A DNA stretch of 64,000 nt from a bacterium HR40 (GTDB taxonomy: Bacteria; Pseudomonadota; Alphaproteobacteria; Geminicoccales; Geminicoccaceae). Of the stretch, positions 1-64,000 are shown piece by piece. A model generated the notes under the pieces. That model made no database searches. It saw only the letters and a program-made list of their open reading frames with translations, and was not told the DNA's origin. Every line of letters starts with the position of its first letter. Positions within the stretch are counted from its first letter, which is position 1. The position numbers and the translations under genes were made by a program. The stretch is from positions 124,001 through 188,000 of the forward strand of contig BEIQ01000005.1 of the NCBI GenBank assembly GCA_002898275.1, given 5' to 3'.

Positions 1-99
1 CGTGACCACGGGCGAGACGGCCGGGCGACGGCGGAACCGATGAGAGGGAAGGACGGGCCCGTGACCGTCGGCCCGGGTCGGCAGAGGGACTCCCGATGA
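1..99 (+). CDS. 3' end of an upstream gene (partial)
   Basis: Frame 1 is open from the first base to a TGA at 97-99. That TGA overlaps the ATG of the next gene as ATGA, an arrangement used repeatedly in this window. The other two forward frames are closed by stops in this stretch. The roughly 32 visible residues are polar, rich in Gly, Arg and Asp, and carry no recognisable motif, so the product cannot be named. The next gene encodes a Wzc-type protein, so a polysaccharide export or biosynthesis protein is the natural guess, but this is inference from position only. Confidence 0.4.
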   Translation, partial: RDHGRDGRATAEPMRGKDGPVTVGPGRQRDSR

Positions 100-2348
100 C
101 GCGCGCGCAACCCGTGGATCTCGGCCAACGGCTCTTCGACGGTGGCGAGACCATCGATCTCGTGGCGGTCTTCCGCATCCTGTGGCGACGCAAATGGTTG
201 GTGCTCGCGTTCGCGCTCCTGGGTGCGGTGGCGGCGAGCCTCTTCGCCCTGCAGCTGACCCCCACCTACACCGCCACCGTGACCCTGATGTTCGACCCGC
301 GTCAGCCGAACTACGGCAATCTCGAGGAGGTGGTGAGCGGTCTGCCGAAGGACGCCCCGGTGATGGCGACCCAGATCCGGCTGCTGCAGTCGACCGCCTT
401 CCACGCCCGAGTGATGGAGGATCTCAAGCTCTTCGAGGATCCCGAGTTCAATCCCTTCGTCGCGCTGCCGGAGGGAACGGCACCGGTGGTGCCGCGGGAA
501 GGCCTCGAGAAACTCCTCTCCTTCGTTCCGCGCGACTGGCTCGTGGCGCTCGGCCTCGTCCCCGAGCCGCGGCCGCTGCTCGAGAGCGAGGTGGCCCTGC
601 GGGCGCGCGAGATAGCGCTTCGGCTCTTCGCCGCGTCGATCGAGATCACCGCCGACCAGTCCTATGTGTTCCAGCTCTCCTTCACCTCGCAGGATCCGCA
701 GAAGGCGGCGCTCGTCGCCAACCGCATCGCCGAGATGTTCGTGGACGACCAGCTCAAGAGCAAGCTCGTCACCACCACCCGGGTCAATGCCTGGCTCGAG
801 GAACGGCTTGCTACCCTCAAGGACGAGGTGGCGCGGGCGGAAGCGGAGGTGCAACGTTTCCGGGTGGAGCACAATCTGGTCACGGCCAGCAGCGAACAGG
901 GGCCGACCCTCTCCGACCAGGAGCTCGCCGATCTCAACCGCGAACTGATCGTCGCCCGCGCCCAGCTGGCGGAGCGGCAGGCGCGGTTGCGCGCCATGCA
1001 GGAGGCGCGCGCCCGCGGTGGCCTCGACTCGGTGCCGGAGGTGGCCGCCTCGCCGGTGATCTTGAATCTGCGCGCGCAGGAGGCGCAGCTCGCCCGCCAG
1101 GAGGCGGAGCTCTCCGGCCTCTATGGCGAGAAGCATCCGCGCATGCTGCAGCTGCAGCGCGAGAAGGAGGAACTGCGGGGGAAGATCGCAGCCGAGCTGG
1201 CTCGCGTCGCCCAGACCCTCGAGAATGAAGTGCGGGCGACGGCAGCGCGGGTGGCGGCGCTCGAGGCGCAGCTGTCGGGGGTGAAGGCGCGGACCGCAGT
1301 CAATCGCGAGGCCGAAGTGCGCCTGCGGGAGCTCGAGCGCCAGGCGGAGACCAGCCGCCAGCTCTACGAGGCCTTCCTGCAGCGCTACAAGGAGACGCGG
1401 GAGCAGCAGGAGATCGTGCAGCCGGACGTCCACATCGTCGCCAAGGCGAGCGTACCCACTGCACCGAGTTCCCCTGGCCCGCAGCTGTTCGGGGCGGCCG
1501 GCTTCGGCCTGTTCTTCGTGATCGGGGCCTTTGTCGCGCTGTTTCGCGACCGTCTCGATCGGACGCTGCGGAGCGCCAAGGAGGTGGAGACCCTGCTCGG
1601 CCTGCCGACCCTTGCCCGCATGCCGATTTTGAAACTCAAGCGCGGGATGACCCCGCACCGCTATCTCATCGAGAAACCGCTGTCGGCCTATGCCGAGTCG
1701 ATCCGCGCCGTCTACACCAGCCTCAAACTCGGCAGTGCCGATCGGCCGCCCAAGGTGGTGCTCGTCACCTCGGCCCTGCCGGAGGAGGGAAAGACCACCC
1801 TCGCGGTGAGCCTCGCCACCTTCGCCGCGCGCTCGCAGCGACGGGTGGTGCTGATCGATCTCGATCTGCGCCACCCCAATGTGCATCGCACCCTCGGTTG
1901 GCAGGTTTCGGCAGGCCTCGTGGAATATCTCGCCGGCGAGCGCACCCTCGAGGAGGTGATCTGCCACGATCTCGAGAGCGGGGTGCATTTCCTGCCGGTC
2001 AAGGCGCAGACCACCAATCCCACCGACCTGCTCGAGAGTGCGCGGCTGCGCGAGACCATCGACCGGCTCGCCAGCCAGTACGATCTCGTGGTGGTGGACA
2101 CGGCTCCCCTCGGCAGTGTGACCGACGGCAAGCTCGCGGCCCTGCTCGCCGACAAGGTGGTGTTCGCGATCCGCTGGGGGGCGACCGACGAGGCGGCTGC
2201 GGTCGACAGCGTGCAGGCGCTCAGGGAAATCGGCATCGAGCCGGCGGGCGTCGTCTTCACCATGGTCGATGTCAAGAAACACGCCCAGTACGGCTACGGT
2301 GACATCGGCCGCTACTACGGCCGGACCACCAAATATTACGTCGACTGA
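96..2348 (+). CDS. Wzc-type polysaccharide co-polymerase / bacterial tyrosine autokinase
   Basis: This is a 750-residue inner-membrane protein that controls chain length and export of exopolysaccharide by cycles of tyrosine autophosphorylation. A Wzz domain comes first, with a membrane helix at about residues 30-52, a long periplasmic coiled coil (about 220-440) and a second helix near 465-487. The cytoplasmic BY-kinase domain follows, with Walker A EEGKTT around Lys566, Walker A' IDLDLRHP around Asp588/Asp590 and Walker B VVVDTAP near Asp668. The last 22 residues contain six tyrosines, the usual autophosphorylation cluster. Length is typical of fused Wzc proteins (about 700-750). A GAGGGA sequence precedes the ATG. 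The 3' end overlaps the convergent GntR gene by 13 bp. Other surface-polysaccharide genes lie at the far right of the window. Confidence 0.93.
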   Translation: MTRAQPVDLGQRLFDGGETIDLVAVFRILWRRKWLVLAFALLGAVAASLFALQLTPTYTATVTLMFDPRQPNYGNLEEVVSGLPKDAPVMATQIRLLQSTAFHARVMEDLKLFEDPEFNPFVALPEGTAPVVPREGLEKLLSFVPRDWLVALGLVPEPRPLLESEVALRAREIALRLFAASIEITADQSYVFQLSFTSQDPQKAALVANRIAEMFVDDQLKSKLVTTTRVNAWLEERLATLKDEVARAEAEVQRFRVEHNLVTASSEQGPTLSDQELADLNRELIVARAQLAERQARLRAMQEARARGGLDSVPEVAASPVILNLRAQEAQLARQEAELSGLYGEKHPRMLQLQREKEELRGKIAAELARVAQTLENEVRATAARVAALEAQLSGVKARTAVNREAEVRLRELERQAETSRQLYEAFLQRYKETREQQEIVQPDVHIVAKASVPTAPSSPGPQLFGAAGFGLFFVIGAFVALFRDRLDRTLRSAKEVETLLGLPTLARMPILKLKRGMTPHRYLIEKPLSAYAESIRAVYTSLKLGSADRPPKVVLVTSALPEEGKTTLAVSLATFAARSQRRVVLIDLDLRHPNVHRTLGWQVSAGLVEYLAGERTLEEVICHDLESGVHFLPVKAQTTNPTDLLESARLRETIDRLASQYDLVVVDTAPLGSVTDGKLAALLADKVVFAIRWGATDEAAAVDSVQALREIGIEPAGVVFTMVDVKKHAQYGYGDIGRYYGRTTKYYVD

Positions 2349-3022
2349 GGGGGCAGGCGACCGCGGACGGCGAGCCAAGCCCGCAGCGGCGCGAGCTTGT
2401 GTTCGAGGTGACGGGCGAGGAGCTCGCCCAGCCGCTCGCCCGCCCGCGCCTCGAGGGCGGCGAGGATCGCCTCGTGCTCGGCCATCGCCTCCGCCCAGCG
2501 GGCAGGTGACAGATTGGCGGTGTAGCGGTAGCGCAGGATGCGGGCGTTGAGGGTGCGGTACTGCTCCTCCAACACCGGATTGCGGCAGGCGGCGACCAAC
2601 GCCAGATGGATCGCCTGGTTGGCGGCGAAATAGCGATCGAGGTCGCGCGCGGCGAAGGCCTCGCGCATCGCCTGCTGGCGATCGCGCAGGAAGGCGAGGC
2701 CGTCGTCGTCGATGCGCTCGGCCGCCAGCCGACCGACGAGCCGTTCGAGGGCGGCCAGCACCTCCACCGTATGTTCGAGCTCCGCCAGATCGAAGGGGGC
2801 GACCCGCGCCCCCCGGTGGGGCTCCAGCACGAGCAGGCCCTCGCGGGCGAGGATCTTGAAGGCCTCGCGCAACGGTGTGCGGGATATCCCGAGACGACGC
2901 GCGAGGGCGACCTCCCGCAGCCGTTCGCCGGCGACGAAGGTGCCGTCGAGGACGAGCCGGCGCAACTCCTCGGCCGCCCGTTCGGCGAGCGGCCGGCGCA
3001 GGGCGGGAAGAGCGAGGATCAC
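2336..3022 (-). CDS. GntR family transcriptional regulator (FCD/FadR-type)
   Basis: This is a 228-residue regulator with an N-terminal winged helix-turn-helix (about residues 8-72, including the typical RRLGISRTPLREA) and an all-helical FCD ligand domain containing the metal-binding histidines and Asp/Arg residues of the family (DLDRYFAANQAIH, then AEHEAILAALEA). The GTG start overlaps the stop of the upstream dehydrogenase gene as GTGA and has GGAG eight bases before it, so the two are translationally coupled. FCD regulators next to lactate or hydroxyacid oxidases usually respond to the substrate acid; repression of its own operon is inferred. A TGCATGCA palindrome at 5942-5949 overlaps the operon start codon and could be an operator, but this is weak. 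Confidence 0.85.
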   Translation of the reverse strand: MILALPALRRPLAERAAEELRRLVLDGTFVAGERLREVALARRLGISRTPLREAFKILAREGLLVLEPHRGARVAPFDLAELEHTVEVLAALERLVGRLAAERIDDDGLAFLRDRQQAMREAFAARDLDRYFAANQAIHLALVAACRNPVLEEQYRTLNARILRYRYTANLSPARWAEAMAEHEAILAALEARAGERLGELLARHLEHKLAPLRAWLAVRGRLPPQST

Positions 3023-5946
3023 GGCAGCATCTCCGCGAGCAGTCGCAGGGTGTGACGGGCCCGGCGGTGGGTGCCGAAGGCGATCTGCTGGCGACAGCTG
3101 ATGCCATCGGCAACGACCGCCGCCTCGGGCGGGGCAGCCCGCACCGCCGGCCACAGGGCGAGCTCGGCCATCGCCTTGGAGACGGCGAGAGTGGCGGCGC
3201 GATAACCGAAGGCCCCGGCCATGCCGCAGCAGGAGGCCTCGATCGATTCGACCGGACGTCCGGTGGCCCGCGCCAGCAGCTCCGGCGTGTCGGAAGCCAC
3301 ACCGAAGGCCTTCTGATGGCAATGGGTGTGGACGAGGATGCGGGCAGGCGCTCGCTCGCGGTCCAGCGGCAGTCTCCCGCCCGCGCGCACATGGCGCTCG
3401 AGGAAGCTCGTCGCGAGCTGGACCCGATCGGTGAGCCCCTCGGGCAGCTCGCCGGGGAGGAGGGCGGGCGCCTCGTCCAAAAGAGTGAAGAGGCAGGCGG
3501 GTTCGAGACCGAGCACCGGGTAGCCGCGAGCGAGATGGGGGGAAAGGGCGGCAAGCAGCCGCCGCAGCTCGGTCCGCGCCTGCTCCACCATGCCGGCCGC
3601 GAGATAGGTGCGACCGCAGCAGAGAGGCCGGCCATCCGGGGATGGCGGGAGGAGCGGCGCGAAGCCGGCCGCCACGAGCAACCGCCAGGCAGCCTCGGCA
3701 TTCTCCGGCTCGAAAAAGCGGGTGAAGGTGTCGAGGAAGAGCACGACGGGCGTGCCCCGACCGCGCGCAGCCGGCGGGCGGAAGGGGCGGGCGAAGCGGG
3801 GAAGCGGCCGTTCGCGGGCGAGGCCGAGGAGGCGTTCGCGGACGAGGCCGCTGCCCGGGAGATGGGCGAGGGTGTTGAAGAGGAAAGCGAAGCGCGAGGC
3901 CAGGGGAGCCCAGCGCGGGAGCTCGGCGACGAGGCGCTCGCGCAGGGGTATCCCCTTTTCCGCGTAGACGCGCGAGAGCACCTCGATCTTCATGCGGGCC
4001 ATGTCGACCCCGGTCGGGCATTCCCGCCGGCAGGCCTTGCAGGAGACGCACAGCTCGAGCGCCTCGAGGAGCTCCTGCCCCGTCACCGCCGCCGGACCCA
4101 GACGGCCGCGCAGGATGTGGCGGAGCAGCTGGGCCCGGCCGCGGGTGGCGTGCTTTTCCTCGCGGGTCGCCCGAAAGCTCGGGCACATCGCCCCGCCCGC
4201 CAGTTTGCGGCAGGCGCCATTGCTGTTGCACATCTCGACGGCGCCGAGGAAATCGCCAAAGCCGCTCCAGTCGAGGGAGGTGGGCGGAGAAAGCGGCCGA
4301 TCCTCCGGCTTCCAGCGCAGGAGGGGGCGGCTATCCATGGGCGGGGCGTCGACGATCTTGGGCGGCGCGGTATTGAGCACCCCTTGCGGGTCGAACAGAC
4401 GCTTGATCTCGCGGAACGCCGCCACCAGCCGCGGCCCCAACAGGCGAGCGTGGAACTCGGAGCGCACGATGCCATCGCCATGCTCGCCCGAATGGCTGCC
4501 GCCGAACCGACGCACCGCCTCGATCGCCTCCTCGGCGATCGCTCGCATCCGTCGCACCTCGAGGGGATCGGCGAGGTTGAGGATGGGGCGCACGTGCAGA
4601 CAGCCGACCCCGGCGTGGGCATACCAGGTGCCCCGGGTGCCATGGCGGGCAAAGATCTCCTCGAGGGTCTCGGTATATTCGGCGAGCCGTTCGACGGGCA
4701 CCGCGCAGTCCTCGATGAAGGACACCGGCTTGCGCGCCCCCTTCATCGACATCACCACATCGAGCCCCGCCTTGCGGATCTCCCAGATCTCGCGCTGGAG
4801 TGCCGGATCGACCACCCCTACCACCCCCTGCGGCTGGCCGAGGTCGCCCATGACCGCCTCGAGCCGGGCGAGGGCGGTGACCAGCTCCGCCCTGTTCTCG
4901 CCGCTGAACTCCACGAGCAGCAGCGCCTCCGGTCGGCCGCGCACGAACTTCGGCAGGCTGAGGGCGAAGGCGGGGATGGCGGTGGCCAGGTCGAGGATCG
5001 TGCGATCGACGAGCTCGACCGCGCTCGGACCGAGCCCGATCAGTTGGGGCACGGCGCGCATGGCGGCGCGAAAGGTCGGGAAATGGCACACCCCGAGCAC
5101 GCGATGCGGCGGGATGGGCGAGAGCTGGAGCTCGATCGCGCGGAAGAGGGCGAGCGTGCCTTCCGAGCCGACGAGCAGGGCGGCGAGATCGAGGGGACCG
5201 TCGGGATCGAGGCCATCGAGATGGTAGCCTGCGACGTTGCGCGCCACCTTCGGCCAGCGGGCGGCGATTTCCTCCCGCTCGCGGCGAAGGAGGGCACGGA
5301 GGCTTTGCACGATCTCGCCGAGGCGGCCGGGCGGTGTGCCGGCGACCGGCTCGGCCAGCACGCGCGTCCCGTCGGCGAGCGTCGCCGCGATCCGCCGCAC
5401 ATTCTCGCGCGAGCCGCCGTAGACGAGCGAGCGCGCGCCCTGGGAGTCGTTCGCCGTCATGCCGCCCAGAGTGGCGCGCGAGCCGGTCGAGATGTCCACC
5501 GGATAGAACAGGCCGAAGCGGGCGAGATGACGGTTGAGCTCGTCGAGCACCACTCCGGGTTCCACCCACACCGTGCGTCGCTCGCGATCGACTTCGCCGA
5601 TGCGGCAGAGATGCCGCGAACAATCGAGAATCAGCGAGCAGCCGACCGTCTGCCCGGCCTGCGACGTGCCGCCGCCGCGGGCGATCACCGAGATCCCCTC
5701 TTCCCGGGCAATCGCGAGCGCCGCCTCCATATCCTCGACATGCTTCGGGCAGACGATGCCGATCGGCTCGATGTCGTAGATCGAGGCATCGGTGGCATAG
5801 CGCGCGCGGTCGGCAGGAGCGAACAGCACTTCGCCCTCGAGATGACGGCGGAGTTTCGCCGCCAGTGCCGGATCGCCACGGCGCTGCGCGGCGGGCAGGA
5901 TGATGGCGGTCACGAATGGCGTCTCCGGGGCCGAAACATTCTGCAT
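3019..5946 (-). CDS. FAD-binding and [4Fe-4S] D-2-hydroxyacid dehydrogenase (YdiJ/Dld-II type)
   Basis: This is a 975-residue fusion of a GlcD-like FAD oxidase and a GlpC-like iron-sulfur module. It is predicted to oxidise a D-2-hydroxyacid such as D-lactate or D-2-hydroxyglutarate and pass electrons to the quinone pool. The PCMH-type FAD site is at residues 91-100 (GGGTSQAGQT), followed by the FAD-oxidase C domain. The ferredoxin-like cluster starts at Cys633 (CVSCKACRRECP), and CCG-type motifs lie near the C-terminus (LCCGRTY, SCCGMAG). The length matches YdiJ (about 1000). The ATG at 5946 is the start that begins the conserved region; longer readings run into low-quality Arg-rich sequence. 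Its stop overlaps the GntR start, forming a two-gene operon. Substrate choice within the family is not resolved. Confidence 0.88.
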   Translation of the reverse strand: MQNVSAPETPFVTAIILPAAQRRGDPALAAKLRRHLEGEVLFAPADRARYATDASIYDIEPIGIVCPKHVEDMEAALAIAREEGISVIARGGGTSQAGQTVGCSLILDCSRHLCRIGEVDRERRTVWVEPGVVLDELNRHLARFGLFYPVDISTGSRATLGGMTANDSQGARSLVYGGSRENVRRIAATLADGTRVLAEPVAGTPPGRLGEIVQSLRALLRREREEIAARWPKVARNVAGYHLDGLDPDGPLDLAALLVGSEGTLALFRAIELQLSPIPPHRVLGVCHFPTFRAAMRAVPQLIGLGPSAVELVDRTILDLATAIPAFALSLPKFVRGRPEALLLVEFSGENRAELVTALARLEAVMGDLGQPQGVVGVVDPALQREIWEIRKAGLDVVMSMKGARKPVSFIEDCAVPVERLAEYTETLEEIFARHGTRGTWYAHAGVGCLHVRPILNLADPLEVRRMRAIAEEAIEAVRRFGGSHSGEHGDGIVRSEFHARLLGPRLVAAFREIKRLFDPQGVLNTAPPKIVDAPPMDSRPLLRWKPEDRPLSPPTSLDWSGFGDFLGAVEMCNSNGACRKLAGGAMCPSFRATREEKHATRGRAQLLRHILRGRLGPAAVTGQELLEALELCVSCKACRRECPTGVDMARMKIEVLSRVYAEKGIPLRERLVAELPRWAPLASRFAFLFNTLAHLPGSGLVRERLLGLARERPLPRFARPFRPPAARGRGTPVVLFLDTFTRFFEPENAEAAWRLLVAAGFAPLLPPSPDGRPLCCGRTYLAAGMVEQARTELRRLLAALSPHLARGYPVLGLEPACLFTLLDEAPALLPGELPEGLTDRVQLATSFLERHVRAGGRLPLDRERAPARILVHTHCHQKAFGVASDTPELLARATGRPVESIEASCCGMAGAFGYRAATLAVSKAMAELALWPAVRAAPPEAAVVADGISCRQQIAFGTHRRARHTLRLLAEMLP

Positions 5947-6084
5947 GCAATCTACATCCCGCCATCGCTCCCGCCAGCCGGTGGCGATGGGGCCCAGCGG
6001 GGTTGCCGGCAACCGAACTCGGCATGAAACTCGCGCGCAACACCCGTCCGGCAGCGGACGGTGGGAGCCTATGGGGGAAAGAGG

Positions 6085-6840
6085 ATGACGAGAGGACTGA
6101 CGGGCCGAGCGGCCATCGTCACGGGCGGGGCGCGGGGCATTGGACGGGCGACCTGCCTGGCCCTGGCGCGGGCCGGGGCGACGGTAGCGGCGCTGGACAT
6201 CGACTCTGCCGGGCTTGCCGAGCTGGCCCGGGCCGATTCTGGTCCGGGTCGCATCCTGCCGATGGCCTGCGACGTCGCCGAGCGCGAGGCGGTGTTCGCG
6301 GCTACCGAGCGCGTGGTCGCCGAGGCGGGCGGGCTCGACCTGCTCGTCGCCTGTGCCGTGCACTTCCACTTCGCCCCGCTCGTCGAGACGCCGCCGGCGA
6401 TCGTGCGGCAGATGCTGGCGGTCGGGCTCGAAGGGACCCTGTGGGCGATGCAGGCGGCGATCCCGCATCTCGAGCGGCGCGGCGGAGGATTGATCGTCGG
6501 CCTGTCTTCCGTGGCGGTGTTCTACGGGATCCGCCACGCGGGCGTGTATACGGCGATCAAGGGAGCCATCGATGCCCTGGTCCGCCAGCAGGCAGTGGAG
6601 CTCGGTCCGAAGAACATCCGGGTGGTGGCGCTCGCCCCAGGGCCGGTCGACACGCCGGGTGCGCGCTCGGTGATCGACGATGCCGGCTTTGCCGCCCGCC
6701 AGGCCCGCACGCCGCTCGGGCGACTCGCCACTGCCGAGGACATCGCGGCAGCGGTGGTGTGGCTCGCTTCCGAGGACGCCCGCAGCATCACCGGCATCAC
6801 CCTCAAGATCGACGGCGGGATCACTCTGGCTGCCCCCTGA
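6085..6840 (+). CDS. SDR family NAD(P)-dependent oxidoreductase
   Basis: This is a 251-residue short-chain dehydrogenase with a Rossmann fold. The cofactor motif is TGGARGIG near the N-terminus, with an acidic residue after beta-2 (ALDID), which favours NAD. The active site includes the serine of LSSVAVF and the YTAIK tetrad segment, and the C-terminal region has the typical ITLKIDGG. The usual structural NNAG is replaced by ACAV, which is unusual for an active classical SDR. The ATG at 6085 follows GGAAAGAGG and is preferred over an in-frame GTG at 6061. It is divergent from the dehydrogenase gene across 138 bp. The substrate cannot be inferred. Confidence 0.85.
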   Translation: MTRGLTGRAAIVTGGARGIGRATCLALARAGATVAALDIDSAGLAELARADSGPGRILPMACDVAEREAVFAATERVVAEAGGLDLLVACAVHFHFAPLVETPPAIVRQMLAVGLEGTLWAMQAAIPHLERRGGGLIVGLSSVAVFYGIRHAGVYTAIKGAIDALVRQQAVELGPKNIRVVALAPGPVDTPGARSVIDDAGFAARQARTPLGRLATAEDIAAAVVWLASEDARSITGITLKIDGGITLAAP

Positions 6841-6897
6841 GGGAGAATGGGGGGATGGGTACGCGAGCGAGAAGCAAGATTATGACAAATACGATCC

Positions 6898-6983
6898 TGG
6901 TGCGGGCGGCGGGGATCGAACCCGCATGGCTCGCGGCCCCGGGATTTTAAGTCCCGTGCGTCTACCGGTTCCGCCACGCCCGC
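6898..6983 (-). tRNA. tRNA-Leu (anticodon UAA)
   Basis: This is an 86-nt class II tRNA read on the minus strand. The acceptor stem GCGGGCG pairs with CGCCCGC, followed by discriminator A and an encoded CCA. The anticodon loop CTTAAAA gives anticodon TAA. A variable arm of leucine type and the T-loop GTTCGATCC are present. Confidence 0.97.
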
Positions 6984-6993
6984 CCACCACCTG

Positions 6994-7022
6994 CAGGTAC
7001 GGCTCCTGCCACAAGGGAGCAA
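6994..7022 (-). promoter_or_regulatory. Probable sigma-70 promoter of tRNA-Leu
   Basis: On the minus strand a TTGCTC -35 element (7022-7017) is followed by exactly 17 bp and a TACCTG -10 element (6999-6994), ten bases before the tRNA 5' end. The tRNA-Ser and tRNA-Phe genes in this window have the same layout, which supports the call. Confidence 0.55.
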
Positions 7023-7482
7023 GATGGGCGCCGAGGGTGAGGCTCGCGGACAAGGAGCTGTTCGCGGCAGCTCGCCGGAACTTCCCGGAATAAAGACAGG
7101 CTCGGCGCGCGAGCCCTGCTCGCCGTTCGGCACGAAACCGCATCGCCGGCATCCGGTATGGGGTTCCCCGGGTTTGCCTGCGCGGTTCGGGAAACGGGAA
7201 AAGATCGGCGGAATCTGCCGGCTTCGCACCCGAAGCCCCTGAGGAGAACGGGAAATTCTCTTGACGCCACCGGCGCCTGCCCTTCTCCTGCTCCCCCGCG
7301 GAGCCAAAGCGCCCTGTCCTCATCCTCTTCCAGCCGTCCTCCGCGGCTTGTCGTCGAGCCAGACGCAGGACGCGGGGCGTCGAGCGGGCGGAGGACAGGG
7401 AGAGGGGCGCGGCCCGCAGGATGGCTCGGCAACGACCGGCCGGGACACCTCGAGGGAACGGACGGCAGAGAGGGGCACCGGC
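7023..7482. other. Intergenic stretch without a convincing gene
   Basis: About 460 bp between the tRNA-Leu promoter and the MerR gene. Open frames here are short or Arg/Pro-rich shadows. A small hairpin (GAGAA at 7244-7248 with TTCTC at 7256-7260) is followed at once by TTGACG (7261-7266), a possible -35 element for the MerR gene, but no good -10 follows at the right distance. Confidence 0.5.
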
Positions 7483-7935
7483 ATGCCGGAGCAGTTCTGG
7501 ACGGTCGGTGAACTCGCGGCCGAACTCGGTACCACCGCGCGAGCCCTGCGTTTCTACGAGGACAAAGGGCTGATCGCACCCAAGCGGGCTGGGCAGACCC
7601 GCATCTACGATCATCGAGATCGTGCCCGGCTGCTCCTCATCCTGCGAGGCAAGCGGCTCGGCTTTTCCCTGCGCGAGATCCGGGAGTGGCTTTCCCTCTA
7701 CGAGGGCGAGGTCGACCGGCCCAGCCGGACCCGCAATTGGCTCGAGCGCATCGACCAACGCATCCGGCGGCTCGAACAGCAACGTCGCGACCTCGACCGC
7801 ACCCTCGCCGAGCTCGCCGAACTCCGTGCCCAGGCCCTAGCCCGTCTCGCGGGATGTGGGGCGGAAGCCGCGGCGGCGACTCCCCCGCTCCTTCCCTCTT
7901 CCCCGGAAGCCTCCGCATCTGCCGATGGACGCTGA
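7483..7935 (+). CDS. MerR family transcriptional regulator
   Basis: This is a 150-residue regulator with an N-terminal MerR winged helix (FWTVGELAAELGTTARALRF, then YEDKGLIAPKR and the GQTRIYDHRD wing) and a C-terminal coiled coil for dimerisation. It lacks the conserved cysteines of metal sensors. The helix-turn-helix most resembles LiuR-type regulators of branched-chain acyl-CoA catabolism, but no such operon is nearby, so the effector is unknown. The C-terminal tail is Ala/Ser-rich. The chosen ATG begins the HTH domain; the longer open frame upstream is low-complexity. A strong terminator lies about 155 bp after the stop. Confidence 0.85.
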   Translation: MPEQFWTVGELAAELGTTARALRFYEDKGLIAPKRAGQTRIYDHRDRARLLLILRGKRLGFSLREIREWLSLYEGEVDRPSRTRNWLERIDQRIRRLEQQRRDLDRTLAELAELRAQALARLAGCGAEAAAATPPLLPSSPEASASADGR

Positions 7936-8091
7936 GGGAAGGCGGATGTAACCATGCGGTTACTGCATGGCAGACATTCGCAGGCGGCGGTTCACCTCGC
8001 GGCGGCGATCGGTACCTTGGGGGCGGACGCGGACGGAAGCCGAGGCCTTCCGGACCGCGCGTTCCCTTCCCTCCCTGGCCGATGGTGGTCA

Positions 8092-8122
8092 CGGCTCCCT
8101 CGCAAGAGGGAGCCGTTTTTTT
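8092..8122 (+). terminator. Rho-independent terminator
   Basis: A perfect 10-bp stem (CGGCTCCCTC with GAGGGAGCCG) is closed by a GCAA tetraloop and followed by seven T residues on the plus strand. It ends transcription coming from the MerR gene before the convergent cysNC gene. Confidence 0.95.
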
Positions 8123-8192
8123 CGCTTTCCCGCGAAGGCCCGGCGGCCCGCCGAGCGGGCCGCGGGACGACGGGTCGGGGGTCTTCTGCGAC

Positions 8193-10052
8193 TCAGAGTC
8201 GGAACCGGTCCTCGACATAGCGCACGAGCAGCGCCAGGCATTCCTCGGGCGACAGCTCATGGGTGGGAATCACCAGCTCCGGCTTCTCCGGCGGCTCGTA
8301 GGGGCTCGAAATGCCCGTGAATTCCGGGATCTCCCCGTTTCGCGCCTTGCGATAGAGACCCTTGGGATCGCGCCGTTCGCACACCTCGAGCGGGGCGTGG
8401 ATGTAGATCTCGTGGAAGGCCTCGCCGGCCGCCCGGCGGGCCCGCTCGCGGTCGGCGCGATAGGGCGAGATGAAGGCCGAGATCGCGAGGAAGCCGGCAT
8501 CGGCAAAGAGAGCCGCGACCTCGCCGACGCGACGGATGTTCTCGGCCCGGTCCTCGGGACCGAAACCGAGGTCGGCATTGAGTCCGCTGCGGATATTGTC
8601 GCCGTCGAGCACATAGACCTGGTAGCCGCGGGCGAAGAGTTCACGCTCGAGGGCGAGGGCTAGCGTCGACTTGCCAGCGCCCGAGAGACCGGTGAACCAC
8701 AGCACCCCACCGCGGTGACCGTTGCGCGCATGGCGGGCCTCCCGCGTCACCGCGTGACCGACGGCGTGGATGTTGGTGGCGCGCACGGTGACCAGCCGGC
8801 GCTGGTCGGGATAGCCGTCCATCGACACGATGCCGCCGGCGACCGGCCGGTAATCCTCGACCAGCACGAAGCGCCCGGTCGCCGGGTTGGTCTCGTGCGG
8901 GTCGACGGCGAGCAGGCGGCGAGTCCGCAAGATCACTTCACCCGCGCCGTTGCGCTCGATGCGATCGGCCGGCCGGCTCGACAGATCGCTCGTGTCGATC
9001 ACCCTCTCGATCGCCTCGACGGTCACCTGGGCTTCGGTGGTGGCGAGCTTGAGGGTGTAACTGCGCCCCACCTCGAGCGGCTTTTCGCCGAGCCAGAACA
9101 GCCGACCGCGGAACACCGTGGTCTCCATCGGCGGCTGCTCGAGGTGGCTGACGATCTCGCCCCGCTCGACGAAGATCGGCTCCGAAAGGGTGATGCCGAT
9201 CGACTGGCCAGCGACCGCCTCCTCCGGGCTCTCCGATACGTTCCACATCTCGATCGACTTCACCCGCACCGTCTTGTTGGACGGGGAGAAGAGGATCTCG
9301 TCGCCCACCCGCAGCCGGCCCGATTCGATCCGCCCGGCGACGATCCGCCGATGGTCGAACTTGTAGACATCCTGCACCGGCATCCGCAGGGGTCGATCCA
9401 CCGGTCGGGGGGCCGGCACGAAGCCATCGAGCACCTGGATGACGGACGGTCCCTGGTACCAGGACATGCGCCGGCTGTGGGCGAGGATATTGTCACCCTC
9501 GCGCGCCGAGATGGGCACGAAGGCCACCGGCTCGACCCCGAGACCCGCGAGATAGGCGCGCAGTTCCTCCGCCACTCGGCCGAAGCGGTCGGCCGAAAAC
9601 GCGACGAGGTCCATCTTGTTGACCAGCACCGCCACCTGGCGGATGCCGAGCAACGACAACAGATAACCATGCCGGCGCGACTGCTCCTGGACTCCCTCGA
9701 GGGCGTCGACGAGCAACAGGGCCGCCTCCGAGGCCGCGGCGCCGGTCACCATGTTCCGCAGGAACTCCTTGTGTCCCGGGGCATCGATGATGACATAGGG
9801 GCGCCGCGCCGTGCGGAAGCGGATCTGGGCCGTATCGATGGTGATGCCCTGATCGCGCTCGGCCTGGATGGCATCCATCACGAACGCCCACTCGAAGGGC
9901 ATGCCGCGCCGCTCCGCCATCGCCCGCAGCGCCTCGACCTTGCCCTCTGGCAGCGAACCGGTGTCGTGCAGCAGCCGCCCCACCAGGGTCGACTTGCCGT
10001 GATCGACATGGCCGACGATCACGATCTTGAGCGGACGGATCTCGGTGGTCAT
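8193..10052 (-). CDS. cysN/cysC: Sulfate adenylyltransferase large subunit fused to adenylylsulfate kinase (CysN-CysC)
   Basis: This is a bifunctional enzyme of about 619 residues. The N-terminal GTPase powers ATP sulfurylase (with CysD) to make APS, and the C-terminal kinase phosphorylates APS to PAPS. The G1 loop GHVDHGKST is at residues 14-22; G3 is DAPGHKEF and G4 NKMD. EF-Tu-like beta-barrels follow. The kinase P-loop GLSGAGKST is at about 455-463, followed by DGDNIR and the FISPYR segment. The G1 loop is EF-Tu-like rather than the common CysN GSVDDGKST, so this is a divergent NodQ-like subfamily. A GTG at 10073 overlaps the cysD stop and is an alternative start adding seven residues; the ATG at 10052 gives the usual N-terminus. 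Confidence 0.92.
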
Positions 10053-10069
10053 CCGGTGATGGTCCCCGT

Positions 10070-10864
10070 TCACATGTAACCGGCAGCGCGCAGGCGCTCG
10101 AAACTGTCTTCGGCCTCGTGGTCCATCGCGCGGCCGGCACGCTCGGGAATGCGAGTCGCCTCGAGCTCGGCGATGATCTCGTCGAGGGTGCTGGCCGTGC
10201 TCGGCACCGGGAAGGTGATATCCATATCGCCGAGTGAACGATAACGCTTACCGTCTTTGGAAAAATACAGATCTATGACAGGAATTCCTTCTCTCTTCGT
10301 ATAACGCCAAATGTCGACCTCGGTCCAGTGCAGGATCGGATGGACCCGAACATGGGTACCGGGCGGGAAATCCGTCATGTACTGATTCCAGAACTCAGGA
10401 GGCTGATCTTTCATGTTCCAGGAATTGTCCTCGCCGCGGGGGCTGAAGTAGCGTTCCTTGGCGCGGAGTGCCTCTTCGTCGCGCCGGATGCCAGCGATCA
10501 GACCCCGAAAGCCATACTTGCGGATCGCGTTCTGCAGCCCGAGAGTCTTGCGGGCGGCGGCACGCGCCGCCGGTGGCAGGGTGGGGTCGACCTCCTCGAT
10601 CGGTGGGCATTCCTCGCGGATGAATCGCAGCCCCCACTCCTTCGCGTAACGGTCGCGGAAGGCGTACATTTCGGGGAACTTGCGCCCGGTGTCGACGTGG
10701 ATCACCGGAAACGGCACATGGCCGAAGAAGGCCTTGCGGGCGAGCCACAGGACGACGTTGCTGTCCTTGCCGAGCGACCACAGGATGGCGAGCCGGTCGA
10801 GCTTGGCGAAGGCCTCGCGCAGCACGTAGATGCTCTCGGCCTCGAGCTCGTCGAGATGATTCAT
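10070..10864 (-). CDS. cysD: Sulfate adenylyltransferase small subunit CysD
   Basis: This is a 264-residue PP-loop ATP sulfurylase subunit that adenylates sulfate using ATP, driven by the CysN GTPase. The PP-loop [10 protein letters not shown] lies near residue 30, with the family motifs [31 protein letters not shown] and the C-terminal DMDITFPV. The length is somewhat below the E. coli protein (302). AAGAGGT precedes the ATG. Its TGA overlaps a possible GTG of cysN. It is first in a cysD-cysNC operon with no reductase gene in the window, so PAPS could feed either assimilation or sulfation. A terminator and a Cys-containing short ORF sit just upstream and suggest regulation by attenuation. 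Confidence 0.94.
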
Positions 10865-10909
10865 CGCGGGGACCTCTTGCGGAAGACCGTGCAGGCTGGA
10901 GCAGGAGCG

Positions 10910-10934
10910 AAAAAACACGGGCCCAAGGCCCGTG
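10910..10934 (-). terminator. Rho-independent terminator in the cysD leader
   Basis: Read on the minus strand, CACGGGCC and GGCCCGTG form a perfect 8-bp stem with a 3-nt loop, followed by six T residues. Only 45 bp separate the T-tract from the cysD ATG. That is hardly room for a full promoter plus Shine-Dalgarno sequence, so transcription of cysD probably has to read through this hairpin. Confidence 0.85.
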
Positions 10935-10944
10935 CCTTGCCGAT

Positions 10945-11127
10945 CTAACGCAGCGGCAGGCGGGTTTCGACCTCCTTGTGCGGTGCACCATGGTCGCAGC
11001 CGCCTGGCGTGCACCATTGCCACACCGGGGGACGCGTACGGCCGCCTCGGGACCCTCTCGCGCCTTCCAGCTCGGCCCGGGACGGACGCCATCCCGCCCA
11101 GCCCTGCCGCGGCTGGTCGCCGGGCAT
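10945..11127 (-). CDS. Short ORF upstream of cysD, possible Cys-containing leader peptide
   Basis: This 60-codon ORF begins 22 bp after the methyltransferase stop behind a good Shine-Dalgarno (AAGGACGGGAG) and ends with TAG eleven bases before the terminator stem. Its last 26 residues can also start at a GTG (11025). They contain two cysteines (WCTPGGCDHG) and end in KEVETRLPLR. The TGC codons lie at 11011-11013 and 10996-10998. A translated Cys-containing ORF just ahead of an intrinsic terminator and the sulfate-activation genes fits a leader peptide. It could equally be a small protein or a spurious ORF; there is no family assignment. Confidence 0.35.
   Translation of the reverse strand: MPGDQPRQGWAGWRPSRAELEGARGSRGGRTRPPVWQWCTPGGCDHGAPHKEVETRLPLR
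10983..11017. repeat. Pair of 9-bp direct repeats in the cysD leader
   Basis: GTGCACCAT occurs at 10983-10991 and again at 11009-11017, 26 bp apart. The first copy is part of the palindrome GGTGCACC. They lie within the short ORF and could bind a regulator, but no known binding motif is recognised. Confidence 0.4.
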
Positions 11128-11149
11128 GCCGACTCCCGTCCTTTCCGGT

Positions 11150-11974
11150 TCACGCCGCCGCTCCCGGCAGCCAGGCGAGATCGCGATGGCCCACCGTGAG
11201 ATGGGAGCGACCCGCTCGCAGATGGGTCAATCGGCGGTGTCGCCAGCCGGTGATCGCCTCGGCCTCTTGCGGCGCCATGCTGGCCGCCGCCTCCGCCCAG
11301 AGATCGAAGAGGATTTCCTGGATGGCCCGATCCCGCGGCCCGAGCCGCCAGTCGCTCGAAGCTGTCACCATCCGCCCCGCGAGGGGGGCGAGCAGCTCGG
11401 CGAGGGTGGTGACCGCTTCGGGTCCGACCGCCGGACCGAAGCCCTTGTCGCGGCGCTGGTGGGCGCAGAGCAGGGCGACCAGCCGTCGATCGAAGGGATC
11501 GGGAGGGAAAAAGTGAATGCGGCCGTCGAAGGTGAGCCGGGTCCACAGCAGCGCCCGGCTGGCGGCGAGGATGGCGACGAGCTCGGCGAGCCAGGACCGC
11601 GAGACGAGGTCGAGCAGCGCCGAAGCCGAGACGAGATCGACGGGGCGGTGGAGCAGGCGCGAGAGCGTGTCGGTGCGGGCGAGATCGTCGCCCTTCCAGC
11701 GCACCCGCACACCCGCCGGCAGGCTTTCGGCGCAACGCCTGCGGCCTTCCGCGACGAGGGCGGGATCGCATTCGACGGCCAACCATTCCTGCGGCTTTGG
11801 CAGCAGCGGCGCGAGCAGACGGATGGCGGCTCCGCTGCCGGCACCGAGATCGAGGGCGCGAAGAGGCCGGCGATCGGCGAGAGCGGCGCGGATCGCGAAA
11901 AGCGGCGCGGTTGCCGTGGCTCGGTGGTCGTAGGCCTCGCGCAGGGCGAGCCAGGAGGCGGAAAAGCGGCTCAC
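11150..11974 (-). CDS. Class I SAM-dependent methyltransferase
   Basis: This is a 274-residue soluble protein with a Rossmann-type methyltransferase core: motif I LDLGAGSGAA near residue 40, the acidic motif II VECDP, and motif III KGDDLA. The C-terminal part is not diagnostic, and the acceptor is unknown. The GTG start overlaps the stop of the upstream glycosyltransferase as GTGA. The pair is therefore an operon, and the enzyme may modify a glycan or glycosylated lipid made by its partner. This substrate link is inferred from context only. Confidence 0.8.
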   Translation of the reverse strand: MSRFSASWLALREAYDHRATATAPLFAIRAALADRRPLRALDLGAGSGAAIRLLAPLLPKPQEWLAVECDPALVAEGRRRCAESLPAGVRVRWKGDDLARTDTLSRLLHRPVDLVSASALLDLVSRSWLAELVAILAASRALLWTRLTFDGRIHFFPPDPFDRRLVALLCAHQRRDKGFGPAVGPEAVTTLAELLAPLAGRMVTASSDWRLGPRDRAIQEILFDLWAEAAASMAPQEAEAITGWRHRRLTHLRAGRSHLTVGHRDLAWLPGAAA

Positions 11975-13026
11975 GCTCTGGCGGCGAGCGTGAGCAGGCG
12001 GCGGACGGTGTGCGCCGTCTCCTGCCAACCGGCCAATCGTTGGCGCGCCGCCAAGGCTCCGGCCCGCAGCCGCGCCTGCAGGGCCGGATCGCGGAGCAGG
12101 CGCGCGATCGCCGCCGCGAGCGCCCCGGGATGGCCAGGCTCGACCAAAATCCCCGCCGTCTCGGGCACCACTTCCGGCACGGCTCCCGCCCGCACCGCCA
12201 CGATCGGCAGGCCGCGCGCCAAGGCCTCGGCGAGGGCCATGCCATAGCCCTCGAAGCGCGAGGCGGAGACGAAGAGATCGGCACGGGCGTAGCAGGCCTC
12301 GAGCGCCTCTCCCATCTGCTCGCCGAGCAGGCGCACGCGGTCTCCCAGGCCGAAGCTGGCGATCGCCTCGACCACCGTCCGAGTGGTGGCGGGATCGACG
12401 GTGGTGGAACCGACGATGTCGAGCCGGAAGGGACGGTCGGCAAGCTGCGCGAGCGCCCGGACGAGCCCGAGATGGTCCTTGCGCGGGACGAGTGCGCCGA
12501 CCGAGAGCAGTTGCGGCGGGTTCCACTGCGAGCCGTGGGCGGGGGCGGCGGGATCCGTACCCGGCGGGGCGACGGCCAGCCGCGCGAAGGGCACGCGGAA
12601 TTCGCGGATCAAAAGGTCGCGGGTGGTGGAGGAGGTCACGATCACCTGGCGCGCACAGGCCAGCGCGGTGCGCTCGGCGGCGAACAGCGAGCGCGCGATC
12701 TCGGGTGGCAGGCCAGGCTCGAGGCTGATGGGATGGTGATGGAGGACGACCAGGCGGAGTCGGTCGCGGTAGCGGGCGGCGAGTTCCGGCAGCGCCCCGA
12801 GGACGAGGCCGTCGACCACCACCGGGGCGCCCGCTGGCAGCTCGGCGAAGACCCGTTCTGCCGCCCTCGCGTCCTCCGGCCGCGGAAAGGGAAAGCGGTC
12901 GGAAAGCCAGACGAGCCGCACCGGCAATCCGCCTGCGCCGAGCTCGCGCACGAGGCGCAGGCTGTAGAGGGTGCCGCCGGAACGCCGCTCCGGCGGTCCG
13001 GGCAGCACGAACGGGATCTCCTCCAT
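11971..13026 (-). CDS. Glycosyltransferase family 4 protein
   Basis: This is a 351-residue GT-B enzyme. The N-terminal half has a Gly-rich segment (RRSGGTLYS) and an HHHPISLE motif. The C-terminal half holds the nucleotide-sugar site with LLSVGALVPRKDH and the EX7E signature (SRFEGYGMALAEALARG). The ATG at 13026 is preceded by GGAGAG and starts the conserved fold; the longer open frame upstream is an Arg-rich run-in. It is coupled to the methyltransferase downstream. The sugar donor and acceptor cannot be told. It is divergent from the unusual gene block at 13.2 kb. Confidence 0.87.
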   Translation of the reverse strand: MEEIPFVLPGPPERRSGGTLYSLRLVRELGAGGLPVRLVWLSDRFPFPRPEDARAAERVFAELPAGAPVVVDGLVLGALPELAARYRDRLRLVVLHHHPISLEPGLPPEIARSLFAAERTALACARQVIVTSSTTRDLLIREFRVPFARLAVAPPGTDPAAPAHGSQWNPPQLLSVGALVPRKDHLGLVRALAQLADRPFRLDIVGSTTVDPATTRTVVEAIASFGLGDRVRLLGEQMGEALEACYARADLFVSASRFEGYGMALAEALARGLPIVAVRAGAVPEVVPETAGILVEPGHPGALAAAIARLLRDPALQARLRAGALAARQRLAGWQETAHTVRRLLTLAARA

Positions 13027-13240
13027 GGGCTCTCCATCGCCGCCCCGATGAGCATGCGTTCTCCCCCGCCCTCGGGCAAGTCGCGAGCCTCCGATCGGCC
13101 GTTCTCCCGGCTTTTCCCTCCAAACGGGTGACACCGAGCCAGCGACCCTGCTCCAGCCTCTCCGCCTGGGTGACATGCGCTCGCACCCGCCCTGAGGCAG
13201 ACTGCCCTTCATGCCGCGATCGCGCATCGGAGGACGACCC

Positions 13241-14074
13241 ATGGAGGAGCGATTCGCCGAGACAGCGAGGGGATCGTCTCAGGGGTTGGACATGGCGGCC
13301 GGGGAGGGCGAGAGCCCGGCCGGGCCAGGACGCGAACCCTTCTCCGAGGCAGAGGCCGAGGAATTCGCCCGGCTGTTCAGGAAATGGCGTCGGGGCCTCG
13401 CGTCTCTCGCCCCCTTGCTGCAGCGCATCGCCCCGCTCGCGGCGCGCGCGGTGCTCGGCGCGCCCGCGACCGCCAGCGGCGCAATGGCGGGACTTCTCGG
13501 CGAGGAGGAATCCTTCGCCGCCGAGCTCGAGGAGGAAGGAGGCGGCGGGTTCGAATCCGGGGAGGAAGAGGGGATGCTGGCCGAGGACAGCGGGGAGACG
13601 GGAAAAGACGCTGGACCGCTCTATGGCTCGGTGGGTGACGCTGCGGTCCTCGCCGAATGGCTGGCGGCTGCCGCTGCCCTGGCCGAGAGCGAGGAAGAGG
13701 CAGCCGGGCTCATCGGTGGCGTCACCATCCACATCCTCGGTCCCGGACCGGTCGAGATCCGCCGCATGACGCCGCTTCTCGTGGAACGTGCCGTGCGGCT
13801 CGCCCGGGTGTTGCGCCGTTCACCTCGCACCCGGCCGCTTTTGCCCGTGGTCGGCGACATCGTCGGTACGACTGCCAAGACCCTCGCCCGCGCTGCCGCT
13901 CGGGGCCAGCGCCCGGGTCCGCGCGCGGCGCTGCGCACCATGGCCCGACAGACCGCGCGCACCCTCGCCGACCCGAGCCGGATCGCGCGGGCCCTCGCTC
14001 GCAACCGTGTGCTCGGCCGACGCATGTTCCGGGGCAGCCCGATGCGCCGGCGGATCCTCGCTGCCGAGCGCTGA
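13241..14074 (+). CDS. Hypothetical protein, acidic N-terminus and Arg-rich C-terminus (paralogue 1)
   Basis: This is a 277-residue protein of unknown function. Residues 1-125 are strongly acidic (runs of Glu and Asp with Gly), with a hydrophobic stretch near residue 60 ([18 protein letters not shown]). The remainder is Ala-rich and very basic. A short beta-like segment ([16 protein letters not shown]) precedes the C-terminal module [14 protein letters not shown]...AARGQRPGP...[12 protein letters not shown]. The same module recurs in the next gene, so the two are tandem paralogues. The ATG at 13241 is chosen because GGAGG lies seven bases before it; a second ATG at 13211 lacks a site. There is no signal peptide. 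It is first of a co-directional block ending at a LuxR-type regulator. Confidence 0.75.
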
Positions 14075-14104
14075 ATCACCCCCCTGCCGCCAAGGAGAGG
14101 CAGC

Positions 14105-14740
14105 ATGTACGAAGTCGAGATGGAAGACGAGATGTTCGATCTCGAGGACCCGCTCCTAGAGGGCGATCCCTTCCTGGGCGGTGTGCTCGGAGCCTTGAGC
14201 GGACTTCTGGGCGAGGAGGAACTGTTGGGCGAGGACGAACTCGGCGAAGGCGAAGCCTATGCCGACGGGCTCGGTGAGGCCGAGGCCGAGGTCTTGATGG
14301 AGCTGCTCGTCGATCAGATCGCCGAGAGCGAGAGCGAGGAAGAGGCCGACCAGTTCCTCCCCATCTTCGCGGCCCTCGCGCCGCTCGCGGTCAAGGCCGC
14401 AGGTGCCCTCGCCCCGGTGGCGGCACGGGTGGCCAAGCGGGTGGTGCCCCAGCTCGCCCGCGGTGTCGTCTCGATGGGCCGCCGGATGATGCGTTCCCCG
14501 GCCGGTCGGCAGGCGGTGCGGGCCCTGCCGACGATCGCCAAGGGGGCGGCCCGCGATGTGCTGAAGACCGCGGCACGCGGTCAGCCGGTCGGACCGGCCC
14601 TCGTCGGCCGTGCCCTCGCCCGGCAGACCGCCCGGGTGTTGCGCGATCCCGGACGGCGTCGCCTCTGCCTGCGCCGCTCCCGGCGGATCGTGCAGGCGGT
14701 CAAACCGCGGGTGGCGCGCGCCCTCGCATCCACCGTCTAA
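14105..14740 (+). CDS. Hypothetical protein, acidic N-terminus and Arg-rich C-terminus (paralogue 2)
   Basis: This is a 211-residue protein of unknown function. It starts MYEVEMEDEMFDLED and stays acidic for about 80 residues, then turns into a hydrophobic and basic amphipathic region (FAALAPLAVKAAGALAPVAA) and an Arg-rich tail. The C-terminal segment AARGQPVGPALVGRALARQT with ARVLRDP matches the module of the preceding gene ([20 protein letters not shown]). The sharp split of charge, near-absence of Cys and helix-forming composition suggest a self-associating or membrane- or nucleic-acid-binding protein, but that is inference. A clear Shine-Dalgarno (AAGGAGAGG) precedes the ATG. The gap to the previous gene is 30 bp. 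Confidence 0.75.
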   Translation: MYEVEMEDEMFDLEDPLLEGDPFLGGVLGALSGLLGEEELLGEDELGEGEAYADGLGEAEAEVLMELLVDQIAESESEEEADQFLPIFAALAPLAVKAAGALAPVAARVAKRVVPQLARGVVSMGRRMMRSPAGRQAVRALPTIAKGAARDVLKTAARGQPVGPALVGRALARQTARVLRDPGRRRLCLRRSRRIVQAVKPRVARALASTV

Positions 14741-14764
14741 CGCGGAGGCGGGGAGGCACGGGCG

Positions 14765-16099
14765 GTGTCCGGACCCGGGTCGATGCTCCTCGGGAAGGGC
14801 CAGGGGGTGCGGCTGCGCTTCGCCAGGCCGCCTTCCCCGGCCATCCCCGAGCTCGCCCACTGGCTGGACAGCCAGGCGGTGAACGCGGCGCGGGCCGCCG
14901 TCATGATCCGCCCTTTCAGCCGGGACGAATTCGGCACCGATGCCGCCTCCCCCAGCCCCGCCCATCTCGCCGCCGTCAACCGGACGATCGCCAAGCTGCG
15001 CCATCTGCTCGTGGGTGCCGCCCGCACCCAGGCGAAGGCCGGTGGCGCTGCCCTCGCTGCGCCGAGCCGCGACACCCTGGACGACGCCAGTCGGGCGAAG
15101 GAGGCGGAGACCCTGGCGGTCGCTGCGATCGAGAAGGTCTGGCAATTCTACCGCGACATCTTCGAGCAGCGCACCACGCGCTTCGCCGCCCGGCTGCTCG
15201 CTTGCGACCGCATCGCCCTCGACTGCTACCAATACGTCTACGGCGGGCTCGGGCGGGCGCGCTCGATCCCCTCTCCGGCACCCTTTTCCTACATGGAATC
15301 CGGCAGCGGACCCGCCACCTTCCGCCGGGCCGTCCCGCTGTCCCGGCTCGGCCGGCTGCCCAACCCCTTTCCCTTGGTCAAGCTCCCCTATCACCGGCTG
15401 GTGGCACCCTGGACGCTCGGTGCCGTGCCGCACGAGGTCGGCCACAATCTGCAGGCGGATCTCGGTCTGTGGCAGACCATCCCGCGTCGTTTCGCCGAGG
15501 TGCTGGCGCGCGACGGCGTTCCCTCGCCGGTGGTGCGGATCTGGATCCGCTGGCACAAGGAGATTTTCGCCGATCTCATCGGCGTGCTCCTGATCGGGCC
15601 TGCTTTCGTCCATTCGCTGATGGACGTGGTGGGGAGATCGCCGGAAGCGGTGACCGCCTTCTCACCGGCGGCGGTGCACCCGACTCCCTTCCTGCGCACC
15701 CTGCTCGATCTCGAGTTGCTCGCGCGCATGGAGTTCGCACCGGAGGCTGCGGCCCTGCGGCAGGCCTGGCTCGCCCTCCATCCGCCGGCACGCGCCCGTG
15801 CCCGCATGCCGGCGGCGTTGCTTCACAGCTTCGAGCGGGCGTCCCGGCGAGTGGTGGAGATCGTCGCCTTCACCCCCTATCCCGAACTCGGCGACCGCGC
15901 CCTCGCCGAGGTGGTGAGCTTCCGCCGCCAGGACCTCGCGGTGGCCGGGGAAGCGGCGGAGCGACTGGCGCGCGGCGAGGATCCGGGGATCGTTCCCGAA
16001 CGTTTCCTCATCGTCGCCGCCCGCCTCGCCCTGCGGCGCCGGCACGCGCCACCCGGCCGCATCGCCCAGCATTTCTTCGACGCGCTCGGCAGGAGATGA
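14765..16099 (+). CDS. HEXXH zinc metallopeptidase-like protein, unknown family
   Basis: This is a 444-residue protein without a signal peptide. It has HEVGH at residues 223-227 and, 39 residues later, WHKEIFAD with Glu266 and Asp270. HEXXH plus a downstream E-x3-D in a helix is the gluzincin pattern (compare NExxSD of thermolysin), so zinc binding by His223, His227 and Glu266 with Glu224 as catalytic base is likely. The N-terminal 200 residues are helical and of unknown fold. GTG is the start, with GGGGAGG eight bases upstream. It is third in the block and only 24 bp after paralogue 2, whose charge-split proteins could be its substrates (speculative). Confidence 0.75.
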   Translation: MSGPGSMLLGKGQGVRLRFARPPSPAIPELAHWLDSQAVNAARAAVMIRPFSRDEFGTDAASPSPAHLAAVNRTIAKLRHLLVGAARTQAKAGGAALAAPSRDTLDDASRAKEAETLAVAAIEKVWQFYRDIFEQRTTRFAARLLACDRIALDCYQYVYGGLGRARSIPSPAPFSYMESGSGPATFRRAVPLSRLGRLPNPFPLVKLPYHRLVAPWTLGAVPHEVGHNLQADLGLWQTIPRRFAEVLARDGVPSPVVRIWIRWHKEIFADLIGVLLIGPAFVHSLMDVVGRSPEAVTAFSPAAVHPTPFLRTLLDLELLARMEFAPEAAALRQAWLALHPPARARARMPAALLHSFERASRRVVEIVAFTPYPELGDRALAEVVSFRRQDLAVAGEAAERLARGEDPGIVPERFLIVAARLALRRRHAPPGRIAQHFFDALGRR

Positions 16100-16103
16100 C
16101 GTC

Positions 16104-17252
16104 ATGGGTCCGATCCTCCCCACGACTTCGACGACAGGTGAAGAACGGCTCGCTTGGCTCGAGCGTACCCTCGCCCAAGTGCTCGGCGGTGGCCCGGCCG
16201 GGAGTCTGCTGCGCCGCGATCGGAGGATCTCGGATCTCTCGCGGCACGAGCTCGAAGGGCTCGAGGCGCAGCTCCGGCGCCGCTTCCGGCGCACCCTCGA
16301 CCCCCGGACCGGGGCGGTGCGGTTCGAGCCGGTTGGCCCGGCGGCGGGCTTCGCTGCCGGTCGGACCCGCGACGAGATGCTGGCGCGGCGGGCCCGCGAG
16401 TTGCTGCCGGTGGTCCGTCACGCCCTCGAGGACATCGATCCCGCCTTGTGCCGACCGGGAGTCTGCGCCGACGACCTCCGTCGCCTGCTCGACCACGTCC
16501 GCACCGATCTCGACGCGCTCGCTTCGGAACTCGAGGGCGAAGCGGTCGGCCCGCTGATCGAGGGCTGGTTCGCCGAATTGCTCGGCGACGAGGAGGGGGG
16601 CCCCGGCCTGTTGGACGAGCTGCGGACCGCGCTCATGGGCGAGGACAGCGTCGAGGACGAACACCAGCTCGCCCTCCTCGATCTGGCCGCGGACATCCTC
16701 GCCGATCTGCGCGAGGCGTGCGAGGGCGTCGATGGCGAGGACGGGCTCGTCGCCTGGGCGGAGCGGGTCGAGCGGTGCGCCGGCCGGATCGCCGATCAGG
16801 CGATCGCCGTGCGCGACCTGCTCGCGGGTTTGGGCATCGGCGCCTGCGAACTCGAGGCCACTCCAGCCGGCCCCCAGGACAAGGCCGGGCCGAGCCTCGC
16901 CGCAGCCCTGCGGGCGGCGGAAGTGGAGCCGCGACGCTTCGAGAAACTCGCCCGCCTCGGCGGCGCCGCCCAGCGACAGCGAGTCCGGAGTGCCGGACGG
17001 TGGCTTCGCACCCTCTGGGGGAACATCGAAGGTAAGGCCATTGCCTCTCGCCTCGGGCTTGCCGGCGAGGCCGCGGAGCAAGCGGCCATGGCGATCGATC
17101 GCCTCGCGCGGCTGATCCTCGCCTTCGAGGACGAAATCCAGAGACCACCTCCCGGGGAGGGCGCTCCGGCGCCTCGGGGTAGCGGATCGCCGCCTCCCGA
17201 GCGGGGCGAAGACCGGCCACCGCCGGCCGAGCAGAGTCCGATGGTCGGGTGA
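16104..17252 (+). CDS. Hypothetical protein of the 13-19 kb block
   Basis: This is a 382-residue, mostly helical acidic protein with no recognised domain, signal peptide or membrane segment. Visible features are a short Arg-rich region near residue 60 (QLRRRFRRTLDP), long amphipathic helices, four cysteines (two close together in LCRPGVCADD near residue 115) and a Pro/Gly/Glu-rich disordered C-terminus of about 35 residues. The ATG lies four bases after the stop of the metallopeptidase gene, with GGAG inside that gene's last codons, so the two are co-translated. The function is unknown. Confidence 0.7.
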   Translation: MGPILPTTSTTGEERLAWLERTLAQVLGGGPAGSLLRRDRRISDLSRHELEGLEAQLRRRFRRTLDPRTGAVRFEPVGPAAGFAAGRTRDEMLARRARELLPVVRHALEDIDPALCRPGVCADDLRRLLDHVRTDLDALASELEGEAVGPLIEGWFAELLGDEEGGPGLLDELRTALMGEDSVEDEHQLALLDLAADILADLREACEGVDGEDGLVAWAERVERCAGRIADQAIAVRDLLAGLGIGACELEATPAGPQDKAGPSLAAALRAAEVEPRRFEKLARLGGAAQRQRVRSAGRWLRTLWGNIEGKAIASRLGLAGEAAEQAAMAIDRLARLILAFEDEIQRPPPGEGAPAPRGSGSPPPERGEDRPPPAEQSPMVG

Positions 17253-17282
17253 GCGGAACGGGAGAGATCAGGAGGAGCGGAG

Positions 17283-18392
17283 ATGGCGTCGCGCGAGGAC
17301 TATTACTCCCTGCTCGGACAGATCGCCGAGGTCCGCTCGCGTCTCGCCGGGCTCGCGGCCGCCCAGCGACCGGGGGATGCGGAGCTGCGGGAGCTGCTCG
17401 CCACCCGGCTCGCCGAGCTCGAGGAGACGCTCACCCATCACCTCGAGGCCACCCGGCCGCCGCCACCCGACGGGGGCGACGCCGAACGGCTCGGCCTCGG
17501 GCCGACAGCCGCCCCCACTCCCGATGCCGTCTTCACCCCGGCCGGGGTGCCGCCCTACGACGAGGCCGTGGTTTCGGAACGGCTCCTGGCGATCGGCGAT
17601 CTCTACTACTGCTATCAGCACGAGCGGCTCGGCGTGTTCCGGGCGGTGCTCAAGCTGCGAGAGCTGTTCCGGGCGGGCACGCTGCGCCTGTCCTCGGGAC
17701 CCGGGGCCTTCGCCCTCTATCGTTTCGACCGCAAGGAGGCGCTGCGCTATACCCGCGCCCAGCGGATGCAGGCCTATCGCCGGGTGCTCGGCTATACCGA
17801 TGCACCGCCGCCTCCCGGAGCGCGCCCCAACGACGCCTTCCACCACTTGTTCACCACCTTCTGCCTGGAAGTGGCGCAGCTGTTCCGCGACAAGCGGGTG
17901 GCGGAGACCATCCGCGGATCGGCGAGCAGCCCGGATCCTTCCTTCGCCAGTGTGGCCGCCGTGCGGCGAGCGGGACTCGACCTGCGCGCCAACCTCAAGC
18001 AGGCCTCCTATGGCGACGTCAATGTGCTGACGATCGAGCTGCTGCAGCTGCTCCGCCAGGCCTTCGCCATCCTCGAGGCCGAGGACGTGCGGCGCCAGTT
18101 CGGGAGCGACAATGCCTGGGACACCCTCGAGGAGGTGCTGCACCGCTATCTGCAGGAGAGACCGGTGGCGTCGCAGCGTTCGCGCATGGGCATGGCCGGC
18201 CGCGAGATCATCCACTGGCTGGCCCGCCCCTTCATCCTCGCCGAGGGCCGCAGCGAGTTCGAAACCCTGGTCACGGCCATCGGCGAATGGGCCGAGGAAT
18301 GGCTCACGAGTGCCCAATCGCTGGGGATCGCACACAGGAGTACGCCGGCCGGCAATGTCGTTCCCTTCCGTCCGCGCCGAGTGGCCTCCTGA
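17283..18392 (+). CDS. Hypothetical protein of the 13-19 kb block
   Basis: This is a 369-residue protein with no recognised family. The N-terminus is a short coiled coil (MASREDYYSLLGQIAEVRSR) followed by a Pro-rich linker (about residues 57-90). The rest is a helical domain rich in aromatic residues (IGDLYYCYQHERLG, FHHLFTTFCLEVAQ, REIIHWLARPFI). There is no transmembrane helix and no obvious catalytic motif. A strong Shine-Dalgarno (AGGAGGAGCGGAG) precedes the ATG, 30 bp after the previous gene. It completes the set of four structural gene types before the regulator. Confidence 0.7.
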   Translation: MASREDYYSLLGQIAEVRSRLAGLAAAQRPGDAELRELLATRLAELEETLTHHLEATRPPPPDGGDAERLGLGPTAAPTPDAVFTPAGVPPYDEAVVSERLLAIGDLYYCYQHERLGVFRAVLKLRELFRAGTLRLSSGPGAFALYRFDRKEALRYTRAQRMQAYRRVLGYTDAPPPPGARPNDAFHHLFTTFCLEVAQLFRDKRVAETIRGSASSPDPSFASVAAVRRAGLDLRANLKQASYGDVNVLTIELLQLLRQAFAILEAEDVRRQFGSDNAWDTLEEVLHRYLQERPVASQRSRMGMAGREIIHWLARPFILAEGRSEFETLVTAIGEWAEEWLTSAQSLGIAHRSTPAGNVVPFRPRRVAS

Positions 18393-18491
18393 GCGGTCGG
18401 CATGCTGGTGTCGATCGTCACATTCGGGTACCGATAGGAGGGCGAGCATCCGACTCGCGAGAGGGGCTGGACACCGGATCGGGAGGAAACG

Positions 18492-18770
18492 ATGCCTGCA
18501 CTGGCCCGGCCGCGGGTGGGCCCGCCGCCGGATCCGGCATCGGGCGAGGCTGCCTGGGACGATGCCCTCGCGATCCCGGAGCTGAGCCCGCGCGAACTCG
18601 AGATCGCGCGGCTCGTGGCCCGTGGCTATCCGAACAAGACGGTGGCCGCGGTGCTCGATCTGAGCCCGTGGACCGTCGCCACCTACCTCCGGCGGATCTA
18701 CATGAAGTTCGGTGTACGCTGCCGGGCGGCGATGGTGCGCGAGCTCTGCCGGCGCGGGCTCGAACGCTGA
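18492..18770 (+). CDS. Single-domain LuxR-type HTH regulator
   Basis: This is a 92-residue protein consisting of a GerE/LuxR helix-turn-helix (about residues 29-92) with the family signature LSPRELEIARLVARGYPNKT, then a VATYLRRIYMKFGV recognition region. About 28 Pro/Ala-rich residues precede it, and there is no receiver or autoinducer domain. Such stand-alone HTH proteins usually act on local promoters. GGGAGGAAACG lies before the ATG. It follows the unknown block after 99 bp and probably regulates it, which is inferred from position. Confidence 0.85.
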   Translation: MPALARPRVGPPPDPASGEAAWDDALAIPELSPRELEIARLVARGYPNKTVAAVLDLSPWTVATYLRRIYMKFGVRCRAAMVRELCRRGLER

Positions 18771-18839
18771 GTCCGAACGGCTGCAGCAGGATCGGGCGGC
18801 CATGTCCGCGGACAGCCGGCGCCGCCGGAGGATCCACCC

Positions 18840-19361
18840 TTGGCTGCTGCTTTTTCGTTTCGCTTCGAGCCGGCGCTCGTGGCGCTTGGCGCCAATCTCG
18901 GCGACCGCGCCGCCACCCTCGAGGCAGCGGTGAGCGAGCTCGCCCGCGAGGTCGGTCCCATTCTCGCCCGCTCGCCGTGGATCGAGACCGAGGCAGTGCG
19001 GCTGCCCGACGATCCGCTGCCGCAACCGCCCTATCTCAACGGGGTGGTGCTCGTCGACTGTCCGCTTTCCCCTCGCGAGTTGCTCGCCCGGCTGCTTCTC
19101 ATCGAGCGCCGGCTGGGACGAGACCGCAGCCGCGAGACCCGGCGGTGGCAGCCGCGTATCCTCGACCTCGACCTGCTCGCCTTGGGCGAACGCGTGGGCG
19201 AGGAGCCAGGCCTCGTCCTGCCGCATCCGCGATTGCACGAACGCCTGTTCGTGCTCGAGCCGCTCGTCGCCATCTGGCCCGACTGGCGCCATCCGCGACT
19301 CGGGAAGAGCGCCGCGGAGCTGCTTTCAAGGCTGCGCGGGCAGATGGAAAGCCGCCGGTAA
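18840..19361 (+). CDS. folK: 2-amino-4-hydroxy-6-hydroxymethyldihydropteridine diphosphokinase (HPPK)
   Basis: This is a 173-residue enzyme transferring pyrophosphate from ATP to 6-hydroxymethyl-dihydropterin in folate synthesis. The conserved start VALGANLGDR, YLNGVV, the signature RWQPRILDLDLL and PHPRLHERLFVLEPL are all present. No ATG is near; the TTG at 18840 has GGAGG upstream and begins the conserved domain. The 3' end overlaps folP on the opposite strand by 36 bp, so the two folate genes face each other. Confidence 0.93.
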   Translation: MAAAFSFRFEPALVALGANLGDRAATLEAAVSELAREVGPILARSPWIETEAVRLPDDPLPQPPYLNGVVLVDCPLSPRELLARLLLIERRLGRDRSRETRRWQPRILDLDLLALGERVGEEPGLVLPHPRLHERLFVLEPLVAIWPDWRHPRLGKSAAELLSRLRGQMESRR

Positions 19362-20198
19362 TGGTCGTCCCAGCCGTTGGGCGAGCTCGAGAAAGCGGCG
19401 CATCAGCCGGACATCGTGGGTGCGGACCATGCTCGCCCCCTTCTCGATGGCATCGAGGGCGAGCAGTTGCGAGAGGGCGTCGCGTTCCGTCGGATCGGCG
19501 CCGATAAAGCCCTTGCGCGACACGCCCACCACCAGCGGAAACGGTCGCAGGTGTTCCACCAGCCGTGGCAGCTCGCGCAGGAGGCGGAAGCTGTCGGCGG
19601 GATCGAGAGAGACGAAGCGTCCCCATCCCGGATCGAGCAGCAGGAGGTCCTCCCGCACCCCGGCGCGTAGCGCCACTTCCGCTCGTCGCAAGAGGAAATC
19701 GCCGATCTCGGCGATGATGTCCCGATAGTGGGCCGGCCGGTCGGTGACATGCGGCAAGGGGGCATCCTTGGCGTGCATGAGGACCAGGGCCGCTCGATGC
19801 TCGGCCACCACTCGGGCGAGCTCGGGATCGGCCCGCAGGGCGGAGACATCGTTGATCATCACCGCCCCGAGGGCGAGACAGCGGGCAGCGGTGGCCGCGC
19901 GGTAGGTGTCGATCGACAGGGGCATGGCCGCAGCGAGGGCTTCCACCACCGGGAGAATGCGCCGCTGCTCCTCTTCCGCGGGAATCGGGCGGCTGCCGGG
20001 AGCGGTCGATTCCCCCCCGATATCGACGATGGCCGCCCCCTCCTCGCGCAGCCTGCGGCCGGCGGCGATCGCCTCGCCGCGTTCGAGATAGCGGCCCCCG
20101 TCGCTGAAGGAATCGGGGGTGACGTTGAGGATCCCCATGATCCAGGGGGGTGGGCCACCCAGGAGCGCGGAAAGCCCGGTCGGGGGAGCGTCAGCCAT
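19326..20198 (-). CDS. folP: Dihydropteroate synthase
   Basis: This is a 290-residue TIM-barrel enzyme joining the pterin product of FolK to p-aminobenzoate. Clear motifs are MGILNVTPDSFSDGG, DIGGESTAPGSRP, SIDTYRA, MINDVSALR, GVSRKGFIG and RTHDVRL. The usual DPGIGFGK loop reads DPGWGRFVSLDP, a marked change at the pterin-binding loop, so this is a divergent member of the family. The first ATG before the conserved region is used. It converges on folK with a 36-bp overlap. Confidence 0.88.
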   Translation of the reverse strand: MADAPPTGLSALLGGPPPWIMGILNVTPDSFSDGGRYLERGEAIAAGRRLREEGAAIVDIGGESTAPGSRPIPAEEEQRRILPVVEALAAAMPLSIDTYRAATAARCLALGAVMINDVSALRADPELARVVAEHRAALVLMHAKDAPLPHVTDRPAHYRDIIAEIGDFLLRRAEVALRAGVREDLLLLDPGWGRFVSLDPADSFRLLRELPRLVEHLRPFPLVVGVSRKGFIGADPTERDALSQLLALDAIEKGASMVRTHDVRLMRRFLELAQRLGRPLPAAFHLPAQP

Positions 20199-20242
20199 GC
20201 GCGTGCCCTCTCTCGTCGTGACCTCCGCTTGCGTCCGCCGGC

Positions 20243-21262
20243 TCAAGCCGCCACCCGCACCAGGAACTTGCCGATGTGGCGACCTTCGAGGAGATCGCTC
20301 AGCGCTCGGGGTGCCTGCTCGAGCCCGTCGACGATGTGCTCGCGATAGCGCAGTCGTCCGTCGCGCAGCATCGCTGCGACTTCGGTGCGAAAACGCGGCT
20401 CGAGGTGCTGGAAGTCCCACACGAGGAAGCCGGTGAGCTGGAGGCGGCGGATGAGGATGCGGCGCATGAGCAGAGGCGTGCGGTCCGGTCCTTCGGGCAG
20501 CGCCGGGAGATTGTACCAGGCGATGCCTCCGATCACCGGGATCCGAGCGTGCAGGTTGAGGAGAGGCAGCACGGCCCACAGCACGTCGCCGCCCACCAGC
20601 TCGAGATAGACGTCCACGCCTTCCGGACAGGCGCGCTCGAGTCGCGTCGCCAGCTCCGGTTCGTGGCGGTCGAGACAGAGATCGAAGCCGAGATCCTCGA
20701 CCACATGGCGGCACTTCTCGGAGCCACCGGCAATCCCCACCACCCGGCAGCCGTGGGCCTTCGCCAGCTGGCCCGCGACCGCACCCACCGCTCCTGCCGC
20801 TGACGGCACCACCACCGTCTCTCCGGGCTGGGGTTTGGCCACCTCGAAGAGGGCGGCCCAGGCGGTGAGCCCGGGCATGCCGAGCACCCCGAGCCAGGCG
20901 GAAGGGGGTGCGAGCTCGGGATCGACCTTCGCGAGCTCCTTCGCCGGCAGCACGAAGTGCGTCTGCCAGCCGCCCATGCCGCGCACCAGCTCGCCGCGGG
21001 CAAAGCCCGAAGCCCGACTCTCCAGCACCTCGCCCACGCATTCGCCGACCATGGTCTCGCCGATTCCGACCGGGCGGGTGTAGGATGGGGCGTCGTTCAT
21101 CCGCCCGCGCATATAGGGATCGATCGACAGCCAGAGGGTGCGCACCAACACCTCCCCCGGACCGGGCTCGGGTAGGCGGACCTCCTCGAGACGGAAGTGC
21201 TCCGGGCCGGGAGCCCCGGTGGGGCGGCGGGCGAGAACGATGCGACGAGCGGTCTGCGACAC
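20243..21262 (-). CDS. MDR/zinc-independent NADP-dependent oxidoreductase (CurA/prostaglandin reductase-like)
   Basis: This is a 339-residue medium-chain reductase of the leukotriene B4 12-hydroxydehydrogenase subgroup, which reduces alpha,beta-unsaturated ketones with NADPH. Family marks are LSIDPYMRGRMND near residue 47, GMPGLTAWAALFEVAKP, the nucleotide loop SAAGAVGAVAGQLAK and the C-terminal GLEQAPRALSDLLEGRHIGK. There are no zinc ligands. It is divergent from the chemoreceptor gene across about 100 bp and lies 44 bp upstream of folP on the same strand, with no obvious functional link. Confidence 0.9.
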   Translation of the reverse strand: MSQTARRIVLARRPTGAPGPEHFRLEEVRLPEPGPGEVLVRTLWLSIDPYMRGRMNDAPSYTRPVGIGETMVGECVGEVLESRASGFARGELVRGMGGWQTHFVLPAKELAKVDPELAPPSAWLGVLGMPGLTAWAALFEVAKPQPGETVVVPSAAGAVGAVAGQLAKAHGCRVVGIAGGSEKCRHVVEDLGFDLCLDRHEPELATRLERACPEGVDVYLELVGGDVLWAVLPLLNLHARIPVIGGIAWYNLPALPEGPDRTPLLMRRILIRRLQLTGFLVWDFQHLEPRFRTEVAAMLRDGRLRYREHIVDGLEQAPRALSDLLEGRHIGKFLVRVAA

Positions 21263-21364
21263 GGCGGATCCTCCGGGCGAACCCCGGACTCTCTAGAGCA
21301 GCCTTAACTCCTTGGTAAGCGGCCGTCCCCACAATGCGCGGCGTCCTGCCACCGCGGAGGAACG

Positions 21365-23254
21365 ATGTCGCCCCTGCAGCGCCGCATCCTGACGATGACG
21401 ATCCCGCCGGTGCTGGTCCTGCTCCTCCTCGTGCCATGGCTCATCATGCCCCGGCTCGAGGATCTCCATCGGGCCCGAAAGACCGAAGAGATCGTCGATC
21501 TGCTCGGCTCCGGTCCGCGGCAGCTGCACGAGGCCCTCATCCAGGAGCGGACGCTCACCGCCTCCTTCCTCGCCGAAGGCAAGGTCGAGGGCATATCGAC
21601 CCTGCAGGCGGCACGCACCAAGACCGACGAGCTCCGTCAGAAGATCGAGGGGCGGCTCGCCGAGGTCGCCGACGACCGGCTCCGCTCCATCCTCGGCGAG
21701 GCCCTGGAGAAGCTCTCTGGACTGACCGATCTGCGCGCCCGGGTCGACCGCTATGGGCTGTCGCCGGTGCAGGCGATCGCCGGCTACGACCCTTTCGTGC
21801 TCGGCTGGCGGCGGATGTGGAATGACCTCGTCGCGCAAGCGGCAACTGTCCTCGATCCGGATCTCGCGAGCGCGCTGCTCGCCCTCGCCGAGCTCCACGG
21901 TGCGATGGGGAGCGAGATCGCCTATGGCGCCATTCTCGTCCATCAGGGTTTCTTCGAGCCCGAGGCGTTCCGCGGTTACATCGGCGTGAGGGGGCGGCAG
22001 AACCGACTCGTCGAGACGATCCAGGAGATGGCGGAGAGGGGCGGGCGCAACGAACTTCGGGCCCTCCTCTCGACCCTCCGGTTGCCGGAACGGCTCGCCA
22101 TGCAAGCGGCGCTCGAGCGCGCCGCCGAGACTCGCAAGATCGAGGGCGTCGATCTCGGGCGATGGTTCGCGCTCGGTCAGATGGGTGTCGACAGTGTTCG
22201 GGCGGCCGAGCAGGCGCTCTTTGCCACGCTCATCGAGCGGGCCGATGCCTTCGGTCGGGAACGTCTGACCATCATGCTCCTGATGCTCGCTGCGGCGTCA
22301 GGAGTGCTGGGCCTTTCCGGGTTCCTCACGGTGCGCGGGGTGCGAGCGGTCGGCAGGCTCGAGGACGAGGAACGACAGGCCCGGGCGGCCGCCGAAGCGG
22401 AGCGACGGCGGGCAAGCGAGGAGCTCGCCCGGCGCTTCGAAGCGGAGTTCGGGGTGCTGGTGAGCGGGCTGCGAGAGCTCGCCCGGGGGCTCGAGGAGCA
22501 TGCGCACTCCGTCGAGGTGGAAGCGCAGGCAGCGGGCGAGGAAAGTCTGTCGACTGCCGAATCGGGTCGGCGCACCAGCGGCAATGTCGGCACCATCGCC
22601 GCGGCCTGCGAGGAGCTCGCCGCCTCGGCGCGCGAGATCGCCTCGCAAATCGCTCGCTCCTCGGGCATGACCCGCGAGATCGCCGGTCGTGTCCAGCAGA
22701 CCGACCGGACTATGGGCGAACTTGCCGCCATGGCGGAACAGATCGGCCAGATCGTCGGTCTCATCGCCGACATCGCCGAGAAGACCAATCTGCTCGCGCT
22801 CAACGCCACGATCGAAGCGGCGCGTGCCGGCGAAGCGGGACGTGGCTTCGCGGTGGTGGCGCAGGAGGTGAAGTCGCTGGCTGGCCAGACCGCGGAGGCC
22901 ACCCGTCGGATCGCCGCCCAGGTGGAAACGGTGCAGACGGCGACCCGCGGTGCAGTCGGGGCTATCGAGGAGGTGCGACGGGCGATGGACGATCTCGACC
23001 GCATCGCCGCTGCCGTGGCGGCCGCGGTCGAGGAGCAGAATGGGGCCATCGCCGATGTCGCGCGCAATGCCCAAGAAGCGGCCGGAGGTACGGAGGAGAT
23101 CGCCCGGCGCGCCGGAGCAGCCAGCGACAAGGTGCAGCAGGCGCGCCAACGCAGCGCTGCCATGAGCCGCATGGTGGCGGAAACCGTCGCGCGCACCGGC
23201 GAATTGGAAGCGCGACTGCGCGATCTGTTGGCCTCGATCCGCGCCGCCGCATGA
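21365..23254 (+). CDS. Methyl-accepting chemotaxis protein with NIT (nitrate/nitrite-sensing) domain
   Basis: This is a 629-residue transmembrane receptor. It has a membrane helix at about 11-28, a long helical periplasmic domain of NIT type (about 45-290; the [13 protein letters not shown] segment is characteristic), a second helix at about 302-322, and a cytoplasmic signalling coil whose tip [20 protein letters not shown] is intact. No clear HAMP domain is seen between TM2 and the signalling coil. No CheA or CheW binding partners are encoded nearby, so it is an orphan receptor. NIT domains bind nitrate or nitrite in characterised cases; the ligand here is inferred. Confidence 0.9.
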
Positions 23255-24115
23255 GCGGGCTTCGGTCTCGGCGGGCGACGAGCAGCCGCGAGCGGAGGCC
23301 CCGCACCTCCTCGGAGCCGGCCCCCGCAGGCGCCCCAGCCCTCTCCCCTCGGACCGCGGCCTCGATCCGGCGCAGCCAGGTCGCAGTCTCGTCTTTGCGG
23401 GCAAAGCTGGCGGCGGCCGTCGTGCGCACCGTGTCGAAACTGGAGGGTGGCGGCCACGGCCGGTCGTGTGACCCGAATCCCCGGGCGATTCCGGCCGAGC
23501 CGACGGACTCACCGCCATCGAGGAGCCGGCGGTCATCGAGGCAGGGGCCGGAGCGGAGAGGGCGCGTCGAGTCTCGCAGTCCAGGTGGCCCGCGCCGGCG
23601 AGGCGGGCGACCCTCCGGCAGGTCCCGAGCGTCCTCGAACAGCCACCGAATCTCCGGCCTCAGGGTACGGGCATCCGCTCCGGCACGCGGCGGGGTCGTC
23701 GCGATGGGGACGGCTGCCCCCTTCCCGCCTCGACCATCGAGCAGGGCACCCGCGACGAGAGCCTGACGCTCGTGCCGCTGACGGCGCAAAGAGCCGCGAT
23801 CGCAGATCGCAAGACGAGCCGCCGGACGGGCACCGCGACGGCTCTTTCTACCGGAAGAGGCCGCCGAGGCCACGCTCCTCGCGCTCGCGGGCAGGAGGAG
23901 GGAGGCCGCCGAAGGCGAGGGCCAAAAATCGGGAATGGGGAGTGGAAGAGCCGCTCGGCAGGGTACGGGCAGGCGGCGGCTCGCCGTCCTCGATCGGGCG
24001 CAGGGCTTCGGCCAGCGTCGGATTGGCGTGTCCTCGCTGTGTCTGCTGCATGCCGGAAGACGGAGTGGCCGCTTCCGTGCCCAGCACCGCCACGGCGAAG
24101 GTGGAGGCGGGCGGA
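23255..24115. other. Intergenic stretch without a convincing gene
   Basis: About 860 bp between the chemoreceptor and the phosphoesterase. All frames give Arg/Pro/Ser-rich translations with no domain. A minus-strand ORF at 23848-24051 (67 codons) is the least implausible but lacks a ribosome site. No tRNA, terminator or repeat array was found. It may be an old pseudogene remnant or hold a small RNA that cannot be recognised by eye. Confidence 0.5.
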
Positions 24116-25042
24116 ATGGATCGCGACCACCGCTTTCTGGATCCGGGGCGGGCACTCTGGCCCGGACGCCCTACCCTCGTCATCGTCCCCAGGTGGCGCG
24201 CGGGACTTGCCAAGGCCGAGGAAATCGGCTTCGCCTCGCCCATGTCCCACGCCCGTTCGCTCGAGCTCGCCGACCGCTTCGAGGGGGTGCTCGTGGTCGG
24301 CGACGTCCACGGCCACAGCGAGCTGCTCACGCCCTTTTGCGACCTCGCCCTGGCGCAGTCGTTCTTCCTCTTGAGCCTCGGCGATCTCACCGATCGCGGC
24401 CCCGACGCGCCTGGCGTCCTTCGCCTGATGCGCCGGTTCGTGGAAGAGGAGCGCGGCCTGTTCCTGCGCGGCAACCACGACGACAAGCTGTTTCGCACGC
24501 TGCTCGGCCGGCGCACGTTCATCGACGCCGATCTCGCGGACACCCTCGACCAGCTCCATGCGGCAAGCGACGGCCGGCTGCTCGAGGATTGGTTCCGCCA
24601 CGTCTATCCGGCCATGCCCTTCGTCCTGGGTGTCGGCCGCACGGTCATGGTGCACGGGGCGCTCGACCCGGCCATGCTGCCGCCGGTGAACGTGTTCCCG
24701 AAGCGCTTGGAGGCCCTGGCACTCTTCGGCGAGGTGACTGGCGAGCGCCACGCCGATGGTAGGCCGGTGCGGATCTATCGCTGGCTCGACCGGCTACCCG
24801 GGGACCTGTTGGTCCTCGCCGGCCACGATCCGCTGAGCGATACGGTGCTCCGACTGCGCACCGGCAAGAACGGCTGCCGGCTCTTGCATCTCGACAGCGG
24901 GGCCGGTCAGGGCGGGCCGCTTTCCGCCGTGCGCCTGGACCGTCTGGGCGAGCCCGTCGAGGCCCTGCAAGTGCGACCCGGGGAGCGGGAACCGCGGCCC
25001 TGTCCGGTCCTCCCCTTCACGAGCCCGGTGCCAGCCCTCTAG
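24116..25042 (+). CDS. Metallophosphoesterase (calcineurin-like, PrpE/diadenosine tetraphosphatase type)
   Basis: This is a protein of about 308 residues with the binuclear metal signature in order: GDVHGHSELL, LGDLTDRGPDAPG, RGNHDDKL, then MVHGALDP and a final AGHDPLSD. It probably hydrolyses a phosphomonoester or dinucleoside polyphosphate. The ATG at 24116 has GGAGG eight bases before it. An ATG at 24242 would remove 42 residues of unclear value and begins just before the conserved domain, so the start is uncertain. The 3' end overlaps the convergent membrane sulfatase-like gene by 26 bp. Confidence 0.82.
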   Translation: MDRDHRFLDPGRALWPGRPTLVIVPRWRAGLAKAEEIGFASPMSHARSLELADRFEGVLVVGDVHGHSELLTPFCDLALAQSFFLLSLGDLTDRGPDAPGVLRLMRRFVEEERGLFLRGNHDDKLFRTLLGRRTFIDADLADTLDQLHAASDGRLLEDWFRHVYPAMPFVLGVGRTVMVHGALDPAMLPPVNVFPKRLEALALFGEVTGERHADGRPVRIYRWLDRLPGDLLVLAGHDPLSDTVLRLRTGKNGCRLLHLDSGAGQGGPLSAVRLDRLGEPVEALQVRPGEREPRPCPVLPFTSPVPAL

Positions 25043-26684
25043 AGGGAGCTTCTCCCCATCCTCCTTGCGCGCAGGCCTCCCCTCCCTCGCTCCGGGTGCC
25101 GGCGAACAGGTCGCGCAACTCCGCCATGCTCGCGATCTTTCCCTGCTCCAGCGGCAAGAGCCCGGGCAGCAGTCCGAGTCGCGCGCGCAAGACGGCGAGG
25201 CGTACCGGATCGCCGGCGAGAACATGGATCGGCACGGTCCGTCGGTGGTCGCCGGAAATGGCTGCCGCCGGCGGATGATCGCCGAGGATCAGGACCAGGG
25301 TACAGCGTTGCAAGATGCGCGCGGCAAAGGCGAAGGCGGCATCGAGACTGTAGCCGAGAGCCCGGCTGTAGGCGGCGCGCAGCCGTTCCGGCTGCCGCCA
25401 CAGCTCGGCTGCCGGCTCGGCCTCGGTCGAAAAACGCGCAAGGACGCGGCCGTCGCCCAGTTCCTCCCACGGCACGAGCTGGGGCACCGGGGTGAAGGGG
25501 GCATGGCTCGTGGCCAGCACGACGAGGGCGAAGAGGGGCGGCCGCAGAGGGCGAGTGGCACCGAACCATTCGCGGGCCAATACCGCGAGGGCGAACTGAT
25601 CGGGCACCGGGGCAAAACCGAAGGGTGGCCCGGCATAGCCGAAGGCAGGAGCCGGCAAGAAGGAGGCGAAGCCGAGACGCGCGCTCTCCGGCCACGGCCC
25701 GCCCACGGCCGGCATGGCGAGGAGGGTGCGGTGGCCGCTCCGCTGGAAGAGATGGGCCAGGGTCGAGCGGCGGTCTCGGTGCAGCAGGAGCTGCCAGGCC
25801 GACTCATGATCGATGGTCAGACCGGCGAGCAGGGTGGCGTGGGCGAGCCAGGACTGACCGCCGATGGTCGGCGATTCGAGAAGACCCGAGGCCGGGGCGA
25901 AACCGAGTCGGGCCAAGCGCTCCTGCCAGACCGCAAGGCGCGGGCGCAGCATCTCTGCGAAGGGGGAACGGTCGAGCGCCACCTGGCCGTAGGATTCGAC
26001 GAACAGGACGACGACATCGACGCCGACCCAGAGCCCCGGCAAGGTCGATGCAGGATGGAGGGGATCCTCGGCGATCGCCCGCTCGAGCCGGGCTCGGGCC
26101 TGTTGCAGCTCGCGGTAATGGCGAAGCTGCAGGAGCAGCCGTCCGATGCCGTCCGTGGCCACCACTCGCCAGTGGGGCGTGCCGGGGCCCAGAGCGGCGT
26201 CGAGGGCGAGGGCGGTAAGCCCGGCTGCCGCGAGCCGCCATGCCGCTCGGCGGTGGGAAGCTGACGGCAGGCGCGCCCAGCCGACCCCGAACCCCCAACA
26301 GAGGCCAGCCAGCAAGAGCAGCACCAGGAGGCCGAGGAGGAGGGCCAGAACGGGAAGCCAGCCTGGCACGCTGCCGAGACGGATGGCCTCGATGGCGATC
26401 GGCAGCAGCGGCAGATCCGCGGCAAGCCGCAGGGGTCTGCCGAATAGCTGGAAGACCAGGGCCTCGAGCAGGGCGAGGAGGAGCATCGGACCGAGCGACA
26501 GGACGGCGAGGAAACCCGCTATCCGGGCGCGCTGCGGCCCGCAGGCGAGGGCGAGAGCGGCGACGAGGATGAGCTCGAGCGGGGGTGCCCAGAACCATGG
26601 ATAGCGCAGGGCCGTCACGTCCATCGGCAGCGCGAGCAGGAGAGCGAGCGGCACCGTCGTCGCGAGGGGAAGCAAGCGTCTCAT
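25017..26684 (-). CDS. LTA synthase/sulfatase-like membrane phosphotransferase or hydrolase
   Basis: This is a 555-residue inner-membrane protein with five predicted helices in the first 170 residues and a periplasmic alkaline-phosphatase-fold domain. The metal-site segments VVVLFVESYG, ESPTIGGQSWLAHATLLAG (candidate nucleophile Thr/Ser), LATSHAPFTPV and LILGDHPP are in family order. Relatives transfer phosphoglycerol or phosphoethanolamine to lipids or glycans. The ATG overlaps the stop of the upstream CDP-alcohol phosphatidyltransferase gene, so the two work together, one probably making the phospholipid donor or acceptor. The exact reaction is unknown. Confidence 0.8.
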   Translation of the reverse strand: MRRLLPLATTVPLALLLALPMDVTALRYPWFWAPPLELILVAALALACGPQRARIAGFLAVLSLGPMLLLALLEALVFQLFGRPLRLAADLPLLPIAIEAIRLGSVPGWLPVLALLLGLLVLLLLAGLCWGFGVGWARLPSASHRRAAWRLAAAGLTALALDAALGPGTPHWRVVATDGIGRLLLQLRHYRELQQARARLERAIAEDPLHPASTLPGLWVGVDVVVLFVESYGQVALDRSPFAEMLRPRLAVWQERLARLGFAPASGLLESPTIGGQSWLAHATLLAGLTIDHESAWQLLLHRDRRSTLAHLFQRSGHRTLLAMPAVGGPWPESARLGFASFLPAPAFGYAGPPFGFAPVPDQFALAVLAREWFGATRPLRPPLFALVVLATSHAPFTPVPQLVPWEELGDGRVLARFSTEAEPAAELWRQPERLRAAYSRALGYSLDAAFAFAARILQRCTLVLILGDHPPAAAISGDHRRTVPIHVLAGDPVRLAVLRARLGLLPGLLPLEQGKIASMAELRDLFAGTRSEGGEACAQGGWGEAPSRGLAPGS

Positions 26685-27388
26685 CGACGGACGAGCAGGA
26701 GGAGGCTATCGACGGCGAACGACCAGAGGAGGATGAGAACCGCGAGCCCGGCGGGCAGGACAGCCGCGGGGATGGCAAGCGACGGCAGGAGAGCGGCTGT
26801 GAGCAGGGTCGCGGCGAGTCCACAGGCAAGGGCGCGCCGGCGACTCGGCGGGAGCGGGGCGGCGAGCGGCGCATAGAGCCGACCGGCCACGAGAAAGAGG
26901 GGACGCAGCGAGCCGGCGACGAGGACCCAGCAGCCGGTGCGGCCGGAAGTCCAGAGCAGCAGGCCGACCGCGAACAGGAAGGCGGCATCGGTCTCGAGAT
27001 CGAACCGGGCACCGAAGCGGCTGGTACAGTGGAACCGGCGGGCAATCCGGCCGTCGACGGCATCGAGCAGGAGGGCGAGAACGGCGATCCCGAAGAGGGA
27101 CCAGGAGCCGGCAGACGGCGTGCCGGTCGCTGCGGCGACGACGAGCAGGAGCACGCAGCCGAGACGGACGAGGGTGAGGCCGTTGGCCGGTCCGAAGGCG
27201 ATGTTCTCGGCCGACTGCCGGAAGACCAGGCCGATAGCAGCCAGGGCCGAGAGCCACGGCAGCCCCGAGGCCACAGGGTCGATGCCGGCCAATCGGGCGA
27301 GCGAGAAAAGGGGCCAAGAGAGGAGGAGCCCCACGACCACAGGCCGGAGCCCGGGATCCTGCACTATCCGTTTGGACTCTCGCCGCAT
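26681..27388 (-). CDS. CDP-alcohol phosphatidyltransferase family protein
   Basis: This is a 235-residue integral membrane enzyme with about six hydrophobic segments. The catalytic motif D-G-x2-A-R-x8-G-x3-D-x3-D is complete (it starts DGRIARRF and ends DLETD), so it should transfer a phosphatidyl group from CDP-diacylglycerol to an alcohol such as glycerol-phosphate, inositol or another polyol. It is not a close match to PgsA or PssA by eye. The ATG at 27388 is chosen; an upstream ATG would add 20 residues of Gly/Arg-rich sequence. Its stop overlaps the start of the sulfatase-like gene. Confidence 0.85.
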   Translation of the reverse strand: MRRESKRIVQDPGLRPVVVGLLLSWPLFSLARLAGIDPVASGLPWLSALAAIGLVFRQSAENIAFGPANGLTLVRLGCVLLLVVAAATGTPSAGSWSLFGIAVLALLLDAVDGRIARRFHCTSRFGARFDLETDAAFLFAVGLLLWTSGRTGCWVLVAGSLRPLFLVAGRLYAPLAAPLPPSRRRALACGLAATLLTAALLPSLAIPAAVLPAGLAVLILLWSFAVDSLLLLVRR

Positions 27389-27523
27389 GCCCTCAAGTCC
27401 TCTCCCGGCCTTCCCCTCCACCGATCCAGGTCGACCATGACCAGGCACTCGCCCTCCGGCAAGCCTTCACCATCCGGGATGGGCGCGGCATGCTCGGCGG
27501 CGGTCCTGCCGGAGGAGGTGGGA

Positions 27524-27958
27524 GTGCTCAAGGGGATCGATCCGCTGCTGTCACCGGAACTGCTTGCCATCCTTGCCGCCATGGGACACGGCGATGAGCT
27601 TGCCATCGTCGACGCCCATTTCCCGGCTGCCGCGTGTGCCCGCCGGCTCGTGCGCATTCCAGGTGCCGACAGCGAGCGCGTGCTCGCCGCGGTGCTGAGC
27701 CTCTTCCCCCTCGACAGCTTCGTCGCCGAGCCGGCGGTGCGCATGGAGGTGGTGGGCGATCCGGAAGCAGAGCCGCCGGTCTGTCGGGCCTTCCGCGAGC
27801 TGCTGGAGCAGGCCGAAGGCCGACCCGTGCCACTGGCTCGGCTCGAGCGGCACGCCTTCTATGCCCGCGCCCGCGAGGCGTTCGCGGTGGTGCAGACCGG
27901 CGAACGCCGCTTCTACGGGAACATCTTGCTGCGCAAGGGGGTGATCCCACTCCCCTGA
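27524..27958 (+). CDS. RbsD/FucU family sugar mutarotase (L-fucose mutarotase-like)
   Basis: This is a 144-residue protein that interconverts sugar anomers. The family pattern is clear: LKGIDPLLSPELLAILAAMG, then HGDELAIVDAHFPA with the catalytic His and Asp, and near the end ERHAFYARAREAFAVVQTGE and YGNILLRKGV. The GTG start at 27524 is fixed by GGAGGAGG five bases upstream and the conserved (M)LKGID beginning. It ends three bases from the convergent FAH-family gene, a likely partner in deoxy-sugar catabolism. Confidence 0.9.
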   Translation: MLKGIDPLLSPELLAILAAMGHGDELAIVDAHFPAAACARRLVRIPGADSERVLAAVLSLFPLDSFVAEPAVRMEVVGDPEAEPPVCRAFRELLEQAEGRPVPLARLERHAFYARAREAFAVVQTGERRFYGNILLRKGVIPLP

Positions 27959-27961
27959 GGG

Positions 27962-28798
27962 TCAAGCGGCGACGGTCACGAGACGCTGTTCCCCGAGGCC
28001 GCGGATGCCGAGCCGCACCGTTTGACCGGGCCGCAAGAAGACGGGGGGCTTCTGACCGAGGCCGACGCCCGGAGGGGTACCGGTAGCGATGACATCCCCC
28101 GGCTCGAGGGTCATGAACCGAGAGAGATAGGCCACGAGGAACGGCACCTTGAAGATCATGGTGCGGGTGTTGCCATTCTGGTAGCGCCGGCCGTCGACCT
28201 CGAGCCAAAGGTCGAGATCGTTGGGGTCGGGCACCTCGTCCCGGGTCACCAGCCATGGACCGAGGGGAGCGAACGTGTCGTGACTCTTGCCCTTGCTCCA
28301 CTGCCCGCAATGGTTCATCTGGAAGTCGCGCTCGGAAACATCGTTAATGACGCAATATCCTGCGATGTAATCGAAGGCGTCTTTCTCTTCGACGTACTTG
28401 GCACGCCGGCCGATGACCACCGCGAGCTCGACTTCCCAGTCGGTCTGGGTCGAGCCTCTCGGGATCTCGATGACGTCGTAGGGGCCAGTGATCGCACTGG
28501 TGGCCTTCATGAACAGGATCGGCTCCTCTGGCACCTTGGCCCCGGTTTCGGCGGCATGGTCGGAATAGTTGAGACCGATCGCCATGATCTTCCCCACCCG
28601 GGCCAGGCAAGGGCCGATCCGCGGCGACCCCTCGACGAGGGGCAAGGAGTCGGGATCGAGGGCTCGCAGCTCGTCGAGCCGCTGCAGTGCCCGGCCGTCG
28701 AGGTCGGAGACGTGGCCGGAGAGATCGCGGATGCGGCCGCGAGCATCGAGCAACCCGGGCTTCTCGCGGCCGGGTTCACCGTAGCGCAGCAGTTTCAT
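27962..28798 (-). CDS. Fumarylacetoacetate hydrolase family protein (2,4-diketo-3-deoxy-L-fuconate hydrolase-like)
   Basis: This is a 278-residue hydrolase. It begins MKLLRYGEPGREKPGLLD, with an N-terminal cap and the FAH fold containing AIGLNYSDHAAE, the metal ligands in DWEVELAVVIG and YCVINDVSERDFQ, and GDVIATGTPPGVG. Proteins with this exact opening are common in the non-phosphorylating L-fucose/L-rhamnose routes, cleaving a diketo acid. The adjacent convergent FucU-type gene supports this, though the two are on opposite strands and no dehydratase is present. Other acylpyruvase roles are possible. Confidence 0.87.
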   Translation of the reverse strand: MKLLRYGEPGREKPGLLDARGRIRDLSGHVSDLDGRALQRLDELRALDPDSLPLVEGSPRIGPCLARVGKIMAIGLNYSDHAAETGAKVPEEPILFMKATSAITGPYDVIEIPRGSTQTDWEVELAVVIGRRAKYVEEKDAFDYIAGYCVINDVSERDFQMNHCGQWSKGKSHDTFAPLGPWLVTRDEVPDPNDLDLWLEVDGRRYQNGNTRTMIFKVPFLVAYLSRFMTLEPGDVIATGTPPGVGLGQKPPVFLRPGQTVRLGIRGLGEQRLVTVAA

Positions 28799-29397
28799 GG
28801 CACTCCCCCGTTGGCGTGAGCTGTCGCGGGCGGCAACCAACACCGGTCGCCAGCCCCGCGCAAGAGTCGGGAGGGGAGACGGGGCTGGCCGTCCCCTCTC
28901 CGGGAGTCCACCACCGGGGATTTCGGCGAGAGACGGGCAGCGCAGCGACGAGGCCCGAGCCGGGCCGGACTCGGCGAATCGCCCTGCCACCGCAAAGGGG
29001 TCGGGGTGAACGGCAAGCTCGCCGCCCCAGCGAGTCGAGAGCTGTCGGGGATGGGCAGCGGGACCACGGTCGCTTCCTCTCGTCGCTGGCGTTCTCTCGC
29101 CGGAAGCTCAGGCGATGCGCGCGGCTGTGCCTCGGGCGCGAGCCCGGGAAGGCCGACCCCTTGCCTCTTTGCCGTCGGCAGGTCCGGGCGCGGTCCGCTC
29201 TTGCCGCGCGCGGTTGCCTCCATCGCGGCCGGTCGCTGTGGAACGAGGTGGTGGGAGCGCCGCGGCGGCCGAGCTCGGGGGGGCCGGGCTCCGGTTATCC
29301 GGGACGCGGCCCGTGGCAGATCGGGAGGAGTGGGAGGGAAGGATTCATCCTGCGAGGCCTCTCCGGTTCGCCATCTGCGGATCTCGTGGTCTCGCTC
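28799..29397. other. Intergenic stretch without a convincing gene
   Basis: About 600 bp between the FAH-family and DUF1330 genes. Long open frames on both strands are Arg/Gly/Ser-rich shadows without start sites or domains. No hairpin with a T-tract, tRNA or repeat was seen. The promoter of the FAH-family gene must lie at its left end, but no clear -35/-10 pair was found. Confidence 0.5.
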
Positions 29398-29685
29398 TCA
29401 CTCGATCCCGTCGAGCAACACGACGCGGCTTTGCGCGGCGGCGTGGCGCAGTTCCGCGAGCTCGCGATATTCCGGCGACTGCCAGAAACGACGAGCGGCC
29501 TCGCGGCTTGGAAAGGCGATCACCACGAGACGCCCGGCACCCCGGCCCTCGAGCCATTCGGGTGCGCCGCCACGCACGAGGAAGCGGCCACCGAAGCGGG
29601 CCACGAGCTCTGGCGTGCGAGCCCGGTAGCGTTCGTAGGTCGTGGCATCGTGGATGTCGATTTCGGCGAGGAGATAGGCCGTCAC
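29398..29685 (-). CDS. DUF1330 domain-containing protein
   Basis: This is a 95-residue protein of the DUF1330 family (ferredoxin-like fold dimer), recognised by TAYLLAEIDIHDATTYERYR, FLVRGGAPEWLEG and VVIAFPSREAARRFWQSPEY. The biochemical role is unknown. The GTG start has AGAGGGA just upstream, inside the end of the GGDEF/EAL gene, from which it is separated by eight bases, so the two are co-transcribed. Confidence 0.88.
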   Translation of the reverse strand: MTAYLLAEIDIHDATTYERYRARTPELVARFGGRFLVRGGAPEWLEGRGAGRLVVIAFPSREAARRFWQSPEYRELAELRHAAAQSRVVLLDGIE

Positions 29686-29693
29686 TGTCCCTC

Positions 29694-32213
29694 TCAGGTC
29701 CGTCCGACCTTTTTCTGCCCGAAACGCGCAGCCGGTACCAGGGGAAGGGAGGAGCGGCTCTCGCTCGACCGCGAGTGCCTCGCCTGGCCGGCGACCGGCG
29801 AGATTGACCGGGCCGGACCGCTTTCCGTCTCGACCTTCTGCCGCCAGACCTGCGGATCCCAGCGCTCGAGCCAGTCGGCAAACGCTGCCAGCGGCATCGG
29901 TCGGGCGATCCCGTAACCCTGGGCGAGATCGCAACCCTCGGCGAGGAGAATGGCGGATTGGGTCGCCGTCTCCAGGCCCTCGGCCAAGACCTCCATACCC
30001 AGACCGTGACCGAGGGCGATGATCGCCCGCACGAGGGTGCGGTGCCGCGAATCGGTATCGAGGTCGGCGATGAAGGCCCGATCGATCTTCACCTGGTCGA
30101 AGGGCAGATCGGCGAGATAGGAGAGGCTCGCATAGCCGGTGCCGAAATCGTCGAGGGCGAGAGCGACACCGAGGGCGTGCAGGTCGCCGAGCAGCCGTCG
30201 GCCGAGGGAGCGGTCGTCGACCACTGCACTCTCGGTGATCTCGAGTTCGAGCCGCGAAGGGGGAAGGGCGTATTTGGTGAGCAGCCCGCTCACCAACTGC
30301 GGCAGATTCACTCGCGTGACATGCGCCGCTGAGACATTGACCGCAAGCCGCGGCAGCCGCTCCACTGGCAGACCACATCCGGCAAGCCAGGCACAGGCCC
30401 GCTCGAGGACCCAGGCGTCGAGCTCGAAGATGAGCCCCGTCGCTTCCGCCACCGGCACGAACTCGGCGGGCAGAACCGGTTCGCGCTCGATGGGATCGAA
30501 CCAGCGCAGCAGCACTTCGGCGCCGCGTACCCGACCGTCGACGAGCCCGATCTGCGGCTGCACCACGAGCTCGAACTCCTCTCGTTCCAGCGCCCGCTCG
30601 AGCCGCTGCCGGAGGCCCGTCTGACGCCGACGGGTGAGTTCGAGCTCGGGCTCGTAGAGGAGGATCTGTCCCGGCCCGCGTCGCTTGGCGAGATCGAGGG
30701 CCAACTCGGCGCGGGCGAGGAGAATGTCTCGGCTGCGTCCGTGCGAGGGGAAGAGCGCGCCGGCCAGGGTGGCGCGCGGATGGACGATGCGACCGGGGCA
30801 GGGGTGAGGTTGTTCGAGGATGGCAGCGAGGCGGCCGAGGAAGGCGAGACAGCTCTCGACCTCGGCGATTCCTGGCACGAGCAAGGCGAATTCGTCGCCT
30901 CCGAGGCGGAATACGAGATCGCCCGGACGGACAGTGCTCTGCAGCCGGTCGGCCACCGTCACCAGCAGCCGGTCGCCTTCGCCGTGGCCGAAGCGGTTGT
31001 TGAATTCCGACAGGTCGTCGACGTCGACGAGCACGAGGGCGAAGGGTTCGCCCCACAGCAGCCGGGCATCCACCTCGTGCTCGAGCAGCCTTCGGTTACC
31101 GAGGCCGGTGAGGGGGTCGTGCAGCTCGAGATGGGCGATCTCCGCCGCGGCTCGTCTCTCGGCGGTGACATCGAGCAAGGTGAGCAACAGCCCTCCATCC
31201 CCTTCGAGCGCCAGCGGAGTCGCCACGGCGATCAGGCTCAATCCCGTATTCTCGCTGCCGGCCGGATCCGGCAGTTCGACCTCGAGCGAAAGCGAGCCGG
31301 CGACACCATCGGCATGGAGCAGCCGGCGGATGACGGTGGTCGCCGCCGCCGGCAGGGAAGCGAGATCGGGCTCGCCACCGAAGAACCGCCGACAGGCCGG
31401 ATTGGCATAGACGGTCCGACCCGCGGCATCGAGTTGCCAAATGCCGACCGGTGCATGTTCGGCCAGGAGGCGGAAGCGGGCCTCGCTCCGCTCGAGGGCC
31501 AAGCGGTTGCGCTCGAGCTCGGTGACATCGACCCGAAGCCCGACCCTCCCGCCCTCGGGGGTGCGGTGCTCGCTCACCCGCAGGATCCGTCCATCCCGCA
31601 GCAGCTGCAACAGCGGACGGCCATCGGCCCGCTCGTGCAGCGCCAGCCGTCGGGCGATCCAGTCCTCCGGATCGGCGAGCGCCTCGACATATTCCCCCTG
31701 CTCTACCCCATAGCGGAGGAGATCGGCGAAGCGCACACCGGGGCGCATGAAGGGTGCGCTGCGCGGATAGACCTCACGATAGGCACGGTTGCAGAAAACG
31801 AGACGGTCTTCTGCATCGTAAAGGGCGAGGCCGTGCTCGAGATGGTCGAGGGCCTGCTCGAGCCGGAGACGTGCCGCCCGCTCCCGATCGCGGCCCCGCA
31901 CCGCGAGCACCAGCAGCGCCAGACAACAGGCGACCAGCAGCAAGACGAGAAGCGCCAGGGTGACGATGCCATCGATCAGGGTCTCCATCGCCGTCACCGG
32001 GACGACGGCCTCCGCCTCCGGGGATGAGAGACGGGCCGCACCCAGGGCCCGTTGCTGCCAGCCCTCCCGCACCGCGAGGAGGAACGAGAGCATGGCGACG
32101 ACGGCGGCCATCCCGCCACCGGCGAGGAGCCACGTTCGCAGGCTGCCCGTGCGGGTCCTCGGGGCCTTGCCCAGCCGCCGGGCGTACCGGTCCCCTCCTC
32201 CGTCCCGCGCCAT
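29694..32213 (-). CDS. Membrane PAS-GGDEF-EAL cyclic di-GMP regulator
   Basis: This is an 839-residue signalling protein. Two N-terminal membrane helices (about 28-48 and 76-98) flank a short periplasmic loop. Two PAS-like domains follow (about 110-215 and 222-340). The diguanylate cyclase domain has an intact GGDEF at 438-442, and the phosphodiesterase domain has EVL at 566-568 in place of EAL, with NVSAAH, LELEITES, DDFGTGYASLSYL and KIDRAFI intact. EVL is an accepted active variant, so both activities are possible; net direction is unknown. A Ser/Arg-rich tail of about 50 residues follows. The ATG at 32213 is the first start before TM1. Confidence 0.92.
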   Translation of the reverse strand: MARDGGGDRYARRLGKAPRTRTGSLRTWLLAGGGMAAVVAMLSFLLAVREGWQQRALGAARLSSPEAEAVVPVTAMETLIDGIVTLALLVLLLVACCLALLVLAVRGRDRERAARLRLEQALDHLEHGLALYDAEDRLVFCNRAYREVYPRSAPFMRPGVRFADLLRYGVEQGEYVEALADPEDWIARRLALHERADGRPLLQLLRDGRILRVSEHRTPEGGRVGLRVDVTELERNRLALERSEARFRLLAEHAPVGIWQLDAAGRTVYANPACRRFFGGEPDLASLPAAATTVIRRLLHADGVAGSLSLEVELPDPAGSENTGLSLIAVATPLALEGDGGLLLTLLDVTAERRAAAEIAHLELHDPLTGLGNRRLLEHEVDARLLWGEPFALVLVDVDDLSEFNNRFGHGEGDRLLVTVADRLQSTVRPGDLVFRLGGDEFALLVPGIAEVESCLAFLGRLAAILEQPHPCPGRIVHPRATLAGALFPSHGRSRDILLARAELALDLAKRRGPGQILLYEPELELTRRRQTGLRQRLERALEREEFELVVQPQIGLVDGRVRGAEVLLRWFDPIEREPVLPAEFVPVAEATGLIFELDAWVLERACAWLAGCGLPVERLPRLAVNVSAAHVTRVNLPQLVSGLLTKYALPPSRLELEITESAVVDDRSLGRRLLGDLHALGVALALDDFGTGYASLSYLADLPFDQVKIDRAFIADLDTDSRHRTLVRAIIALGHGLGMEVLAEGLETATQSAILLAEGCDLAQGYGIARPMPLAAFADWLERWDPQVWRQKVETESGPARSISPVAGQARHSRSSESRSSLPLVPAARFGQKKVGRT

Positions 32214-32304
32214 AGTGTCGATCCGCGCGACCAGCGGCAGGATTCCCCGAAAACTTGAAGATCCCGTTAATCCCGCGGCACCATGATGGCCCGGGACATC
32301 GCGG

Positions 32305-32333
32305 TTGACCGCCCTCCCGCGACCGCCTAGATG
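32305..32333 (+). promoter_or_regulatory. Probable sigma-70 promoter of tRNA-Ser
   Basis: TTGACC (32305-32310), a 17-bp spacer, and TAGATG (32328-32333) lie twelve bases before the tRNA 5' end. This is the same geometry as the promoters proposed for the other two tRNA genes here. Confidence 0.6.
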
Positions 32334-32345
32334 GGCGCTATCTAC

Positions 32346-32438
32346 GGAGACGTGGCCGAGTGGCTGAAGGCGGCGGTTTGCTAAACCGTTGTACGGTGAC
32401 AAGCCGTACCGAGGGTTCGAATCCCTCCGTCTCCGCCA
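32346..32438 (+). tRNA. tRNA-Ser (anticodon GCU)
   Basis: This is a 93-nt class II tRNA. The acceptor GGAGACG pairs with CGTCTCC, followed by discriminator G and encoded CCA. The anticodon stem-loop CGGTTTGCTAAACCG gives GCT. A long variable arm (TACGGTGACAAGCCGTA) is typical of serine. Confidence 0.97.
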
Positions 32439-32558
32439 GCCTGTTCCCGGGCCTGCCGGCCGCGGTCGCGGGAACCGCCGGAAGCAGGCGGTGGACCTCT
32501 CGGCGCTCCTGCCCCAGCCCGCCGTGATCGCGGTCGATTTCCCGTTTGGAAGGACCGC

Positions 32559-33407
32559 ATGAGCGTCCCGACCCGAGACCACCGTGCCACCCTCGGAGAT
32601 CTCCTCCGCCGGGTGCGGCAGGGTGGCCGCCTGGCCATGCTCGCCCTCTACGATGCCACCTTCGCCCACCTCGCCGAGGAGGCTGGGGTCGACGCTGTGC
32701 TCGTCGGCGATTCCCTTGCCCAGACCGTGCAGGGGCGGGAGTCCACCCTCGGCGTCGAGCTCGACGCCATCCTCTACCACCTCGCCTGTGTCGCTCGCGG
32801 TTGCCGGCGTCCGTTCCTGCTCGCCGATCTGCCATTCGGCAGTTTCGAGAGCTCGCCGGCTGCGGCTTTCGCCGCTGCCAGCCGCCTGCTCGCGGCCGGG
32901 GCGCAGATGGTCAAGATCGAGGGCGGTGCGCCCTGGGTGGTGGAAACGGTGCGCTTTCTCGTGGAACGCCACGTACCGGTGTGTGGCCACCTTGGCCTGA
33001 CCCCCCAGGCGATCCTCGAGCTCGGCGGCTATCGCGTGCAGGGACGGGCCCCGGAGGAGGCGAGGAGGCTCGTGGCGGCGGCACGCGACTTGGTGGCGGC
33101 GGGTATCCGCATGTTGGTGCTCGAGTGCGTACCTGACGATCTCGCCGCCCATCTCACCCGTAGCCTCGAGGGCGTCGCGGTCATCGGCATCGGCGCCGGC
33201 CCCGCCACCCATGGCCAGGTGCTCGTCGCCTACGACGCCCTCGGCCTGACGCCGCCGCCGCGGCCGCGCTTTGTCCGCGACTTCCTCGAGGGCGTCGGGG
33301 ATGCCCGCCTGGCCCTCGGTCGCTTCGTGCGCGCCGTCGCCGAGGGGAGCTTCCCGACGGTCGGCGAATCCTACGGCCCTTCCGGCCTCGACGATCTCGG
33401 GGCATGA
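32559..33407 (+). CDS. panB: 3-methyl-2-oxobutanoate hydroxymethyltransferase
   Basis: This is a 282-residue first enzyme of pantothenate synthesis, forming ketopantoate from 2-oxoisovalerate and methylene-tetrahydrofolate. Motifs are [19 protein letters not shown], the metal-binding [28 protein letters not shown] and [16 protein letters not shown]. In most PanB proteins the last reads GAGxxCDGQVLV, so THG is a variant. The ATG follows GGAAGGA. Its stop overlaps glgB as ATGA, which places a vitamin gene at the head of a glycogen operon. Confidence 0.93.
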
Positions 33408-35605
33408 GCGAACCCGCTTGCCATCTCCTCCCCGAGGCCGAGATCGAGGCGATCGTCTGCGGCCGTCATGGCGATCCCTTCGCGGTGCTCGGGCCCCACG
33501 GCGACGATCCGCCGGTGGTGCGCACCTTCCAGCCGGAGGCCGAACGCGTCTTCGTGCTCGATGCGACGACCGGCGAGCGACTCGCGGAACTCGAGCGACT
33601 CCATCCGGAGGGACTGTTCGCCGGAACGATCCGGAATCGTCGGGGGCGCCTCGGGCCCTATCGGTTGCTGCTGTTGTCCGCCGACCGCGAATGGGTGATC
33701 GAGGATCCCTACCGCTTCCCGCTGTTGTTGGGAGAGCTCGACTTATGGCTGCTGGCCGAAGGCAGCGACTTGAGACTCTATGAGAAGCTCGGCGCCCATC
33801 CCGATGTGATCGAAGGTGTTCGGGGCACGCGCTTTGCCGTCTGGGCGCCCTCGGCGAAGCGAGTGAGCGTGGTCGGCGACTTCAACGCCTGGGACGGTCG
33901 TCGCCATCCCATGCGACGGCGGGTGGAGGCCGGCGTGTGGGAGATCTTCCTGCCCGGAGTGGGGCCAGGGGCGCGCTATATGTACGAAATCCTCGGGCCC
34001 GGTGGCGAACGGCTGCCGCTCAAGGCCGATCCCCTGGCCTTCTTCTGCGAGCGACCGCCCGGAACGGCCTCGATCGTCCACGGCCTGCCGCGACCGGTAC
34101 GGACGGAGGAGGCGTGGCGGGCGCAGCGCAACGATCGCCGTGCCCCCATCGCCATCTACGAGTGTCATGCCACTTCCTGGCGGCGCGTGCCGGAAGAGGG
34201 CGATCGCTGGCTCACTTGGCCAGAGCTCGCCGAACGCCTCGTGCCCTATGTGGTGGAGATGGGGTTCACCCACCTCGAGCTCCTGCCGATCTCCGAATAC
34301 CCCTTCGATGGCTCCTGGGGCTACCAGCCGATCGGCCTCTATGCGCCGACGAGCCGCCTGGGCTCGCCCGAGGACTTCGCCCGCTTCGTCGAGGCCTGTC
34401 ACCGCGCCGGCCTCGGCTTGCTGCTCGACTGGGTGCCGGCCCATTTCCCCGCCGACCCGCACGGGCTCGCACGCTTCGACGGCACGGCCCTCTACGAGCA
34501 CGAGGATCCGCGTCGCGGCTGGCATCCCGACTGGCACACGCTGATCTACAACTACGGCCGCCGCGAGGTCGCCAACTTCCTCCTCGCCAACGCCCTGTTC
34601 TGGCTCGATCGCTATGGAGTGGATGGCCTGCGGGTGGATGCCGTCGCCTCGATGCTCTACCTCGATTATTCACGTCCGCCCGGAGAATGGCTGCCCAATA
34701 TCTTCGGCGGTCGCGAGAATCTCGAGGCGGTGGCGTTCCTGCGGCGGATGAACGAAGTGGTCTTCGGCCGGCATCCCGGAGCGACCACCATCGCCGAGGA
34801 ATCGACCGCCTGGCCCATGGTCTCGCGCCCCACCTGGCTCGGCGGTCTCGGTTTCGGCTACAAGTGGAATCTGGGCTGGATGCACGATACGCTGCGCTAT
34901 CTGTCCACCGATCCGCTGTTCCGCAAGTACCGGCACGACGACCTGACCTTCGGTCTCCTCTACGCCTTTTCCGAGAACTTCGTGCTGCCGCTCTCCCACG
35001 ACGAAGTGGTGCACGGGAAGGGTTCGCTGCTCGCTCGCATGCCGGGCGATCGCTGGCAGAAATTCGCCAATCTCCGCGCCTGTTACGGCTTCATGTGGAC
35101 CTACCCCGGCAAGAAGCTGCTGTTCATGGGCAGCGAGTTCGCCCAAGAGCGGGAATGGAACGCCACGCAGAGCCTCGACTGGCACCTGTTGGCCGATCCC
35201 CTGCACCAGGGGATCCAGCGACTCGTGCGCGATCTCAATCACCTCTACCGCGAACTTCCCGCGTTGCACGAACTGGACTGCGAACCGGCGGGCTTCGAGT
35301 GGATCGACCATGCCGATGTCGATCACAGCGTCCTGGTCTTCGCCCGCCGCGGCTGCGATCCCGCGAGCTGTGTGGTGGTGGTCTGCAACTTCACGCCCGT
35401 CGTCCGCTTTCCCTACCGCATCGGGGTGCCGCGGCCCGGCCGCTGGCAGGAGCGGCTCAATACCGACGATCCGGCCTATGGGGGCAGCGGAGTAGCCGCC
35501 GGTGGCCTGCTGACGAGCGAGGACATCGCTTGGCACGGCCGACCGCAGTCCCTCGTGCTCACTCTGCCCCCGCTGGCGGTAGTAGTGCTGGAGCCGGTGG
35601 CGTGA
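33404..35605 (+). CDS. glgB: 1,4-alpha-glucan branching enzyme
   Basis: This is a 733-residue GH13 enzyme that introduces alpha-1,6 branches into glycogen. The N-terminal carbohydrate-binding domains contain [20 protein letters not shown]. The catalytic domain has the nucleophile Asp in [15 protein letters not shown], acid/base Glu in [11 protein letters not shown] and the third Asp in [12 protein letters not shown]. The length and architecture are those of a standard GlgB. The ATG overlaps the panB stop and the TGA overlaps the GTG of glgX, so translation is coupled throughout. Confidence 0.96.
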
Positions 35606-37725
35606 ACCTCCTGCCGCGCACCGTCTGGCCCGGGCGGCCATGGCCGCTCGGCGCCACCTTCGATGGTTACGGGGTCAATTTCGCTCTCTTCTCCGCCCAT
35701 GCGACCAAGGTCGAGCTCTGTCTCTTCGACGCGTCCGGCCAGAACGAGCTCGCGCGCATCCCGCTTCCCGAGTACACCGACGAGGTGTGGCACGGCTATC
35801 TGCCGGAAGCCCGCCCCGGTCTCGTCTACGGCTACCGCGTCCATGGTCCGTGGGCGCCCGAGCGCGGCCATCGCTTCAATCCCCACAAATTGCTCCTCGA
35901 TCCCTACGCTCGGGAGATCCGCGGCACCCTGCGTTGGCACGATGCCCTTCATGACCGCGACGGCGACGGACGACATCCCGATCCGCGCGACAGCGCTCCC
36001 TTCGTGCCGAAGGCGGTGGTGGTCGATCCGGCCTTCACCTGGGGCGACGACCGCAGGCCGGACACCCCGTTTTCCGACACGGTGATCTACGAGGCCCATG
36101 TGCGCGGGTTCACGCGCCTGCATCCGGAAGTCCCACCCCTGCTGCGCGGGACCTTCCTCGGACTCGCCGAGGCGCCGGTGATCGAACACCTGTTGCGGCT
36201 CGGAGTGACCGCCATCGAGCTCATGCCGGTGCAGTTCTTCATCGACGAACGGCACCTCGTGGAACGGGGTCTCGTCGACTATTGGGGGTACAATCCGCTC
36301 GGCTGGTTCGCACCCGAGCCACGCTATCTCACCCCGGGTGGCAATATGGCCGAATTCAAGACCATGGTGCGCCGGCTGCATGCCGCGGGCCTCGAGGTGA
36401 TCCTCGATGTCGTCTACAACCACACGGCCGAGGGCGACCACCATGGCCCTACCCTCTCCTTTCGCGGTATCGACAACCGCAGCTACTATCGACTGATGGT
36501 CGCGGATCCGCGCCGCTACGAGGATCCCACCGGCTGCGGCAACGCCCTCGACCTCGCCCATCCGCGGGTCCTGCAGCTCGTGATGGACTCTCTGCGCTAT
36601 TGGGCTCTCGAGATGCGAGTCGACGGCTTCCGCTTCGATCTCGCCACCACCCTTGGCCGCGAGGGCCACGGCTTCGATCCCGGGGCGGCCTTTTTCGACG
36701 CCATCCGCCAGGATCCGGTGCTCTCCCGTCTCAAGCTGATCGCCGAGCCCTGGGATCTCGGTCCCGATGGCTATCGCCTGGGCGGCTACGGTCCCGGATG
36801 GGCCGAATGGAACGATCGTTTCCGCGACACGGTGCGCGCCTTCTGGCGCGGCGATGCCGGTATGCTGCCCGCTCTCGGAGCGCGCCTGCTCGGCTCCGCC
36901 GACCTGTTCCAACACCAGGGTCGGCGACCGTGGGCGAGCATCAATTTCGTCACCGCCCACGACGGCTTCACCCTGCACGATCTCGTGACCTACGCCCGCA
37001 AGCACAACGAGGCCAACGGCGAGGAGAATCGCGACGGCAGCGACCACAATTTCTCCTGCAATTACGGCGTCGAGGGACCGAGCGAGGATCCCCGCGTCGA
37101 CGCCATCCGCCGTCGCCAGATGCGCAATCTGCTGGCCACGCTGCTCCTCGCCCAAGGTACGCCGATGCTGCTCATGGGTGACGAGTTCGCCCGCACCCAG
37201 CAGGGCAACAACAATGCCTACTGCCAAGACAACGAGATCAGCTGGCTCGATTGGTCGCGGGCGGCACTCTACCCGGAGCTTGCCGCTTTCCTCGCGCGTC
37301 TCCTCGCCCTGCGCCGCGCCCATCCGGTATTGCGCCGGCCGCGCTTCCTGCATGGCCGGGAGCGTTCGCCCGAAGGGCTTGCCGATGTCACCTGGATCGC
37401 GCCCGACGGCCGCGAGATGACTCCAGCCGAGTGGCACGAGCCTGATCGCCGATGCCTGGGCCTCATGCTCTGCGGTACGGCAGGGGACTATCGGGGGCCG
37501 CGTGGCGAACCGCTCCTCGACAGCACCCTGCTGCTGCTGCTCAATGCCGCCGCCGATCCGGTCGATTTCCATCTGCCCCTCGCGGTTTCCGGCAGCTGGC
37601 GGCGGCTCCTCGATACCACCGACCCCCTGGCCGGGCGGGACGACGGGCCAGCCGCCGATCCCTTCCCGCTTCCCGGCCGCAGCCTCGTCCTCCTCGAACG
37701 GCTGCCTCCGGAGGGCGAACCGTGA
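35602..37725 (+). CDS. glgX: Glycogen debranching enzyme GlgX
   Basis: This is a 707-residue GH13 isoamylase-type enzyme that removes short branches from phosphorylase-limited glycogen. It has an N-terminal CBM48 ([20 protein letters not shown]) and catalytic motifs [25 protein letters not shown] and [16 protein letters not shown], with the typical [16 protein letters not shown] loop. The GTG start overlaps the glgB stop; the TGA overlaps the GTG of malQ. The position between the branching enzyme and amylomaltase fits glycogen turnover. Confidence 0.95.
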
Positions 37726-39548
37726 GCGCCGATCTCCACGCTCGGGCCGAGGCGGCAGGTATTCTGCCGCGTTGGACGGACACCATGGGCCGAGTGCACG
37801 AGGTGCCGCCATCGACCCTCACCACCCTGCTTGCCATCCTCGCGCCTGCCGGCGAAGCGCCGCCTTGTCCACCTGCCGTCCCCTTCCAGCGCTGTCCGCT
37901 GCCAGAGGAGCTCGGGATCGCCCGCAGCTTCGGCATCGGCTGCGGTCTGTGGGCGCTGCGGCGGCAGTCGGATCTCGGCAGCGGCGACTTCGCCGCCCTC
38001 GCCGAGCTCGTCGACCAGGCGGCGGCAGCCGGTTGCAGCTTCCTCGCGCTCTTGCCGCTCCATGCCCGCTTCCCGGCCGATCCGACAGCCCAGAGTCCCT
38101 ATGCTCCCTCGAGCCGCCGGTTCCTCGACGTCTTCGCCATCGCTCCGGACTGGGTACCGGAGGTCGGCCACTCTCCTCTCGCCCAGCGCCAACTCGCAGA
38201 GCTGCGTGCGGCGGCAGGATCGCCCTTCGTCGACCCCCTGCGGGTGGGCCGCGGCCGGCTCGCCATCTTGGAAGCGGCCTTCGCCCTGTTCGTGGCGCAG
38301 GAGCTGCAGGGCTCGCCGCCAGGGACGCGCGGGGCAGCCTTTCTCTCTTGGCGAGCACGGCAGGGTCGAGCGCTCGAGGATCACTGCCGCTTCGATGCGC
38401 TGCAGGCCTATTTGCTGGCCAACGGCGAGCCGTGGTCGTTCGAGGCCTGGCCGGCCGAACTGCGCCGTCCGGATTCGCCGGCGGTCGAAGCCTTCGCCCG
38501 CAGCCACCAGGAACGGGTCACCTTCTTCGCCTGGCTGCAGTGGCTCGCCCATCTCCAGCTGGAGGAGGTGCAGGCCCGAGCGCGCCGTCGTGGCATGCGC
38601 CTCGGACTCGGCCGCGATCTCGCCGTCGGTCTGCATCCGGCAGGTGCAGCCGCCTGGTCGCAACCCGAGGGACTGGTGCGCGACATTTCCCTCGGTGCAC
38701 CGCCCGATGCCTTCCATCCGAAGGGCCAGGACTGGGGGCTCGCACCCTTCTCGCCTCGCCATCTCCTCGCCCACCGTCTCGAACCCCTCGCCTCCGATTT
38801 CGCCGCCAATCTCGAGGCGGCGGGGATGTTGCGCATCGACCATGTGATGGGACTGGAGCGGCAGTTCTGGATCCCGCGAGGGAGGAGTCCGAGCGAGGGG
38901 GCCTATGTGCGCTTCCCCTTTCCCGCTCTCGCCTCGCGCCTCGGCGCCGAGGCGACCGCCCGGCGCGCCCTGGTCGTCGGCGAAGATCTCGGCACCCTGC
39001 CCGAGGGCTTCCGCGACCGTCTGCGGCACCACGGCCTGCTCGGCACCCGGGTGTTGTGGTTCGAGCGCACGGCAAACGGTGGCTTTCGCCCGCCCCGAGA
39101 CTACGAGCCGCAAGTGCTGGCTGCCCTCACCACCCACGATCTGCCGACCCTCCGGGGGTTTCTCGCGGGGCGTGACATCGTCTGGCGGGAGCAGCTCGGC
39201 ATCCTCGATGCCACAGCCGCCCAGGCTGCCCGGGCCGGCCGGGCGCACGACCGCGATGCCCTCTTCGCCCTGCTGCGGGCGGAGGGACTGTTGGCTGGGG
39301 AGGAGGCGGACCTGCAGGAGGTGGCGGTGGCCACCCATGCCCTGCTCGCCCGCAGTCGCGCCTCGCTCTTCCAGATCCAAATCGAGGATCTCGCGGGCGA
39401 GCTCGAACAGCCCAATCTTCCGGGCACGGTCGATGGACATCCGAACTGGCGCCGCCGGCTGCCGATGACCGTCGAGGCCCTGTTCGCAAGCCCGCTTGCC
39501 TGCCGCATCCTCGAGGCCGTGCGCCGCGAACGCCCGCCCCAGGCATGA
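37722..39548 (+). CDS. malQ: 4-alpha-glucanotransferase (amylomaltase)
   Basis: This is a 608-residue GH77 enzyme that disproportionates the maltodextrins released by GlgX. Catalytic segments are MLRIDHVMGLERQFWIPRG (Asp), VVGEDLGTLP (Glu) and TTHDLPTLRGF (Asp). The N-terminal 100 residues form a small extra domain seen in many proteobacterial MalQ proteins. The GTG start overlaps the glgX stop. It is the last gene of the panB-glgB-glgX-malQ operon and is followed by an 11-bp-stem hairpin. Confidence 0.94.
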   Translation: MSADLHARAEAAGILPRWTDTMGRVHEVPPSTLTTLLAILAPAGEAPPCPPAVPFQRCPLPEELGIARSFGIGCGLWALRRQSDLGSGDFAALAELVDQAAAAGCSFLALLPLHARFPADPTAQSPYAPSSRRFLDVFAIAPDWVPEVGHSPLAQRQLAELRAAAGSPFVDPLRVGRGRLAILEAAFALFVAQELQGSPPGTRGAAFLSWRARQGRALEDHCRFDALQAYLLANGEPWSFEAWPAELRRPDSPAVEAFARSHQERVTFFAWLQWLAHLQLEEVQARARRRGMRLGLGRDLAVGLHPAGAAAWSQPEGLVRDISLGAPPDAFHPKGQDWGLAPFSPRHLLAHRLEPLASDFAANLEAAGMLRIDHVMGLERQFWIPRGRSPSEGAYVRFPFPALASRLGAEATARRALVVGEDLGTLPEGFRDRLRHHGLLGTRVLWFERTANGGFRPPRDYEPQVLAALTTHDLPTLRGFLAGRDIVWREQLGILDATAAQAARAGRAHDRDALFALLRAEGLLAGEEADLQEVAVATHALLARSRASLFQIQIEDLAGELEQPNLPGTVDGHPNWRRRLPMTVEALFASPLACRILEAVRRERPPQA

Positions 39549-39555
39549 GCGCATG

Positions 39556-39583
39556 CACCCCGGGCGGACGATCGCCCGGGGTG
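39556..39583. terminator. Strong hairpin between malQ and convergent small genes
   Basis: CACCCCGGGCG and CGCCCGGGGTG form a perfect 11-bp stem with a 6-nt loop, eight bases after the malQ stop. There is no T-tract on either side, so it may act as a transcript-stabilising 3' hairpin or a Rho-assisted terminator for both converging operons. Confidence 0.5.
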
Positions 39584-39614
39584 TCGCGGCGACGGCGGGT
39601 GGCGGCGGCGCCGC

Positions 39615-39704
39615 TTAGCCGCGAAGGGCGCTCGGCTCGAAGTCGATGACCGAGACGCGGCCGCGCACCCGCTCCGGTTCCACGACCGCCGCTGGCAGCG
39701 TCAT
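39615..39704 (-). CDS. Very small ORF, function unknown
   Basis: This is a 29-codon ORF whose ATG overlaps the stop of the preceding 71-codon ORF as ATGA. The peptide is MTLPAAVVEPERV followed by RGRVSVIDFEPSALRG, with no recognised family. The overlap is the only support; it could be a chance reading. Confidence 0.2.
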   Translation of the reverse strand: MTLPAAVVEPERVRGRVSVIDFEPSALRG

Positions 39705-39916
39705 GTCCGGAACAGCGCAGGGCGAGCAGCGAGCTTCCCTCGCACCGAGGCAACCAGCTTCGGTCCCGAGATTCCCGCCCCGAGCTCGGTCGAGAGTGCC
39801 TGCGCGACCTGCCGGGAACCGCGAGCCTGTCGATACGCGACGACCTCGAGGATGCGGCCGCCCGCCATCGCTTCGGCATATCCGACCGCCATGGCGACGA
39901 GCCGCCGATCGGTCAC
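39701..39916 (-). CDS. Small hypothetical protein
   Basis: This is a 71-residue Ala-rich protein of balanced composition (VAMAVGYAEAMAGGRILEVV, then a basic helix and KLVASVRGKLAARPALFRT), unlike the Arg/Pro-rich shadows nearby. It has a GTG start with only a weak ribosome site. It lies 40 bp downstream of the 175-residue hypothetical gene on the same strand, so it may be co-transcribed with it. The function is unknown. Confidence 0.4.
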   Translation of the reverse strand: MTDRRLVAMAVGYAEAMAGGRILEVVAYRQARGSRQVAQALSTELGAGISGPKLVASVRGKLAARPALFRT

Positions 39917-39956
39917 CGGGCACCCGAGCTGGGATCGGCGAGCCCATGAGCGCGCC

Positions 39957-40484
39957 TCAGTGGCTCATCCTGCGGACGGGGCGGCTCGCCGCTCGCAGGC
40001 GGTCGAGGTCGACCTCTGCCAGTCGGCGGCGGAAGCGAGTGGCCGCGGCGAGCAGGGGTTCGACGGCTCCGGACCGCACGAGGGAGCGGGCGATGGACGG
40101 CTGCGCCGCGGCGACCGCGCCCTCGCCGAGGGCTGGGCAGAGGAGGAGGACGAGCCGCTCCTCGTCGACGCTCACGCAGGCGCAGCCTAGCGGCGCGAGT
40201 AGAATGTCGCGCCGCGCGAAGCGCGCCAGCTGTTCGAAACATTCCTCGAACGCCCGCAACGCCGCTTCGCCGCCGGCCAACCCGAAGACCGAGAGAAAGG
40301 CGCCGGCGAGACAGGGATCGGCGGGAGCGGGAGAGCCATGGGCGAGGCGATGGCGCAGAGCCCACAGCACGAATCGTTCGGGCGGCGACAGCCAGGCGAC
40401 CACCCGCCCCGACAGTCGGTCGTTCTCATGGTGGCGATCGAGGAAACATTCACGCCCATGGCCGATGTCGGACTCCTTCGACAT
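39957..40484 (-). CDS. Conserved-looking hypothetical protein
   Basis: This is a 175-residue helical protein with no recognised domain. The central region SPPERFVLWALRHRLAHG, FGLAGGEAALRAFEECFEQL and RRDILLAPLGCACVSVDEER reads like a conserved globular protein, and the C-terminus ends basic (RAASRPVRRMSH). It has two neighbouring cysteines (GCAC). There is no signal peptide or membrane helix. The upstream 139 bp before the GT2 gene are clearly AT-richer than the surroundings and probably carry its promoter. The start is not fixed by a good ribosome site. Confidence 0.65.
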   Translation of the reverse strand: MSKESDIGHGRECFLDRHHENDRLSGRVVAWLSPPERFVLWALRHRLAHGSPAPADPCLAGAFLSVFGLAGGEAALRAFEECFEQLARFARRDILLAPLGCACVSVDEERLVLLLCPALGEGAVAAAQPSIARSLVRSGAVEPLLAAATRFRRRLAEVDLDRLRAASRPVRRMSH

Positions 40485-40623
40485 GGTCGTCGTTCCGATG
40501 GCCCGTGTTCCGATGGGCGTTATTCGCGACGTCCCCGCGACAGTAAAGTCACGGCAGCGAACAAAAACTTTCGAATGTTTCGGAAATCGACTCGCGAAAG
40601 GTTCCGAGAATCGCCAGAATCGT

Positions 40624-41730
40624 TCAGATCATGCGCGCCACGATCCGCCAGTAGGAACTGACGAGCCAGTCCAGCATGCGGCGGGCGAGACGCTCGCCCG
40701 AGGAGGTGACGAGTTCGGGGCGCAGAGGCAGCGGTCCGCCGACGAGGATGGCACGGTCGGGAAGCCGGCGCTGTTGTTGGATGCGGCGGCGCTTGTCCAA
40801 GGTCTCGGGGAGATGGCGGATCATCCACCGAGCCGCCTCGCACCACTCCCGCCACCATCCCTTCTTGATGACGGCCGCGAGTTGGACGAGCTCGTAGAGG
40901 AGGAGCATGGGCGCCAGCACCAAGAGCGTACGCGCGGCATAGTGCTTGGCGAGGATCAGCCAGCGGTTGCGGATGGTGCAGAGCACCCGGAGCCGACTGT
41001 AGCCCCCGAGCTGGCGAATCGACAGTTCGGCAGTGCCGTCGCCATGCAGCACATAGGCGTGCGGCACCGCCAGGATCTCGCAGCCCGCCTCGCGCAATTG
41101 CAGGCCGAAGTCATGGTCCTCGGCGATATAGAAGTAGTCCTCGTCGAACTGCACACCCGGCGGGATCCGCCGGCGGTCGAGCATGAAGCAACAGGTGACG
41201 AGGGAGTTGGTGAAGCGCACCGAAGCCTGCCGCTCGGCGAGCGGCCGGTCGGCATTCTGGAGGATCATGAGACCGAGATAGTGGCTGTCGGCGCCGTCGT
41301 ACTGGACGATCGTGGGATTGCGGGCATAGAGGACGGTGGCGGCCGCGGCTGCCGCTGTCGGATGGGCGTCGAGACTGGCCGCCAGGGCCTCTGCACAACC
41401 ATCGAGGAGCACGACGTCATTGTCGAGCATCAGAATGCGATCGCTTGCCGCCTCCCTTATGCCGGCGTTGCGGGCTGCCCCGGCGCCGCGGTTGTCGGGG
41501 AGCCGGAGGATCCGGACCATGGGGAAATGCTGCTCGACGAACGCGACACTGCCGTCGCTGGAGCCATTGTCGACGAGCAGGATTTCCGCGAAGAGATCGG
41601 CTTGCGCCACGGCTGCCGGTAGGCTTTGCCGCAGATGGGTCTCGCCATTGTAGTTGATGATGCAGAGCGTGGGGCGCGCTGCTTCCGTCGTCCCGGCACT
41701 GGATCGGGTTGGGGGTGAGGGTGTGGCCAT
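40624..41730 (-). CDS. Glycosyltransferase family 2 protein
   Basis: This is a 368-residue GT-A enzyme, probably membrane-associated. The N-terminal fold has CIINYNGETHLRQSLPAA, ILLVDNGSSDGSV, NRGAGAARNAGI and the metal-binding MLDNDVVLLD, followed by the acceptor-side EDHDFGLQLREAGCEI. A hydrophobic segment near residue 285 (TLLVLAPMLLLYELVQLAAV) may anchor it. It resembles rhamnosyl- or galactofuranosyl-transferases of cell-surface polysaccharide pathways. The ATG at 41730 is used rather than an upstream TTG. It is monocistronic and divergent from the GH1 gene. Confidence 0.88.
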   Translation of the reverse strand: MATPSPPTRSSAGTTEAARPTLCIINYNGETHLRQSLPAAVAQADLFAEILLVDNGSSDGSVAFVEQHFPMVRILRLPDNRGAGAARNAGIREAASDRILMLDNDVVLLDGCAEALAASLDAHPTAAAAAATVLYARNPTIVQYDGADSHYLGLMILQNADRPLAERQASVRFTNSLVTCCFMLDRRRIPPGVQFDEDYFYIAEDHDFGLQLREAGCEILAVPHAYVLHGDGTAELSIRQLGGYSRLRVLCTIRNRWLILAKHYAARTLLVLAPMLLLYELVQLAAVIKKGWWREWCEAARWMIRHLPETLDKRRRIQQQRRLPDRAILVGGPLPLRPELVTSSGERLARRMLDWLVSSYWRIVARMI

Positions 41731-41896
41731 GGGTATGCGCAATCAGCCGGGCAAGCGCGAACGGTCGGGATCGGCCGCCTCGCGGATCCTGACCGCTATA
41801 TGGCGCAGGCCGCCGAGGGTAAAGGATGGTCGCCTGGGGGACGGACCTCCCGGTACCGTCTCGTTCCGCTCGTGATCCCCGCTCCCAGCACGGACG

Positions 41897-43138
41897 ATGG
41901 GAATGCCGGATCTGCATTTCCCGCAAGGCTTCCTTTTGGGTGCCGCCACCGCCGCCCATCAGGTGGAGGGCGACAACCGCGGGAACGATTTCTGGCGCTC
42001 CGAGATGCTCGGACTGTTCCCCGAGCGCTCGGGCGAAGCCTGCCGACACTATGCCCTGTTCCGAGAGGACTTCGCCCTCGCCCGCAGCTTTGGTCACAAT
42101 GCCCACCGCTTTTCCCTCGAGTGGAGCCGCATCGAGCCTTCGCCCGGGCGCTTCGATGACGCCGCCCTTCACCATTACCGCGAGGTGGTGGAGGAGCTGC
42201 GGCGGCTCGCCATCGAGCCGATCGTCACTCTGCAGCACTTCACCCTGCCGGTATGGTTCGCCGATGCCGGTGGCTGGCTCGCTCCCCGCGCGGCGGAGCT
42301 CTTCGGCCGCTATGTGCAGCACGTGGCGAGCTGGCTCGGGCCGCGGGTCCGCTTCTGGATCACCGTCAACGAGCCGACAGTGTGGGCGAAGCATGCCCTG
42401 GTGCTCGGCCATTGGCCGCCCCATCGCCGGCACGACTGGCGAGCGGCGGCGCGGGCGATCCTCGCCCTCGCCCGAGCCCACCGACGGGCCTATGCCATCC
42501 TGCACCGCATCCAGCCGGATGCCTGGGTCGGCATCGCCCACAGCGCTCCCTTCGTCGAGCCGGCGCGGCCGCGGGATCCGCGCGACCGGTGGGTGGCGTG
42601 GATGCGCGATCTCGCCCTCAATCGGTTGCCCCTCGCACTGTTCCGCCGCCACCTCGATTTCCTCGGGGTGAACTATTATACGCGTGCCCTCGTCTGTTGG
42701 GGCTGGGGTGGCACGGCCCCCCTCTTCGGCCGCGATTGGCCATACCCCCATGGCTCCACCCCACGCCGCTTCTCCGATCTCGGCTGGGAAATCCATCCCG
42801 AAGGTCTCTACCGTCAACTCCACCGCCTCGCCCGTCTCGGCCTGCCCCTCATGGTCACGGAAAACGGCATCGCCACCCGCGACGAGCTCCTCAGGGTGCG
42901 CTTTCTGGAAGAGCATCTGGCGGCGGTGGCGCGCGCCCTCGCCGAGGGAGTCCCGGTCATCGGCTATCTCTGGTGGTCCCTTCTCGACAATTTCGAATGG
43001 CACTGCGGCTTTGCCCCGCGCTTCGGCTTGTTCGAGACGGACTATGTCACCTTCGCTCGCCACCCGCGGCCGGCGGCCTTTCGCTTCGCCGAGATCGCTG
43101 GCCAGCGCTCGGTCACGGCCGCATCGGAAGCGCACTGA
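41897..43138 (+). CDS. Glycoside hydrolase family 1 (beta-glucosidase-like)
   Basis: This is a 413-residue TIM-barrel retaining glycosidase. The acid/base Glu159 sits in TVNEPTVWA and the nucleophile Glu322 in VTENGIATRDE; other family marks are GAATAAHQVEGDNRGNDFW, HRFSLEWSRIEP and the aglycone region WWSLLDNFEWHCGF. It is shorter than usual GH1 enzymes (440-480), mainly through reduced loops. No signal peptide, so it is cytoplasmic and would act on imported disaccharides or internal glycosides. The substrate is not determined by sequence. Confidence 0.92.
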   Translation: MGMPDLHFPQGFLLGAATAAHQVEGDNRGNDFWRSEMLGLFPERSGEACRHYALFREDFALARSFGHNAHRFSLEWSRIEPSPGRFDDAALHHYREVVEELRRLAIEPIVTLQHFTLPVWFADAGGWLAPRAAELFGRYVQHVASWLGPRVRFWITVNEPTVWAKHALVLGHWPPHRRHDWRAAARAILALARAHRRAYAILHRIQPDAWVGIAHSAPFVEPARPRDPRDRWVAWMRDLALNRLPLALFRRHLDFLGVNYYTRALVCWGWGGTAPLFGRDWPYPHGSTPRRFSDLGWEIHPEGLYRQLHRLARLGLPLMVTENGIATRDELLRVRFLEEHLAAVARALAEGVPVIGYLWWSLLDNFEWHCGFAPRFGLFETDYVTFARHPRPAAFRFAEIAGQRSVTAASEAH

Positions 43139-43179
43139 GGACCGGCTCCGGTCCTCGTCCTCGGTCGCCCTTGTCAGCC

Positions 43180-43998
43180 ATGGCCGCGCATGATCGGAAG
43201 GCGGCGGCTTTCCGGAGACGCGCCTTGGACGTCATTGTCCTCGCCACCCTCGCCGGCTTTGCCGCGGCCGTGGCCACCGCCGCGGGTGCGTTGCCGACCC
43301 TCGTGGTCGAGCGCATCCCGCCGCGGCTGCAGGACGGTATGCTGGGATTTGCGGCCGGCGTGATGCTGGCCGCTTCCTTCTTCTCGCTGATTCTGCCAGC
43401 GCTCGAGGTGGCAAGGGAGATGTCCGGCAGCGTGCGGGCGGCGGCTACCGTGGCCGTCCTCGGCGTGCTGCTCGGAGCCGCCACCATTTGGCTCGTCAAC
43501 GAGCTCGTCCCGCACGAACACTTCTTCCAGGGCCGCGAGGGTTCCGATCGCGTGGCGCTGCGGCGCATCTGGCTGTTCGTGCTGGCCATCACCATCCACA
43601 ATCTGCCGGAGGGGTTGTCGATCGGCGTCGCCTTCGGGGGCGGCGATCTCGTCAATGGCGCTTCGGTGGCGGTGGGCATTTCGTTGCAGGACGTGCCGGA
43701 AGGCATGGCGGTGGCGATGGCCCTGGCCGCTCAGAGCTATTCCCGCCGTTTCGCCGCGCTCGTCGCGCTGCTCTCCGGACTGGTGGAGCCACTCGGAGCC
43801 TTTGTCGGCATCCTCGCGGTGACCCTCGTGCATCCGGCCCTGCCGTGGGGGCTGGCCTTCGCCGCCGGGGCGATGCTCTACGTCATCAGCCATGAAATCA
43901 TCCCCGAGACCCATCGGCGCGGCTATCAGAACGCCGGAACCCTGGGGCTCATGATCGGCCTTGCCGTGATGCTGTGGCTCGACGTCACCCTCGGCTGA
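43180..43998 (+). CDS. ZIP family metal transporter (ZupT/GufA type)
   Basis: This is a 272-residue protein with about eight membrane helices that imports divalent metals, typically zinc. The signature HNLPEG is at residues 140-145 in TM4, and the matching TM5 motif is SLQDVPEGMAVAMAL. A His-containing loop (VPHEHFFQGREG) precedes TM4. The ATG lies 42 bp after the GH1 stop, so co-transcription with that gene is possible. It converges on gspF with a 21-bp gap. Confidence 0.92.
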   Translation: MAAHDRKAAAFRRRALDVIVLATLAGFAAAVATAAGALPTLVVERIPPRLQDGMLGFAAGVMLAASFFSLILPALEVAREMSGSVRAAATVAVLGVLLGAATIWLVNELVPHEHFFQGREGSDRVALRRIWLFVLAITIHNLPEGLSIGVAFGGGDLVNGASVAVGISLQDVPEGMAVAMALAAQSYSRRFAALVALLSGLVEPLGAFVGILAVTLVHPALPWGLAFAAGAMLYVISHEIIPETHRRGYQNAGTLGLMIGLAVMLWLDVTLG

Positions 43999-44019
43999 AG
44001 CAGTCGCCGGTCGTGCGCC

Positions 44020-45225
44020 TCAGGTGGCGAAACGGGGCAGGGAGAGGAGCGCGCTCGCCACTGCTCCGATGATGCCGGCGACCACGATCCCGACCCCGAT
44101 CACCAGGCAGGGTTCGAGCAGGCGGACGAAGCGCTCGGTCCGTTCGCACAGCCGCTCCTCGTAATGATCGGCGAGGAATCCGGCCATGACCGAGAGCCGC
44201 CCGCTCTCCTCGCCCGCCCGCAGCAGGCCGAGGGCGGTATGGGGCAACAGCGAGGTGGCAGCGAGAGCGGATGCGAGGCTGCGGCCCTCGCGCAGCTCTC
44301 CGGCCACCCGCCTCAGGGCGACCCGGGCTGCGGTGTTGGTGACCGCGTCGGCAGCGAGGCCGACCGCCCGCGGCAACTCGACCCCGCTGCCGCCGAGTAC
44401 GGCGAGGGCGCGAGCGAACTCCGCAGCGACTCGCTCGCGGGCGTGAGTGGAGAACAGCGGCAGCCGCAGCTGGAGGCGATCGGCCGCCCGTCGGGCTGCC
44501 GGAAGCCGGGCGACGACCAGGCTGGAGAGGGCGAGGACGGCAAGCGCAAGGGCGAGGACATCGGCGCTCGTCCGCAACCCGCGCGAGAGGGCGAAGACGG
44601 CGCGGGCGAAGGCCGGCAGTTCCGCTTCTCGGCCGGCGAGGAAGGCGTCGAAGCGAGGCACGACACCGACGAGCACGAACAGCACGGCAAAGAGCGAGGC
44701 CAGGGCGAGGACGAACGGATAGAGGAGGGCGCCGCGGATACGCCTGGCAAAGGCCTCGCGACGGCCGCGGCTGGTGGCGAGATCGGCGAGCACGGCCGGC
44801 AGTCTGCCGGCCGCCTCCCCCACTGCCGCCACGGCCACGAGCTCGCGCTCCTCGAGCTCCGGGCTGTCGGCGAGCGCCCGAGCGAAGCCACGCCCTGCCC
44901 GCACCCGCTCGCGCAGCTCGTGCAACAGCCGTGCGAGCCTGCGATCGGGGCATTCGGCAGCGATCGACAACAGTGCGGCATCGAGGCGTTCCCCCGCGGC
45001 GAGGAGAGTCGCGAGCTGCCGCAGCAAGACGGCGGGGAGGTTCCGGCGGCGGCGGGGCCACCATGCCTGCAGCCGCACCGCGAGGGGAACACAGGAGGCG
45101 ACCTCGACCGGCATCAGGCCCTGGTCGGCGAGACGGGCGCGCACCCTATCGGCGTCCTCGGCCTCGATCCGGCCGTGTACCCGCCGACCATTGGCGGCGA
45201 GGGCGCGGAAGCGGAACTGTGGCAT
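44020..45225 (-). CDS. gspF: Type II secretion inner-membrane platform protein GspF
   Basis: This is a 401-residue polytopic protein that links the GspE ATPase to the pseudopilus. It starts MPQFRFRALAANGRRVHG and has two GspF repeats, each with cytoplasmic helices and membrane segments (ALLYPFVLALASLFAVLFVLV and a final VIGVGIVVAGIIGAVASALL). The ATG at 45225 has GGAGG seven bases upstream; a GTG two codons earlier overlaps the gspE stop. It is last gene of the secretion operon. Confidence 0.93.
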   Translation of the reverse strand: MPQFRFRALAANGRRVHGRIEAEDADRVRARLADQGLMPVEVASCVPLAVRLQAWWPRRRRNLPAVLLRQLATLLAAGERLDAALLSIAAECPDRRLARLLHELRERVRAGRGFARALADSPELEERELVAVAAVGEAAGRLPAVLADLATSRGRREAFARRIRGALLYPFVLALASLFAVLFVLVGVVPRFDAFLAGREAELPAFARAVFALSRGLRTSADVLALALAVLALSSLVVARLPAARRAADRLQLRLPLFSTHARERVAAEFARALAVLGGSGVELPRAVGLAADAVTNTAARVALRRVAGELREGRSLASALAATSLLPHTALGLLRAGEESGRLSVMAGFLADHYEERLCERTERFVRLLEPCLVIGVGIVVAGIIGAVASALLSLPRFAT

Positions 45226-45227
45226 CC

Positions 45228-46994
45228 TCACACCTCCGTCGCCCGCCGCACCTCGTCCAGGCTGGTGATGCCCGCCAGGCACTTCTCGAGTCCATGGCGC
45301 AGCATCGAGGTGGCCGGCTGCCGTTGCGCCGCTGCCAGCAGTTCGCGCGTGGGAGCCCGCTCGCGAATGCGGGCGCGCACCTCCTCGTCCACCTCGAAGA
45401 GCTCGAAGATGCCGGTGCGGCCAACGAAACCGATGCGGTTGCAGGCCCGGCAGCCGGCAGCCCGGAAGAGACGGGCCTCTGCCGGCAGTTCGAGGCCGAC
45501 GAGACGGAACAGTTCGCGATCCTCCGCGGAGGGTGGGACTGGCTGGCGGCAGGTCGGGCAGAGCACCCCGACCAGCCGCTGACCGAGGGCAGCGCGCAGC
45601 ACCGAGGCGAGCAGATAGGGTTCGACTCCCATGTCGAGGAGCCGGGCTACCGCTCCAGCGGCGGTATCGGTATGGAGCGTGGTGAGCAGCAAATGACCCG
45701 TGAGAGCGGCGTGCACGGCGATGTGGGCGGTCTCCGGATCCCGGGTCTCGCCGACCATCACGATATCGGGATCGTGGCGCAGCACCGCCCGCAAGATGCG
45801 GGCGAAATCGAGGCCGATCTCCGGACGCACCGGGATCTGGGTCACCCCCTCGAGGCGGTATTCGACCGGATCCTCGATGGAGACGAGCTTGCGGGTGCTG
45901 GTATCGAGTCGGCGCAGGGCGGCATAGAGGGTGGTGGTCTTGCCGGAACCGGTCGGACCCGTCACCAGGATCATCCCGTAGGGAGATGCGAGCAGACGGG
46001 CGAAGCGACGTTCGAGGGTTTCCGGCATGCCCAGTTCGGAGAGTTCGACCCGCGCCTGGCCGTGATCGAGGATGCGGACCACCGCCGCTTCGCCATGGAT
46101 GGTCGGCATCGTCGCCACCCGCAGATCGATCTCGCGGCCAGCCACCCGCAGACGGGTCCGACCGTCCTGGGGCAGCCGTCGTTCGGCGACGTCCAGTCGA
46201 GCGAGGATCTTGATGCGCGCCACCACCGCGCGGGCGAGCCCGGAGGGAGCGATGGTGAGCTCGCCGAGCCGGCCGTGGAGACGGCAACGCACCCGCAGAT
46301 GTTCCGGCGTCGGCTCGAGATGGACATCGGATGCCCCCATCCGTACCGCCTCGGCGAGGATCTGATCGACGAAGCGCACGACCGGCGCCGTCTCCGCCTC
46401 CTCCTCGCCGCTCTCCGGCGTCTCCGCCCCCTCCGGCACCGCCTCGCCGAGGATGCGCGCGACCGCCCCCGCGCCCTGATCGAACAGACGAGCGTGGGCT
46501 GCCTCGATGACACCGAGTTCCACGACCACCGGCACCACCTCGAGACCGGTGGCTACCGTCACCGCCTCCATCACCCGACTGTCGGTGGGATCGGCCATGG
46601 CGAGGTGGAGCCGTCCATCCTCCACCCCGAGGGGCAGCACGCGGTTGTGACGCTGGAAGGCCGGTGAGAGTTCCTTGGCGAGCAGCGGTTCGTCGGGCAG
46701 CTCCTCGGCGGCAGCCAGCGGAAGCCGATAGTGGCTGGCGAGCAGTTCGACCCACAGCCGCTCGTCGAGTCGGCCGTGGCGGCGCAGCACGACGGGCACC
46801 GGCTCGCCCCGAGCCTCGGCCTCGCGCTCGATGTCCGCTGCCGTGGCGGCATCGAGATGGCCCAGGGCGTGGAGCAGCGCGAGGCCGGGGTGAGCGAGCG
46901 ACAGAGCTGCGGCCGCCTCGTCTGGCTGCCGGGGAGGACGATCCGCCTCCCTGCTGTTCTCCCGCTGCCATCGGAACCGCCACCTCATCGCCAT
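45228..46994 (-). CDS. gspE: Type II secretion ATPase GspE
   Basis: This is a 588-residue cytoplasmic ATPase powering pseudopilus assembly. The N-terminal N1E domain leads to the catalytic core with Walker A GPTGSGKTTT, the Asp box (SIEDPVEYRLEGVTQIPV), Walker B (DIVMVGETRDPETA), His box (TTLHTDTAAGAVARL) and the zinc-binding CPTC...CRAC pair. The ATG at 46994 follows AGGAGAGG. Its stop overlaps the possible GTG of gspF. Confidence 0.95.
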   Translation of the reverse strand: MAMRWRFRWQRENSREADRPPRQPDEAAAALSLAHPGLALLHALGHLDAATAADIEREAEARGEPVPVVLRRHGRLDERLWVELLASHYRLPLAAAEELPDEPLLAKELSPAFQRHNRVLPLGVEDGRLHLAMADPTDSRVMEAVTVATGLEVVPVVVELGVIEAAHARLFDQGAGAVARILGEAVPEGAETPESGEEEAETAPVVRFVDQILAEAVRMGASDVHLEPTPEHLRVRCRLHGRLGELTIAPSGLARAVVARIKILARLDVAERRLPQDGRTRLRVAGREIDLRVATMPTIHGEAAVVRILDHGQARVELSELGMPETLERRFARLLASPYGMILVTGPTGSGKTTTLYAALRRLDTSTRKLVSIEDPVEYRLEGVTQIPVRPEIGLDFARILRAVLRHDPDIVMVGETRDPETAHIAVHAALTGHLLLTTLHTDTAAGAVARLLDMGVEPYLLASVLRAALGQRLVGVLCPTCRQPVPPSAEDRELFRLVGLELPAEARLFRAAGCRACNRIGFVGRTGIFELFEVDEEVRARIRERAPTRELLAAAQRQPATSMLRHGLEKCLAGITSLDEVRRATEV

Positions 46995-47010
46995 GGGTCC
47001 TCTCCTGCCT

Positions 47011-47775
47011 TCACCGATCCTCGCCAGGAAGGAGCAGGAGGAGAAAGAGGGCGAGGGCAAGGGCCGGCCCAAAGGGCACCGGCCGCGCGGGATCGCGCAG
47101 GGCACCCCGGGCAATGGCCGCGAGCAGGCCCAATGTGCCAGCGAGCAGGAAGAAGGCGGGCAGCGCTTGGGGTCCGAGCCACAGACCGCTGGCTCCGGCG
47201 AGCTTGACATCGCCCCATCCCAGCCCCTCGCGTCCGGAAAGCTGGCGATGGGCGCAGCGCAGGAGGACGAGGAAGCCGGCGGCGAGCGCGGCACCCATGA
47301 GCGCCTCGTCCAGCTGCGGCAGCGGCGGCACGGCGATCCCAGCATGGCGGGCCGCGAGCAGCAGCAAGGCGAGCAGGGCCACGGCGGCGACGAGCGGATC
47401 GGGGAGCCGCATGGCTTCGAGATCGGCGAGCGACAGGGCGAGCAGCAGCCCGCCCAATAGGGCGAGGGCGAGGGCTGCGGTCGGCGGGAAGACGAGGAAG
47501 GGAGCGGCAGCGAGAAGGGCAGCGCCCCCTTCGAGAAGGGGCTGGGAAGGATCGATGGGCGCGCGGCAGAAGCGGCAGCGGCCTCGGCTGAGGAGATAGC
47601 CGACGAGAGGCAAGGTCAAAGGCCAAGGCAGTCGCACGCCGCAGCCATCGCAGTGCGAGCGGCCGGCGATCCAGCTCTCGCCGCGCCGTGCGCGCAACCG
47701 AACGGTGGCGAGGAAGCTGCCGACACAGGCCCCTGCCGGGAGGGCGAGAAGCAGGGCGAAGGATTCCGCTCTCAC
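47011..47775 (-). CDS. gspO: Prepilin peptidase/N-methyltransferase (GspO/PilD)
   Basis: This is a 254-residue membrane aspartic protease that cleaves and methylates the pseudopilins of this operon. The N-terminal methylase domain has GSFLATVRLR and two zinc CxxC pairs (CDGC, CRFC). The protease aspartates are in LADLEAMRLPD and GWGDVKL. About eight membrane helices are visible. A GTG start lies three bases after the gspD stop. Having the processing peptidase inside the operon makes the system self-contained. Confidence 0.93.
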   Translation of the reverse strand: MRAESFALLLALPAGACVGSFLATVRLRARRGESWIAGRSHCDGCGVRLPWPLTLPLVGYLLSRGRCRFCRAPIDPSQPLLEGGAALLAAAPFLVFPPTAALALALLGGLLLALSLADLEAMRLPDPLVAAVALLALLLLAARHAGIAVPPLPQLDEALMGAALAAGFLVLLRCAHRQLSGREGLGWGDVKLAGASGLWLGPQALPAFFLLAGTLGLLAAIARGALRDPARPVPFGPALALALFLLLLLPGEDR

Positions 47776-47778
47776 CCC

Positions 47779-50235
47779 TCACATTCCGAAAAGAGCCGCC
47801 GCCGGCCGCGGCCGCGGCACCGCGTGCGAACGCCACGGCAGCGCGGGAAGAACGGTCATCTCCGGAACCTCCCGTCGCTCCGTCGCCGGCCGGGGGCGGG
47901 GGACCGGCCCGCCGGCTGCCACCGGCAGCAACTCGGGTGCCGCGGCAGAAGCCAGGCTCGCTTCCTCGGCCGCCACCCCACGCGCCTCCACCGTCGCGGC
48001 GTCCGTTCCCTGCGCCATCGAGGGGGATGTCGCTGCGGGTTGGCCGGCTTGGGGAGGAGCGGGTGGCTGCGAGACTGCCGGGGCGGATTCCCCCGCCTTT
48101 GCGGGCAGCGGCGCAAAGCTACGCATGCGGGCGCGCAGCTCTTCGCTCACCCGTCGCGCATCCTCGGGGCTGCGGACGATTTTCGGCGTGAGGAAGACGA
48201 GCAGTTCCGTCCGCTGCCCCTCGTTGTTGGTGCTGCGGAAGAGATGGCCGAGCAACGGCACATCGCCGAGCAGAGGAACCTTCTCGCGGCTGCGGCTGTC
48301 GCTGTCCTGGATGAGACCACCCAGCACCACCGTCTGGCCGGAGGCGATGTTGACCCGGCTTTGGATCCGGCGCACCTGGATGGTGGGGTTGTCGTTCGCC
48401 CGGAGTTGCTGGCCGTCCACCACCCGGCTCACTTCCTGCTCGATCTCGAGGGAGACCACCTCCTCGGAATTGATGCGCGGCCGAACCCGCAGGATGACGC
48501 CGGTGCTGCGATATTCCACGCTGTTGACGACCGGGGCATCGGGGTCGGTGACGCTCCGTGCCGTGCGGGTGACGATGGGCACGTCGTCGCCGACGGTGAG
48601 CTCGGCCTGGCGATTGTCTTCGACCACGACCGAGGGCGAGGAGAGGACTCGCAGGTCGGTGAGCCGCGAGAGGGCATCGATGGTGATATTGGCGTTGCCG
48701 CCGGTGTAGATGAAGTTGAAGCCGGGCAGCCGGGCAAGCGGCTCGAGCCCGGTCTTCGGCACGGTCCCGGAGGCCCCGGTGGTGTTGAAACCGAGGCGCA
48801 AATTGGCGGTGTCGAGGAAGTACTGCACGCCGTAGCGCAGTTGGTCGGTGAGCAACACCTCGACGATGGTGGCCTCGATCAGCACCTGCAGGGGCGGCCG
48901 GTCGAGACGTCGCAGGGTCGCCTCGATCGCCCCAAAGAGCTGCGGTGGGGCGCGCACGAGCAGGGCATTGGCCGCCTCGACCGGCACGATTCGTACCCGC
49001 TCGGCAAGCGGCTCGGCGGCAACGGGAGTCCCCGTCGGTTGCACGGCCAGGGCGATCCCTCCTTCCGCACCCCCCTCCCCGCGCCCCTCCGCGGCCGCCG
49101 ATGCGGCCGGCCGTCTCTCCTCGCCGGTGGTGGCGAGGGCCGGTTCGAGGCCGCTTAGCGCCTCGTTGAAAAGTTGGGCCATCTCCTTGGCCGGCATGTG
49201 CTCGAGTCGGTAGATCTGGATGCGCACGCCGGCCTGTTCGCCGCGGTCGAGCCGCGCCACCCACTCGCGCACCTGGACGATCTGGGCCGGATCGCGGGCG
49301 ATGGCGAGTACGGCGTTGAGCCGAGTGACGGGCAGCAGGCGCAGCGACGACGGCTCGTCCAACTCCCGTGGCGGCAGGAGGATCGCCTCGAGCTCGGGGA
49401 TGAGGGTCTCGGGGGTCGAACGTTCGAGCGGGAACAGGCCGACGGAGCGGCCCGCCATCCAGTCGACGTCGACGGCCTGCAGCATGTCGACGGCATATTG
49501 CCGTTCCGGACCGTCACCGGTGACGAGCACGAGGTTGCGGGCGGGATCGATGCGCACGTCCTCGACCCGGTGCAGCAGCGGTTGCAGGAGTTGCGAGGCC
49601 GCCTCGGCGGAGAGATGGCGCAGCGGTACCACCGTCACGCCGAAGCCCGGCCGGAGGCGCGGTGGCGGGCCACCGAGCGGGGCGACCTCTGGCCGTCCCC
49701 TCGCTTCTTCGCTCGGCACGATGGCGTAGGATCCACCCAGGTCGATCAGGGCCGCGCCGTTCATCCGCAGCACGGTCTCGAAGAGCCGCAGCAAGTCCTC
49801 GCCGGAGAGGGGGCCGGCGCTCGCCACCGTCACCGTGCCGCCGATCCCGGGATGGATGGTATAGCTCGCGCCCAAGAGATCGCGCAGGATCACGCGCGCG
49901 ACTTCGTCGATGGCGGCGTTCTCGAAATTGACCTCGACACCCTCGAGGGTACGGCGGATCGGCCCCGGCTGCCCGGGCGAAGCAGCGGGCGGGGTCCCCG
50001 GCCACATCATCGCTCCCTGGCGCTCCCCCACGTCCGGTTCCGAGCCGGCCGGCCGCGAGACCTTCTCCGCGGTTTTGGGCGGCGGCGAGAAATCGAGCCG
50101 CTGCAAAGTCTCTTCGAGAGCGGAAGGAGGCAGTGGCCGGCCGCCGCAGGCGGCGAGCCCGCAGAGGACAGCAAGAGACACGAGCCGCAGCAGCCGCCTC
50201 CAGCTGGCCCGCATGCGACAACCGGGATCGCTCAC
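47779..50235 (-). CDS. gspD: Type II secretion outer-membrane secretin GspD
   Basis: This is a protein of about 818 residues forming the outer-membrane channel. A lipoprotein-type signal ends in CGLAAC, followed by N0 (EGVEVNFENAAIDEVARVIL), N1-N3 repeats and the secretin core (SPSVVVEDNRQAELTVGDDV, SGQTVVLGGLIQD, VPLLGDVPLLGHLFRS, LLVFLTPKIVR). A Pro/Ala-rich tail of about 110 residues follows, long for the family. The GTG at 50235 overlaps the gspM stop and has GGAG just upstream; an ATG at 50214 is an alternative. Confidence 0.94.
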   Translation of the reverse strand: MSDPGCRMRASWRRLLRLVSLAVLCGLAACGGRPLPPSALEETLQRLDFSPPPKTAEKVSRPAGSEPDVGERQGAMMWPGTPPAASPGQPGPIRRTLEGVEVNFENAAIDEVARVILRDLLGASYTIHPGIGGTVTVASAGPLSGEDLLRLFETVLRMNGAALIDLGGSYAIVPSEEARGRPEVAPLGGPPPRLRPGFGVTVVPLRHLSAEAASQLLQPLLHRVEDVRIDPARNLVLVTGDGPERQYAVDMLQAVDVDWMAGRSVGLFPLERSTPETLIPELEAILLPPRELDEPSSLRLLPVTRLNAVLAIARDPAQIVQVREWVARLDRGEQAGVRIQIYRLEHMPAKEMAQLFNEALSGLEPALATTGEERRPAASAAAEGRGEGGAEGGIALAVQPTGTPVAAEPLAERVRIVPVEAANALLVRAPPQLFGAIEATLRRLDRPPLQVLIEATIVEVLLTDQLRYGVQYFLDTANLRLGFNTTGASGTVPKTGLEPLARLPGFNFIYTGGNANITIDALSRLTDLRVLSSPSVVVEDNRQAELTVGDDVPIVTRTARSVTDPDAPVVNSVEYRSTGVILRVRPRINSEEVVSLEIEQEVSRVVDGQQLRANDNPTIQVRRIQSRVNIASGQTVVLGGLIQDSDSRSREKVPLLGDVPLLGHLFRSTNNEGQRTELLVFLTPKIVRSPEDARRVSEELRARMRSFAPLPAKAGESAPAVSQPPAPPQAGQPAATSPSMAQGTDAATVEARGVAAEEASLASAAAPELLPVAAGGPVPRPRPATERREVPEMTVLPALPWRSHAVPRPRPAAALFGM

Positions 50236-50813
50236 GGCGTCTCCTCTCGCTCCCTGCGCGCGGCGGCGTCGTCCTCCTGTACGATGGCCGGGTTGGCGAC
50301 CACGATCTCGGCGACGATGCGCCCGTCTTCGCTGCGACCGTGCAGATCGAGCCGCTCGACGACGAAAAGCGGCCGCGAGACGGCTAGGGCATGAAGCCAC
50401 CGGCGCAGGCCGGCATAGTCGGTGACCGCCAGAGCCGCAAGGCGCAGCCGGTGGAAGTGCCCTTTTTTCTCGACGGCGAGGAGGCGGGTGGACTCGAGGG
50501 TGACCCCCGCCTCTCCTGCCATTCTGCGGAACGCCTCCTGCAATGCGGCGATCGCGAGGGTCGGACTCGCGGCGCGTAACGGTCGCGGATCCGTGGCCAG
50601 TCGGGCCTCGAGCTCGGCGCGGGTGCGGGCGGTAGTGGCGGCACGGGCGACCCGCATCCGCTGGGTAGCGAGTTCGTCCTCGAGGGCCTGCCGTTCTCGC
50701 CGTCCGGCATCCCACCAGACGAGGGCGGCCAAAAGCGGCAGCACGGCCAGCAGGGGCAGCCACCACACCGAGCGCGAGCCTGTGGCGGAAGGGTTCGCCG
50801 CTGCCCGGGTCAC
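50232..50813 (-). CDS. gspM: Type II secretion protein GspM-like
   Basis: This is a 193-residue bitopic protein with one membrane helix (VWWLPLLAVLPLLAALVWW, residues 16-34), a coiled coil and a ferredoxin-like periplasmic domain (LLAVEKKGHFHRLRLAALAV). Sequence similarity in this family is low, so the call rests on topology and position between gspL and gspD. It is coupled at both ends by GTGA overlaps. Confidence 0.85.
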   Translation of the reverse strand: MTRAAANPSATGSRSVWWLPLLAVLPLLAALVWWDAGRRERQALEDELATQRMRVARAATTARTRAELEARLATDPRPLRAASPTLAIAALQEAFRRMAGEAGVTLESTRLLAVEKKGHFHRLRLAALAVTDYAGLRRWLHALAVSRPLFVVERLDLHGRSEDGRIVAEIVVANPAIVQEDDAAARREREETP

Positions 50814-51898
50814 GGCACGAACTCCGCCAGATCGGCGATGCGCGTGACGAGGCCAAAACGTTCGACCACGCGCTGTCCGCCCTCGGCGACCATCTCCACC
50901 CGGGTCGACGGGACATCGAAGCGCGTCGCCTCGAACCAGGGCGTGTCCTCGAACAGCCGAAGGAGCGCCGTGGCATCGGCGGCATAGCCCCGGAGCACGA
51001 GCTCGCGTCCGGAAAGCGTGGCGGACTCGAGCCAGGCATCGTCCGGGAGGATGCGGCTCACGATTTCGAACACGAACAGCGGGGGCGGATGCTCGACCGC
51101 CTCGCCATCGAGCCGGGCGAGGTCGGCGCGCAGCTCGTCGATAGCCGCCATCTCGGCGCTGGCCGGCGCCGCGAGCGGCGGCAACCCAGCCAAGCTGGCG
51201 CGCAGCTCGGCTGCCATTTGCCGTTCCCTCTGGCCGAGCTGTCCGAGCACGGCCGCCGCGACGAGCGCCAGGAGACTGGCGGCGATGGCCAGCGGGCGCA
51301 GCCCGTGGCTCCAGCCCTTCCCGCCTGCCGCCGAGCCGAGGTCGAAGCGGGGCGGAGCGAAGGGATCGCCGATGGCGAAATCGACCACCCTCGGCACCAG
51401 TCCGAGGGCGAAAAGACGGCTTCTCGCCTCCTCGAGACGACGGCGCGGGGCCACCGCCACCGCCATCTCGCAACTCCCATCGGCCTGGCGGGCCAGGAGC
51501 CAGGCGCAGAAGACCGTCTCCTCGGGAGAGAACGGGGTGCGGAGGGCGATGCGATGGGCGATGAGTCCGCTGCGTTCCCGCGCCCGGCACGGCGGGAGAC
51601 GCTCGCGCAGGAGGATCCCGCTGCGCGGCGGCAGGCGCAGCACCACCGGCAGCCGTCGCAGACCGTCGGCAGCGAGCTGGTCCGCGAGTTCCGAGCGTGC
51701 CGCTCGCGGATCGGCGAGGGAGAGGCGTGCGAGGGGACGGATGCGGCGGTCGTCGACCTCGGCGAGCTGCAGCTCCTCGCCGATGAGCAGGGCCACGAGC
51801 CAGCTGCGCTTCACAGGGCAGCGGGGATCGCGGCCCCAGACCGTGTCCGAGCCGGCGAGGGCTGGAACCCGATCCGCCGAACGGTTACGGTCGCTCAC
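50810..51898 (-). CDS. gspL: Type II secretion protein GspL
   Basis: This is a 362-residue inner-membrane protein. The cytoplasmic actin-like domain (about 20-215) docks GspE. One membrane helix (about 230-250, LAIAASLLALVAAAVLGQLG) and a PilN-like periplasmic domain follow (RELVLRGYAADATALLRLFE). The GTG start at 51898 overlaps the gspK stop; its own stop overlaps gspM. Position and architecture agree with GspL. Confidence 0.88.
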   Translation of the reverse strand: MSDRNRSADRVPALAGSDTVWGRDPRCPVKRSWLVALLIGEELQLAEVDDRRIRPLARLSLADPRAARSELADQLAADGLRRLPVVLRLPPRSGILLRERLPPCRARERSGLIAHRIALRTPFSPEETVFCAWLLARQADGSCEMAVAVAPRRRLEEARSRLFALGLVPRVVDFAIGDPFAPPRFDLGSAAGGKGWSHGLRPLAIAASLLALVAAAVLGQLGQRERQMAAELRASLAGLPPLAAPASAEMAAIDELRADLARLDGEAVEHPPPLFVFEIVSRILPDDAWLESATLSGRELVLRGYAADATALLRLFEDTPWFEATRFDVPSTRVEMVAEGGQRVVERFGLVTRIADLAEFVP

Positions 51899-52758
51899 GA
51901 GGATGCCCCCGCGGACTCGACGACGGCGATCCAATCGAGCAATAGCGGAGAAGGGGGAAAGTCGGGCGGAATCGTCACCACGGCAATCACGCGTTTGGCC
52001 AGCCCGGCACGCTCGACCCGGATGGCGAGGCGATAGGTGTCGGCGGGATCCGCGATCCGCGTCCCTTTTTCCGAGCCGGTGCGCACGGCGATCCCTCTCC
52101 CTTCGCGATCCTGGAGCGCTGCCGGCAATCGACCCTCCAGCCGGGCGCGCAGAGTGGCCGGCGCCAGCTCGGCGACCGGTTCGCCATAGCCGGTGAATAC
52201 CGTCGCATCGGCGAGCATGGCGGAGAGCTGCGGTCGGGCAAAGCCGGGGATCGCGGCGAGTTCAAAGGGGTGGAGGAAACCGCGGTCGGCCGGACCCGGA
52301 CGATGGAGTCGGCGATAGTCGTCGGCCTCGGCGCCGGCAACTCGACGCAGGCTGTCGCCGTCGCGCCAATCCAGGATTCGATCGCGGAGGGCTGCGCGCT
52401 CGCTGCCCTCGATGCCGTGCGCCTCGAGCCAGAGGTCGAGGACTTCGGCCGTCGCCGCTGACAGGTCGACGCGCCCGCTCTCGCCCGAGACAGCGAGATG
52501 GATCGTCGTGCCCGCGAACTCCTCGACAAGCTCCCCCCCCGGTCGCAATCGACCGACGAGCAGCGCCTCGGCGGCAAGCCAGAGCGCCGCTTCCGCGGCG
52601 GCATCGAGGTGGAGGGTCTCGATCGCCGCTCGCTGCAGCCGGGCGGTCTCGCCGCTCGTCCGCACGAACGGCAGGGCAAGCGCAGCGAGGGCGACCACGA
52701 GCCAGAGCACGAACAGGAGCACCATGCCCCGTTGGCGATCGGAGCGCATGCGGTTCAC
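51895..52758 (-). CDS. gspK: Type II secretion minor pseudopilin GspK
   Basis: This is a 287-residue large minor pseudopilin capping the pseudopilus tip. Its prepilin leader ends in RQRG followed by MVLLFVLWLVVALAALALPF, and the long alpha domain contains the Asp-rich metal segment DRILDWRDGD and the helix-hairpin motif ELAAIPGF. It lacks the +5 Glu, as is typical for GspK. A GTG at 52758 overlaps the gspJ stop; an ATG at 52749 is the alternative start. Confidence 0.92.
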   Translation of the reverse strand: MNRMRSDRQRGMVLLFVLWLVVALAALALPFVRTSGETARLQRAAIETLHLDAAAEAALWLAAEALLVGRLRPGGELVEEFAGTTIHLAVSGESGRVDLSAATAEVLDLWLEAHGIEGSERAALRDRILDWRDGDSLRRVAGAEADDYRRLHRPGPADRGFLHPFELAAIPGFARPQLSAMLADATVFTGYGEPVAELAPATLRARLEGRLPAALQDREGRGIAVRTGSEKGTRIADPADTYRLAIRVERAGLAKRVIAVVTIPPDFPPSPLLLDWIAVVESAGASS

Positions 52759-53396
52759 GGCACCGTCCCCGGCTGGCAGGGCGGCAGCGGCCGGTCGCCG
52801 CTGCAGGCAGAGCGGTAGAGCAGTCGGGCCAAAAAGGGCAGCGGCCCGCCGGTCTCGCCGGCAAGCCGCACGGCCAGCGGCACTTCGCCCCGACTCTCCT
52901 CCCGCCAGCGCTGGCTGCCGCCGTCTCCTTCTCGCAGATAGGCGAAGCTCCAACGTCCAGGCAGCTCGGCCAGCGTGACCGCCGGCGCCGCGGCAAGCCC
53001 GGTGAAGGCCTGGGCGAGCTGGGTTACCGCCACCTCGCGCAACTGCACGCGGGTGATTCCCCCCTCCTCCTCGAGGAGGAGGGCGACGGCCTTCGGCATG
53101 CCGGCGCCGAGCTCCGGCTCGTCGATCGCGAGGAAGCGCAGCTGCACCGCGTCTCCTTCGAACAGCGGCCGGACCACGCCTCCGGCCGCGGCACGGAGCG
53201 GCAGGGCCCGTGCGAGACGATCACGGAACAGACGCTCGAGACGCAGTTCCTGTTCCATGGCCAGAAGCCGGGTGCGCTGCCGCTCGGCGAGCTCGGCAGT
53301 ATCCGACAACAGGTTGCGGGCAAAGACGGCGACGAGCCCGAGCAGGAAGAGGGCGAGGAGCATTTCCATCAAGGTGAAGCCGGCCTCGTGCCGCAT
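52755..53396 (-). CDS. gspJ: Type II secretion minor pseudopilin GspJ
   Basis: This is a 213-residue minor pseudopilin with the short leader MRHEAG and methylation motif FTLMEMLLALFLLGL including Glu5. A beta-rich C-terminal domain follows (AVQLRFLAIDEPELG, WSFAYLREGDGG). It starts at the last base of gspI and its stop overlaps gspK. Confidence 0.92.
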   Translation of the reverse strand: MRHEAGFTLMEMLLALFLLGLVAVFARNLLSDTAELAERQRTRLLAMEQELRLERLFRDRLARALPLRAAAGGVVRPLFEGDAVQLRFLAIDEPELGAGMPKAVALLLEEEGGITRVQLREVAVTQLAQAFTGLAAAPAVTLAELPGRWSFAYLREGDGGSQRWREESRGEVPLAVRLAGETGGPLPFLARLLYRSACSGDRPLPPCQPGTVP

Positions 53397-53761
53397 CAGC
53401 GGGCTGCCGCGAGACTGGCAAGCCGCAGGCGCTCGCCTCCTGCGTCGGCGATCACCACCACGAGCTCTTCGAGCCGCGACGGCCGGCCGCTCGCCGTCCC
53501 ATGAGGTCGGCGCTCGAGCCGCACTTCCATCCCCTCGGGCAGCCAGGGTGCGAGCTCCACTGCAGGATCGAGATCCAGACGCGCGAGATCGAGGGCGAGA
53601 GTGGCAAGACGCGACTCGACGAGTCGGCGGTCGCTGGCTGCGAGCCCGCGCGCCCCATCGGCCAAGAGCTCGAGCAACACGAGGGCGAACGTGGCCAACA
53701 GCAGCAGGGCGAGGAGAGCCTCGAGGAGGCCGAATCCCGCTTCGCCCCGGCCTTCACTCAT
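53396..53761 (-). CDS. gspI: Type II secretion minor pseudopilin GspI
   Basis: This is a 121-residue minor pseudopilin with the leader MSEGRGEAG and FGLLEALLALLLLATFALVL. The usual third residue of the motif is Gly rather than Thr, as often in GspI. Its ATG lies within the end of gspH (8-bp overlap). Confidence 0.9.
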   Translation of the reverse strand: MSEGRGEAGFGLLEALLALLLLATFALVLLELLADGARGLAASDRRLVESRLATLALDLARLDLDPAVELAPWLPEGMEVRLERRPHGTASGRPSRLEELVVVIADAGGERLRLASLAAAR

Positions 53762-54149
53762 CGATCCGAAGCCCCCTTTGGGGATCGACGAGGATGCGGC
53801 CACCATCGGCAAAGAGCAGGCTTCCGCCACTGCTGCGACCGTCGGGAGCGAACAGCAGGAGCGACTCGTTCCCGGCGGCGGGCGACCAGTGCATCCCCTC
53901 GCCTTCGCCGACGAGCGCCATCGGGTCGACGGCAATGGGCCGATTCTCGAAGATCGCCCGCAAACGCAGCAGCTCGAGCTCTCGCGCGAGTTCCTGTCGT
54001 CTCGCGGCCTGCGGTGCGGGGATCAGGATCTCGAACCGCGGCAGCACGAAGACGGCGATCGTGGCGAGCAGCACCAGGACGACGAGCAGCTCGACGAGGG
54101 TGAAGCCCGCCTCGCTGCGATTAGCGGGAGCGACTCGAGATATCGGCAT
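53754..54149 (-). CDS. gspH: Type II secretion minor pseudopilin GspH
   Basis: This is a 131-residue minor pseudopilin with the prepilin motif EAG/FTLVELLVVLVLLATIAVFV and a GspH-type beta domain (RQELARELELLRLRAIFENR, LLFADGGRILVDPQ). The ATG at 54149 has GGAGGGCGAGG upstream and overlaps the gspG end by 29 bp. Confidence 0.9.
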   Translation of the reverse strand: MPISRVAPANRSEAGFTLVELLVVLVLLATIAVFVLPRFEILIPAPQAARRQELARELELLRLRAIFENRPIAVDPMALVGEGEGMHWSPAAGNESLLLFAPDGRSSGGSLLFADGGRILVDPQRGLRIDE

Positions 54150-54582
54150 CCTCGCCCTCCCCGCCGGGCTTGCCGTCCGCACCGAGGGAGAGGATCTCGA
54201 ACGGGGCCTCGCCGGCTGGAGCGCGATAGACATAACGACGTCCCCAAGGGTCCTCGGGCAGAGCGCCATTGTCGAGATAGGGCCCCTTCCAACCCGCGAC
54301 CCCAGCGGGTGGCCGCAACAGGGCCTCCAGACCCTGCTCGGTCGAGGGATAGCTGCCGGTGTCGAGACGGTAGTACTCGAGCACGGTCGCGAGCCGGTCG
54401 ATCTGCAGCTTGGCAGCATCGCGCTTGGCTCCCGCCAGATAGTCGAGAACCCGCGGGGCGACGAGGCCGGCGAGCAGGGCGAGGACCACGAGCACCACGA
54501 GCAGTTCGAGCAGGGTGAAGCCACGCTCCCCAGCCCTGCAGTCCCAAGAGCGCGGCTGCGGCCGCAGACTGTCGATCCTCAC
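54121..54582 (-). CDS. gspG: Type II secretion major pseudopilin GspG
   Basis: This is a 153-residue major pseudopilin building the secretion pseudopilus. It has a longer leader than usual, ending ERG, before FTLLELLVVLVVLALLAGLV. The C-terminal domain has the calcium-site and family hallmarks DTGSYPSTEQGLEAL, WKGPYLDNG and DPWGRRYVYR, and the disordered tail ends with Ser/Arg residues. Confidence 0.95.
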   Translation of the reverse strand: MRIDSLRPQPRSWDCRAGERGFTLLELLVVLVVLALLAGLVAPRVLDYLAGAKRDAAKLQIDRLATVLEYYRLDTGSYPSTEQGLEALLRPPAGVAGWKGPYLDNGALPEDPWGRRYVYRAPAGEAPFEILSLGADGKPGGEGEDADISSRSR

Positions 54583-54600
54583 GCCAGTCCTCCGCTGCGA

Positions 54601-55029
54601 TCATTGGAGCAGGCGCCACTCTCGCTCCTGCTGGCCGTCGGAGAGCACGAGCCGGTCGGCGGCAATCGCGATCACCTGCCAAGCGCCGAGCCGATCTCCG
54701 ACCGCGAGACGCACGAGCTGCGGCTCGCCTTCCCGTTGGACGAGCGCAACCGCTCCCTCTCGGTCGATCAGGGTCCCGACGAGGCGGAGCAACGGTCCCT
54801 CTCCAAGATGGGAGGCGCTCGTCGCATCCGGCTTTCCCCCGTCGGGGAGCGCAGCTGGGGGTGTCGGCGGCTTCCGGTCGGGGCGAAAGAGCGGTCGCTC
54901 GACCAGGGCGTGGAATCGCTCGACCGGCGGCACCCCGGATGCCGCTTCCTCGGCTGAGGAGGGAGCGAGCAGAAGGGCGAAGGGCAACAGCGACAGGCTG
55001 GCACATGACCACGGGCGGATCGGTGACAT
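54601..55029 (-). CDS. GspC/GspN-like type II secretion periplasmic protein
   Basis: This is a 142-residue protein with a signal or anchor helix at residues 8-28 and a small domain with VERPLFRPDRKPP and LLRLVGTLIDREGAVALVQ, like the homology region of GspC or the short GspN of alphaproteobacteria. There is no PDZ domain. The ATG at 55029 follows GGAAGGGA. It is first gene of the operon, 18 bp before gspG, where it would connect the inner-membrane platform to the secretin. The family label is inferred from position and the RPLF motif. Confidence 0.72.
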   Translation of the reverse strand: MSPIRPWSCASLSLLPFALLLAPSSAEEAASGVPPVERFHALVERPLFRPDRKPPTPPAALPDGGKPDATSASHLGEGPLLRLVGTLIDREGAVALVQREGEPQLVRLAVGDRLGAWQVIAIAADRLVLSDGQQEREWRLLQ

Positions 55030-55121
55030 GCTGTCCCTTCCGCGCGATGTCCGCATCCGCTTCTACATCTCTCGCCACCGGACCCCAAGGGTCGGTTGCG
55101 AGGACCGACCAAGGAGCCATC

Positions 55122-56318
55122 ATGCAGCCGAAACGAGATCGGGCCCGCCTACCGCGGAGCGTGTGGATGCTGGGGCTCGTGAGCCTGTTCATGGACAGTT
55201 CGAGCGAACTGATCCATGCTCTCCTGCCCCTCTTCCTGGTTTCGGTGCTCGGCGTGGGGGCGCTCGAGCTCGGACTGGTCGAGGGTATAGCCGAGGCCAC
55301 GGCGTCCTTCGGCAAACTGGCCTCGGGCGCGCTCTCCGATGCCTTTGCCCGCCGCAAGCCCCTCGTGCTCCTGGGCTACGGCCTGGCCGCTGCCACCAAA
55401 CCACTGTTCCCGCTCGCGGATTCCGTCGGCACCGTGTTGCTCGCCCGCTTCCTCGACCGCGTCGGCAAGGGAATCCGCGGCGCACCACGGGATGCACTCA
55501 TTGCCGACGTCACGCCGGTCGGCCTCCGCGGCCGTGCCTTCGGGCTCCGCCAGGCCCTCGATACGGTGGGGGCGGTCGCCGGACCGCTCGCCGCCTTTGC
55601 CCTGCTCGGCCTCTTCGCCGAGGACATCCGGGCGGTCCTCTGGTTCGCCGTCCTGCCCGCGGTGGTGGCCGTCGCGGTGCTGGCCTTCGGAGTGGAGGAA
55701 CGACCGCGACCGCGGTCCCCGGTGGGGGGATTCCGCTTGCCGTTGCAGCGAACCGATCTCGCTCGCCTGCCCGCGGCCTTCTGGATGGTCTTGGGGGTAG
55801 GGAGCCTCGGCACCCTCGCCCGCTTCGGCGAGGCTTTCCTCCTGCTGCGGCTCGCCGATCTCGGGCTGGCGGCGGCTTCGGTGCCGCTCGGACTGGTGGC
55901 CATGAACCTGGTCTACACCGCCGCCGCCTTTCCCTTCGGCATCCTTGCCGATCGCCACGATCGTCGCCGCCTGCTCGCCTCGGCCTTCCTGTTGCTGGTG
56001 CTCGCCGATCTCCTGCTGGCGATGGCCGCCACTCCCGTTGCGGCGTTCCTCGGCATCGCCCTGTTCGGTCTGCATCTCGCGGCAAGCCAAGGCTTGCTCG
56101 CGGCGGTGGTGGCGGATGCGGCTCCCGAGGATTTGCGGGGCACTGCCTTTGGCCTCTGGCATCTCGCAACCGGCGTCGCCCTCCTCATGGCGAGCCTGAT
56201 CGCCGGCTTCTTGTGGGATGTCGGCGGCGCTCCTGCGGCTTTTTCCGCCTCGGCGGTCCTCGCTGCTCTGGCCAGCCTCGCATTCCCGCGGCTGCCGATC
56301 CCGAGCCGACTTGGGTGA
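55122..56318 (+). CDS. MFS transporter
   Basis: This is a 398-residue 12-helix major facilitator. The conserved loop 2-3 region reads GALSDAFARRKPLVLLGYG, and the opening SLFMDSSSELIHALLPLFLV is typical of a poorly characterised proteobacterial MFS group. The central loop is basic, and ILADRHDRRRLL is the second-half repeat of the loop motif. AAGGAG precedes the ATG. It is divergent from the secretion operon across 92 bp. The substrate is unknown. Confidence 0.88.
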   Translation: MQPKRDRARLPRSVWMLGLVSLFMDSSSELIHALLPLFLVSVLGVGALELGLVEGIAEATASFGKLASGALSDAFARRKPLVLLGYGLAAATKPLFPLADSVGTVLLARFLDRVGKGIRGAPRDALIADVTPVGLRGRAFGLRQALDTVGAVAGPLAAFALLGLFAEDIRAVLWFAVLPAVVAVAVLAFGVEERPRPRSPVGGFRLPLQRTDLARLPAAFWMVLGVGSLGTLARFGEAFLLLRLADLGLAAASVPLGLVAMNLVYTAAAFPFGILADRHDRRRLLASAFLLLVLADLLLAMAATPVAAFLGIALFGLHLAASQGLLAAVVADAAPEDLRGTAFGLWHLATGVALLMASLIAGFLWDVGGAPAAFSASAVLAALASLAFPRLPIPSRLG

Positions 56319-56333
56319 GTCCGCGGGCGCGAC

Positions 56334-57356
56334 CTAGCCTCCCGGTGCCGGCACCGGTTCGGATGGCTGGGTCTCCGCGGCTCCGGCCAACCGTTCGGAG
56401 TCGGGGGAGCGGCTCCGCAGGGCGGCAGCGATCAACTGGGTCTGCCGACGAGCGTAGGGGGCACGCAGATGATAGGCGTCAAAGAAGGCTTCCTCGGGCA
56501 GGGCCAGCTGCGCATGGGCGTCGAGGAACTCTGCCCGATGAGCCGCGAGCAGGCTGCGCAGACGCAGACGATGGGCGGCGAGGTGGTGACCCTCGGGATC
56601 CCGTTCGGCGAGATAGCCGGGCCGCATCGGTGCCAGCACGAAAAGCAGCCGCACTCGTGCCGCAGCGAGGGAGGCAGCGAGCCTTTCGAGAGCCTCGTAA
56701 CAGCGGGCATCGAAACCGCCGAGCACGCCGCGCACGATCCCTTCTGGGACCTCGGAGCGAGGGACGTCGAGGAGCTGGCCACCCCAGGGATCCAACCGCA
56801 TGCTCGCGAGCCGGTCCCAACCGAGAGCCCGACGCTCGGGCAGGTCGCGCGCTGCCCGCAACACTCCGACGGGATCGAAGTAGCGAAAGTACCACACGAA
56901 CTCGGGCCAGCGGCCCTGGAGCCAGGCGCGCACGTCGGCGACGTCGAAGAGCTGCGCCTCATGCGGCCGACAGGCCTCGAAGTCGATGAGGGTGGAGACG
57001 ACGAGGACGGTAGCGATTTCGGGATGGAGCTCGCGGAAAAAGTCCACGAGCCAAGCCGTCTGGTGCATCTTGAGGCCGAGGGCGGCTCCGTTGAACATCT
57101 TGACGTCGAGCTCGCGCTCGAGAAGACCGCCGTCGAGGCCCCAGAAGGTGGTCGAAGAACCGACGGCGAGCACATCGATGTGCGCCGGCGGTCGAGCCCG
57201 CAGCAGGGCGAGTTTCTCGTCGAACTCCCAGCGATTGGTGAAGGGTGGAGGCCGCAGCCGGCCGAGATGGTGGAGGATGGCGAGCACCCCCGTCCACAGC
57301 AGCACCAAGGCGAGGACGGTGGCGGCGAAACTCTGGAGAAATCGGCTCGCTGACAA
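56334..57356 (-). CDS. SGNH-type acetyltransferase-like protein, partner of the MBOAT protein
   Basis: This is a 340-residue protein with one N-terminal membrane helix (about 8-28) and a periplasmic SGNH-like domain: GSSTTFWGLDGG holds the candidate nucleophile Ser, and FFDAYHLRAPYA holds the Asp-x2-His dyad. Such proteins (AlgJ/AlgX, DltD-like) work with MBOAT acyltransferases to O-acylate exported polysaccharides. The TTG start at 57356 has GGAGGTGG upstream. It lies 28 bp downstream of the MBOAT gene on the same strand. Confidence 0.82.
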   Translation of the reverse strand: MSASRFLQSFAATVLALVLLWTGVLAILHHLGRLRPPPFTNRWEFDEKLALLRARPPAHIDVLAVGSSTTFWGLDGGLLERELDVKMFNGAALGLKMHQTAWLVDFFRELHPEIATVLVVSTLIDFEACRPHEAQLFDVADVRAWLQGRWPEFVWYFRYFDPVGVLRAARDLPERRALGWDRLASMRLDPWGGQLLDVPRSEVPEGIVRGVLGGFDARCYEALERLAASLAAARVRLLFVLAPMRPGYLAERDPEGHHLAAHRLRLRSLLAAHRAEFLDAHAQLALPEEAFFDAYHLRAPYARRQTQLIAAALRSRSPDSERLAGAAETQPSEPVPAPGG

Positions 57357-57384
57357 GGACCACCACCTCCGCCCACGACCGCAT

Positions 57385-58956
57385 CTAGAACTGGAAATAG
57401 AGGAATTCCCGCGGGGTCGCCGCGAGCAGCGTCAGCAGCAACAGCCCGAACACTAGACCGAACAGCGTGCCCTGCAGAGGGCCCGGCCGGAAGCTGAGGA
57501 TCCAATCGGGCAGGATCTCCCTCGCACGGGGTCGGGCGGGCGACAGCCCCTCTCCTTGTGGACCAAGGTAGCCGAACCATTCCTGGGTGTTGGGGGCGAA
57601 GAAGGCGATGACCCCTACCGCACCGAGCCACATCGCCTCGCGCCAACCGTCGAAGAGGAAACCCGGCACATAGGCGAAGGTCCAGCCGAGACCGGCGAGC
57701 ACATCGCCCAATGGTCCGAGAAGAGCGCGATAGCCCTCCGGCAGGACCACGCCGTTCCACCCCGCCATGCCGAGGTAGATGCGATAAGCGGCATCGAAGC
57801 TCTCCGCCCGGAACAGCACCCAGCCCATTACCACCGCGAGGAACGTGCAGAGACGAGCGAGGCTACGGCCGAGAGGGGTCGAATGCTCCGGATCCTGCCC
57901 GAAGGCGCGACGGAGTGAGCGAAAGCCGTGGGCGAGGACGAGATAGAGGCCGTGCAGGGCACCCCAGGCGACGAAGGTCCAGGCCGCCCCATGCCAGAGG
58001 CCGCCGAGCAACATGGTGAGGAGCAGATTGGCATAGCGACGCGCGCCGCCGTGACGGCTGCCACCGAGCGGGATGTAGAGATAGTCGCGCAGGAAGCGCG
58101 ACAGGGTCATGTGCCAGCGGCGCCAGAAGTCGACGATGTTCACGGCCTTGTAGGGGCTCGCGAAATTGACCGGCAACCGGATGCCGAAGAGCAGCGCGAG
58201 GCCGATCGCCATATCGGAATAGCCGGAGAAATCGAAATAGAGCTGAAAGCTGTAGGCGAGCGCCCCACCCCAGGCCTCGAAGAAGGAAGGATCGCGACCG
58301 GCGAGAGCTGCCTCGAACACCGGTGTCGCATAGCCGGCCATGCCATCAGCCACCACCACCTTCTTGAACAGGCCGATGGTGAAGAACCCGAGACCCAGGG
58401 CCACATCGTCGGGGTCGAAGCGCAAGTTCCGGCGCGCGAACTGCGGCATCATCTCGCGATGGTGGACGATGGGCCCGGCGATGAGCTGCGGGAAGAAGGC
58501 CACGAACAGGGCGTAGTCGAGGAGAGGACCGGGACGGGCGCGTCCGACGTGGATGTCGACGAGCCAAGCGATCTGCTGGAAGGTGAAGAAGGAGATGCCA
58601 AGCGGCAGGAAGATCCGCTCCATCGACCAGCCGCTGCCGGTGAGACCGTTGACCGTGTCGACGAGAAAGCCGGCATATTTGAAATAGCCGAGAACGGCGA
58701 GATTGGCGCCGATACCGAAGGCAAGCAGCCAGCGATTCGGCCGCGCGAACACCCACCAGCCCAGGACGTAGTTGACGCCGATAGAACCCAGAAGCAAAAG
58801 AAGAAAAGGCGGCTTCCACCAGGCATAGAAAGCGAGCGAGGCCCAAGTGAGCCAGGCGAGCACCGCCCGCGCCCCGAACAGGCGGCCCGAGACGAAGGTG
58901 CCGGCAAGGGTCACCGGCAAGAAGACGAGAAGGAATTCGGGAGAATGGAAGAGCAT
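57385..58956 (-). CDS. MBOAT family O-acyltransferase (AlgI-like)
   Basis: This is a 523-residue membrane protein with about eleven helices that passes acyl (usually acetyl) groups across the membrane for polysaccharide modification. The AlgI-type marks are MLFHSPEFLLVFLPVT at the start, GISFFTFQQIAWLVDI, FPQLIAGPIVHH, FWRRWHMTLSRFLRDYLYIP and the catalytic His region LLGGLWHGAAWTF. The ATG at 58956 is fixed by the conserved N-terminus. It is co-oriented with the SGNH gene. Confidence 0.94.
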   Translation of the reverse strand: MLFHSPEFLLVFLPVTLAGTFVSGRLFGARAVLAWLTWASLAFYAWWKPPFLLLLLGSIGVNYVLGWWVFARPNRWLLAFGIGANLAVLGYFKYAGFLVDTVNGLTGSGWSMERIFLPLGISFFTFQQIAWLVDIHVGRARPGPLLDYALFVAFFPQLIAGPIVHHREMMPQFARRNLRFDPDDVALGLGFFTIGLFKKVVVADGMAGYATPVFEAALAGRDPSFFEAWGGALAYSFQLYFDFSGYSDMAIGLALLFGIRLPVNFASPYKAVNIVDFWRRWHMTLSRFLRDYLYIPLGGSRHGGARRYANLLLTMLLGGLWHGAAWTFVAWGALHGLYLVLAHGFRSLRRAFGQDPEHSTPLGRSLARLCTFLAVVMGWVLFRAESFDAAYRIYLGMAGWNGVVLPEGYRALLGPLGDVLAGLGWTFAYVPGFLFDGWREAMWLGAVGVIAFFAPNTQEWFGYLGPQGEGLSPARPRAREILPDWILSFRPGPLQGTLFGLVFGLLLLTLLAATPREFLYFQF

Positions 58957-59070
58957 GATCCGATCCGGATGGGGGCCGTTATTGTCCACGGCACGCGCCA
59001 GCCGGCAAGCCCTCCTTCCGCTCCCTCCGTCGGCGTGGACCGGCAGGGACAAAAGGGTATGATCGGAGGA

Positions 59071-59101
59071 GGGGACATCGGCCGCGGTGGCGGATGTCCC
59101 C
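59071..59101. terminator. Hairpin downstream of the small heat-shock gene
   Basis: GGGGACATC and GATGTCCCC form a 9-bp stem around a 13-nt loop, about 20 bp after the Hsp20 stop on the minus strand. Only a short T-rich stretch (TTTTG) follows after about 20 bases, so it is a weak terminator or a 3' stabilising hairpin. Confidence 0.35.
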
Positions 59102-59121
59102 TCGTGCTCGCGCGCTCTTTC

Positions 59122-59607
59122 TCAGCTGCCGGTGCGGATCTGGATCCGCTTGGGTTGGGTCTCGGGCTTCTTCGGCAAGGTGATCGTCAGAACGCCCTTG
59201 TCGAAGCTCGCCTCGATCCGGTTCTCGTCGACCTCGACCGGCATGGCGAGACGCCTCAGGAAGGCGCCATAGCGGCGCTCCATCAGGTAATAGCCCTTGT
59301 CCTTTTCCTCTTCCTCGCGCTCGAGCTTCTTCTCGCCGCGGATGGTGAGCACGCCGTCGGCATATTCGATCTCGACGTCCTTCTCCTCGACACCCGGTAG
59401 CTCCGCCTGGACGACGATGGCGTCCTCGGTCTCCTTGACATCGACCCGCGGTGCCAGCACCGGTTCACCGGTGATCGTGCGCGGCAGGCCGAAGCTCTTC
59501 GTCATCTCGTCGAACAGGCGGTCCATCTCGCGACGGATCGCGGTGAACGGATCCTCGCCGGCGGCGACGTCGCGACGACCGAACAGGCTCGGCAGACGGA
59601 AGTCCAT
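59122..59607 (-). CDS. Hsp20/alpha-crystallin small heat-shock protein
   Basis: This is a 161-residue ATP-independent chaperone. The N-terminal arm includes DPFTAIRREMDRLFDEM; the alpha-crystallin domain (about 50-145) has VDVKETEDAIVVQAELPGV, GVLTIRGEKK and ASFDKGVLTITLPK; the C-terminal IxI anchor is present as IQI in KRIQIRTGS. GGGGAGAA lies before the ATG. A sigma-32-like promoter is found about 70 bp upstream. Confidence 0.95.
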   Translation of the reverse strand: MDFRLPSLFGRRDVAAGEDPFTAIRREMDRLFDEMTKSFGLPRTITGEPVLAPRVDVKETEDAIVVQAELPGVEEKDVEIEYADGVLTIRGEKKLEREEEEKDKGYYLMERRYGAFLRRLAMPVEVDENRIEASFDKGVLTITLPKKPETQPKRIQIRTGS

Positions 59608-59677
59608 GACTGTTCTCCCCCTCGAAAGGTGGTTCCGGCCCGCGCCGCGGCGTTTGGAATTCCCGCGAGCCATTCTG

Positions 59678-59706
59678 GATAAAGGGAGGATCGCCGTTCC
59701 ATCAAG
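59678..59706 (-). promoter_or_regulatory. Candidate sigma-32 (heat-shock) promoter of the Hsp20 gene
   Basis: On the minus strand CTTGATG (59706-59700), a 13-bp spacer, then CCCTTTATC (59686-59678) match the RpoH pattern CTTGAAA-N13-CCCCATnT in most core positions. It lies about 70 bp upstream of the start codon of a small heat-shock gene, where such a promoter is expected. Confidence 0.45.
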
Positions 59707-59763
59707 AGAGGGTGCGGCAGTTTTTTCCGCCCACCGTCCGCCCCCTCGGAGTGCCGTCGAGGC

Positions 59764-59792
59764 TTGCCGGAGGCGCCTGGGCCACCTATACC
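59764..59792 (+). promoter_or_regulatory. Probable sigma-70 promoter of tRNA-Phe
   Basis: TTGCCG (59764-59769), a 17-bp spacer and TATACC (59787-59792) lie thirteen bases before the tRNA. A near-repeat of CCGGaGGCGCC covers the spacer and the start region. Confidence 0.6.
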
Positions 59793-59805
59793 GGCAGGCG
59801 CCGAA

Positions 59806-59881
59806 GCCCAGGTAGCTCAGTCGGTAGAGCAAGGGACTGAAAATCCCTGTGTCGGCGGTTCGATTCCGTCCCTGGGCACCA
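59806..59881 (+). tRNA. tRNA-Phe (anticodon GAA)
   Basis: This is a 76-nt tRNA. The acceptor GCCCAGG pairs with CCTGGGC, followed by discriminator A and encoded CCA. The D-arm is GCTCAGTCGGTAGAGC, the anticodon loop CTGAAAA gives GAA, and the T-loop is GTTCGATTC. Confidence 0.97.
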
Positions 59882-59923
59882 GTCTCCGATCCGCCCCCCT
59901 TCGCCGATGCCCGAGGTAGCGGC

Positions 59924-61360
59924 TCAGCCGATCGCTGCGGCCTCCTCTTCCCCCGACGGCCAAGCGGCACGGCCGCTCGATGACCGACGGCTCCTTTGGC
60001 CCTCGGCCTGGGCGACCCCGACCCCGAGAATGGCGGCATAGGTGACGGCCACCGCCGGCATCTGCAGCGAGAAGTCGACAAGGGCATGGAGCCCCACCAG
60101 CACCGTCGCGGTGGTGGCGACGAGGGGGAAGATCTGGTCCCGCCGCCTGCGGAAGACACCCCTGCAGACGCGGCCGAAGAGCAACAGGGGGCCGAGATAG
60201 AGCAGGACCGTCGCCGGCAGGCCCAGCTCGACGGCATGCTCGAGATAGGTGTTGTGGGCCTTGTCGAAGACGACCCCGAAACGCTCGTCGCGATGGAGGA
60301 AGAAGGCCTGCTCGAAGCTGCCGAGGCCATGGCCGAGCCACGGTCGTTCGGCCATCATGTCGAGGGCGAGGGCATAGACGAGGGTGCGGGACCCCCCCGT
60401 CTCATCGGTGGCGAGAAGCCGCTCCCATACCACCCCGCCACTGACGGCGAGGAGACCCGAGACCAGGAGCAGGGTGGCGAGGATGGCAGCGAGCGCCCGC
60501 GACCGCCGCGGACGGGTGACGAGAAAGCCGAGCAGCAGGAACAGCAGGAAGGCGACGGCGAGGGAGAGAAAACCGCCGCGCGAGCCGGTGAGCAGGGTGG
60601 CGGTGGCGATCGCGAGCAACAGCACGAGCAGGAGTCCGCGGCGGCCGAGGATGCGCTCGAAGAGGGCGATGACGAGCCGCCGCAGCTCCTCCCCGCTCGT
60701 CGCGCGCAACAGCTCCTCGAGCAGCAGCGCCAGCCCGACGAGCAGGCCGAGGTTGAGATAGGTGGCGAAATTGTTGCGGTTGACGAAGGTGCCGGTGACG
60801 AAGCCGGCATAGGCCTTGGGTCCGGGTTCCCAGAGCACCGTGTCCCAGCCGGCGAAGTGGTTGAGGAGCCCGTAGGCGGCCTCGAGGCCGACGACGCCGA
60901 GGATGGTGGCGAAGATGGTGCGGGCGCGGCGGCGATGGCGGGCGAAGAGAAAGGCCAGGGCGAAGGCCGCCGCATAGGCAAGCAGGCGCATCGCATTGTC
61001 GTGGGCATTCTCCCCGCTGAGCCCGACCACCGGCTCGACGGGGAGACCTGTCGTCGCCACTTCGGCCCAGAGCGGATGGGCCCACTCCTGCGGCAAGAGA
61101 CCGGGAGTGCCCTGCAACCAGCCCCAGCCGATGGCCAGAGCGAAGGCGAGGCCGGCGAGGGCGACGGTAGGCGGCAACCGCAAGCGTTCGCGGGCGAGCA
61201 GGAGAGCGAGCGCCTCGAGCAGCAACGCGAGGCCGAGGAGCGCGGCGAGCGGCGCCCACGCCCAGGGCCGGTTGCTCGCGTAAGGCACGGGCGCCCACAC
61301 GAGCAGCGCCAGGAACAGGGCGAAGGCGAGGCGGTCGCAGAGCGCAGCCACGCCGCCCAT
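59924..61360 (-). CDS. O-antigen ligase / Wzy-type polymerase family membrane protein
   Basis: This is a 478-residue protein with about eleven membrane helices and a Wzy_C-type central periplasmic loop. The loop marks are VTGTFVNRNNFATYLNLGL, LLTGSRGGFLSL and, at the C-terminal side, PWLGHGLGSFEQAF and DKAHNTYLEHAVELG with the conserved His. It joins or polymerises lipid-linked glycan units. It starts two bases after the GT4 gene stop, so it belongs to the polysaccharide operon entering from the right edge. Whether it is polymerase or ligase cannot be told. Confidence 0.88.
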   Translation of the reverse strand: MGGVAALCDRLAFALFLALLVWAPVPYASNRPWAWAPLAALLGLALLLEALALLLARERLRLPPTVALAGLAFALAIGWGWLQGTPGLLPQEWAHPLWAEVATTGLPVEPVVGLSGENAHDNAMRLLAYAAAFALAFLFARHRRRARTIFATILGVVGLEAAYGLLNHFAGWDTVLWEPGPKAYAGFVTGTFVNRNNFATYLNLGLLVGLALLLEELLRATSGEELRRLVIALFERILGRRGLLLVLLLAIATATLLTGSRGGFLSLAVAFLLFLLLGFLVTRPRRSRALAAILATLLLVSGLLAVSGGVVWERLLATDETGGSRTLVYALALDMMAERPWLGHGLGSFEQAFFLHRDERFGVVFDKAHNTYLEHAVELGLPATVLLYLGPLLLFGRVCRGVFRRRRDQIFPLVATTATVLVGLHALVDFSLQMPAVAVTYAAILGVGVAQAEGQRSRRSSSGRAAWPSGEEEAAAIG

Positions 61361-61362
61361 GG

Positions 61363-62565
61363 TCAGGATGTCCCCGTCCCCGGGCGAGCGCCCAAGCGCT
61401 CCCTCGCGCGCCGCACGGCCTGCTCGTAGATCGCCATCAACATGGCGTAGTTCTTTTCCACCGTATACTTCTCCTCGAATTCCCGGCGGGCGGCATGGCG
61501 CATGGCGGCAAGCCGCGGCGGCGACGCGAGGAGCTCCTCCACCTGCCGCACCAGATCGGCAGCATCGCCGGGCTGGAAGTGGAGCCCGGTGCGGCCGTGC
61601 GCGACGAGCGAAGCGGGGCTGCCGAGGCGGCTGCACAGGACGGGAAGACCACAGGCGAAGGCCTCGAGGATCACGCGCGGGAAGGCCTCATACGACAGGG
61701 ACGGGAAGACCAGGAAAGCGGCCTGTTGCATGAGGCGCAGCACCTCGTCGGCGGGACGGGGACCGCGCCACTCGACACCCGGTACCCTTTCTGCCGCCTG
61801 CGCTGCCTGCTCGGCAAGCGGTCCATCGCCGACCACGACGAGCGGCAGCCGGCGGCCGAGCCGCTGCCAGGCGGCGAACAGGATGCCCAGGCCCTTTTCC
61901 GGCGACAGCCGGCCGACGAACAGGGCAAAACCGCCGCGCCCCTCGCCCGGTCCGGGATCGGTCACGAGGACGTTCGGCTTGATGTGGATGCGGTCCTCCG
62001 GCAGGCCCATGGCGACGGCCTTGTCGCGGACGAACGGGGTGAGGGCGATGAAGGCGTCCACCTGCCGCCAGGTGCCGAGGGCCTGCTGGAGGGCGAGCAC
62101 GGCGGCGGCTGCCGCGCTGCGCGGCCGACTGTCCTGCCAACAGCCGTAGAGGGCCGCGCGCCACGGCAGCCGGCCGCAGCAGGCCTCGCACGTTTTCCCC
62201 TGTCGCCAGAACAGGCCGTTCGCGCAGGCCAGACGATAGTTGTGGAGGGTGACGACGACCGGCCGTCTCCGGGCCGCGGCATGCACGGCCGCTGGCGAGG
62301 CGGCCAGGAAGGTATTGTGGATGTGCACGACGTCCGGACGGCATTCCTCGATCGCCCGTCGCACCGCCTCGGCCGCTCGGCGGTTCCACAGGGCGCGAGC
62401 GACCTGCCGCAGCGGCGGCAAGGGTTCGAGTTCGCGGTTGTCGAAGGTGCACGACCGCACCGCATGGCCGCGCCGTCGCAGCAGAGCGTGTTCCTCCGCC
62501 ACCACCCGATCCTCGCCCCCTGCCTGGGTGTAACGGGTGTGGATTTGGAGGATCGAGACTGTCAT
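61363..62565 (-). CDS. Glycosyltransferase family 4 protein
   Basis: This is a 400-residue GT-B enzyme. The N-terminal domain starts SILQIHTRYTQAGGEDRVV with the Gly-Gly loop, followed by VVHIHNTF and VVVTLHNYRLAC; a Cys-rich stretch (CEACCGRL...YGCW) is common in this subgroup. The donor domain has FVGRLSPEKGLGIL and EX7E in SYEAFPRVILEAFACG. The ATG overlaps the stop of the upstream GT-FkbM fusion gene. It is a probable side-chain or backbone transferase of a surface polysaccharide. Confidence 0.93.
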   Translation of the reverse strand: MTVSILQIHTRYTQAGGEDRVVAEEHALLRRRGHAVRSCTFDNRELEPLPPLRQVARALWNRRAAEAVRRAIEECRPDVVHIHNTFLAASPAAVHAAARRRPVVVTLHNYRLACANGLFWRQGKTCEACCGRLPWRAALYGCWQDSRPRSAAAAAVLALQQALGTWRQVDAFIALTPFVRDKAVAMGLPEDRIHIKPNVLVTDPGPGEGRGGFALFVGRLSPEKGLGILFAAWQRLGRRLPLVVVGDGPLAEQAAQAAERVPGVEWRGPRPADEVLRLMQQAAFLVFPSLSYEAFPRVILEAFACGLPVLCSRLGSPASLVAHGRTGLHFQPGDAADLVRQVEELLASPPRLAAMRHAARREFEEKYTVEKNYAMLMAIYEQAVRRARERLGARPGTGTS

Positions 62566-64000
62566 GTCGCCTGACGCGCGGCCATAGGAGTGTCGCGCCG
62601 CCGCATCACGATGTTGGGGCCGCGATGCTTGCGGATCGCCTCTTCCACCGTGCGGCAGGGCTGCAGCCCGCCGAACAGGTCGATGACACACGGCTCGTAA
62701 CCGTATGCCGCTACCTGCTCCAGGGCATCGATCAGGCTTGCCCGCTCTGTGCCGATTTCGATGACGATGAAATCCGTTCGGCGCTCTCGCAAAAACTCCC
62801 TGGCTCCGGCAAGAACGTCCTCCTCGTGCCCCTCGACGTCAATCTTGACCGCGCGGAAGAACAGATACCTCGGTATGCATGCATCCAACGTATCTGTCGC
62901 GACATTCACAGTATAATGCTCTCCATATTCGCCCCGATCGTAGCGCGCTGCGGGCGCGTGCTCTGCGCCCGATGCGATGCGAGCACATCCTGATGCATAC
63001 TCCGGGACCACGAGCACGTCGCTGCCGGCACGCGAGCTCAAGGCCTTCGGAATGACGATGACGCGACCGCCGATATCATTTGCGCCAATTCCCCTGCGCA
63101 GATAAGCGAGAGCGCGGGGATTGGGCTCAACGCTGAAGACTCGCCCATAACGCCCGCAAAGGCGCGCTGCGAGAATGCTGAACAACCCCACATTTGCGCC
63201 TATGTCGAGAAAAAAATCTCCAGGCCTCAAGTGCCTAAAGAGAAAGTTAACTGTACGCGGTTCGCGCGTACCACTTCGATAGAGTTCGTGGAGCTGATTG
63301 TTATCATCTCCAGGCAATACAAGTACGTCTCCAGTGATTGCATACACCGTAGCGGTTTCGTGCGCATAGCCAATATTTGGCATGATTTCTGACAATTTCC
63401 TTCTCACCTTGACCTTCGACGCACAAGAAATCGCTGACAATATAGGCCGAACGTACCATCGATATCGAAACAATAACCTGTAGACAAATGTTCCAACTAT
63501 GCTGCGATACCCCTTTTTTCGCCACAGGACACGCTTTACCCAGCTTTGTTGACAAAGATGCTCGCCAAAAGAACATGGGCGCGGGTGACGATCGCGCTTT
63601 CGATGAGCAAGCACATAGGGGTAGACGAATTCTCGCGGCAAGAGGAGATAGTCCTCCGCGTCGAGCTGGCGCAGAACGCGGTCGAACAATCCCGGACCCG
63701 TTGTGCGATGCGCCATGTCGGCCCAATCCGGTTCCCGCGCGAGGAGTTCGTCGAAGACGCGATCGATCACCGGCGATCGCGGAGGAGCCACGAGAAAACC
63801 ATTGGATGGTGCGAATCCGTCCTCCGATGCGATGGCAAATCGGTCGATCTCCAGCAACGGGTCGAGTCGCTTGTGCAAATAGATGTCGCCATCGAGATAG
63901 ATGCCACCCAGTTCGTAGAGGACGACGAGGCGGATCAGGTCGGATTTCTCCGCACCCTTCGGGGCGCGCGCTACGAGACGATCGATCCGGCTAGCGAACG
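62562..64000 (-). CDS. Glycosyltransferase (DXD, GT32-like)-FkbM methyltransferase fusion, 5' end beyond the window
   Basis: The minus-strand frame is open from the right edge to the stop at 62562, so at least 479 residues are visible and the start is missing. The visible N-terminal part reads SDLIRLVVLYELGGIYLDGD, the Gly_transf_sug signature with its DXD metal site. After a linker (about 63330-63600) comes an FkbM-type methyltransferase: FLDIGANVGLFSILAARLCG, VFSVEPNPRALAYL, AVKIDVEGHEEDVLAG and VIEIGTERAS. It would add a sugar and O-methylate it or a neighbour. The linker region is AT-rich (52 G/C in 120 bases at 63361-63480), unlike the flanks, suggesting recent domain joining or transfer. 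Confidence 0.85.
   Translation of the reverse strand, partial: FASRIDRLVARAPKGAEKSDLIRLVVLYELGGIYLDGDIYLHKRLDPLLEIDRFAIASEDGFAPSNGFLVAPPRSPVIDRVFDELLAREPDWADMAHRTTGPGLFDRVLRQLDAEDYLLLPREFVYPYVLAHRKRDRHPRPCSFGEHLCQQSWVKRVLWRKKGYRSIVGTFVYRLLFRYRWYVRPILSAISCASKVKVRRKLSEIMPNIGYAHETATVYAITGDVLVLPGDDNNQLHELYRSGTREPRTVNFLFRHLRPGDFFLDIGANVGLFSILAARLCGRYGRVFSVEPNPRALAYLRRGIGANDIGGRVIVIPKALSSRAGSDVLVVPEYASGCARIASGAEHAPAARYDRGEYGEHYTVNVATDTLDACIPRYLFFRAVKIDVEGHEEDVLAGAREFLRERRTDFIVIEIGTERASLIDALEQVAAYGYEPCVIDLFGGLQPCRTVEEAIRKHRGPNIVMRRRDTPMAARQAT

Follow-up and report, generated by a model that had tools for sequence, protein, structure and literature searches.

The stretch of DNA analysed here (64,000 nucleotides of bacterium HR40, Geminicoccaceae, contig BEIQ01000005.1; hereafter the window) carries six co-directional open reading frames that occupy positions 13241-18770 of the + strand. 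Gene 1 (13241..14074, +) encodes a charge-split protein of 277 aa, acidic over its first two thirds and ending in an Arg-rich tail. Its paralogue, gene 2 (14105..14740, +), encodes a charge-split protein of 211 aa with an acidic head and an Arg-rich tail, and has relatives in other loci. Gene 3 (14765..16099, +) starts with GTG and encodes a predicted zinc metallopeptidase of 444 aa, with invariant HExxH and ExxxD motifs. Gene 4 (16104..17252, +) encodes a helical protein of 382 aa, gene 5 (17283..18392, +) an all-helical core protein of 369 aa, and gene 6 (18492..18770, +) a stand-alone LuxR-type HTH protein of 92 aa. From gene 1 to gene 6, the intergenic gaps are 30, 24, 4, 30 and 99 bp. A Shine-Dalgarno-like purine-rich stretch is found 5′ of every start: GGAGG for gene 1, AAGGAGAGG for gene 2, GGGGAGG for gene 3, AGGAGA for gene 4, AGGAGG for gene 5 and GGAGGAAA for gene 6. 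All six reading frames exist as given in a preliminary description of this DNA, which had reported six co-directional genes with short gaps, most of them with strong ribosome sites. The GC content of the block is 0.715, against 0.694 for the window, with third-position values of 0.81-0.87. The composition of the block is thus like that of its neighbourhood and does not point to recent import. Nothing useful came from scans for promoters, terminators and Rfam families. Searches of Pfam, NCBIfam, PHROGs and PADLOC gave no significant match for genes 1-5, in agreement with the earlier statement that none of the first five genes belongs to a nameable family.

When some 85,000 species genomes were scanned with gene 3, 74 loci were retrieved, to which three from the window's own family were added, and gene order was derived by clustering the ORFs around the gene 3 loci. 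The conserved order starts with one to three charge-split genes, followed by gene 3, a gene for a protein of ~600 aa, often a small variable gene, and gene 5. Then come a gene for a protein of ~280 aa, a DUF4438 gene, a LuxR gene, the placement of which is variable, and often a gene for a trypsin-fold protease. Wherever enough downstream sequence is available (64/64 loci), a relative of gene 5 is found on the same strand as gene 3 and at most 4.5 kb downstream of it. Because the loci were chosen by gene 3 alone, an independent check of co-occurrence matters. Among 289 genomes of the class, the gene 3 and gene 5 profiles match the same three genomes, and among 31 genomes of the family the two genes are found in the same four. 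If the genes were independent, the chance of such co-occurrence would be ~2.5e-7 for the 289 genomes and ~3e-5 for the 31 genomes, both figures being rough because some of the genomes are related. Homologues scattered without conserved linkage are not what was found, and the idea that the block forms one system is upheld by the linkage of genes 3 and 5 together with the two genome surveys. Concerning the proteins expected to travel together, the HEXXH, 369-residue and charge-split proteins are indeed linked, but the 382-residue product of gene 4 is not universal. The constant core is made of the charge-split protein or proteins, the HExxH/ExxAD metallopeptidase and gene 5, usually with a LuxR-type regulator. 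It is strongly supported that the block is a member of a widespread, patchily distributed and co-inherited bacterial gene system. The loci retrieved with gene 3 are spread over Pseudomonadota, Cyanobacteriota, Myxococcota, Planctomycetota, Acidobacteriota and one Desulfuromonas bin. Core members are mostly without a named family, and their order is fixed across at least five phyla.

Within this system, the maximum-likelihood tree of gene 3 contains two clades, with full support and long branches between them. The canonical clade has 49 rows and includes the relatives from the window's own family. The compact clade groups the window with an Acidobacteriota bin (locus L005) and a Rhodospirillales bin, both metagenome bins, in an order that is unsure because the window and the Rhodospirillales bin are long-branched. 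Gene content follows two forms as well. The window has two charge-split proteins, the peptidase, gene 4, gene 5 and the LuxR protein, and canonical loci add to the constant core the ~600 aa and ~280 aa proteins, DUF4438 and, in many cases, genes for a glutamyl endopeptidase and further hydrolases. As in the canonical form, gene 5 of the window is located 3′ of gene 3 and shares its strand. In the window genome, no match to DUF4438 (PF14505) was found, the Thermotoga maritima control being positive, and no relative of the glutamyl endopeptidase at threshold; the window thus carries the compact subtype. No cargo-type accessory gene was found in the window. The block is a deeply divergent compact subtype, unlike the loci of its own family relatives, and the existence of two deep subtypes offers a built-in control for the essential parts. 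In family relatives, the search by flanking genes for an empty site yielded no syntenic position that could be used.

The DUF4438 protein of canonical loci is a clear member of its family (Pfam match, 2e-53) and is related to TM1086 (5e-62); DUF4438 itself is without known function. Profile comparison assigns the serine protease of these loci to the glutamyl endopeptidases (1p3c, E 7e-37), with a predicted cleavage specificity. It has conserved catalytic-type residues, is present in 24 of the 61 loci with long downstream sequence, and was seen in canonical loci and in L005 only. Known glutamyl endopeptidases are secreted. In contrast, none of the 24 linked members has a signal-peptide-like start. 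Further genes, linked or located nearby, encode DUF2272 (5e-23) or give weak VanY and M35 matches, below the Pfam cut-offs. One accessory family may be GIY-YIG-like, as judged from conserved residues alone, with no PDB or Pfam match. By a crude heuristic applied post hoc, no signal peptide was detected in the core families tested or in 34 in-operon accessory genes. The N-termini of the same 34 proteins are more acidic than those of controls (p 8e-6, again crude and post hoc), several accessory proteins being without an acidic front. Genes located after the last core gene show no N-terminal acidity excess (p 0.29; post hoc).

Gene 3 had been singled out in the preliminary description for its HEXXH motif, and this motif is no chance match. 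In 52 relatives, H223, E224 and H227 of the HEVGH motif (H223-H227; 15431..15445, +) are invariant, as are E266 and D270 of a second motif, EIFAD (E266-D270; 15560..15574, +). E266 is probably the third zinc ligand, by analogy with gluzincins. Together, HExxH and ExxAD form the gluzincin pattern, and that of M48 by motif. The AlphaFold2 model of gene 3 is confident (pLDDT 90.7), and its catalytic part, residues 137-384, weakly matches the structures of the M13 peptidases neprilysin (6svy) and Zmp1 (3zuk), with Z 6.3 and 170-183 residues aligned. A Foldseek search gave no significant match. Thus, the protein shares with gluzincins an HExxH followed by an ExxAD, invariant in its family. It differs from them by a long helical N-terminal part and by the lack of a signal-peptide-like start (crude heuristic) and of sequence matches: gene 3 and a canonical relative match no Pfam peptidase profile, including M13 and M48, and comparison of gene 3 with PDB chains revealed no credible relative. 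Gene 3 likely represents a new branch of zinc peptidases.

For gene 4, a relative was found only in the closest compact locus, L005 of the Acidobacteriota bin (29%, E 1.5e-5). In the Rhodospirillales bin, its position is taken by a helical protein that looks unrelated. Gene 4 stands where canonical loci have the ~600 aa protein, and the possibility that it is a short homologue of that protein is not supported, profile comparisons being not significant (probability 1.5% and 0.3%); only positional equivalence is therefore claimed. The AlphaFold2 model of gene 5 is all-helical (pLDDT 80.6). No known fold could be assigned to it: there was no significant Foldseek match, PDB and viral fold searches gave nothing significant, and VIA matches are limited to residues ~1-68. 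Searches of PDB sequences with the gene 5, ~600 aa and ~280 aa families found no credible relative either. For gene 6, the description as a stand-alone LuxR HTH is borne out by a match to the GerE HTH family (PF00196, E 8.6e-15) that exceeds the curated cut-off, and the only PADLOC match of this protein is to a CARF-HTH model, through the HTH. A LuxR HTH is present in 55 of 78 loci, on the operon strand in 34 and on the opposite strand in 21.

The paralogy of genes 1 and 2 and their charge switch, both noticed early, are confirmed: the two products share 38% identity over 83 residues (E 5e-7), and each is net acidic and then strongly cationic. A relative of gene 1 is found in L005 (42% over 101 aa, E 1e-19), and relatives of gene 2 are located directly 5′ of the peptidase gene in L005, L017 and L023 (E 3e-18 to 1e-14). 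A charge-split test is passed by 88 of 98 family members versus 9 of 352 control genes. Family members have ~200-450 aa and conserved motifs; common to canonical members are the start MdxFExDvmDDL, the motif DEFfrRLxrG and a C-terminal end resembling RrFtlrGPVtItI. These counts and shared motifs indicate that charge splitting is a conserved trait and not a peculiarity of a single high-GC genome. Four blocks can be told apart in most canonical members: an acidic head, a cationic block of ~55-60 residues, a short acidic block and a cationic tail of ~130-170 residues. The net charge of the tails is ~+20 to +40.

Considering these properties, several functions may be envisaged. Acidic pro-pieces are known to shield cationic host-defence peptides. 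By analogy, the acidic heads would keep cationic, membrane-active tails neutral until a cut by the metallopeptidase or, where the locus is fuller, by the glutamyl endopeptidase yields an antibacterial or self-lytic product. Acidic and cationic blocks do alternate in nearly all charge-split members, the proteases belong to the locus, and an in-silico cut at glutamate frees long cationic fragments, of ~55-60 and 130-170 residues, in most canonical members. However, the tails display no avoidance of glutamate beyond general charge segregation: Glu-free runs are as long as Asp-free runs (138 vs 135), and tail glutamate is not lower in loci with a glutamyl endopeptidase. Glutamate-specific processing of the tails was thus rejected. 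So was their membrane-active amphipathic character, amphipathicity scores being higher than after block shuffling in only 58 of 99 cases. In addition, genes for export or immunity were not recognised. We regard such a pro-peptide system as unlikely.

A second model is that of a conflict or programmed-death module, in which a proteolytic cascade, set off by stress or an invader, would lead to the death or arrest of the host cell. Its logic would be akin to that of the peptidase-rich conflict systems known from multicellular prokaryotes, where pairs of a zincin-like peptidase and a small variable peptide, acidic in some cases, have been described along with cascades of trypsin-like peptidases (Kaur et al., 2020; PMC7159879). 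The present loci resemble these modules in combining a zincin with a partner protein and accessory trypsin-fold peptidases, here the glutamyl endopeptidase, and in their patchy distribution; distant relatives of gene 5 moreover adjoin subtilases and amidases. On the other hand, no identifiable counterpart of genes 3 and 5 is present in the published modules, and their NTPase core is not recognised here: among the locus proteins scanned, a subset of the neighbouring genes, there is no vWA-MoxR, iSTAND, STAND or other NTPase domain and no EAD-type component. The charge-split proteins are also larger and more conserved than the small variable peptides. Since the core genes 1-5 have no PADLOC match, a known defence system was rejected, which also speaks against this model, and we regard it as doubtful. 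An origin from a phage or tailocin was rejected as well, in view of the lack of viral relatives and of significant viral fold matches: genes 3 and 5 have no relatives in IMG/VR, a gene 5 relative has none in INPHARED, and PHROGs gave no significant match. The earlier view that the block fits no known secretion, toxin-antitoxin or defence system agrees with the absence of matches to the system families tested.

Finally, the Arg-rich tails might compact DNA, RNA or polyphosphate, with acidic heads that block binding until the peptidase switches it on, a proposal that is in keeping with the high net charge of the tails and the DNA-binding HTH of the regulator but is quite improbable, as genes 1-5 show no nucleic-acid-binding fold or family and cationic tails are not specific to such a role.

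The explanation that we retain, tentatively and as a possibility rather than a probability, is a cytoplasmic assembly in which charge-split proteins combine with helical partners, the peptidase brings about maturation and, in fuller loci, leaderless hydrolases are loaded. In such a model, the LuxR protein would control the operon. The charge-split proteins would associate electrostatically in the cytoplasm through their alternating acidic and cationic blocks and, with the products of genes 4 and 5 as structural partners, would give rise to a protein body. Trimming or release of the charge-split proteins would fall to the metallopeptidase. In the fuller loci, it may be imagined that the assembly stores leaderless hydrolases for conflict or at lysis. 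The compact form of the window would be a stripped-down assembly, with the cationic tails as its active or binding part. Consistent with a cytoplasmic assembly are the linkage of genes 3 and 5, the conserved charge splitting with its shared motifs, the invariant zinc motifs and the confident fold of gene 3, as well as the glutamyl endopeptidase and DUF2272 genes, the lack of signal-peptide-like starts, the acidic N-termini of in-operon accessory proteins and the lack of viral relatives. Against it count the crude, post hoc character of the signal-peptide and acidity tests, the accessory proteins without an acidic front, the absence of a cargo-type gene in the window and the lack of support for Glu-specific processing and amphipathic tails.

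By extension, one might speculate, with low expectation, that these loci encode a novel class of bacterial assembly, with block-charged (polyampholyte) scaffolds, helical partners, its own peptidase and, in the fuller loci, leaderless hydrolases as cargo, some of them with acidic N-terminal docking heads. If true, this would be a body for storage or delivery, with no relation to contractile injection systems, encapsulins or microcompartments. Whatever its function, inferred here from sequences and models, the gene set appears to be new and never described: within the part of the literature covered, nothing was found on the gene system, nor any mention of DUF4438, the only core member known to Pfam. 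The system adds several conserved protein families and a candidate link between charge-segregated proteins and dedicated proteases.

The distant relatives of gene 5 mentioned above occur in subtilase and amidase clusters on plasmids of Burkholderia pyrrocinia and Tolypothrix, the match of the Burkholderia protein having an hhalign probability of 98.6% (E 7e-16). These clusters, themselves uncharacterised, share with the present system a gene 5-like protein adjoining proteases and peptidoglycan-related proteins, but an S8 peptidase replaces the HExxH peptidase and no charge-split protein was recognised. The gene 5 family may thus recur beside proteases more widely.

At several of the loci compared in other genomes, namely L017 (14431-15189), L023, L033, L038, L042, L052, L055, L056, L074, and L077, the small proteins encoded directly upstream of the serine protease have in common the N-terminal motif LDxLVxxEIxxL. 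A similar start was observed in some GIY-YIG-like accessory proteins and in one protein of L030. Overall, such a start was found in 13 of 34 accessory genes versus 1 of 228 control genes, in a post hoc count where many of the proteins are mutually related. This N-terminal motif could be a sorting tag.

In the vicinity of cyanobacterial loci, a weakly VanY-like protein (L028:9410-10222) and a DUF2272 protein (L073:14008-14778) both carry strongly acidic N-terminal heads containing Trp/Phe. Near L005, the Acidobacteriota locus, two further proteins look charge-split and are accompanied by an apparently leaderless OmpA-domain protein (the three genes lie at 1288-2079, + strand, and at 13572-14837 and 15888-16358, − strand).

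A distant relative of gene 5, the all-helical core protein, is encoded in plasmid clusters of Tolypothrix and Burkholderia pyrrocinia (L085:7618-18836 and L087:1686-17426), which also contain an S8 peptidase along with amidase or peptidoglycan-related proteins. Several neighbours in these clusters look paralogous and are without any family. Concerning DUF4438, encoded in the fuller loci, the solved entries (TM1086; PDB 3n99 and 3dcl) contain 30 and 5 chains, which would fit a putative pentamer.

In the window, the six-gene block is flanked by ordinary folate genes, folK (18840-19361, + strand) and, facing it on the opposite strand (about 19326-20200, −), a gene that looks from its sequence like that of dihydropteroate synthase. 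A CysD-like protein (10070-11092, − strand) scores above the NF003587 cut-off and below that of TIGR02039, and its N-terminus is longer by about 75 residues.
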